Shown here in pieces: positions 1 to 33,941 of a DNA stretch of 33,941 nucleotides (position 1 is the stretch's first letter; every line of letters starts with the position of its first letter). Location: NCBI GenBank assembly GCA_002897735.1, contig BDTW01000054.1, positions 1-33,941 on the forward strand, written 5' to 3'. The DNA is from a bacterium BMS3Bbin13 (GTDB lineage: Bacteria > Pseudomonadota > Gammaproteobacteria > 21-64-14). The translations under genes were made by a program, and so were the position numbers. Below the pieces are notes generated by a model that did not search any database, had not been told where the DNA came from, and worked only from the letters and a program-made list of their open reading frames with translations.

Positions 1-62
1 GAAGGCTTGGAGTCGTTGCATAACCCAATTCTACTCTTTCCGGTTCTATGCGCGATAACCAA

Positions 63-110
63 GGACGGCTACGCCGTCCGCGCTATCCTTCCCCGCCCTC
101 AACGGCGGGG
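63..110. repeat. Pair of GC-rich hairpins
   Basis: Two perfect stem-loops lie side by side. GGACGGC (63-69) pairs with GCCGTCC (73-79) around a 3-base loop. CCCCGCC (91-97) pairs with GGCGGGG (104-110) around a 6-base loop. The second is followed by a CTTGCC motif that also occurs inside the palindrome at 14214-14231, so this looks like a degenerate member of the dispersed intergenic palindrome family in this window. No T-tract follows, so a classical terminator is not indicated. Confidence 0.6.
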
Positions 111-308
111 CTTGCCGCGCACCGGGTCAAATGCGTCATGGTTCGTCCTTCAAAACCGACGAAGCATCTTCGACCTCATGGGGATTCCACGATCCGCTTC
201 CCATTGCGTCGGGTTGTCGGTGCGGAAAGCGATTCGAATGCGCGAACGATTTCAGGACAACCCGTGGCGTATGGGGTGCGGGGTGCGGTCGTCACGGTCA
301 TCGGTGTA

Positions 309-331
309 GGGGCGGGTCTCAGACCCGCCCC
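309..331. repeat. Perfect 11+1+11 intergenic palindrome
   Basis: GGGGCGGGTCT at 309-319 is the exact reverse complement of AGACCCGCCCC at 321-331, with one base between. It is preceded by GTAG, as are the palindromes at 10960 and 14445, which ties it to the same dispersed family. A decayed relative lies at about 2350-2387 (GGCTCTCAGGCCCGCCCC). Confidence 0.7.
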
Positions 332-741
332 TTTCGCCCCATCAGAACGTAACGGGAGACCCGACACCCCGAGGGTTCACCGGAGCGTCGCACCGCTCCC
401 TGCGCACGACCAGCCCGACCAAGAACCTCAACCGCCCCATCGAGACCCACACCCGCAACGTCAAGCGCCGGTGAGGAGATGACCCGGCGCCGAGTGAGCG
501 CGGCATTGCCCGGCGCGGAGAAGCGGCTTCGTCTGGTGCGCGGTCATCGCAACCTGCGCCCGCCCGTCACCACGCCATCCTCGATACCCGCTCCCCGGGG
601 GGTTACCAGAAACCGTAAGAGTCGTCTAAAATCCGGGGTCGTGGAGTCCGCCGCCTCCCGAAGTTCAACAGTGGGTGGGACAATCCCCGGAAACCCGATT
701 TGGGTTGCGGTTGCCCAACTTAAAGAGACGATCGTTCTCAT

Positions 742-2283
742 ATGGATTCGGGTCGAATCGGCATGCCACGAAAAAAGACGCCGGTCTCAAAACGCGCACC
801 AAAACAGCGAACATCGACACGCCGTTGGCTCGAGGAACGGTCTCAAGAAGAACTTGTCGATTTCATCCTGGGGGTCGCACAGGAGTATCCGCGGGTCAGG
901 GAACTCCTGGCCAGCCACACCAATCTGAAACAAGGCAAGATCGACCTGGTCAGGGATGCCATCCGCAAGGATATCGAAGCGTTGGAGCCGGATTGGCCGG
1001 ACGATGACACCTTCGGCGCGGACAGCGACTTTGCCCATATCGCCGAACGACTGGCCGCGATGCTCGATGCAGGTTATGCGGATGAGGTGGTCGAGTTGGG
1101 GGAAGTATTTCTGCGGCTGGCACCAAAATGTTATGAATACAGCCACTACGATGATTGGAGTATCGAATCCGGCATATCGGAATGCCTGGATATCATATTG
1201 GAAGCGCTACCTCGCTCATCGCTCCCGCCCGCCGAGCAGCTCCTGTGGTATATCGATGCCGAATTGAAGGACGATTACGCTATTTTCGACAACACCAAAG
1301 ACTTCATCAAGAAGCAGTGTTATAAGAAGGCGGACTGGCAGGTCGTTTCCACGATCCTGGAAAAACGCCTCCAAACACAAGCGGTACCGGCGGACAATGC
1401 CGGGTCCAAAAACCATTATAAACGCAAGAACCTGACACGATGGTTGCAAACCGCTCTGGAGAGAAGCGGCCGCCAAACCGACATCATCCAACTGTTGCAA
1501 CGGGAAGCCCCCGTCACTCACGGCTACGGCGAACTGGTGTCGGCCCTCCTCACCGCCGGCCGCGACCAGGAAGCACGCGACTGGATAATCAAAGGGTTCG
1601 CAAAAACCATTGACCATCTTCCAGGGGTCGCTTGGCGACTGGCCGAACAACTTCGGGACATGGCCGCGCGGAAAAACCGGCACATCGAAATCGCTTCTTT
1701 GCTGGCACTGGAATTCTTTTACCAGCCCGACACGGCGCTGTACCACAAACTGGAAAAAACGGCCAAACGCATCCGGCGCTGGCCGGCCGTACGGAAGTCG
1801 CTTTTAGCCTACCTGGAAACCGGGGTACGTCCCGATCTTCACAAGACCAAGACCCCCTCTTCAAACTGGCCGCTTCCACCGAGCGGCCTGCTACCGCCAA
1901 AAGCCAAAGGGGGCGCCGACGTCCACCCCGACACCGACGTTCTCATCGATATCGCCATTTACGAAAAACGACCGGACGATGTGCTGAAGTGGTATCACCT
2001 GGGCCATAAAAGCCCCTGTTACCACGAAACGGATAATTCAGTCGCCGAAGCGGTGAAATCCACGCACCCCGATGAAGCACTGACTATCTGGAAACGAGTG
2101 GTTGAGTGGGAAATCGACCGGGTCAAACCCGCCTCTTATAAAGTGGCGGTCGCCTATCTGAAAAAAGTGCGCGCACTATATCAAAAAAGAAAACGCCCTG
2201 ATGAATGGAACGCCTATCTCTCGACCTTGAAACTACAACACAAGGCCAAGCGGCGGTTGGTTGAGATGCTGGGCTCCTTGTAA
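742..2283 (+). CDS. Helical-repeat protein resembling the C-terminal half of SWIM zinc-finger family proteins
   Basis: A 513-residue soluble protein of unknown function. After a basic N-terminus, residues of about 29-60 read WLEERSQEELVDFILGVAQ, a pattern I associate with the region after the SWIM zinc finger in large SWIM-family proteins. The rest is alpha-helical with repeat-like pairs of helices, resembling TPR or HEAT scaffolds. No SWIM CxCx(n)CxH motif is present, so this would be a stand-alone scaffold. Two starts are possible: ATG 742, and ATG 763 (MPRKKTPVSKR). Neither has a strong ribosome site. The base composition is clearly less GC-rich than the neighbours, with many A/T-ending codons, which suggests a different origin. 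No operon partner is seen, and the next gene starts about 300 bases on. The reading frame is convincing; the function is not known. Confidence 0.75.
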   Translation: MDSGRIGMPRKKTPVSKRAPKQRTSTRRWLEERSQEELVDFILGVAQEYPRVRELLASHTNLKQGKIDLVRDAIRKDIEALEPDWPDDDTFGADSDFAHIAERLAAMLDAGYADEVVELGEVFLRLAPKCYEYSHYDDWSIESGISECLDIILEALPRSSLPPAEQLLWYIDAELKDDYAIFDNTKDFIKKQCYKKADWQVVSTILEKRLQTQAVPADNAGSKNHYKRKNLTRWLQTALERSGRQTDIIQLLQREAPVTHGYGELVSALLTAGRDQEARDWIIKGFAKTIDHLPGVAWRLAEQLRDMAARKNRHIEIASLLALEFFYQPDTALYHKLEKTAKRIRRWPAVRKSLLAYLETGVRPDLHKTKTPSSNWPLPPSGLLPPKAKGGADVHPDTDVLIDIAIYEKRPDDVLKWYHLGHKSPCYHETDNSVAEAVKSTHPDEALTIWKRVVEWEIDRVKPASYKVAVAYLKKVRALYQKRKRPDEWNAYLSTLKLQHKAKRRLVEMLGSL

Positions 2284-2579
2284 ATCACGCGAGCAGGAAG
2301 GCCGATAAACGAAGAGCCGTGCGGATGATAAGGGTGTGTGCGGGGTTATCGGTGGGGAGGACGGCTCTCAGGCCCGCCCCTACCTTATCCCGGAATTTAC
2401 GGCCGTTCCCCCAACCTTGGGCGCGGGGTCGGGAGAGGAATCGCCCCGGGCCGGGGAAAAGGCCCGCGCCCCTACTCCGGGGGCGCGGAGTCTGTCATAA
2501 TGCCCGAGTCTTAAGGTCAGGCTTTCCCCGGGCGATGCCGCGGCGGAATCGTCGGCCCGTTGGAGGAATCGAAAGGAAC

Positions 2580-3716
2580 ATGTCGAGCGCCGGCAATGTC
2601 ATACCACTGCGCGAGGCGGCACCGGGCGGCACCGTCACCATCCGCCTTCCGGGTCCGTTCGAGATGTGGCACGGCGGAATCCTGCCGGAAGTCCGGTTGG
2701 CCTGCGAGACGTGGGGTAAGCTGAACGCCGCGCGCGACAATGCCGTATTGCTGTTCCCCGGTCTCTCGCCCGGGCCGCACGCGGCTTCCTCGGCGGAGAA
2801 TCCGACACCGGGTTGGTGGGAATACATGATCGGACCCGGGCGGCCGATCGACACGCGGCACTATTTCGCCGTGTGCGTGAACTCCCTCGGGGGGTGCTTC
2901 GGGACCACCGGCCCGGCGTCCATCGATCCGCACACCCGGGAACCCTACCGGCTGAACTTCCCGGAACTGGCGGTGGAAGACATCGCCGCGAGCGCGCACG
3001 GGGCGGTCGAGGCGCTGGGCATCGAGCGGCTGCACGCGGTGGTCGGGGCCTCGCTCGGCGGCATGGCGGCGCTCGCCTACGCCATGCAGTTCCCCGATGG
3101 ACTGGACGATCTGGTGGCGATCTCCTCGGCGACGCGCGCCACGCCGTTCACCATCGCACTGCGCTCCCTGCAGCGCGAGATCATCCGCAACGACCCGGAA
3201 TGGCGGAGCGGGTTCTACGCGCCCGGCAAGGGACCGCGCGAGGGCATGCGTCTGGCGCGCAAGCTCGGGCTGGTATCCTACCGCTCGGCCGTGGAATGGC
3301 AGCAGCGCTTCGCGCGCGAGCGGGTAAAGACCGCGGCCGAGGAGCAGACGCCCTTCGGTATCGAGTTCGAGATCGAGGCCTACCTGGAACACAATGCACA
3401 GAAGTTCGTGGACTGCTTCGACGCCAATGCCTACCTTTACCTCTCGCGCGCCATGGATCGGTTCGATGCGGCCGAACACGGCGGCACGGTCGAGGCGGGT
3501 CTGGCGCGCATCCAGGCGCGGCGCACGCTCGTGATCGGCGTGGAGACGGACTTCCTGTTTCCCATGCAGCAGCAGGAAGAGATCGCGGCGAGCCTCTACT
3601 CGCTGGGCCGCAACGTGACCTTCGTTCCGCTGGCATCGATCCACGGCCACGACGCCTTCCTGATCGACCGCGAGCGGTTCGCGCCGGTGATGGCCCGCTT
3701 CTTCGCCGAGGCGTGA
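2580..3716 (+). CDS. metX: MetX-family acyltransferase, probable serine (or homoserine) O-succinyltransferase
   Basis: A 378-residue alpha/beta hydrolase-fold acyltransferase that would acylate the hydroxyl of L-serine or L-homoserine for cysteine or methionine synthesis in the cytoplasm. The nucleophile elbow GASLGGM puts the catalytic Ser at 158, with Asp324 (GVETDFLFP) and His357 (IHGHDAFL) completing the triad. Several stretches match, as I recall it, the Xanthomonas-type protein reassigned as serine O-succinyltransferase: ACETWG, GWWEYMIGPG, CVNSLGGC, ALRSLQREIIR, ARKLGLVSYRSAVEW and AYLYLSRAMDRFD. Classical MetX proteins instead have ETYG, NNLGGC and GGSLGGM. The frame is open from 2319, but the family N-terminus fits ATG 2580, which follows AAAGGA. 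ATG 2535 is an alternative. The 103-residue gene follows after 38 bases, probably co-transcribed. Family is certain; substrate is inferred. Confidence 0.88.
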   Translation: MSSAGNVIPLREAAPGGTVTIRLPGPFEMWHGGILPEVRLACETWGKLNAARDNAVLLFPGLSPGPHAASSAENPTPGWWEYMIGPGRPIDTRHYFAVCVNSLGGCFGTTGPASIDPHTREPYRLNFPELAVEDIAASAHGAVEALGIERLHAVVGASLGGMAALAYAMQFPDGLDDLVAISSATRATPFTIALRSLQREIIRNDPEWRSGFYAPGKGPREGMRLARKLGLVSYRSAVEWQQRFARERVKTAAEEQTPFGIEFEIEAYLEHNAQKFVDCFDANAYLYLSRAMDRFDAAEHGGTVEAGLARIQARRTLVIGVETDFLFPMQQQEEIAASLYSLGRNVTFVPLASIHGHDAFLIDRERFAPVMARFFAEA

Positions 3717-3754
3717 GCGGAACCGCACGTCTCTCCGGATTCGACCGAGAATTC

Positions 3755-4066
3755 ATGCCCAGACCGCGCAAACTGACCTACGTGGGACTCGATGCCGATG
3801 CCTATGGGGGCATGACGCCCACCGGGACGATCATCCGCGATGCCTGGGTGTTCGGCCTGCTGGCGGAAGAGGAGACCTGCACGGGCTGGTCCTATGAACA
3901 GATCCAGGCCCTGTACGATCGGGTCAGCGCCGCGTGGGAGCCCTATGGCCATCTGGTCAGCCGGCTGTCGCCGGAATTCGCCGAGCGCCACCATCGGATC
4001 TACGATGCGGCGACCGGGCGTGCGCGCGCCCTCGGCTGGCCGCCGCCGCTCGACGAAGAGGATTGA
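3755..4066 (+). CDS. Conserved small hypothetical protein
   Basis: A 103-residue soluble protein beginning MPRPRKLTYVGLDADAYGGM. The YVG-D-YGGMTPTG start, the DAWVFGL segment and the WEPYGHLVSRL stretch look conserved and I believe I have seen them in other beta- and gammaproteobacterial small proteins, but I do not know a function. The open frame begins far upstream on an antisense-type reading. ATG 3755 is the natural start because recognisable sequence begins there. It lies 38 bases after the acyltransferase gene in the same direction, and ends 36 bases before a convergent gene, with a 12-bp hairpin in between. Confidence 0.75.
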   Translation: MPRPRKLTYVGLDADAYGGMTPTGTIIRDAWVFGLLAEEETCTGWSYEQIQALYDRVSAAWEPYGHLVSRLSPEFAERHHRIYDAATGRARALGWPPPLDEED

Positions 4067-4068
4067 GG

Positions 4069-4109
4069 CCGCTGATCGCCTGCGCCACCGCGGCCGGGGC
4101 GATCAGCGG
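4069..4109. terminator. Hairpin between convergent genes, possible two-way terminator
   Basis: CCGCTGATCGCC (4069-4080) pairs perfectly with GGCGATCAGCGG (4098-4109) around a 17-base loop. It starts two bases after the stop of the plus-strand 103-residue gene and its right arm contains the stop codon of the minus-strand DUF2784 gene (4103-4105). There is no T-tract on either strand, so it may act as a 3'-end stabiliser or processing barrier rather than as an intrinsic terminator. Confidence 0.5.
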
Positions 4110-4570
4110 GGCGTATCGGGGGGTCGGTGCGATCCCGGCCGGGCGGCGCGTGCGGCCGGAGGGTGCGGATCTTCCGGAGGCGCCGGCGCGGCGTCGCGTG
4201 ACCGGCCTCGCATGACGGCGCGGCGCACGGCGCCCAAATAGACCGTGAGGTTGAAGGCGACCAGCAACGCGCCCAACACGATCTGCAGTTCATGCGTGAG
4301 GCCCGGTGGATAGAGCAGGCGCCCGACGTAGTGTTCGATGAAACCGCCCCGGTAACCGGTCTCCCCGGCGCGCAGTCGCAGCCGCACTTCGAGGATCGTG
4401 AGCGGGCAGATCGCACCGCTGAATTCCACCCAGGCCGCCCACAGCAGCGCCGGCAGGTGTAACCAGGCCGCGCGTGCCCACCGCCATACCAGCACGCCGC
4501 CGAACACCGCGAACAGCACGAAGGCGAGATGCACGAGCATCACCGCATCGGCCAGTACGCCATCCGGCAT
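4103..4570 (-). CDS. DUF2784 family membrane protein
   Basis: A 155-residue integral membrane protein. Three hydrophobic segments are visible at about residues 6-28, 36-58 and 92-115. The family hallmarks are present: CPLT after the second segment, and FIEHYVGRLLYPPGLT before the third. The function of the family is not known. The last ~35 residues are a charged, proline- and arginine-rich tail that probably lies in the cytoplasm. The gene starts 18 bases after the stop of the alpha/beta hydrolase on the same strand, so the two probably form a small operon. Confidence 0.85.
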   Translation of the reverse strand: MPDGVLADAVMLVHLAFVLFAVFGGVLVWRWARAAWLHLPALLWAAWVEFSGAICPLTILEVRLRLRAGETGYRGGFIEHYVGRLLYPPGLTHELQIVLGALLVAFNLTVYLGAVRRAVMRGRSRDAAPAPPEDPHPPAARAARPGSHRPPDTPR

Positions 4571-4588
4571 GTCCGTGCCCGGCGCCGC

Positions 4589-5461
4589 TCAGGCGTCGGC
4601 CTCCGCACGCCGCGCCGCGGAGACCGCAGGCAGATGCCGTTCCATCCAGCGCGCGACGTCGGCCAGCACGCGCTCGCGGATCGTGTCGTTGAACAGCTCA
4701 TGGTAACCGCCCGGATACTCGAGCAGTTCCCTGTCCGGGAACAGCACGCGGCGTGTGAAGCGCCGGCTGCCCTCCGGCGGCACCAGGCGATCCGCGCCGC
4801 CGTGTACGATCAGCAACGGCACGCGCCACTCACGTGCGTGCGCCTCGACGCGCTGCGCCGCACGCCGCAACTCCACGGCGAGCCGCGCGGTGCCGCGATC
4901 ATGGGTCAGCGGGTCGGTCTCGATCGAGCGCATCACCCGTGCGTCGCGGGTGACGTCGCCGGGCCTCAGCGGCAGACGCACGGAAAAGCGCGGGTACAGG
5001 CGGTTGAGCGCATAGGCCAGGATCCAGAGCGCGCGCGGCAGGGCGATCCGCCCGAGGGCCGGCGCGGAGGCGATCACACCCCGCAGGCCCTCGGGATGGA
5101 CCAGGACGTAGTCGAGTACGATCACACCGCCCATACTGTGGCCGAGCAGGAAGCGCGGCAGCCCCGGTTCCCGGTCGGTGACGTACGCCAGGAAGGCGGC
5201 GAGGTCCTCGCGGTAGTCGCGCCACGAATCGATGTAGCCGCGCGGGCCGGGCGAGCGCCCGTGGCCGCGCAGATCGAAGGCATAGATCGCATAGCCGAGC
5301 GGGGCGAAATGGTCCACCACGGTTCCATAGCGGCCGGAGTGCTCCGCCAGGCCGTGCACGATCACCAGCACGGCGCGCGGGCGCGGCAGGCGCCAGCTGC
5401 GATAGTGCAACGCCAGCCCCCCACGGCCCGGAAAGGTCCCCTCGTCGGCCGTCACGCTCAC
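4589..5461 (-). CDS. Alpha/beta hydrolase, lysophospholipase or monoacylglycerol-lipase type
   Basis: A 290-residue enzyme of the Hydrolase_4 (serine aminopeptidase S33-like) family, probably acting on lipid esters. An oxyanion-hole motif HGLAEHSGRY is at about 36-45 and DLRGHGRSPGPRG at 63-75, both typical of lysophospholipase L2 and monoacylglycerol-lipase homologues. The nucleophile elbow GHSMGG gives Ser109. Asp224 (GGADRLVPP) and His254 (GGYHELFND) complete the triad. There is no signal peptide, so it is probably cytoplasmic. The length is normal for the family. It is followed after 18 bases by the DUF2784 membrane protein. The exact substrate cannot be read from the sequence. Confidence 0.88.
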   Translation of the reverse strand: MSVTADEGTFPGRGGLALHYRSWRLPRPRAVLVIVHGLAEHSGRYGTVVDHFAPLGYAIYAFDLRGHGRSPGPRGYIDSWRDYREDLAAFLAYVTDREPGLPRFLLGHSMGGVIVLDYVLVHPEGLRGVIASAPALGRIALPRALWILAYALNRLYPRFSVRLPLRPGDVTRDARVMRSIETDPLTHDRGTARLAVELRRAAQRVEAHAREWRVPLLIVHGGADRLVPPEGSRRFTRRVLFPDRELLEYPGGYHELFNDTIRERVLADVARWMERHLPAVSAARRAEADA

Positions 5462-5590
5462 CGCGCCGGGCGCGCGGGCGCGGCGGCGAATCGTCGTGCG
5501 ATCGCGCCGGGCGCGGCATTCGTGTCTACCATCGATTCACGCCCTCTGCCGCGCCCGACGACCGGTCGACCGCTTGCCGCCGGGGCGGCC

Positions 5591-6100
5591 TCACCCCCCG
5601 GACGGCGGGCGCTGTCCGCCGGCGAGCCGCGCCGCGATCTTCTCCAGCGTCTGCGCGGAATCCAGTTCGCGGTACGGCTCCATATCCCGCAGGGTCTGCT
5701 GCAGCAGCGGCCCGATCTCTTCGAGATGCCGCAGCACCCGATCGACCTCCTCCACAGCACCCGCACGGGCCGGGCCGACCGTGTCCGATATAGACTGCTC
5801 GAGGCCGGCGGCGGCCGCGGTCAGGCGCAAGAGTTCGATCCCCTCGCGCGCCATACCGTAGGCGAAAAACCCCGCGATCCGCACCCGGCCCACATACTCG
5901 GGGAGGGCGTCGCCGCGAGCGGCTGCGTTTCCGGCGCCGGCGAGTTGCAGGCCGCTTTCCCGGAACAACGGCGCCAGCTCGGTGAGCGCCTGTTCGATCT
6001 CGATCAGGCGCCGGAAGTGGGACCGGACCGCGAAACACTCCGGTCGCTTCACCGACCGCGCCGCCGCACCACCTTCATCGGACTCGTGTTTTTCTATCAC
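5591..6100 (-). CDS. Hypothetical helical protein
   Basis: A soluble, mostly alpha-helical protein of about 169 residues that I do not recognise. I chose GTG 6100 because GAGGG lies at a good distance upstream (GAGGG-TACGC-G before GTG) and because residues before it in the longer frame, which is open to 6256, look like random arginine- and glycine-rich translation. The body has regular heptad-like spacing, for example VRSHFRRLIEIEQALTELA and VDRVLRHLEEIGPLLQQTL, suggesting coiled-coil or helical-bundle packing. The C-terminus is a short glycine/proline tail. It lies 130 bases upstream of the hydrolase gene on the same strand and could share its transcript. Confidence 0.55.
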   Translation of the reverse strand: MIEKHESDEGGAAARSVKRPECFAVRSHFRRLIEIEQALTELAPLFRESGLQLAGAGNAAARGDALPEYVGRVRIAGFFAYGMAREGIELLRLTAAAAGLEQSISDTVGPARAGAVEEVDRVLRHLEEIGPLLQQTLRDMEPYRELDSAQTLEKIAARLAGGQRPPSGG

Positions 6101-6262
6101 CGCGTACCCTCGGGCCGTGATCGCGGCCGGCGCCCGGCCCTCCACCGAACCGGATCGGGCCCGGACACGGCCCAGTATACCCGCGCCGGTCCGGCAGATC
6201 GGTCCCGGCGACGAGAAGGGCGCGTCGCGCCATCGGAAATTCGTGAGGCCCGTCACGGAACT

Positions 6263-6290
6263 TGATCTCCGCCGGGTTTTCTATATGGTA
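6263..6290 (+). promoter_or_regulatory. Possible sigma-70 promoter of the 45-residue ORF
   Basis: TTGATC (6263-6268) is followed after 16 bases by TATGGT (6285-6290). This local AT-rich patch lies in otherwise GC-rich sequence, 38 bases before the ATG at 6329. Both boxes match consensus only in part. Confidence 0.35.
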
Positions 6291-6328
6291 TTGGGATCGT
6301 AGGGAAGGGGGAACTGGAGGGTTTGACT

Positions 6329-6466
6329 ATGCGTTTTCTGAAGAAGGAGTTGACAAAGGCCTATACCCTGGTCCATGTCCGGCGGGAATTCCGGGAACAG
6401 CGGAAGAACGGGGCCCCCAACCGAGAGAGGGTACCGGAACCGCCCACCGCGCCGCCCCCCAAGTAA
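6329..6466 (+). CDS. Small basic protein of 45 residues
   Basis: This short ORF starts MRFLKKELTKAYTLVHVRREF and ends in a proline-rich tail (VPEPPTAPPPK). A strong ribosome site, GGAGGG at 6317-6322, sits seven bases before ATG 6329. A promoter-like patch lies upstream and an 8-bp hairpin begins seven bases after the stop, so it has the parts of an independent gene. The first 30 residues can form a positively charged amphipathic helix, which could bind a membrane face or nucleic acid. I recognise no family. It runs between two minus-strand genes. Confidence 0.55.
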   Translation: MRFLKKELTKAYTLVHVRREFREQRKNGAPNRERVPEPPTAPPPK

Positions 6467-6472
6467 GCTCGC

Positions 6473-6494
6473 CGGCCGCCCATCCAGGCGGCCG
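6473..6494 (+). terminator. Hairpin after the 45-residue ORF
   Basis: CGGCCGCC (6473-6480) pairs with GGCGGCCG (6487-6494) around CATCCA. It starts seven bases after the stop of the small ORF. No T-tract follows. A second short stem (CGGGC-ATGA-GCCCG) lies just downstream. It is supportive of an independent short transcript, not proof. Confidence 0.4.
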
Positions 6495-6618
6495 CAAATC
6501 GGGCATGAGCCCGGGTGGGTTCGTTTCCCCTTCGTTCCGTGCCGCCGTACTTGCCGAATCCCGCATTAGAGGGTCGTGCCCCGCGCGCGTCGGTGCAATT
6601 CCCCGGCTGAGCGTCCGA

Positions 6619-7887
6619 TCATGCGCCCTTGCGGTGCATTTTCACCTCGACCGCACGCAGGGCTTCGATCATCTGCTTGTCTTTGGTCTTGCGGAACTCC
6701 GCCGCGGTCAGGCGTTTCTCGTCCTGGGGCCGAAGCGGCAGCACGTCCGGCGGCAGACTGACGACCTTCTGCGGCTCGATACCCCGGTGCCAAATGGTGT
6801 GCCCGTCCGGGGTGAGCCACTCCTCCACTGCCAGCATCAGGGCGGCACCGTTGGACAGCGGGAACTCCTGCAGCACGGTCCCGGTCCCGAAGGTCTTCTC
6901 GCCCACCAGCTCCGCCCGGGCGGCGTCCTTCAGAGCGCCCGCGACGATCTCCGAGGCACTCGCCGTGCCGGGGTTGATCAGCACCACCATGGGCAGGCGC
7001 GTCTTGCGGACATCGCCCAGCACCGGCACGCGGTGCACCTGCCCGTTCACGTTCTTTTCAAGCAGCACATTACCACCGTGCAGGAACTGGCTCGCTACGC
7101 CGATCGCCTGCGACAACAGGCCGCCGGGGTTGTTGCGCAGGTCCAGGATCAGGCCCGCGGCGCCGTGCGCACGCACCTGCGCCAAGGCCTTTTCCAGCGC
7201 ACGCGAGGTTCCCTCGCTGAACGAGGCGATGCGCACGTCGGCCACCCGGGTTCCGGGCAACATGTGCCAGGTAACGCTGTGCAGCTTGATCACCGCGCGC
7301 ACGATCGGGACGTTGCGCGTCTTGCCGGTCTTGGGGGCGCGCAGCGACAGGACCACGGTGGTGCCCGCAGGCCCGCGGATCTTGCGCACCACCTGTTCCA
7401 GGGATTCGCCGGCGACGTCCTTGCCGCCGACCTTGAAGATGATGTCGCCGGGGCGCAGGCCGGCCTTTTGCGCCGGCGATCCGTCGAGCGGCGCTACGAC
7501 GACCACATGCCGATCCCGCATGCGCACCTCCGCGCCGATGCCGGCGAAGTGGCCCTGAACCGCGTCACGCGCCTCCTTGACCATCTCGGGGCTCAGGAAA
7601 GTGCTGTGCCCGGTGTCGCCCAGAGAATCGACCATGCCGCTGATCGCGGCATAGGTCATCTTGGTCGGTTTGATCGCCGCGCGATCGACATAGTGCCCGT
7701 CGATCAGATTCCAGGCCTCGGCCATGAGCCGGAAGTCGGGCGCTGCGGCGACCGGGATACGGTCCGGCGGCACCACCCCGGCGAGAATCTGGCGATCCAC
7801 GACCACGCCGGTCACGACGCCGCTGAGCAGCCACAGGATGCCCACCGCGACGACCCGCAGGTGGCTGGAACGCTTGCCGATAGTCAC
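6619..7887 (-). CDS. ctp: S41 family C-terminal processing peptidase (Ctp/Prc type) with PDZ domain
   Basis: A 422-residue serine peptidase that would act in the periplasm, cutting proteins from the C-terminus. It begins with a short positively charged stretch and one hydrophobic segment (about 9-30) serving as signal anchor. The N-terminal helical region follows, then a PDZ domain (about 108-190, with GIGAEV and AGLRPGDII), then the S41 core. Catalytic residues are visible: Ser310 in NPGTASASEI and Lys331 in GEKTFGTGTV. LDLRNNPGG is the conserved strand before the active site. Length is normal. The PEBP-family gene lies upstream on the same strand, but a 438-base gap makes a shared transcript uncertain. 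Confidence 0.92.
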   Translation of the reverse strand: MTIGKRSSHLRVVAVGILWLLSGVVTGVVVDRQILAGVVPPDRIPVAAAPDFRLMAEAWNLIDGHYVDRAAIKPTKMTYAAISGMVDSLGDTGHSTFLSPEMVKEARDAVQGHFAGIGAEVRMRDRHVVVVAPLDGSPAQKAGLRPGDIIFKVGGKDVAGESLEQVVRKIRGPAGTTVVLSLRAPKTGKTRNVPIVRAVIKLHSVTWHMLPGTRVADVRIASFSEGTSRALEKALAQVRAHGAAGLILDLRNNPGGLLSQAIGVASQFLHGGNVLLEKNVNGQVHRVPVLGDVRKTRLPMVVLINPGTASASEIVAGALKDAARAELVGEKTFGTGTVLQEFPLSNGAALMLAVEEWLTPDGHTIWHRGIEPQKVVSLPPDVLPLRPQDEKRLTAAEFRKTKDKQMIEALRAVEVKMHRKGA

Positions 7888-8325
7888 GAATAATTCCCCT
7901 CCGACCGGGGTGGCCCCGGGCGGCCACTATACCATCCCCGCCGCACTCGGTTCCCGCCCCCAAGCCCCCGCAGAAGGGGCGATGCCCGTGAAGGCACCGC
8001 GCCTCCAAGGCATGGGCCGACCTCGACGGACCGCCGGTGCGACATCCCGCCGAACCACCCGGGCGGATGGATGTCCGCGAGCAGTACCCGGGCTATGCGG
8101 CAGGCGACTTTGCAAGGAAGAGGGAGGTCGGCGGGAGCGGGAGCGAGGGCGCGCCGCTGCACCATTGGAAAGGCGATTACGCTCCGGCGTTTCGACGGCA
8201 ACGAAGACGGCGGGATCGACCTGGGGGAGGTGCCCCGGGTCCGCTTCCACGGCCTGCAATATCCTTTTACTCCGACCCCGCCCAAAGAACGCCTGGAATC
8301 GGGCACCGGCACGACGCGCGGCCCC
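7888..8325. other. 438-base gap with a possible EF-hand remnant
   Basis: No full gene is visible between the S41 peptidase and the PEBP-family gene. On the plus strand, 8194-8229 encodes DGNEDGGIDLGE, which fits the 12-residue EF-hand calcium loop at every key position and is preceded by Phe. In a neighbouring plus frame about 100 bases upstream, PPGRMDVREQYPGYA resembles the end of a second EF loop. Together they could be the remains of a small EF-hand protein with a frameshift, but no intact frame with a ribosome site covers both. Confidence 0.3.
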
Positions 8326-8802
8326 TCAGCGATCGCGCGCGTAGGTGCCGATCAACTCCGCCTCGTCCAGGATATGGCCGCGCATGGCCTGCTCCAAGCG
8401 AGCCTTGGTAGGGGTATCGAGATCGGGCAGCACCGCATCGAGGGCGTACAGCTTGAAGAAATAGCGATGGCGCCCGATCGGCGGACAGGGACCGCCGTAT
8501 CCGACGCGCTTCCAGTCGTTCAGCCCCTCGCGGGTCCCCGGGGGCAGTTGATCGGCCGCGACCGCCTCGGCCAGTCCCGGACGGTCCGGCGGCAGATCGT
8601 ACAGGACCCAGTGGACCCAGGTCATGCGCGGCGCCCTGGGATCCGGGGCATCGGGGTCGTCCACGATCAGCGCCAAGCTGCGTGTGCCCTCCGGAACGCC
8701 CGACCACACCAGGGCCGGCGACCGGTCCGCACCGTCGCAGGTGTAGCGCGGCGGGATCGCCGCGCCCGGCGCAAACGCCGGTGAACGGATACTCAGGCTC
8801 AT
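8326..8802 (-). CDS. PEBP family protein (YbhB/YbcL type, Raf-kinase-inhibitor-like)
   Basis: A phosphatidylethanolamine-binding-protein family member of 158 residues from ATG 8802. The ligand-pocket motif DDPDAPDPRAP, then WVHWVLYDLP, and GYGGPCPPIGRHRYFFKLYALD are all typical of the bacterial YbhB/YbcL group, whose cellular role is poorly known. ATG 8802 has an excellent ribosome site (GGGAGG then seven bases), so I take it as the start. The frame stays open upstream, however, and a GTG at about 8910 would add an apparent lipoprotein-like leader (WSAIVVGLSVLAC then SGAGGAAP) directly joined to the domain. The choice decides whether the protein is cytoplasmic or exported. Confidence 0.87.
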   Translation of the reverse strand: MSLSIRSPAFAPGAAIPPRYTCDGADRSPALVWSGVPEGTRSLALIVDDPDAPDPRAPRMTWVHWVLYDLPPDRPGLAEAVAADQLPPGTREGLNDWKRVGYGGPCPPIGRHRYFFKLYALDAVLPDLDTPTKARLEQAMRGHILDEAELIGTYARDR

Positions 8803-9119
8803 GACGAAACCTCCCGAGCGATCATGCCGGGCCGGCGCCGCTCCGCCGGCCCCGGAGCACGCCAGGACCGAGAGACCGACCACGATCGCCGACCACACCC
8901 CCGCCGCATGTGCTCTCCCGGCGTCGGCCAATACCCCTGCCCCCACGCTCCGCCCGCCCGATGGCCTGCCTACAAGCCCCCCGGCGCCACCGGACCGGGC
9001 AACCGGGGAATACCCCTGCACGACATCGCGGCGCAGCGGTTCCGGCGACCCGGGCGTGGGCGCGTCCCTTCACGCATTCCGTCACGACAGTGTAGCAGGC
9101 CGTGCGCGAGTTCGATGGC

Positions 9120-9146
9120 GGGGGGCGGGGCGGGGGCGGGGGCGGG
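9120..9146 (+). other. Guanine-quadruplex motif
   Basis: Five runs of guanine (lengths 6, 4, 5, 5 and 3) are separated by single cytosines. This is a near-ideal sequence for an intramolecular quadruplex with one-base loops on the plus strand. It lies in the divergent region between the PEBP-family gene and mltF, so it could influence either promoter. It could also simply be a slippage-prone G tract. Confidence 0.7.
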
Positions 9147-9261
9147 ATCAGGACGGCGGCGGGAATTCGGCGCCATTCCGGGGATGGCGATTCGCTCGGA
9201 GGGCAGCGGTAACGTCGAGTCGTGCGTTCTGTAGCCTTTGTAGCCCAATGCCTGGAGCCCG

Positions 9262-9353
9262 GTAGCCTGGATGCAGGCCGAAGGCCGAAATCCGGGGATT
9301 CCACCCTGATGGGAGACCGGTCCCCGGATTCCGCTGCGCTTCATCCAGGCTAC
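9262..9353. repeat. 92-bp inverted-repeat (REP/MITE-like) element
   Basis: The ends are exact inverted repeats, GTAGCCTGGAT (9262-9272) and ATCCAGGCTAC (9343-9353). The inner arms also pair in part, both ending in AATCCGGGGA on the outward reading, with diverged sequence between. The arms have the form of the widely dispersed GTAGCCTGGATGAAG...CCGGATT intergenic repeat known in many proteobacteria. It encodes nothing. Such elements usually sit between genes and fold as long hairpins. Confidence 0.75.
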
Positions 9354-9565
9354 GGGCAACGGCACGAGAAACGGCTCTTAAGGCCGTATCGTAAAAAAGA
9401 CCCCGAATACCCATATGTCAAGCCTGACCCCGCTGCCGCTGGGTGGTGAGGTGGCATGCCGGGGCCGTTGCTTATAGACTCGGGACCGTGCGACTGCAAA
9501 CGAAACCCAACGACACCCGGCCGGCCCGCGACGCGTGGGGGGAAGAACCGGCGGTCGGGGCGCGG

Positions 9566-10963
9566 GTGTTGCGGCGTACTCTGCGCTTCGCCGCCTGTGT
9601 CGTCGCGCTCGCCGGGCTCGTCGGCTGCAGCGCCGGTCTCGCCGGCCATTCGCCCGCGGCGATCCGCGCGCGCGGCGAGCTTGTGATCCTCACCCGCAAC
9701 GCACCGACCAGCTACTATGAGGAGCACGACGAGCCGACCGGTCCGGAGTATGACATGGCCCGGGCCTTCGCCCGGTATCTGGGCGTCAAGGCGAAATTCG
9801 TCGTGCTCGACAGCACCGCGGAGATCCTGCAGGCGCTGCGCGCCGGGCGCGGAGACGTGGCGGCCGCCGGCCTCACCCGCACCCGCGCGCGCCGCGCCGA
9901 CTTCCTCTTCGGCCCGACCTACCAGCAGGTCCGCCAGCAGGTGGTATGCCGGCGCGGCGGCAAGCGCCCGCGCTCGGTGGCGGACCTCCCCGACACACAA
10001 CTGGTGGTCGCGGCGGACAGCAGCTACGTGGAGCGGCTGACGGCACTCAAGCGTTCGTACCCGAAGCTGCGCTGGCGCACCGATCCGGAGCGCAGCAGCG
10101 AAGAACTGCTGGAGGCGGTCTGGCGACGCACGATCGAGTGCACGGTCGCGGACTCGAGCATCGTCGCCATCAACCGACGCTACTATCCCGAACTCATCGT
10201 CGCCTTCGACCTCACCAAACCGCAACCGCTGGCTTGGGCCATGCCGCGTACCGACCGCGCCCTGCAACGCGCGGTCGACAAATGGTTCGCCGGATATCGC
10301 CGCAGCGGCGCCCTGGCGCAGACCCTGAACAAGTACTATGGCTATATCCGGCTCTTCAACTACGTCGACACGAGCGTCTTCCTGCGCCGCATCCGCACGC
10401 GCCTGCCCCGGTTCCGGGCGATCTTCGAGCGCGCGGCACACGACGCGAAGCTGGACTGGCCCCTGCTCGCCGCGCAGTCCTACCAGGAATCGCACTGGAA
10501 CCCGCGCGCCGTGAGTCCCACCGGCGTGCGGGGCATCATGATGCTCACCCTGCACACCGCGCGCGAGCTGAACGTCAAGAGCCGGCTCAACGCACGCCAG
10601 AGCATCTTCGGCGGGGCCCGCTACCTCGCGCAACTGCGTGCGCGCCTGCCGAAGTCCATCCGCGAGCCGGACCGCACGTGGTTCGCCCTCGCCGCATACA
10701 ACATCGGCCTGGGGCACATCCGCGACGCCCGCGCGCTGGCGCGACGCCTGGGCCGGAATCCGAATCGCTGGAGCAGCGTGGCACAAGTGATGCCGCTGCT
10801 CGCGCGTGAGCGCTATTACCGCACCCTGAAGCACGGTTACGCCCGCGGCGGCGAGCCGGTGCAGTACGTCAATCGGATCCGAAACTACCGCAACCTCCTG
10901 CAACACCACCTCGCCGCGGCCGGGTCCGAACCCAGGATGTATGGGGAGGTGCAATCCCGGTAG
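9566..10963 (+). CDS. mltF: Membrane-bound lytic murein transglycosylase F
   Basis: A 465-residue two-domain lipoprotein that cleaves the glycan chain of peptidoglycan to 1,6-anhydro-muropeptides at the outer membrane. The leader ends in ALAGLVGC, a good lipobox with Cys21. Residues of about 34-265 form an extracellular solute-binding-type domain (IRARGELVILTRN onwards). The C-terminal part is the lytic transglycosylase domain with catalytic Glu308 in SYQESHW, followed by NPRAVSPTGVRGIMMLT and the AAYNIGLGHI motif. The frame is open from ATG 9443, and GTG 9488 is possible. I prefer GTG 9566 because it gives a normal signal peptide and the same offset to the domain as E. coli MltF. The last codons and the stop lie inside the first copy of the 107-bp repeat. 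Confidence 0.92.
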   Translation: MLRRTLRFAACVVALAGLVGCSAGLAGHSPAAIRARGELVILTRNAPTSYYEEHDEPTGPEYDMARAFARYLGVKAKFVVLDSTAEILQALRAGRGDVAAAGLTRTRARRADFLFGPTYQQVRQQVVCRRGGKRPRSVADLPDTQLVVAADSSYVERLTALKRSYPKLRWRTDPERSSEELLEAVWRRTIECTVADSSIVAINRRYYPELIVAFDLTKPQPLAWAMPRTDRALQRAVDKWFAGYRRSGALAQTLNKYYGYIRLFNYVDTSVFLRRIRTRLPRFRAIFERAAHDAKLDWPLLAAQSYQESHWNPRAVSPTGVRGIMMLTLHTARELNVKSRLNARQSIFGGARYLAQLRARLPKSIREPDRTWFALAAYNIGLGHIRDARALARRLGRNPNRWSSVAQVMPLLARERYYRTLKHGYARGGEPVQYVNRIRNYRNLLQHHLAAAGSEPRMYGEVQSR

Positions 10964-11237
10964 GGCGGGCCTCGGCCCGCCGACACCGCCGCGAAAACCC
11001 GCCGCAATCACCATGGGTCCGCGTCGTCGGCCGAGCAAGCTCGGCCCTACCGGAGGTGCAATCCCGGTAGGGTGGGCCTCGGCCCACCGACACCGCCGCG
11101 AAAACCCGCCGCAATCACCATGGATCCGCGTCGTCGGCCGAGCAAGCTCGGCCCTACCGGAGGTGCAATCCCGGTAGGGCGGGCCTCGGCCCGCCGACAC
11201 CGCCGCGGGGACCCGCCGTGATCACCATGGGTCCTCA
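10945..11237. repeat. Tandem array of a 107-bp palindrome-rich unit, about 2.7 copies
   Basis: Copies start at 10945, 11052 and 11159 (GGAGGTGCAATCCCGG), an exact 107-base period. The first two are nearly identical. The third diverges after about 70 bases. Each full unit contains two inverted repeats: GGCGGGCC-TC-GGCCCGCC (one base pair altered on both arms in copy 2, GGTGGGCC/GGCCCACC, so pairing is kept) and GGCCGAG-CAAG-CTCGGCC. The array fills the whole space between the convergent mltF and SirB1-family genes. The mltF stop (10961-10963) is inside copy 1, and the SirB1 stop (11235-11237) is at the end of copy 3. Confidence 0.9.
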
Positions 11238-12065
11238 GTGGATACGTTGGGCATCCTGTTGGATCCGTATCAGGTCGCTGCGCACCTGATCGGAATCCGC
11301 TGCGTCCGGTACCAGCTCGAGGTAGCGCTGGTAGTCCTCGAGCGCCGGGCGCAAGCACTCCAGCCGTTCCAGCAGCCGCCCGCGATCGCGGACCTCGGAG
11401 GCCAGCTCCGGGGCGATCGCGAGTACGCAGTTCATCACATCGAGGACCTTCTCCAACTGATTGCGCCGCAGATACACACCCTTCAGATTGCGCAGCAACC
11501 GCACCAGGATTTCCCGAGGCGAGGCGGCATTCAGGAGCCCGGCCACGGGCGGTGTCGGATCATCACCGTAGACCTGCGCGAGTTGTTCCTGCAGATCCTC
11601 CTCGCCCAGCGAACGCCCGGCGTCGAACGGATCGAGCACCAGCGCACCGCCCTGCACCGGCAGTTTGACCAGGAAGTGGCCCGGAAACGAGACCCCCTCG
11701 ACCGGCAGTCCCACGCGCCGGCCGACCTCCAGGTAGACGATCGAGAGCGTGATGGGCAGGCCGAGCCTGCGGTCCATCACCTCGTTGAGAAAGCTGTTGC
11801 GCGGGTCGTAGTACTCCTCGAGATTGCCGGCATACCCCTCTTCGCGAAACAGAATCCGGTTCAGGGCGAGGACCTGGTCGGTGAGCCCGGCACCGCCGGC
11901 CGCGCGCACCCGCTCCGCGTAGTCGTCCAGACGCCGCAGATACGCATCGGGATCGAGGTCCGGGTATTCCAGGCGGGCGATCTCCAGCGCACCGCGGGCG
12001 AGCACCGGACCGTCCTTCCGATGCACCATGAGTCGGCGAAGTCCGCCGGCCACATCCGCTCCCAT
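11235..12065 (-). CDS. SirB1 family protein (transglutaminase-like plus tetratricopeptide-like tail)
   Basis: A 276-residue protein of the SirB1/YchA family. The N-terminal half (about 30-180) is a transglutaminase-like domain with LNRILFREEGYAGN, RLGLPITLSIVYLEVGRRVGLPVEGVSFPGHFLVK and LDPFDAG, the conserved core of the family. The C-terminal ~80 residues form helical repeats (LEKVLDVMNCVLAIAPE, LEDYQRYLELVPDA). The biochemical role of the family is not established. ATG 12065 was chosen because GGAGGGAGG lies six bases upstream, although the frame is open to 12260. There is no signal peptide. The stop lies at the edge of the 107-bp repeat array. Confidence 0.88.
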   Translation of the reverse strand: MGADVAGGLRRLMVHRKDGPVLARGALEIARLEYPDLDPDAYLRRLDDYAERVRAAGGAGLTDQVLALNRILFREEGYAGNLEEYYDPRNSFLNEVMDRRLGLPITLSIVYLEVGRRVGLPVEGVSFPGHFLVKLPVQGGALVLDPFDAGRSLGEEDLQEQLAQVYGDDPTPPVAGLLNAASPREILVRLLRNLKGVYLRRNQLEKVLDVMNCVLAIAPELASEVRDRGRLLERLECLRPALEDYQRYLELVPDAADSDQVRSDLIRIQQDAQRIH

Positions 12066-12331
12066 CCCGCGCCTCCCTCCGACTCCGCCGTGCGAGGCAC
12101 GAGCGCCCGCCACGCAATCCGCCGACGGGGACGGGGGGCCGCCCGTGCAGGGGATCGGTCGCCGTGTACCACGCCCCTGCGCGGCGTGGAAATGCGCGTG
12201 CCTTCCCGGATCATACACCACCGCCAAACGCGCGCGGGCGAGAGCATCCTCTAATGACACATGAGCCTGAACGGGGGGTGTGATTCCAATGTGAGATGAG
12301 CCTCAAGCAGGGGTGTCGCTACCTCGTGAAA

Positions 12332-12359
12332 GATTTTGGGACATCCCAGTCCCAAAATC
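12332..12359. repeat. Perfect 11-bp hairpin
   Basis: GATTTTGGGAC (12332-12342) pairs exactly with GTCCCAAAATC (12349-12359) around ATCCCA. It lies in a gene-free stretch upstream of the SirB1-family gene and downstream of the YbaK-type gene. There is no T-tract. It could be an operator or an element end. Confidence 0.6.
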
Positions 12360-12473
12360 GACTCGCCTACGCGACAAGCTTTTGGGCCCCGGCCGCCCTG
12401 CGTCCGTCGCCGCTACGCACTTCCTCGTTGAGAAGCCCTCCGCGACGACTCCCACCATGGCTCTACGGCGTTT

Positions 12474-12600
12474 CGGATGCGCTTGCATGTCGCCTCCGCG
12501 GCTTCGGGACCTCTCGCTCCCTTCGCCACTCCGCCCACACGCCCGCGCCCTACGCCTACCGGGGACTACGCGCCCTCGCTTCGCTCTCCATGGCGCGTAG
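12474..12600 (+). repeat. Dispersed repeat, copy A
   Basis: The right part (12553-12600, from CGCCTACCGGGGA to CCATGGCGCG) matches the reverse complement of 30084-30130 with few differences. The left part, from CGGATGCGC at 12474, also matches (CGCGGCTTCG is shared), with an insertion in this copy. The two copies are thus an inverted pair about 17.5 kb apart, each close to the 3' end of a minus-strand gene. Confidence 0.75.
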
Positions 12601-12623
12601 CGCCGGCACGAGGACAGGCCGTC

Positions 12624-13094
12624 TCAGGGCCGCCCGGCGATCGCCCCGCGGTGTGCGGACCCGAGCAGCTCGAAAAACCGCTCCGTGGGGACGTGTACGA
12701 GTTCCTCGTGGTCCCCCGCCTCGAAGTACAACTCCGGTTGCTCGGCGAGGCCCTCGTCCACCACCGTCTCGAGCCCGTAGGCCGGGCCCAACGGGGGTAC
12801 CGCTCCGGGGGCACAGTCTTCGAACAACGCCGCCAATTCCGGTTCCGTGGCCAAATCGACGTTGCGGTGGAGGAGCGCGCGCACGGCGCCGAGGCGCAGG
12901 TGGCGGCTGGCCGGGACCACCGCCATCAGGTACCCCGCCTCGTCCGCGAGAATCACGCCCTTGGCGAGCCGCCCGCCCGGGATGTGGGCGGCCTGCGCGG
13001 TCTCCAGGCTGCATCCGGTCTGCGGATGCGCCACCACGTCATAGTCCACGCCCCGGCGGATCAGGTATCGTTGCAGTGTCACCGCCATACCCAT
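12624..13094 (-). CDS. YbaK/EbsC-type aminoacyl-tRNA deacylase
   Basis: A 156-residue single-domain protein of the YbaK/prolyl-tRNA synthetase editing-domain family, which hydrolyses mischarged aminoacyl-tRNA in the cytoplasm. Visible family features are the N-terminal helix LQRYLIRRGVDYDVVAHPQT, GGRLAKGVILADEAGYLMAVVPASRHL with the conserved Lys, and the G-x-VPPLGPAYG turn before the last strands. ATG 13094 follows GGGGAGGG at good distance; ATG 13088 (MAVTL) is a possible alternative. Which tRNA is edited cannot be told. A dispersed repeat begins 24 bases after the stop. Confidence 0.85.
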   Translation of the reverse strand: MGMAVTLQRYLIRRGVDYDVVAHPQTGCSLETAQAAHIPGGRLAKGVILADEAGYLMAVVPASRHLRLGAVRALLHRNVDLATEPELAALFEDCAPGAVPPLGPAYGLETVVDEGLAEQPELYFEAGDHEELVHVPTERFFELLGSAHRGAIAGRP

Positions 13095-13573
13095 GATGAA
13101 CCCTCCCCTCTCACCGATCCCGGGCTCTCACCCGTCCCCGCGCGGGCGGGTCGTTCCGATCGGCACGCCCGTGCTCCCGTCCCGGTCCGTGCGGGACACC
13201 CCCTCGGACTCTATTTCAGTATAGCCTCCCCTCCCGGGCCGGCGGCTTTGCATCCGCCGCGCTGCATCTCGCGCATCCGGCGCATCATCCGTCCACGCAA
13301 GCGCTGCGAGTCCCCGGGGCTCATCCCCCACCGCCCACGGCGGCGCACCACCCGGCGTCCCTGTGTGCATATCGTTATAATATGGACGCGGGCGCCCCTG
13401 CGGCAGCGGGAGACCGCGACGCGATGCACCGCCCGGGAGGAGACCAACCTCGGATGGGTGAGCGACCCCGCCGCGGTGCCGATGCGACCGGCGCAGGCGC
13501 TGCTCCGGCTGCCGGACCGGCAGCCCGGCCGGGATTTGTATACGGCCGCGCGTCGCAGTGAGAGATTCCCACC
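13095..13573. other. 479-base divergent gap
   Basis: This lies between the YbaK-type and DUF488 genes, which are transcribed away from each other. The only clear signal is a consensus TATAAT at 13376-13381. A 59-codon plus-strand frame (13382-13561, starting MDAGAPAAAGDRDAM) follows directly but is alanine/glycine/arginine-rich, has no ribosome site and is probably not a gene. Confidence 0.5.
13376..13381 (+). promoter_or_regulatory. Consensus -10 box upstream of the DUF488 gene
   Basis: TATAAT is a perfect -10 hexamer in otherwise GC-rich sequence, about 190 bases before the DUF488 start. No convincing -35 lies 16-18 bases upstream. If used, it gives a long untranslated leader. Confidence 0.35.
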
Positions 13574-13918
13574 ATGATCAAGCTCAAACGGGTCTACGAA
13601 AAACCGGCGCACTCCGACGGCACCCGGATCCTCGTCGAACGGCTCTGGCCGCGCGGCCTGCGCAAGGAGGACGCACACGTCGATCAGTGGATGAAGGAGA
13701 TCGCGCCGAGCACCGAACTGCGCAAATGGTTCGGGCATGACCCGGCGCGCTGGGAGGAATTCGAGCACCGCTACACCACGGAACTGCGCGGGCACGACGA
13801 GGAGCTTGCACAACTGCACCGGCTCGCGCGCGGCGCGACCCTGACTCTCGTCTACGCGGCGCGCGACGAGGCCCACAACAGCGCGGTGGTGCTGGCGCGG
13901 GTCCTGCGCGTGCGATGA
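13574..13918 (+). CDS. DUF488 family protein (YeaO-like)
   Basis: A 114-residue cytoplasmic protein of the DUF488 family, YeaO-like branch. The family signature is plain: the basic start IKLKRVYEK, DGTRILVERLWPRGLRKE near residues 16-33, WMKEIAPSTELRKWFGHDPARWEEF, and the C-terminal LTLVYAARDEAHNSAVVL. The function is unknown. The start at ATG 13574 is set by the family N-terminus. It appears to be a single gene, followed by a long repeat-filled gap. Confidence 0.9.
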   Translation: MIKLKRVYEKPAHSDGTRILVERLWPRGLRKEDAHVDQWMKEIAPSTELRKWFGHDPARWEEFEHRYTTELRGHDEELAQLHRLARGATLTLVYAARDEAHNSAVVLARVLRVR

Positions 13919-13985
13919 GGGTTCATGGAGTCCGACCTGCCAAAGCCGGGAACAGAACCGTCTCCGGAACCCCGTCCCAGTCGTC

Positions 13986-14113
13986 GGCGGGCCGAGGCCC
14001 GCCCTACCCCAACCAGCCCAACCGGGGGTCCCAAGGGCGGACCTCGGCCCGCCGACCGTGATGTACGCCGTGGCGTTGGGACATCCAGCCGTGTCGGCCG
14101 GGCGAACTCGGCC
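13986..14113. repeat. Cluster of three related palindromes
   Basis: GGCGGGCC-GA-GGCCCGCC at 13986-14003 is perfect. A copy with one mismatch is at 14036-14053, and a GGCCG...CGGCC stem is at 14096-14113. Sequence next to them (CTACC, CGACCGTGAT) resembles the flanks in the 107-bp array, so these appear to be dispersed members of the same family. Confidence 0.75.
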
Positions 14114-14213
14114 TTTGGTGGGCGCGAGCACCGATACAGGGCGGAACGGCCTCCCCGGTGAACCGCTGTAGTTTGCCACAAACCCGCAAAGCTTCATCGT
14201 GGCAACATACAAG

Positions 14214-14231
14214 GGCGGGGCTTGCCCCGCC
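14214..14231. repeat. GC-rich palindrome
   Basis: GGCGGGGC-TT-GCCCCGCC, perfect arms with a 2-base centre. Same family as the neighbouring palindromes. Confidence 0.7.
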
Positions 14232-14303
14232 GCCGACGCCTTACTGGGTGCCCGTAGCGTGAAAACGATTTCAACTACTCTGCCCCCTTGAACTCCCGAG
14301 CCG

Positions 14304-14352
14304 GCCACGGAACCGACCGGCCAGAGCGAAATTTTTCCGTGCGTTCCGTGGC
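14304..14352. repeat. Inverted repeat with TTCCGTG heptads
   Basis: GCCACGGAA (14304-14312) is the exact reverse complement of TTCCGTGGC (14344-14352). On the right side TTCCGT recurs three times at about nine-base spacing (TTTCCGTGCGTTCCGTGGCT then TCCGTAG). I have an impression of such TTCCGTG arrays as intergenic repeats in other proteobacteria, but could not check. Confidence 0.5.
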
Positions 14353-14395
14353 TTCCGTAGTTCTTATCAACGCCGTCGCGGATTGCAACGACGTC

Positions 14396-14465
14396 GGCCG
14401 GGCTCGCCCGGCCCTACCGGTGGGCACAATCACCGATGTGCGTGTAGGGCGGGGCGCGCCCCGCC
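14396..14465. repeat. Paired palindromes of the dispersed family
   Basis: GGCCGGGC-TC-GCCCGGCC (14396-14413) and GGCGGGGC-GC-GCCCCGCC (14448-14465) are both perfect. The 34 bases between them contain CTACCGG and a GTAGG box, the same junction sequence that links the two palindromes of the 107-bp unit. This is therefore a diverged single unit of that repeat. Confidence 0.75.
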
Positions 14466-14770
14466 GACGACGCCCGGTCGTGACGGTGATCGAGCCGCGG
14501 GGTCCGATGGGCCCGATCGGAGGGGAGGCCGTTGTCCCGGATCGGCGAGACGACGGCGCCGCGCGGGTGCGTCGTCGGTGTGCTTGTGGCACAATCGGCC
14601 CCGTTTCCGCATCCGGCGCCGCGTGAGAAATGCCGGGAACCGGCTGGAGCGGCACGGACCGCGAGCAATCTGAAACGTGATAGGCATGCCGATACCAACT
14701 GCCTCGACCCCTCCGTACGGCGCGCGGCCGGGCACCCCGGCGCATCTCTGACCTCCGACCGCAGCCGCCC

Positions 14771-16807
14771 ATGCCCGACCCCCACGCGGACCTGTCCGTC
14801 GTCTCTGCACAACCTTCCGAGGGCGGTGCGTGGGACCGGCTGCGGCGCCGCGTGTTCGGCCCGCCGCGCGATCCCACCGCCCCGGAGACCCGCCACCACA
14901 TCACGCTGATCGCCTTTCTCGCCTGGATCGGCCTCGGCGCAGACGGGCTGTCCTCGGCCTGCTACGGTCCGGAGGAAGCCTTCAAGGCGCTCGGCAGCAA
15001 CACGGCGCTCGGGCTCTACCTGGCCCTGGCCACGGCGGCGACCGTGTTCATCATCGCGATCGGCTACAACCAGGTCATCGAGCTGTTCCCGAGCGGCGGC
15101 GGCGGCTACAAGGTCGCCACCAAACTGCTCGGCCGCCATGCCGGACTGGTCTCCGGCGCGGCGCTGGTCGTGGACTACGTGCTGACCGTGGCGATCTCCA
15201 TCTCCGCGGCGGTCGACGCGATATTCAGCTTTCTGCCGGTGGACACGACCGGACTGCGCGTCGCCGCCATCGTGTTATTGCTGGCGGTCCTCACGCTGCT
15301 CAACCTGCGCGGCATGAAGGAGTCCATCAAGATCCTGATGCCCGTATTTATCGGGTTCGTGCTCACCCACGCATTCCTGATCCTCTATGGGATCGGCCTG
15401 CACTGGCGGCATCTGGATACGCTCTACCCCGCAACTACGGCGGACGTCTCGCACCTGTCCGGCTCGATCGGCCTGTTCGGCGTAATCGCATTGTTCCTGC
15501 GCGCCTACGCCCTGGGCGGGGGCACCTATACCGGGATCGAGGCGGTCTCCAACAGCGTGCACCTGTTGAAGGAGCCGCGCGTCACCACCGGCAAGTGGAC
15601 CATGTTCTACATGGCGTTGTCGCTTTCGTTCATCGCCGGGGGGATCATCCTGCTCTACCTGCTGTGGAACGCCCATTCCGTTCCCGACAAGACGCTCAAC
15701 GCCGTCGTGTTCGCGGCCATCACCTCCCACTGGCAGTGGGGCGGCTGGGACCTGGGGACTATGTTCGTGACTTCGGTGCTGATCCTCGAGGCCGGCCTGC
15801 TGCTGGTGGCGGCCAACACCGGATTCCTGGCCGGCCCCATGGTGCTGGCCAACATGGCGGTGGACAACTGGCTGCCGACCCGTTTCTCCTACCTCTCGGA
15901 GCGACTGGTCACCAAGAACGGGGTCCTGCTCATGGCGGTGGCGGCGTTCATCATCCTGATGTGGACCGACGGGAGTGTCGCCACGCTGGTGGTGCTCTAC
16001 AGCATGAACGTGTTTCTCACCTTTTCGTTGTCGTTGTTGGGGATGTGCGTCTACTGGTGGCGCAACCGCGGGGTGGAGCCGGGCTGGCCGTGGCGGCTGC
16101 TGCTCTCGGCGTGCGGCCTGGTGACCGCCGCCGGGATCCTCGTCGCCGTGGTACTGGAGAAATTCGACGAGGGCGGCTGGGTGACCGCGGTGGTCACCGG
16201 TTCCCTGATCGCGTTCTGCCTGGTCGTGCACCGCCACTACGAGCAGGTCAAGCGCCAACTGGCGGCGCTCGACGAGATCCTGACCCAGTTACCGGAGTCT
16301 CCGCCCGGCGCGGCGCCGGAACTCTACGAAGGCGAACCGGCCGCGGTGTTCTTCGTCTCGCGCCACCGCGGCGTGGGCATGCACACCCTGCTCAACGTAC
16401 AACGGCTGTTCCCCGGCCACTTCCGGAACTATCTGTTCGTCAGCGTCGCCGAGGTCGACAGCAACGCCATGAAGGGCGATGCGGGGGTAAGCAACCTGCA
16501 GGAGGCGGTCCAGGCCGACCTGCAAAAGTACGTGGACTTCTGCCACGCCAACGGGCTGGCCGCCGCCGGCTATGCCCGCGTCGCCACGGACATCGTGGAC
16601 GGGGCCGTGCAGCTCGCGACGCAGATCCTGGAGAAGTTCCCGGGCAGCGTGTTCTTCGCCGGGAGCCTCACGTTCAAGAACGAGAACTGGCTGACCCGCA
16701 TGCTGCACAACTACACCGCCCAGGCCCTGCAACGGCGCCTGCACCTCATGGGCGCCAACCTGATGATCTTCCCGATGCTGGTCGACGCGCGCCCCGGCGC
16801 GCACTGA
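14771..16807 (+). CDS. APC-superfamily permease, KimA-like potassium transporter candidate
   Basis: A 678-residue inner-membrane transporter with about 12 membrane segments (residues ~45-480) and a cytosolic C-terminal domain of about 170 residues. Segments resemble Bacillus KimA in order: ADGLSSACYG (KimA SSDALSSVAYG), SGGGGYKVATKLLG, VDYVLTVAISISAAVDAI, LNLRGMKES, GTYTGIEAVSN, and LVAANTGF. The acidic residues of the first and sixth motifs, important in KimA for ion handling, are kept. The C-terminal domain ends in NWLTRMLHNYTAQALQRRL, like the KimA tail. It would import K+ with protons, but other APC substrates cannot be excluded. ATG 14771 has no strong ribosome site. It stands alone after an 850-base repeat region. 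Confidence 0.82.
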   Translation: MPDPHADLSVVSAQPSEGGAWDRLRRRVFGPPRDPTAPETRHHITLIAFLAWIGLGADGLSSACYGPEEAFKALGSNTALGLYLALATAATVFIIAIGYNQVIELFPSGGGGYKVATKLLGRHAGLVSGAALVVDYVLTVAISISAAVDAIFSFLPVDTTGLRVAAIVLLLAVLTLLNLRGMKESIKILMPVFIGFVLTHAFLILYGIGLHWRHLDTLYPATTADVSHLSGSIGLFGVIALFLRAYALGGGTYTGIEAVSNSVHLLKEPRVTTGKWTMFYMALSLSFIAGGIILLYLLWNAHSVPDKTLNAVVFAAITSHWQWGGWDLGTMFVTSVLILEAGLLLVAANTGFLAGPMVLANMAVDNWLPTRFSYLSERLVTKNGVLLMAVAAFIILMWTDGSVATLVVLYSMNVFLTFSLSLLGMCVYWWRNRGVEPGWPWRLLLSACGLVTAAGILVAVVLEKFDEGGWVTAVVTGSLIAFCLVVHRHYEQVKRQLAALDEILTQLPESPPGAAPELYEGEPAAVFFVSRHRGVGMHTLLNVQRLFPGHFRNYLFVSVAEVDSNAMKGDAGVSNLQEAVQADLQKYVDFCHANGLAAAGYARVATDIVDGAVQLATQILEKFPGSVFFAGSLTFKNENWLTRMLHNYTAQALQRRLHLMGANLMIFPMLVDARPGAH

Positions 16808-16951
16808 GCGCGGACCCGACTACGCCGCCGCGATCCGGCATTCCTCATCCGAAGCGCGAGGGGGCGCTCCCGGTATCCGTACGGCGTGTCCGCCTCGGGC
16901 CACCGCACCGCCGATCCACCCCCGCCGCGGGGCCGGACAGGGACGGCGCAC

Positions 16952-18412
16952 CTACAAATAGGGCGACAGCAGCCGCGCGGTGCCGTCACGCAGCCGCACA
17001 CCGAGCGAGCGTTGCGCCAACGACTCGCGGGTGACGGCCCGGGCGCCGGCCCGGCGCGCGCACACTTCCCGCTCCAGGGTCTCGGCCAAGGCGTCGCCGT
17101 AGCACTCCAGGTCGAACTCGAAGTTCAGGCGCAGGCTGCGCGCGTCCCAGTTGGCCGAGCCCAGCAGGGTCCAGTGCCCGTCCACCAGCATCAGTTTGGA
17201 ATGGTCGAAGGGCGGCGGCGTCAGCCACACCCGGCAACCGTGCTCGACCAGCAGCGGCAACAGCGCCATGGAGGCCCACCCCACGAAGGGGAGGTTGTTG
17301 CGCGAGGGCAGCAGGATGTCGACTTCCACCCCGCGCAGGGCGGCGACATTGAGCGCGACGATGAGCGGCAGATCCGGCACGAAATACGGCGTCAGGATAC
17401 GGACCGAGCGGCGCGCGGCGGCCAGTGCGCCGAGGATGGTCCAACGCAGCTTGTCGATGTCCTGATCGGGTCCCTCGGCGATGCCGCGAACCAGCAACCC
17501 GCCGGCGGCGCTCAACGGCGGGAACCAGTCCGCGCCGCGCAACTCCTCGCCCGTGGCGAACAACCAATCGTCGACGAACACCTCCTGGAGCTGCGCCACG
17601 ACCGGGCCCTCGACGCGGAAGTGCAGATCGCGCACCGGGCGGCGCGGCTGCTCGACGAGGAGGTGCCCGGCGCGCAGGTTCATACCGCCGGTGAAGCCGA
17701 TGCGCCCGTCCACCACCAGGATCTTGCGATGGTTGCGCAGGTTCATGGAGGTGAGCCGCCACAGCGCCAGGGTCGAGAGGAAGCGCGCCGTCGGCACTCC
17801 GGCGCGACGCAGCCGCCCGGTGATCGGCGGCCACGAGTAGCGGGCGCCGGCGTCATCGATCAGGACCCGTACCGCCACGCCGCGCGCGCAGGCGCGCTCC
17901 AGCGCGGCGGCGAAGCGCGCGCCCACCCGGTCGTTGGCAAAGATATAGGTGGCCAGCCCCACGGAATGCTCGGCGCGTTCGATCGCCTCCAGCATCGCCG
18001 GGTAGGCCTGATCACCGTCGATGAGCGGCGTGACCCGGTTCCCGGCCCTCAGCGGTCGCGTCACGATGCGGTCCACGAACCGTGCCAGCGTGGCGAGGTG
18101 GCGACCGGAATGGGAGAGGATCTGCGCCGCCTCGGCGCTCGCACCGGCGGCGCCCGCGCCCGGGGCGCGATAGCACGCGCGGTCGCCGCGCAGTGCACGG
18201 GCGCGGCGCTGGATACGGTTGATGCCGATGATCAGGTACAGCGCCGGGCCGAGGACCGGGGCCACCCAGATGAAGCCCACCCACAGGACCGCGGCGCGCG
18301 GGTCGCGCTTGTACAGAATGGCGTGGCCGGAGGCGAGCGCCGCGGCCATGACCGTAAACCCCGCGGCCAGATAGGGCCAGAGCCGGCGGAGGAGTTCGTC
18401 CGACACCCCCAT
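16952..18412 (-). CDS. cls: Cardiolipin synthase, ClsA-like phospholipase D family
   Basis: A 486-residue membrane enzyme that joins phosphatidyl groups to form cardiolipin. It has two N-terminal membrane segments (about 13-33 and 41-63, the second in a PLDc_N domain ending YLIIGINRIQRR). Two HKD motifs follow: His228-Lys230-Asp235 (NHRKILVVDGRIGFTGGMN) and His404-Lys406-Asp411 (DHSKLMLVDGHWTLLGSAN). Length is standard. ATG 18412 is preferred, with GGGGAG about ten bases upstream; GTG 18436 would add eight residues. It is divergent from the Kef-type antiporter, with 183 bases between. Confidence 0.92.
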   Translation of the reverse strand: MGVSDELLRRLWPYLAAGFTVMAAALASGHAILYKRDPRAAVLWVGFIWVAPVLGPALYLIIGINRIQRRARALRGDRACYRAPGAGAAGASAEAAQILSHSGRHLATLARFVDRIVTRPLRAGNRVTPLIDGDQAYPAMLEAIERAEHSVGLATYIFANDRVGARFAAALERACARGVAVRVLIDDAGARYSWPPITGRLRRAGVPTARFLSTLALWRLTSMNLRNHRKILVVDGRIGFTGGMNLRAGHLLVEQPRRPVRDLHFRVEGPVVAQLQEVFVDDWLFATGEELRGADWFPPLSAAGGLLVRGIAEGPDQDIDKLRWTILGALAAARRSVRILTPYFVPDLPLIVALNVAALRGVEVDILLPSRNNLPFVGWASMALLPLLVEHGCRVWLTPPPFDHSKLMLVDGHWTLLGSANWDARSLRLNFEFDLECYGDALAETLEREVCARRAGARAVTRESLAQRSLGVRLRDGTARLLSPYL

Positions 18413-18595
18413 GAAGATCGCGTCTCCCCGTCGCACCGTGCGGGCGTGCGCGACGAACGCGGTGGAACCGCCCGGCGCTTCACTCTATCACAGCCCCGGA
18501 CCGGCCCGGACCGCATCGGGCCGGGCCGACTCCGCCGCACGCGACCAACGCGCGGTGGACCGCTATCATGGCCCCGGAGACAACGCCGGACCACC

Positions 18596-20281
18596 ATGAG
18601 CGGTGTGTGGCGGGAGGGGCGGCACGCGGTGGGGATGCCTTTCGACAACGTGTTCTATCAGATCGCCGCGCTGCTGCTGCTCGCGGCGGTCCTCGGCGCA
18701 CTCGGCCTTCGCCTGCGCCAGCCCCTGATCGTCACTTTCATCGCGGTCGGCATCCTGGTGGGTCCGGCGGCGCTCGGTTGGGTACATCCCAGCGACCCGG
18801 TCACGCTGCTCGGCAAACTCGGTGTCTCACTGCTGTTGTTCGTGGTGGGCCTGCGGCTGGATTTGAACCTGGTGCGCAGCATGGGCCCGGTGGCGCTCGT
18901 CGCGGGGTTCGGACAGGTACTGTTCACGGGCGTACTCGGCCTCCTGATCGCACTGGCGATGGGGTTGACTCCGCTGGCCGCGTTGTACACGGCCAGCGCG
19001 CTGACCTTCTCCAGCACCATCATCGTCGTCAAACTGCTCTCGGACCGGCGCGAGATCGACGCCCTGCACGGGCGCATCGCGCTCGGGGTACTCATCGTCC
19101 AGGACATGGTGGTGATCCTGGTGATGATCCTGCTCTCCTCCTACGCCACCTCCGGGAGCCACGGCGGCGTCGGTGCGGCGATGCTGCTCACCGCGGCGAA
19201 GGGGCTGGCGTTCCTGGTACTGCTGGGCCTGCTGACGCGCTACGTCCTGCCGCGGCTGCTGCACCGGCTCGCCGCCTCGCACGAGCTGTTGGTGCTGTTC
19301 GCCATCGCCTGGGCGGTGGCACTTGCGGCGATCGGCGACTACCTGGGATTGACCATGGAGGTCGGCGCCTTCCTGGCCGGAGTATCGCTCGCCTCGACCC
19401 CCTACCGGGCGGCGATCGGCGCGCGCCTGGTGAGCCTGCGCGACTTCCTGTTGCTGTTTTTCTTCATCGAACTCGGCTCCGGGCTGAGCCTGCACCAGCT
19501 CGGGGCCCAGCTCGGGCCGGCGCTCGTGCTCTCGCTGTTCGTCCTGTTCGGCAAACCGCTCATCATCATGGCGATCATGGGTGCGATGGGCTACCACAAG
19601 CGAACCTCGTTTCTCACGGGGCTGTCGCTCGCGCAGATCAGCGAATTCTCGCTCATCCTGGCCGCGCTCGGCGTGAGCCTGGGGCAGATCGACGGCGCCG
19701 ACCGGGCGCTCATCACCCTCGTGGGGCTCATCACCATCGGGCTGTCCAGCTACCTGATCCTCTACTCCCACCAGATCTACACTTGGCTCGCCCCCGCGCT
19801 CGGCGTGCTGGAGCGGCGGGTACCGCACCGTGAGCAGGCCATCGGCGACGGGACCGCGCCGCCGCGGCGCATCGACGTGATCCTGTTCGGCCTGGGCCGT
19901 TACGGCAACCAGCTTGCCGCGGAACTGCGCGCGCGCGGCCTGCACGTCTACGGGATCGACTTCGATCCGCAGACGGTGAGTGCGTGGCGTGCACGCGGCT
20001 GGCCCGCGCACTACGGCGACGCCGAGGACCCCGAGTTCGCCGCGGCGCTGCCGTTGCGCGAGGCCGGCTGGATAGTCAGCAGCATCCCGGATCCGCAGAT
20101 CAACCTGAGCCTGCTGCACGGCGTGCGCCGGCAGGGCTACGCGGGTCGCACCGCCATGACCGCCCATCACCCCTGGCAGGCCGAGGCGTTGCGCGCCGCC
20201 GGCGCCGACGAGGTCCTGCTGCCGTTCCGCGACGCGGCGCACGCGGCGGCCGACCTGCTGCTGGCGCCGAACGCGAACTGA
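18596..20281 (+). CDS. Kef-type monovalent cation:proton antiporter (CPA2 with RCK/TrkA-N domain)
   Basis: An antiporter of about 561 residues. Twelve or so membrane segments (residues ~17-400) carry CPA2 hallmarks: LGLRLRQPLIVTFIAVGILVGP, FVVGLRLDLNLV, SALTFSSTIIVVKLLSDR, and VGAFLAGVSLASTPYR. A Rossmann RCK domain follows, with GLGRYGNQLAAELRARGLHVYGIDFDP, a nucleotide-binding GxGxxG. There is no TrkA-C domain, so the regulatory part is short. It would exchange K+ or Na+ for protons at the inner membrane. The open frame reaches back to 16886, but that part is antisense to the cardiolipin synthase. ATG 18596 and ATG 18635 (MPFDNVFYQIAALLLL) are both possible; the family N-terminus fits 18635 better. 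Confidence 0.88.
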   Translation: MSGVWREGRHAVGMPFDNVFYQIAALLLLAAVLGALGLRLRQPLIVTFIAVGILVGPAALGWVHPSDPVTLLGKLGVSLLLFVVGLRLDLNLVRSMGPVALVAGFGQVLFTGVLGLLIALAMGLTPLAALYTASALTFSSTIIVVKLLSDRREIDALHGRIALGVLIVQDMVVILVMILLSSYATSGSHGGVGAAMLLTAAKGLAFLVLLGLLTRYVLPRLLHRLAASHELLVLFAIAWAVALAAIGDYLGLTMEVGAFLAGVSLASTPYRAAIGARLVSLRDFLLLFFFIELGSGLSLHQLGAQLGPALVLSLFVLFGKPLIIMAIMGAMGYHKRTSFLTGLSLAQISEFSLILAALGVSLGQIDGADRALITLVGLITIGLSSYLILYSHQIYTWLAPALGVLERRVPHREQAIGDGTAPPRRIDVILFGLGRYGNQLAAELRARGLHVYGIDFDPQTVSAWRARGWPAHYGDAEDPEFAAALPLREAGWIVSSIPDPQINLSLLHGVRRQGYAGRTAMTAHHPWQAEALRAAGADEVLLPFRDAAHAAADLLLAPNAN

Positions 20282-20314
20282 TGGGCGGCGGGGATCGAGA
20301 CGCCCGGATTCCCG

Positions 20315-20323
20315 TGTTATTCT
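20315..20323 (+). promoter_or_regulatory. Possible extended -10 promoter of yjbQ
   Basis: TGT-TATTCT has the TGn extension and a 4/6 match to TATAAT. It is 72 bases before the yjbQ start. Two copies of CCGCGGTACG lie downstream at 20329-20338 and 20350-20359, 21 bases apart, close to two helical turns, and could be a protein-binding pair. Confidence 0.35.
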
Positions 20324-20394
20324 GAGCGCCGCGGTACGGCTCGTATCGGCCGCGGTACGCTCACTCGAGGGGGGGCCGCCGCCCGGCATCCGGT

Positions 20395-20811
20395 ATGACC
20401 CGGCAACAGAGCATCGAGGTGAACACGCGCGGGCGCGGGACCTATGACCTCACCGGTTCCGTGCAGGAGGTGGTGAATCGCTCCGGCGTACACGTCGGCC
20501 TGTGCCACGTGTTCTGTCACCACACCAGCGCCTCGTTGTTGCTGTGCGAGAACGCCGACCCCCAGGTGCGCGCCGATCTGGAGGCGTTCATGGCGCGGCT
20601 CGCGCCGGACGGCGACCCGCTGTTCAGGCACGACCTGGAGGGGCCCGATGACATGCCGGCGCACGTGCGCACGGTGCTGAGCGGGACCGGTCTGACGCTG
20701 CCGGTACGCGATCGGTGCTGCACCCTGGGGACGTGGCAGGGCCTCTATCTGTGGGAACACCGCACGGCGGCCCATCGCCGTCGGATAACGGTCACGGTAC
20801 TCGGAGAATAG
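20395..20811 (+). CDS. yjbQ: YjbQ family protein (UPF0047)
   Basis: A 138-residue cytoplasmic protein of the YjbQ/UPF0047 family, some members of which have weak thiamine-phosphate synthase activity. The family motifs are visible: GLCHVFCHHTSASLLLCENADPQVRADLE with the conserved His and Ser/Thr residues, and a second cluster with GTWQGLYLWEHR near the C-terminus. ATG 20395 fits the family start. It lies 113 bases after the antiporter and 113 before rsd, all on the plus strand, but each of the last two has its own candidate promoter. Confidence 0.9.
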   Translation: MTRQQSIEVNTRGRGTYDLTGSVQEVVNRSGVHVGLCHVFCHHTSASLLLCENADPQVRADLEAFMARLAPDGDPLFRHDLEGPDDMPAHVRTVLSGTGLTLPVRDRCCTLGTWQGLYLWEHRTAAHRRRITVTVLGE

Positions 20812-20871
20812 CGGAATTCGTGCGGTGCCGTGCGCGGGCGGTGGAGGTGGTTCGGCCCCCCCGACGGGCCG

Positions 20872-20880
20872 TGGTACAAT
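20872..20880 (+). promoter_or_regulatory. Extended -10 promoter of rsd
   Basis: TGG-TACAAT combines the TGn extension with a 5/6 match to TATAAT, 44 bases before the rsd start. The -35 region (TTCGGC) is weak, as is usual for extended -10 promoters. Confidence 0.5.
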
Positions 20881-20924
20881 CTTGGGAAGCCGATATAAAA
20901 ATAACCCCCACGAGGGCAACCCCG

Positions 20925-21383
20925 ATGGCCAGCAGCGCACAGCACGTGGAACGCCGGGCCCAATCCCATCAGAGCATCCGGGAAGTGGTGCTGGCGCGCA
21001 CCGAGACCCTCACGCTCTACCAGCAGCTCGCCTCGATGCGACCCTTCGGGCCGGAGCAGACGGTCCAGGACACCCTCGACCGCTTCTGCCAGGCGCTGGT
21101 GGACTACACCGCCGGAACCCACTTCCAGCTCTACCGCCGCATCGAGGAGAACATCGAGCGCCGGGCCCCGGTACAGCGCTTGGCGGGGGAGATCTACCCG
21201 CGTGTGCTGCACACCACCGAGGTGATTCTCGAGTTCAACGACCGCTACGACCCGACCCGGCCGTGCGAAGATCTGGACATGGATCGCCTGACCCGGGATC
21301 TGTCACAGATCGGTGAGACCCTCGCCGAGCGCATCGACCTCGAAGACCGCCTGATCCAGACCCTGACCCAGTCCCGGGACTGA
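20925..21383 (+). CDS. rsd: Rsd/AlgQ family regulator of sigma-70
   Basis: A 152-residue helical-bundle protein that in E. coli binds free sigma-70 and favours alternative sigma factors in stationary phase; the Pseudomonas homologue is AlgQ. Family resemblance is clear in TETLTLYQQLASMRP, LDRFCQALVDYTAGTHFQLYRRIEE and the C-terminal LSQIGETLAERIDLEDRLIQTL, matching E. coli Rsd FCQSLVDYLSAGHFSIYERI and IGEALEARFVLEDKLI. ATG 20925 follows GAGGG at seven to eight bases. The frame open from 20715 overlaps yjbQ and is not the gene. It converges on the Fe-S operon with only nine bases between the two stops, which share a hairpin. Confidence 0.88.
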   Translation: MASSAQHVERRAQSHQSIREVVLARTETLTLYQQLASMRPFGPEQTVQDTLDRFCQALVDYTAGTHFQLYRRIEENIERRAPVQRLAGEIYPRVLHTTEVILEFNDRYDPTRPCEDLDMDRLTRDLSQIGETLAERIDLEDRLIQTLTQSRD

Positions 21384-21400
21384 CGCCCGCGGTCAGTCCC
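21376..21400. terminator. Stem-loop containing both stop codons of rsd and the Rieske gene
   Basis: GGGACTGAC (21376-21384) pairs exactly with GTCAGTCCC (21392-21400) around seven bases. The left arm contains the rsd stop (TGA 21381-21383) and the right arm the stop of the minus-strand Rieske gene (21393-21395). No T-tract follows on either side, so it is best called a two-way 3'-end hairpin. Confidence 0.55.
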
Positions 21401-21713
21401 AACGGTCGTCGCGCACCTGCACGATCCCTTCGTGGACGCGCACCGGCAGCGTCGGGACGGGCTCGTAGGCGGGAGGCGCCAGCACCTCGCCGGTCTTGAC
21501 GTTGAACCGCGCCCCGTGCCGCGGGCACTCGATCACCTCACCCTCGATGCGCCCGCCGGTCAGTTCCCCGCCGTCGTGGGTGCACACATCCTCCAGCGCG
21601 AAGAACCCGCCGTCGACGTTGAACACGGCGACCGACACGCCCTCGATATCCACCTTCCTGCACAGGCCCCCGGAGAACCCGGCCGCCGGGGCCACGTCGA
21701 TCCAGTCGCTCAT
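21393..21713 (-). CDS. Rieske [2Fe-2S] ferredoxin-like protein, last gene of the suf operon
   Basis: A 106-residue cytoplasmic Rieske protein of the NirD / dioxygenase-ferredoxin type. Ligands are complete: Cys44-x-His46 (CTHDGGEL) and Cys63-x2-His66 (CPRHGARF), followed by TGEVLAPPAYEPV. It probably carries electrons. It follows sufT after 27 bases on the same strand, so it is transcribed with the Fe-S operon and could supply reducing power to assembly or serve as a client. I cannot tell which. ATG 21713 follows a GGGAG-type ribosome site. Confidence 0.88.
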   Translation of the reverse strand: MSDWIDVAPAAGFSGGLCRKVDIEGVSVAVFNVDGGFFALEDVCTHDGGELTGGRIEGEVIECPRHGARFNVKTGEVLAPPAYEPVPTLPVRVHEGIVQVRDDRWD

Positions 21714-21740
21714 GGGGTCTCCCTTCGCTCGCGCACCCGG

Positions 21741-22085
21741 TCAGAGCATGCCGAGCTGTAACTGCGCGGCCTCCGACATATGCTCCTGCGACCATGGCGG
21801 ATCCCAGACCAGTTCCACCTTGGCCTCGCGCACCCCGGGGATTTCGCCCACCGCGCACTCCACCATGCCCGGAAAGGTCTGCGCCACCGGGCAGCCGGGC
21901 GCCGTCAGGGTCATCTCGATATGGACCGTACCCCGGTCGGGATCGGCGTCGATGCGATAGATCAGGCCCAGGTCGTATATATTGACCGGGATCTCCGGGT
22001 CATAGACCTGCTTGAGCGTCTCGATCACCTGCTCCTCGAGCAGGCGCCGGGGGGCGGTCTTGTCTTCGTCGGTCACGGGGTTCAT
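21741..22085 (-). CDS. sufT: SufT-like DUF59/MIP18 family Fe-S maturation protein
   Basis: A 114-residue protein of the MIP18 (DUF59) family. The hallmark YDPEIPVNIYDLGLIYRI is at residues ~28-45, and TLTAPGCPVAQTFPG contains the conserved Cys. The end EVELVWDPPWSQEHMSEAAQLQLGM is typical (here KVELVWDPPWSQEHM). In suf operons this family is called SufT and helps deliver clusters to clients, though its exact step is not settled. It starts 36 bases after the sufU stop and is followed 27 bases later by the Rieske gene. Confidence 0.88.
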   Translation of the reverse strand: MNPVTDEDKTAPRRLLEEQVIETLKQVYDPEIPVNIYDLGLIYRIDADPDRGTVHIEMTLTAPGCPVAQTFPGMVECAVGEIPGVREAKVELVWDPPWSQEHMSEAAQLQLGML

Positions 22086-22121
22086 ATCAGGCGACGGTCT
22101 CCGGCATCGGTGTGCGCGCGG

Positions 22122-22571
22122 TCACTCGCTGGTGACCGGCTCACCCTTGTCCTCCAGCGCGGCGTTCAGGGTATGCCAGGCGAGGGTCGCGCATTTGACG
22201 CGGGTCGGGAACTCACTGACCCCGGAGAGCACCTCGAGCTTGCCGAGATCGACCGGTGCGGCGCCACCGGTATCCCGGGTGATCCGGCCGTGGAATGCCT
22301 GGAACAACCGTTCCGCCTCCTCGAGGCTCTTGCCCTTGAGGGCCTCGGTCATCAAGGAGGCCGAGGCGGTGGAGATCGCACACCCGGACCCCTGGAAGCT
22401 CGCCTCGGCGATCTTGCCGTCCTCCACCTTGAGGTACAGCGTCAGGCGGTCGCCGCACAGCGGGTTGAAACCCTCGGCGGTGCGGTTGGCGCCCTTCATG
22501 CAATAGCAGTTCCTCGGATTGCGGTTGTGGTCGAAGATGACCTCCTGATAGAGATCGCGCAGATCGTTCAT
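22122..22571 (-). CDS. sufU: SufU, zinc-dependent sulfur transfer protein
   Basis: A 149-residue protein that takes persulfide from SufS by ligand exchange at a zinc ion. The zinc ligands are Cys39 and Asp41 (PLCGD), Cys64 (GSGCAIS) and Cys127 (RVKCATL). The N-terminus LRDLYQEVIFDHNRNPRN is typical. The ~18-residue insertion between the last ligands that separates SufU from IscU is present (about residues 95-115), supporting SufU rather than scaffold IscU. Its ATG overlaps the sufS stop as ATGA, indicating translational coupling with the desulfurase. Confidence 0.92.
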   Translation of the reverse strand: MNDLRDLYQEVIFDHNRNPRNCYCMKGANRTAEGFNPLCGDRLTLYLKVEDGKIAEASFQGSGCAISTASASLMTEALKGKSLEEAERLFQAFHGRITRDTGGAAPVDLGKLEVLSGVSEFPTRVKCATLAWHTLNAALEDKGEPVTSE

Positions 22572-23842
22572 TGACCGAATACCTCCCGAACCTTGCGGAT
22601 CCCCGCCATGAGCACATCCACCTCCTCCCGGGTGTTGTAGACGGCGAACGATGCGCGCGCCGTCGCGGGCAGACAGTAGTGCTCCATCACCGGCATCGCG
22701 CAATGGTGGCCGACACGCACCGCCAGCCCCTGGCGGTCGAGGATCGTGCCGATATCGTGCGGGTGGATCCTCTCCAGCACGAAGGACAGGATGCTGGCCT
22801 TCGCGCGCGCGCACCCCACGACGCGCATGCCCGGCACTTCTTCGGCGGCGGCGAGCGCATATTCCAGGACCGAATGCTCGTGGGCGGCGATCGCGTCGAG
22901 GCCGATCGCCTGGACATAATCGATGGCCGCGCCCAGGCCGATGGCGCCGGCGATGTTGGGGGTGCCGGCCTCGAACTTGGCGGGGATATCGCTGTAGGTG
23001 CTGCGCTTGAAGCTGACTTGGCGGATCATCTCGCCGCCGCCCTGGTAGGGGGGCATGTCCTCCAGCCACTTCTCCTTGCCGTAGAGGACGCCGATGCCGG
23101 TCGGCCCGTAGAGCTTGTGCCCGGAGAAGGCATAGAAGTCGCAATCCAGATCCTGCACGTCGACCCGGATATGCGGCGCCGCCTGCGCCCCGTCCAGCAG
23201 CACCGGAACGCCCTGCGCATGGGCCAGCCCGATGATGCGGCGGACCGGGTTGATGGTCCCCAGGGCGTTGGACAGATGCGCGACCGCGACCAGCCGCGTT
23301 CGCGGCCCCAGGAGGCGCTCGAACTCCTCCATGACGAGTTCGCCGCTGTCGGTGATGGGCACCACTTTCAGTACCGCGCCGGTCTGCTCGGCCAGCAGTT
23401 GCCAGGGGACGATGTTGGAGTGGTGTTCCATCTCCGTGAGCAGGATCTCCCCGCCTTCCCGGACCCGCATGCGCCCGAAGGTGGCCGCCACCAGATTGAT
23501 GGCCTCGGTGGCGCCGCGCACGAACACCAGTTCGCGTACCGAGCGCGCGTTGAGAAACGCGCGCACCTTCTCGCGGACGCCTTCGTACTCCTCGGTGGCG
23601 CGCTGGCTCAGGGCGTGCACCCCGCGGTGTACGTTGGAGTTGTCGTGCTCGTAGTAGCGCGTCACGGCGTCGATCACCGCGCGCGGCTTCTGCGTGGTGG
23701 CGGCGTTGTCCAGGTACACCAGCGGCTTCCCGTAGACCTGCTGGTCCAGTATCGGAAAGTCCGCGCGAATGCGCGCCACGTCCAGGGCCGGCACGGCCTC
23801 ACCCCGGAGTCGCCGCTCGACCGGCTTCTTGACACCGCTCAT
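22568..23842 (-). CDS. sufS: SufS, type II cysteine desulfurase
   Basis: A 424-residue PLP enzyme that removes sulfur from cysteine as an enzyme-bound persulfide. The PLP lysine is Lys243 (FSGHKLYGPTG). The catalytic cysteine is Cys381 in RVGHHCAMP, the type II signature. LDNAATTQKP, GATEAINLVA and EMEHHSNIVPW are also typical. ATG 23842 has GGAG five bases upstream and overlaps the sufD stop as ATGA. The frame open to 24055 overlaps sufD and is not used. Together with SufU it forms the sulfur donor pair. Confidence 0.95.
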   Translation of the reverse strand: MSGVKKPVERRLRGEAVPALDVARIRADFPILDQQVYGKPLVYLDNAATTQKPRAVIDAVTRYYEHDNSNVHRGVHALSQRATEEYEGVREKVRAFLNARSVRELVFVRGATEAINLVAATFGRMRVREGGEILLTEMEHHSNIVPWQLLAEQTGAVLKVVPITDSGELVMEEFERLLGPRTRLVAVAHLSNALGTINPVRRIIGLAHAQGVPVLLDGAQAAPHIRVDVQDLDCDFYAFSGHKLYGPTGIGVLYGKEKWLEDMPPYQGGGEMIRQVSFKRSTYSDIPAKFEAGTPNIAGAIGLGAAIDYVQAIGLDAIAAHEHSVLEYALAAAEEVPGMRVVGCARAKASILSFVLERIHPHDIGTILDRQGLAVRVGHHCAMPVMEHYCLPATARASFAVYNTREEVDVLMAGIRKVREVFGQ

Positions 23843-25182
23843 ATCAGCTCCTCGACCTTGCGCCCGTGCAACAGGCGTGCGGTCAGGGTCCGTTCCAGGT
23901 ACGCCCGCACCGGCTCCAGGGGCAGGCGGTCGAGCACGTCGTTGGCGAAGGCGTAGATCAGCAGGCTGCGCGCGGCGTCCTCGTCGATCGCACGCGACTT
24001 CAGATAGTAGAGGGCGTCGGGGTCGAGTCGGCCGACGGTGGCGCCGTGCGCGCACTTCACATCATCGGCGTAGATCTCGAGCTGCGGGCGAATATCGGCC
24101 TCGGCGTTCTCCGAGAGCAGCAGGTTGTGATTGGCCTGCAGCGCGTCGGTGTACCGCGCGCCCGGATGGACGATGACCTTTCCGCTGAAGACCGAACGGG
24201 AATGGCCTTCGAGCACGCCCTTGTAGTACTCCCGGCTGGTACCCTCCGGGGCCAGGTGGTCGATCACGGTATGGTTGTCCACGTGCTGACGGGCGCCCAG
24301 CAGATACAGTCCGTTCAACACGCACTCGCTGCCCGCGCCGTCGAGCCGCACCCGGATTTCATTGCGCACCAGACGGCCGCCGGCGTCGATCACGTGCGAC
24401 CGATAGCGCGCGCGCGCAGGCAGGTACACCCCGGTGTCCGCGATATGGAAGGCCTTGTCGCCCTCCTGCTGCAACTTGTAGTGCTCGACCCGCGCACCCT
24501 CGCCCAGGAGCACCTCGGTCTGGACGTTGGTGAGACAGGCCGCCTCGTGCAGACCGGCGTAGGTCTCGATGAGGACCGCGCGACTGCCCGCCCCGGCAAC
24601 CACCAGGTTGCGGGGGTGGACCACGGTCCCGTCCCCGGCGCCGGTGGAGAGGTGCAGCACGTGCACGGGGCGATCGAGCACCGCACCGGGCGGCAGGTGA
24701 AGATGGACGCCGTCGGTCAGAAAGGCGGTATTGAGCGCCGCGAAGCCGTTGTCCTCGTCGCCCGCGTAACGTCCGAGCCGGTCCTCGACCGAATCCGGCG
24801 CCTCCTCCAGGGTCCGTGCCAGACCGCCCGCGACCACGCCGGGCGGCAGCGCGCCCACGTCGGACAGATCCGGGGCGAGGCGCCCGTCCAGGAACACCAA
24901 CCGATGGCAGTCCAACCCCTTGATCCGGAACGGCTCGAGGGCCTCCGGCGCGGGCACGGGCGCCGCGGCCGGTGCAGGCGCGAACGCCCGCCGCGCGATG
25001 ACGCCCGGGTCGGTGTACTTCCATGCCTCGTCCCGGGTCGTCGGGAATCCGCGTTCGGCGAACCGCGCCAGGGCCGCCTCACGACGGCGCCGGACCCACG
25101 GCGTACGAGCGCCGGGCAGATCCCCGCACAGGCGCTCGAAATCGACGCGATAGTGTTCCCCGGGTTCCATCACGGCACTCAT
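23839..25182 (-). CDS. sufD: SufD, scaffold subunit
   Basis: A 447-residue subunit of the SufBCD Fe-S scaffold. The N-terminal region has the FPTTRDEAWKYTD pattern shared by SufD proteins. The core beta-helix carries RNLVVAGAGSRAVLIETYAG and the C-terminal AHGATVGRLDPDALYYLKSRAIDEDAARSLLIYAFANDVLDRL, including the conserved His of CAHGATVG. It starts six bases after the sufC stop. ATG 25182 and ATG 25170 (MEPGEHYRVDF) are both possible. Confidence 0.93.
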   Translation of the reverse strand: MSAVMEPGEHYRVDFERLCGDLPGARTPWVRRRREAALARFAERGFPTTRDEAWKYTDPGVIARRAFAPAPAAAPVPAPEALEPFRIKGLDCHRLVFLDGRLAPDLSDVGALPPGVVAGGLARTLEEAPDSVEDRLGRYAGDEDNGFAALNTAFLTDGVHLHLPPGAVLDRPVHVLHLSTGAGDGTVVHPRNLVVAGAGSRAVLIETYAGLHEAACLTNVQTEVLLGEGARVEHYKLQQEGDKAFHIADTGVYLPARARYRSHVIDAGGRLVRNEIRVRLDGAGSECVLNGLYLLGARQHVDNHTVIDHLAPEGTSREYYKGVLEGHSRSVFSGKVIVHPGARYTDALQANHNLLLSENAEADIRPQLEIYADDVKCAHGATVGRLDPDALYYLKSRAIDEDAARSLLIYAFANDVLDRLPLEPVRAYLERTLTARLLHGRKVEELI

Positions 25183-25187
25183 CGGAT

Positions 25188-25946
25188 TCAGGCCCCCTCC
25201 CGCAGCTCTTCCTCGATCCAGCCGTAACCGCGGCTCTCCAGCTCCAGCGCCAATCCGCGATCGCCGGACTTGACGATCCGCCCGCCCGCGAGCACGTGCA
25301 CATAGTCCGGGACGATGTAATCGAGCAGGCGCTGATAGTGCGTGACCAGCATCAGCGAGCGTTCCGGACCGCGCAGGGCGTTGACTCCGTTGGCGACCAC
25401 CCGCAGGGCGTCGATGTCGAGCCCCGAATCGGTTTCGTCGAGGATCCCGAGCTTCGGCTGTAGCACGGCCATCTGAAGGATCTCGTTGCGCTTCTTTTCA
25501 CCGCCGGAGAATCCCTCGTTTACGGGCCGATAGAGAAACTGCTCGTCCATCTCGACCAGATTCATCCGATCCTTGACGAGCTTGAGGAAATCCATCGCGT
25601 CGAGTTCGCCCTCGCCGCGGTGTTTGCGCACCGCGTTCAACGCGGCCTTGAGCAGATAGATGTTGCTCACCCCGGGGATCTCGACCGGGTACTGGAACGC
25701 CAGGAACACCCCTTCGCGGGCGCGCTCCTCGGTGGGCATCTCCAACAGGTTGCGGCCCTCATAGATCACCTCCCCGCCGGTGATCTCATAACCGTCGCGT
25801 CCGGCCAGGATGTGCGCGAGCGTGCTCTTGCCGGAGCCGTTCGGCCCCATGATCGCGTGTACCTCCCCCTTGCCGATCTCCAGGCTCAAGCCGCGCAGGA
25901 TCGGCTTGCCGTCGATGCCCGCTTCCAGGTTTCGGATACTCAACAT
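25188..25946 (-). CDS. sufC: SufC, scaffold ATPase
   Basis: A 252-residue ABC-type ATPase that drives conformational change in SufBCD. Walker A is GPNGSGKS (34-41), the signature is SGGEKKR (147-153), and Walker B is LGILDETDSGLD (from 167). FQYPVEIPGV is the SufC-type Q-loop region, and GPERSLMLVTHYQRLLDYI contains the switch histidine. It has no membrane partner and acts in the cytoplasm. It lies 34 bases after sufB. Confidence 0.96.
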   Translation of the reverse strand: MLSIRNLEAGIDGKPILRGLSLEIGKGEVHAIMGPNGSGKSTLAHILAGRDGYEITGGEVIYEGRNLLEMPTEERAREGVFLAFQYPVEIPGVSNIYLLKAALNAVRKHRGEGELDAMDFLKLVKDRMNLVEMDEQFLYRPVNEGFSGGEKKRNEILQMAVLQPKLGILDETDSGLDIDALRVVANGVNALRGPERSLMLVTHYQRLLDYIVPDYVHVLAGGRIVKSGDRGLALELESRGYGWIEEELREGA

Positions 25947-25980
25947 AAGGTCGTTCCTCTCCTTTCCGAATCGGGGCGCG

Positions 25981-27429
<1,449 letters not shown>

Positions 27430-27503
27430 GACCGTCCACTTTCGCCTGAGATGTCGTGGGTCCCGCCCGCCGGGCCCCGTTGCGATTCGACAGCGGTTCG
27501 CCG

Positions 27504-27980
27504 TCAGGCCACGGTCTTTCCGGCGTCCACCCCGGCATGCAGAGACCGCGGCTCCTGCCGCCCGGCGACCTCCTGGACCGCCGGGCGGCGCACCAGCCGC
27601 TCCAGCGTGATCGAATCGAGGAACTCGTAGAGCTGGCGGCTCAGATCCGTCCACAGGTCGTGGGTGAGGCAGCGCTCGCCGTCCTGACAGTCCCCACGCC
27701 CCGCACAGCGTGTGACGTCCACGTTCTCGTCCACGGCGGTGATGATATCGGCCACCGAGATCTCGGTGGCCGGGCGCGCCAGCCGATAGCCGCCCCCGGG
27801 TCCGCGCACCCCCTCCACCAGACCGCACCGGCGCAGCCGCGCGAAGAGCTGTTCGAGGTAGGACAGGGACAGGCCCTGGCCGTTGGCGATCTCGGTCAGC
27901 GGCACCGGCCTCGCATGAGTGTGCAGTGCCAGATCCAGCATCGCCGTGACCGCGTAGCGTCCCTTGGTCGAGAGTTTCAT
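27504..27980 (-). CDS. iscR: IscR, Rrf2-family Fe-S cluster-sensing repressor
   Basis: A 158-residue DNA-binding regulator at the head of the suf operon. From ATG 27980 the start [19 protein letters not shown] matches E. coli IscR, and the three cysteines and histidine that hold the [2Fe-2S] cluster fall at Cys92, Cys98, Cys104 and His107, the same numbers as in E. coli. Glu43 in the recognition helix, which limits apo-protein binding in E. coli, is also kept. This implies true IscR behaviour rather than the cysteine-poor Suf regulator of Xanthomonas. A GTG at 27992 would add four residues. The promoter region carries a long dyad that is a candidate binding site. Confidence 0.93.
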
Positions 27981-28025
27981 ATTGCCCACCACCCGTTGAA
28001 ATTCGGTCGAACCCGCCCCGCGGCG

Positions 28026-28056
28026 CTAAATCCCGAGTAATCAGCTAGGGATTTAG
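28026..28056. promoter_or_regulatory. Candidate IscR operator dyad
   Basis: CTAAATCCC (28026-28034) and GGGATTTAG (28048-28056) are exact inverted repeats, centres 22 bases apart, with an additional symmetric AG/CT pair inside. The dyad overlaps the end of the -10 box and the predicted start site, a repressor position. Its A/T-rich arms ending in CC and GG resemble the E. coli IscR type 2 pattern, but the space between arms is wider than I recall for that site. Confidence 0.55.
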
Positions 28057-28083
28057 TATGCGATGTCCGAGTGAATCCGTCAA
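28055..28083 (-). promoter_or_regulatory. Sigma-70 promoter of the iscR-suf operon
   Basis: Read on the minus strand, TTGACG (28083-28078) is separated by exactly 17 bases from CATACT (28060-28055). These match consensus 5/6 and 4/6. Predicted transcription starts near 28048, about 68 bases before iscR. Confidence 0.65.
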
Positions 28084-28172
28084 CATTAAACGGCGCAACT
28101 ACAAATTCGCGGAGGACGTTCGGAATGGCGCCGCAGCGAACGGCGCTTTTGAGGTCGCGGTGCAAACCCACT

Positions 28173-28200
28173 ACCCTTAAAAAAGGGTCGGTCGCGACCC
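28173..28200. repeat. Overlapping short hairpins upstream of ykgJ-type gene
   Basis: ACCCTT-AAAA-AAGGGT (28173-28188) and GGGTCG-GTCG-CGACCC (28185-28200) share bases, so only one can form at a time. They lie in the 242-base divergent space between the suf promoter and the YkgJ-type gene. I see no clear promoter for the latter. Confidence 0.45.
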
Positions 28201-28325
28201 GGCGTCCACGAAGCGACCGCCGCGTGGCCGCCACGGCCTCCGTGCCCCATAACCACATTATCGTAATCGGGATTTCGCTTACACACAAGGACCGGACCCC
28301 GGGCAAACCACGGCGGGCAACGAAG

Positions 28326-28745
28326 ATGTTCTACCAGCAGGAGGATCTGCACTTCGAATGCACCCGATGCGGGCGCTGCTGCACCGCGGGCGGGGATTAT
28401 TACGTCTTTCTCGGCCCCGGGGAGGCCGAGACGATCCGCCGCCACCTGGGGCTGTCGCGGTCCTGGTTCCGGCGCCGCTACCTCACCTGGGACAGCGCCG
28501 GCGAGCGGGTACTCACCTCCCGGGCGGACGAATCCTGCGTGCTCCTCGACGAGCAGGGCCGCTGCCGGGTCTATCCGGCACGCCCCGTACAGTGCCGGAC
28601 CTACCCCTTCTGGCCGGAACTGGTCGCACGCAAGACCACCTGGCAGAAGGAGCGACGGCGTTGCGAGGGGATCGACCGGGGACCCGCAGTCCCGCGCGAG
28701 CGCATCGAAGCGGCCCTGTCGGCGCTAAAAGTCTCCGACGAATAA
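28326..28745 (+). CDS. YkgJ-type CxxCxxCC cysteine-cluster protein
   Basis: A 139-residue protein of the YkgJ family (zinc- or iron-chelating domain). The cluster FECTRCGRCCTAGG at residues ~9-22 gives the CxxCxxCC motif, and the second half has CRVYPARPVQCRTYPFWPEL with the remaining cysteines (pattern C-RVYxxRPxQCRTYPFW), as in family members. It probably binds metal; the function is unproven. ATG 28326 has only a weak ribosome site, but the family starts here and upstream sequence is unlike protein. It diverges from the suf operon, a suggestive but unproven link to iron. Confidence 0.85.
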   Translation: MFYQQEDLHFECTRCGRCCTAGGDYYVFLGPGEAETIRRHLGLSRSWFRRRYLTWDSAGERVLTSRADESCVLLDEQGRCRVYPARPVQCRTYPFWPELVARKTTWQKERRRCEGIDRGPAVPRERIEAALSALKVSDE

Positions 28746-28796
28746 CCGATAACCTCCCATAGACCCTGGCATCACTGCCCACGACGGGGGGATCCC

Positions 28797-30056
28797 ATGA
28801 CCTGCGAGATTGATGACGCCGGCACGGCCGCACGAATCCTGGTGGTCGATGACTCGCGGGTGATGCGCGCCGCGTTCGCCAAGATCCTGGGCGGAGAGTT
28901 CGACCTGGCGAACGCCGCCGACGGGGAGCAGGGCTGGGAAGCCCTGGCGGGGGACCCCGACATTCGGGTGGTGATCACCGACGCGGACATGCCGCGCCTC
29001 GACGGCTACGGGCTGATCGCGCGCATCCGCGGTTCCGCCGATCCGCGCCTGCGGGCCCTGCCGGTGATCATGGTCACCGGCGCGGACGACGCGGCGACGC
29101 GCGAGCGGGCCCTGGCGGCGGGCACGACGGACTTCGTCACAAAGCCCCTCGACCCCCTCCAACTGCGCGCCCGGATCCGCACCCACGCGCGTCTGGACCG
29201 CACACAACGCGAGTTGGCCGCCACCGCCGAGGCCCTCGAGGCCCAAAGCGCGGTCGACCCGATCACCGGGCTGAGCAATCGCCGGCATCTGCTCGAACAC
29301 GGGGCGCAGGAACTCTCCTTCGCGCGCCGCCACTACAGGCCCCTGGCGCTGATCGTGTTCGCCGTCGACGGGTTCCGGGCGCTACGAGAGCGCCACGGCG
29401 CGGCCGCCTCGCGCGCCCTCCTGGAATGGACCGCGGGGATTCTGCGCGGGCGCATGCGCACCGAAGACACCGTGGCACGCATCGCCGAGGACGAGTTCGC
29501 CGTGCTGGCTCCGGCCACCAACCGGCTCCAGGCCGCGGTGCTGTGCAAGCGCCTGCAGATCGCCTTCCGCGACCCGCCGTTCCGCGGGCCGGAGGGTCCG
29601 ATGCCGGTCACCGTCAGCCTGGCGCTCGTGAACCCGGGGCGCGAGCACACCGAGTCGTTCGAACTGCACCTCGAGTGGGCCTGCAGACAGGTAGCCGCGG
29701 CGCGCGCCGCGGGCGGCGACCGCCTGCTGCTCGGCGACCGCCCGGCACCCGCGCCGGCACTCACGCCGGTACCTACGTCGACACCCGCGCCGATACCCAC
29801 GCCGATACCCACACAAACACCCACGCCGCTGGCACTTACGCCGCCGCCCCCGACGTTGGACGCCGCGCTCGACCTTCTGGCCCACGGTCAGGGCGCGCGC
29901 CTCGACCCGCACCTGCCCACCCTGCTGGCGCGGTTGCTGCCGCTGCTCGAGTACGCCGACCGGCACATGGGGCCGGGGCCGGCCCTGGGCGGGATACTGC
30001 CGGCGTTGCGGGCACGCCTCGACGGCCGCGGGATCCATGGGGACAGACTCGATTGA
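28797..30056 (+). CDS. Response regulator with degenerate GGDEF domain
   Basis: A 419-residue cytoplasmic signalling protein. The receiver domain (about 12-130) has the full acidic pocket Asp18/Asp19, phospho-acceptor Asp62 (VITDADMP), Thr94 (MVTG) and Lys116 (TKPLD). A GGDEF-like domain follows (about 150-315; DPITGLSNRRHL is typical), but the active-site motif reads AEDEF (230-234): both glycines are lost, so diguanylate cyclase activity is unlikely. A proline/threonine repeat linker (about 318-348) leads to a leucine-rich C-terminal helix region of about 70 residues that I do not recognise. ATG 28797 follows GGGGGG-ATCCC. It starts 51 bases after the YkgJ-type gene. Confidence 0.85.
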   Translation: MTCEIDDAGTAARILVVDDSRVMRAAFAKILGGEFDLANAADGEQGWEALAGDPDIRVVITDADMPRLDGYGLIARIRGSADPRLRALPVIMVTGADDAATRERALAAGTTDFVTKPLDPLQLRARIRTHARLDRTQRELAATAEALEAQSAVDPITGLSNRRHLLEHGAQELSFARRHYRPLALIVFAVDGFRALRERHGAAASRALLEWTAGILRGRMRTEDTVARIAEDEFAVLAPATNRLQAAVLCKRLQIAFRDPPFRGPEGPMPVTVSLALVNPGREHTESFELHLEWACRQVAAARAAGGDRLLLGDRPAPAPALTPVPTSTPAPIPTPIPTQTPTPLALTPPPPTLDAALDLLAHGQGARLDPHLPTLLARLLPLLEYADRHMGPGPALGGILPALRARLDGRGIHGDRLD

Positions 30057-30083
30057 TTATTGGACTTCTCAGATATTCATCCG

Positions 30084-30182
30084 CTGCGCGCCATGGAGAG
30101 CGGAGCGAGGCGCGTAATCCCCGGTAGGCGCAGAGTGCAGGCGTATCGGCGAAGCCGCGAAGGCGACCGGCGGGCGCATCCG
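30084..30182 (-). repeat. Dispersed repeat, copy B
   Basis: This is the reverse-complement copy of 12474-12600. Read on the minus strand it runs from CGGATGCGC to CCATGGCGCG, with the shared CGCGGCTTCG and CGCCTACCGGGGA blocks. It fills most of the gap between the convergent GGDEF-like and Nudix genes. Confidence 0.75.
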
Positions 30183-30212
30183 GTGCATCCCTTTCCTATT
30201 CCCCCTCGCCGC

Positions 30213-30731
30213 TCACCGGCCGTGCCGTGCGCCCGCGCGCAGCAACGCGACCACCGTCTTGGCATCGGTGATGTGCCCGTCGCGCGCCCACTCGAGTGCC
30301 TGCGCGAAGACCATCGGATGGACCTCGATCAACTCGTGGGCCTCGGTGCATGGAGCATCGAACGCGAGTCCGTGCGCCAGGAACAGGTGGATGACCTCGT
30401 CACAAAACCCCGGCGTAGTGAGGATCGAGCCCAGCGAGATCCAGTGCGCGGCCCGGATCCCCGCCTCCTCGGCCAGCTCGCGCCGCGCCGTATCCTCGGG
30501 CGCCTCGCCCGGCTCGATCTTGCCGGCCGGCGCCTCCCACAGCCAACCACCGGCCGCATGCCGGTACTGGCGCAGCAGATACACACGATCCCCGTCGTCC
30601 ACGGCGAGCACCGCCGCACCGCCCGGATGGCGGACGACCTCGAGCGGAAAGCTCCGCCCGTCGGGCAAGTGAACGGTCTCGATCCCGAGGTCCACCACCC
30701 GCCCCCGGTACACCGGCGTGCGATCCGCCAC
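30213..30731 (-). CDS. Nudix hydrolase, ADP-ribose pyrophosphatase type
   Basis: A 172-residue Nudix enzyme. The Nudix box is complete from Gly70 to Ile92 (GKIEPGE-APEDTA-RRELAEEAGI: G-x5-E-x7-RELxEExG-I), giving the metal-binding glutamates. The preceding VRHPGGAAVLAVDDGDRVYLLRQYRHAAGGWLWEAPAG is typical of the ADP-ribose pyrophosphatase (NudF-like) branch, which splits ADP-ribose and related nucleoside diphosphates. The exact substrate is inferred. It is divergent from mazG, 145 bases away; both remove unwanted nucleotides. Confidence 0.9.
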   Translation of the reverse strand: MADRTPVYRGRVVDLGIETVHLPDGRSFPLEVVRHPGGAAVLAVDDGDRVYLLRQYRHAAGGWLWEAPAGKIEPGEAPEDTARRELAEEAGIRAAHWISLGSILTTPGFCDEVIHLFLAHGLAFDAPCTEAHELIEVHPMVFAQALEWARDGHITDAKTVVALLRAGARHGR

Positions 30732-30829
30732 TGCGTCTCCTCCGCCCCGCGAAAACGGTCCCGGCAGATCAGCGACGCGTTGCCGGGATGGTCAAGGCGG
30801 CGTTCCGACCGCCCATGCGGGTGCAACAG

Positions 30830-30846
30830 CGCGCTATGATAGCGCG
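30830..30846. promoter_or_regulatory. Palindrome over a -10-like box before mazG
   Basis: CGCGCTAT-G-ATAGCGCG has perfect 8-base arms. It includes TATGAT (30835-30840), a 5/6 match to the -10 consensus, about 37 bases before the mazG start. The -35 is weak. A protein bound at this palindrome would block the promoter, so an operator is possible. Confidence 0.45.
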
Positions 30847-30876
30847 GTACGTAGAGTCGCGGCGAAGCCCAAGACC

Positions 30877-31725
30877 ATGATCCAAACCCCGGACCCGGAG
30901 CCCATAGCGCGCCTGCTGGCGATCATGGCGCGCCTGCGCGACCCCGAGCACGGCGGTCCGTGGGACCGTCGGCAGACCTTCGCGACCATCGCGCCCTATA
31001 CCATCGAAGAGGCCCACGAGGTCGCGGACGCCATCGAGCGCGGCGATCTCGAAGCGTTGCGCGGGGAACTGGGCGATCTGCTCTTCCAGGTGCTCTACCA
31101 CGCGCGCATCGCCGAGGAGGCGGGGGCGTTCGACTTTTACGACGTGGTACGCGCGATCACCGACAAGCTGATACACCGGCACCCGCAGGTGCTCGGCGGG
31201 AGCCCGCGGGGACGTGCCGCCCCCGGGCCCGGGGCATGGGAGGGGCACAAGATCCGCGAGCGGCGCGCGCGCGACGCCGGGCCGGATGCCGATCCCAGCC
31301 TGCTCGCCGACATCGGCCGTGCGCTGCCGGCGCTGATGCGCGCCCTCAAGCTTCAGAAACGCACCGCCCGGGTGGGCCTCGACTGGCCCGGCGTGGAACC
31401 GGTGCTGGAGAAGCTCGAGGAGGAGGTCGGGGAGCTGCGCGCGGCGCTCGATCCGAACGAGGCCCCGGAACGGGTCGCGGAGGAACTCGGCGACGTGCTG
31501 TTTACGTGCGTGAACCTGGCCCGCCATGCCGGCGTGGACCCGGAGGCCGCGCTACGCGGCGCCAATACGCGCTTCGAACGTCGCTTCCGCTACATCGAGT
31601 CGCGGCTGCGGGAACAGGGCCGGGTTCCGGAGCAAGCGCCGCCGGAGGAACTCGACGCGCTGTGGCGGGAGGCAAAAGCAGAGGAGACCGGGGCGACGAC
31701 TACGGGGGAACCCGGGGACCGGTGA
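30877..31725 (+). CDS. mazG: MazG nucleoside triphosphate pyrophosphohydrolase
   Basis: A 282-residue enzyme that hydrolyses NTPs and dNTPs to monophosphate and pyrophosphate. Two MazG domains are visible. The first has YTIEEAHEVADAIE and GELGDLLFQVLYHARIAEE (metal ligands Glu44/45, Glu48, Glu64 and Asp67). The second has EKLEEEVGELRAAL and EELGDVLFTCVNLARH. GGPWDRRQTFATIAPYT is the family N-terminal motif. ATG 30877 was chosen by the family start, although the frame is open from 30718. The C-terminus extends about 30 residues beyond the usual end as an acidic tail. It converges on the RibD-C gene with five bases between. Confidence 0.93.
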   Translation: MIQTPDPEPIARLLAIMARLRDPEHGGPWDRRQTFATIAPYTIEEAHEVADAIERGDLEALRGELGDLLFQVLYHARIAEEAGAFDFYDVVRAITDKLIHRHPQVLGGSPRGRAAPGPGAWEGHKIRERRARDAGPDADPSLLADIGRALPALMRALKLQKRTARVGLDWPGVEPVLEKLEEEVGELRAALDPNEAPERVAEELGDVLFTCVNLARHAGVDPEAALRGANTRFERRFRYIESRLREQGRVPEQAPPEELDALWREAKAEETGATTTGEPGDR

Positions 31726-31737
31726 CCCGGTCACCGG
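31719..31737. terminator. Perfect palindrome over both stop codons of mazG and the RibD-C gene
   Basis: CCGGTGACC-C-GGTCACCGG has 9-base perfect arms. The left arm contains the mazG stop (31723-31725) and the right arm the stop of the minus-strand gene (31731-31733). No T-tract is present. Confidence 0.5.
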
Positions 31738-32582
31738 CCCGAACCGCCCTCCCCGGCGCGACACTCATAAGCGCCGAAGATCTGGCCCGTACCGCCCGGC
31801 GCGTGTGCATCGTAATACAGGGAAGTGAGCCGCAAGTCCGCACTCGGGTCGAGCGCCGGCCCCTCGAGGATCGAATCATATTCGGAACCGCCGAGGAGCC
31901 GATGGGCATGGGTCAGATAGAGTCGGTCGAGGACCCCGGCCGAGACCAGGGTATAGAGCAGTTGGGGTCCGGCGACGGCGCACAGACTGTAATAGCCCTG
32001 CTCCACGAGGGCATCGACGAGGCGCCGGCCCTCGACGCGACGCCCGTTCCCGGCGAACAGCACGCGCAGCCCGAGGCGCTCCAGGGCATCGACCCGCTCC
32101 GGATCGGCACCTTCTCCGGTCACGACATAGAAGGCCCGTTGGTGCAGGTCGAGCCCCGCCGGGACCGGCAGATCCAGGCTGGCGCTCACCACCGCCACCG
32201 CCGGCTGCGACGCCAACCCCTGCGCCTTGCGCCAGTCCAGCAGGTCCGCGTACGGCGCCCGGGTACTCACCGGGAGGTGATCCTGCGCCTGTCCCTGCGC
32301 CAAGTCCCGGAGATAGCGGGCACTCGTGATGAGCACGTGGGCCTGTGCGGCGAGTTCCTGGAACAGCCGCCAGTCCCGCGGATTGGCGATGGCCGCGGGC
32401 ACCCGGTGGCGGCGCGTGCCGGGCTCGACCAGCGCGATGCGCCCGTCGAGACTGGCGATGAAGTTGCTGTAGACCACCGGCTTTGCGGCGTCGGCGCGGT
32501 GCAGCCCGTGAGCGAGGTAGGCACCGGCGAGGGCCACCGGAGTCGGCGGTCCGGGATAGAGACGCAGCAAGGGCTCGCTCAT
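31731..32582 (-). CDS. RibD C-terminal-domain reductase (dihydrofolate-reductase fold)
   Basis: A 283-residue protein with the RibD_C / pyrimidine-reductase fold. Typical elements are VVYSNFIASLDGRIALVEPG near residues 36-55, the HVLITSARYLRD segment, then GLRVLFAGNGRRVEGRRLVDAL, and LYTLVSAGVLDRLYLTHAHRLLGG near the C-terminus. No cytidine-deaminase domain is present, so it is not a full RibD. It would be an NADPH-dependent reductase of a pterin or pyrimidine, substrate unknown. ATG 32582 follows AGGAA at about nine bases. Its promoter region is shared with the candidate CRP site and small RNA on the other strand. Confidence 0.8.
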   Translation of the reverse strand: MSEPLLRLYPGPPTPVALAGAYLAHGLHRADAAKPVVYSNFIASLDGRIALVEPGTRRHRVPAAIANPRDWRLFQELAAQAHVLITSARYLRDLAQGQAQDHLPVSTRAPYADLLDWRKAQGLASQPAVAVVSASLDLPVPAGLDLHQRAFYVVTGEGADPERVDALERLGLRVLFAGNGRRVEGRRLVDALVEQGYYSLCAVAGPQLLYTLVSAGVLDRLYLTHAHRLLGGSEYDSILEGPALDPSADLRLTSLYYDAHAPGGTGQIFGAYECRAGEGGSGR

Positions 32583-32637
32583 ATCCGTTAGGTTCCTGAA
32601 GGCTGTGGGCGAGGGGCGCCGGCGCCGGTACGGAAAG

Positions 32638-32680
32638 TGTGACGCACCTCACATTCTCAGTGTGCGCGGTTTCTCAGAAT
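32638..32680 (+). promoter_or_regulatory. CRP-type site with class II promoter
   Basis: TGTGA-CGCACC-TCACA (32638-32653) is a perfect match to the CRP/Vfr core half-sites with the correct 6-base spacer, flanked by AAAG and TTCT, as in the consensus. A -10-like CAGAAT (4/6) at 32675-32680 predicts a start at about 32687, placing the site centre at -41.5, the class II activation position. It could also act on the minus-strand RibD-C gene, whose start is about 60 bases away. Confidence 0.55.
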
Positions 32681-32686
32681 CCCGGC

Positions 32687-32799
32687 CGGCCCATCCACCA
32701 TACTACCCCCGTTCTCGGTCCCCAAGTGCTCGGAGCGGGAACCTCCTCTTGGACACAATCCAAGATTCCAGCCGGCGACCCCTCGCCGGCTTTTTTTTT
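32687..32799 (+). ncRNA. Candidate CRP-controlled small RNA, about 113 nt
   Basis: A predicted plus-strand transcript from the class II promoter to a strong terminator, with no ATG inside. It folds into three stems: CCCGTTCT/GGAGCGGG type (32708-32715 with 32732-32739, two G-U pairs), CTTGGA-CACAA-TCCAAG (32748-32764), and the terminator. The linker before the second stem carries ACCTCCTCTT (32741-32750), complementary to a ribosome-binding site, as in several known regulatory RNAs. CCTCC could instead pair with GGAG at 32732-32735. The start site is predicted only. No known RNA family was recognised. Confidence 0.5.
32770..32799 (+). terminator. Strong intrinsic terminator
   Basis: AGCCGGCGA (32770-32778) pairs perfectly with TCGCCGGCT (32783-32791) around CCCC, followed by nine T (32791-32799). 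This is the only textbook intrinsic terminator in the window. No plus-strand gene ends before it, which points to a noncoding transcript. Confidence 0.9.
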
Positions 32800-32895
32800 G
32801 GCTCGAAGCCGGTCGGACTCAGGGGTTCGCCGCGAGGCGGGCGGGAGCCGGTTCCCCGGCCCGCAATCCCGCAACGGCACCGCAAGCGACGCTCG

Positions 32896-33330
32896 TCAGC
32901 CCGCGGGCGGTGCACCGAACAACCAGTAGTAACCGAAATTATAGAAGACGTGCAGGAGCATGGGCAGGCGCAGGCGCCGGTCGCGATCCATGAAATAACC
33001 GAACACCAGGGACGGAAAAAAGGTCAGCGCGGCCCACAGCGGCGGGTGGTGGATGAAGTGCAACGCGGCGAACAAGACGCTGGTGAGAAGATTCGCGGCG
33101 CTCAACGATCCGATGCCGCGCGTGCCCAGAACGTCGCGCAGCAACTGCTGCACCCCGCCGCGGAAAATGAACTCCTCGAGCAGCGGAAAGGCCAGCGCCG
33201 GAAGCACGAAGTCGAGCGGCGCACGCAACGGCCAGCCGAGATCCCCCGGGCGGGCACCCAGGACAAACAAAAACAGCCAGAAGAGCGGGCCGGCGGCGAG
33301 AGCCGCGACGAGCTTCCGGTCGCGCCACAT
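32896..33330 (-). CDS. CPBP-family glutamic intramembrane protease
   Basis: A 144-residue membrane protein, short for the family, with about four hydrophobic segments. The three CPBP motifs are intact: Glu52-Glu53...Arg57 (LLEEFIFRGG), Phe87...His91 (FAALHFI), and His127...Asn131 (LHVFYNFGYY). It would cut a membrane or prenylated substrate. Its small size and the flanking sequence (WRDRKLVAALAAGP, PLWAALTFFPSLVFGYF) remind me of the protease of JDVT-CTERM sorting systems, but no such substrate is in the window, so this is only a suggestion. ATG 33330 follows GGAGGGG. No operon partner is seen. Confidence 0.85.
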   Translation of the reverse strand: MWRDRKLVAALAAGPLFWLFLFVLGARPGDLGWPLRAPLDFVLPALAFPLLEEFIFRGGVQQLLRDVLGTRGIGSLSAANLLTSVLFAALHFIHHPPLWAALTFFPSLVFGYFMDRDRRLRLPMLLHVFYNFGYYWLFGAPPAG

Positions 33331-33941
33331 GGACCCCTCCGAGTGAGATCACGCCAGGAGAAAGGCGGCGGGGGCGATCCCCGAACGACCCGGCGCCGGA
33401 CTCCATGCCCTGCGCCGCCTCCCCGGGATTCTCACGGCGGTCGATTGAAACACCCTCGGGCCTCGGGATCCGGACCCGAGGTCTTTCGCCGCCCGTGAGC
33501 GACGATCAGTCGGATTGAGATGACCCGAACCTCCGGCCCCCGTTTCCCGAACGGTAAAGCGTCACACGACAACGCCCTGACCAGACAAGAAGCTTCAAAA
33601 ATAAACGAGCCTGCCGGGACACTTGAGAACTCACGGCGAGCATAACACGGCGGGAAAGCAAGTGGCAGGCAAAGACCGATCATCAGATTCGACAGCCACA
33701 CGATCCGGTCGCCGCCGCGTTAATTGCGCGCTCGATCACGCCGTTTGCCTTATCCCGATCCCCCACAGCATATGAACTTCGTTGGGCACCCTGCCCTTGA
33801 GCCCTTGAGAAATAGGCATACTATAATTGATGCTAAGCCGAATCCTCCGATCGTACAATATGCCGCGTCGGCACTATTCGAATAGTGCCGACGCGGCCTA
33901 ATACGCTGTTATGCCTCATAGGAACATCATCCGCTGAGAGG
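33331..33941. other. Gene-free right edge of lower GC
   Basis: No gene is supported in the last 610 bases. Base composition drops noticeably after about 33540. A tandem GCCCTTGAG repeat (33793-33809) lies 12 bases before a TATAAT (33822-33827), and a perfect 36-bp palindrome follows at 33862-33897. A 7-base inverted pair, AGGCATA (33814-33820) and TATGCCT (33910-33916), flanks them. A gene may begin beyond the window. Confidence 0.5.
33862..33897. repeat. Perfect 36-bp palindrome
   Basis: GCCGCGTCGGCACTATTC (33862-33879) is followed directly by its exact reverse complement (33880-33897). As RNA or single-stranded DNA it gives a 16-bp stem with a TCGA loop. It is followed by CCTAATA, not a T-tract. 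It resembles neither the GTAGG-linked palindromes nor the 92-bp element elsewhere in the window. Confidence 0.9.

Follow-up and report, generated by a model that had tools for sequence, protein, structure and literature searches.

A candidate genus-restricted small RNA with a CRP site and an anti-Shine-Dalgarno stretch in a gammaproteobacterium

The plus strand of the window, that is, the whole stretch of 33,941 nucleotides analysed in this study, is predicted to encode a small RNA of approximately 89 nt with three stem-loops (32711-32799), as suggested by folding, alignment with a congener and a covariance model. We consider it reasonably likely that this is a genus-restricted, CRP-linked small RNA, probably bound by Hfq, whose predicted function is to mask ribosome-binding sites in trans. 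The mechanism itself is already established and has its precedent in CyaR, a CRP-activated RNA with a seed that pairs with Shine-Dalgarno sequences (PMC11795201, PMC4098024). Here, a promoter with a conserved -10 would drive transcription of the plus strand between about 32711 and 32799, and CRP-cAMP would tune it, most likely upward. Hfq would probably bind the U-tail, and the RNA may then pair through CCUCCUCUUGG with the Shine-Dalgarno regions of mRNAs, a pairing that would block ribosome loading and repress the targets by masking.

An earlier note on this DNA had proposed a carbon- or cAMP-controlled regulatory RNA. The conserved, structured non-coding segment, the CRP site and the genes for CRP, a cyclase and Hfq all agree with that proposal, whereas the class II promoter geometry attached to it is not supported. 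If confirmed, the RNA would add a CRP-linked, ribosome-site-masking small RNA outside Enterobacteria, and would suggest that the CyaR logic, in which high cAMP leads to synthesis of the RNA and hence to silencing of its targets, arose more than once.

Structure and conservation of the RNA segment

The predicted fold of 32711-32799 has a free energy of -39.3 kcal/mol (z = -5.4), a value reached by none of 200 shuffles, and the homologue in the congener has a z of -4.0. Three stem-loops are predicted, in keeping with the three stems described earlier. All pairs of stem-loop 1 (32711-32742, plus strand; 7+3 bp with a 10-nt loop) are kept in both genomes, with one U-G to U-A change. In stem-loop 2 (32747-32765, plus strand) the outer pairs are broken or rearranged in the congener, where two pairs are lost and one inner pair is gained. 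The third is an intrinsic terminator (32770-32799, plus strand), recognised by a terminator scan, with a 9-bp stem (arms 32770-32778 and 32783-32791), nine T at 32791-32799 and one compensatory A-U/G-C pair. Stems 1 and 3 stay paired in the congener despite two pair changes, G-U to A-U in one case and A-U to G-C in the other; the covariation counts were matched by 243 of 500 shuffles and, coming from two sequences only, carry no statistical weight. Homologues in which both the CRP site and compensatory stem changes are missing had been named as evidence that would refute the RNA; in this one congener the half-sites and stems 1 and 3 are kept while stem 2 is partly broken, and the proposal survives. 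It was also observed that CCAAG in loop 1 (32722-32726) duplicates the 3' arm of stem 2 (stem 2 region 32748-32763). Loop 1 CCAAG could pair with the 5' arm of stem 2, CUUGG, and the seed region may thus switch between two pairings.

The terminator is the sole terminator-like site found by the scan within 31500-33941. The nearest upstream gene on the plus strand, mazG, ends at 31725, and there is no plausible plus-strand gene to own the terminator, whose 9-bp stem and nine T agree with the first description. The absence of any ATG in 32687-32799 was likewise borne out. A coding reading was rejected: GTG frames are open, but they carry non-synonymous changes in the congener, and a 1-nt insertion in the congener's terminator loop breaks any frame there. 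The segment is a free-standing intergenic unit with a terminator and no conserved ORF, which are the features of an intrinsically terminated trans-encoded small RNA.

Among 55 relatives searched, a single true homologue emerged, that of the congener (contig JALUXX010000004.1), and all conservation figures given here rest on it. The gene order mazG - reductase - RNA - mrtJ is common to both genomes. Identity to the congener is approximately 90-94% over the RNA segment (61/68 without gaps at 32711-32778) and 17/20 at 32691-32710, compared with 21/37 between the CRP site and the promoter in an alignment anchored on that site, about 74-79% for the coding sequence on either side and about 50-65% for the remainder of the intergenic region. 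From about 32690 the two genomes become more alike, up to and including the terminator, and the surrounding genes are less well conserved than the RNA. A chance combination of CRP site and terminator, with no functional RNA, could be argued from the fact that only two genomes stand behind the alternative. It is nevertheless very improbable, given that the conservation step covers exactly the promoter and the RNA, that the identity of the RNA exceeds that of the adjoining coding DNA and that the folding lies far outside the shuffles.

Promoter and CRP site

A CRP-type palindrome, TGTGACGCACCTCACA, was recognised by site search at 32638-32653 (plus strand). It matches TGTGA-N6-TCACA perfectly, as had been claimed, and is the sole perfect match in the window; such a match occurred in none of 100 window shuffles; the whole 2.69-Mb assembly has two, this one among them. 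The half-sites are 10/10 identical in the congener and the spacer 2/6. The genome encodes a CRP equivalog (NF008732, scoring 351 bits where the cut-off is 266) with the recognition helix CSREMAGRVLK, in which the Arg-Glu-Arg pattern known from CRP of E. coli is retained. An hfq gene is also present in the genome, together with a gene predicted to encode a class III nucleotidyl cyclase.

The most plausible -10 element is CATACT at 32699-32704 (plus strand), which reads GATACT in the congener and so keeps A2 and T6 in both genomes; no -35 was recognisable for this promoter. With standard spacing from this element, transcription would begin at about 32711, where stem 1 also has its first base. 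The promoter proposed earlier consisted of a -10 box CAGAAT at 32675-32680 (plus strand), a start at 32687 and the CRP site at the class II position of -41.5. The box does exist, but it is CGGAAA in the congener, with A2 and T6, the two most important bases, both lost, and it is probably not used. A class II CRP-activated RNA starting at 32687 would give CRP its optimal position of -41.5, and conservation does climb from about 32690; even so, this arrangement is quite unlikely, given the loss of the box in the congener and the presence at 32699-32704 of a better-conserved -10 whose start falls at the base of stem 1. The conserved -10 moves the implied start from 32687 to about 32711, and with it the CRP site from -41.5 to a centre at -65.5.

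For the reading of CRP as an activator, the spacing of -65.5 is the weakest link. Cooperativity of E. coli CRP at this position is only about 2-fold, compared with about 760-fold at -61.5 (PMC6301791). If confirmed, CRP would here be working at a spacing nearly inactive in E. coli.

The CRP site also lies upstream of a divergent gene for a RibD_C-type reductase (31731-32582, minus strand), recognised by domain/profile search. The small RNA could thus be real but controlled otherwise, with the CRP site acting mainly on this neighbour, for example as a repressor site. Its placement between divergent promoters and the poor activating position of -65.5 in E. coli are compatible with such an arrangement, as is the congener, where 32.5 bp separate the site from the divergent start codon and CRP could block RNA polymerase. 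We regard it as unlikely. The distance from the CRP site to the -10 at 32699-32704 is equal in both genomes, whereas that to the divergent start codon varies (63.5 bp here vs 32.5 bp in the congener), which ties the site to the RNA and not to the neighbour; furthermore, the RibD_C-type gene shows no -10-like box that would fit a class II start.

The other perfect TGTGA-N6-TCACA site of the assembly (G000:C56:16147-16162, locus L112) is located between divergent genes that resemble, by eye, dxs and ispH. If this assignment holds, the site would place isoprenoid synthesis under CRP.

Anti-Shine-Dalgarno stretch and possible targets

Ribosome-site masking by the RNA is suggested by an anti-Shine-Dalgarno stretch, ACCUCCUCUU, at 32741-32750 (plus strand; read as ACCTCCTCTT in the window DNA), which is identical in both genomes. 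This seed is complementary to the Shine-Dalgarno sequence, as is that of CyaR, and its CUCC (32743-32746) is unpaired with a probability of at least 0.97 in both genomes.

Targets were sought with AAGAGGAGGT and with AGAGGAGG-N3-10-ATG, using the reversed pattern as control. Seed matches before ATG were not enriched and were in fact rarer than the reversed control pattern, and no seed-match target was conserved between the two genomes. Two further occurrences of AAGAGGAGGT were found in the genome. One of them, which extends to a 12-nt perfect complement, CCAAGAGGAGGT, forms the Shine-Dalgarno region of an ORF (G000:C16:114-135, minus strand; locus L148) that has a signal-peptide-like start, MRVATGTSLRGVRAMLAAFTAAGLLILTVPPARADTVT, and is truncated by the end of its contig; no clear orthologue of this ORF was found in the congener. 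In the congener itself, AGAGGAGGT is the Shine-Dalgarno sequence before an exported-protein gene (G001:C16:265454-265472, locus L154), and the protein has a VPLPA-type sorting signal that scores slightly under the NCBIfam cut-off. A more specific, and doubtful, idea is that this deep gammaproteobacterial lineage evolved a counterpart of CyaR independently, one with atypical CRP spacing that links cAMP to surface and exported proteins with C-terminal sorting signals.

The gene downstream of the RNA and convergent with it (32896-33330, minus strand) encodes MrtJ, the CPBP protease that serves the JDVT-CTERM protein-sorting system (NCBIfam; 99 bits vs a cut-off of 75). The scan of 31500-33941 found no minus-strand terminator between mrtJ and the RibD_C-type gene, and the RNA lies opposite the gap between these two minus-strand genes. 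This position would suit an RNA acting mainly in another way, as an antisense to an mrtJ-ribD transcript, by sponging or by titration of a protein, and the conservation of loop 1, which equals that of the seed, could be read similarly. Such a role is unlikely, as the two genomes agree in every base of the anti-Shine-Dalgarno stretch, whose core is unpaired, and the RNA overlaps no coding gene.

Relationship to known RNAs and distribution

The earlier note had assigned the RNA to no family it knew, and this is supported at the Rfam gathering threshold, at which no family matched in the window. The closest analogue is CyaR, which had been missed. Like CyaR (RyeE, Enterobacteria), the RNA is CRP-linked, intergenic and short, ends in a terminator and occurs in a host with Hfq; the seed of both has ACCUCCU, complementary to Shine-Dalgarno sequences, and the CRP site is situated upstream of the RNA promoter, its half-sites being kept in the congener. 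Unlike CyaR, which has a conserved outer-membrane target, ompX, the RNA has an unusual CRP spacing and no conserved target was found by the seed search; the Rfam CyaR model was unmatched in both genomes even at E values up to 10.

The Betaproteobacteria toxic small RNAs (RF02278; Burkholderia ncS03, ncS05, ncS27 and ncS62) are also similar, with a hairpin, a terminator and a CU-rich unpaired stretch directed against ribosome-binding sites, whereas the RNA here has an additional 5' stem-loop and a CRP site. CU-rich unpaired stretches of these Burkholderia double-hairpin RNAs have been predicted to cover ribosome-binding sites (PMC5688073). RF02278 was rejected as a family assignment: its threshold is 50 bits, and the RNA scores 28.1 here and its homologue in the congener 17.0. 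The working parts are therefore common to CyaR and RF02278, while neither family's model is passed. Anti-hemB (RF02837) resembles the RNA in a 5' hairpin starting CCCCG followed by two hairpins with a terminator, but was rejected too (29.3 bits here and 20.9 in the congener vs a threshold of 49.5), this score being sub-threshold and derived largely from the terminator. The sub-threshold matches to anti-hemB, RF02278 and suhB all score lower in the congener, and those to suhB and anti-hemB appear to be mainly terminator, since unrelated terminators from other genomes score similarly (25.8 bits for suhB and 20.8-23.3 for anti-hemB). Spot 42 is another CRP-controlled small RNA, bound in its case by Hfq, but no Rfam match links it to the RNA here; Spot 42 is repressed by CRP (PMC4098024).

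With the covariance model, only the two congeners gave convincing matches among 369 Gammaproteobacteria (114 bits, the next being 27). There were weak matches in nine other genomes. Eight were inspected and rejected as terminators or their reverse, with neither a CRP site nor an anti-Shine-Dalgarno stretch; the ninth is a partial match of 26 nt. A CRP site followed after 70-100 nt by ACCTCCT was also confined to the two congeners among the 369. On 80 contigs with a locus homologous to that of the RibD_C-type gene, the only related RNA was the one in the congener, and plasmids and phages gave no match.

Two further features were noted downstream of mrtJ. A stretch of 43 nt at about 33509-33551 shares 81% identity with the 3' half of a tRNA-Pro(CGG) gene that the congener has in the corresponding position; ARAGORN recognised no tRNA in the window, and the stretch therefore looks like a tRNA relic. 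Near the contig end, a 21-bp inverted repeat occupies 33859-33900; its arms adjoin without a spacer and are 95% complementary.
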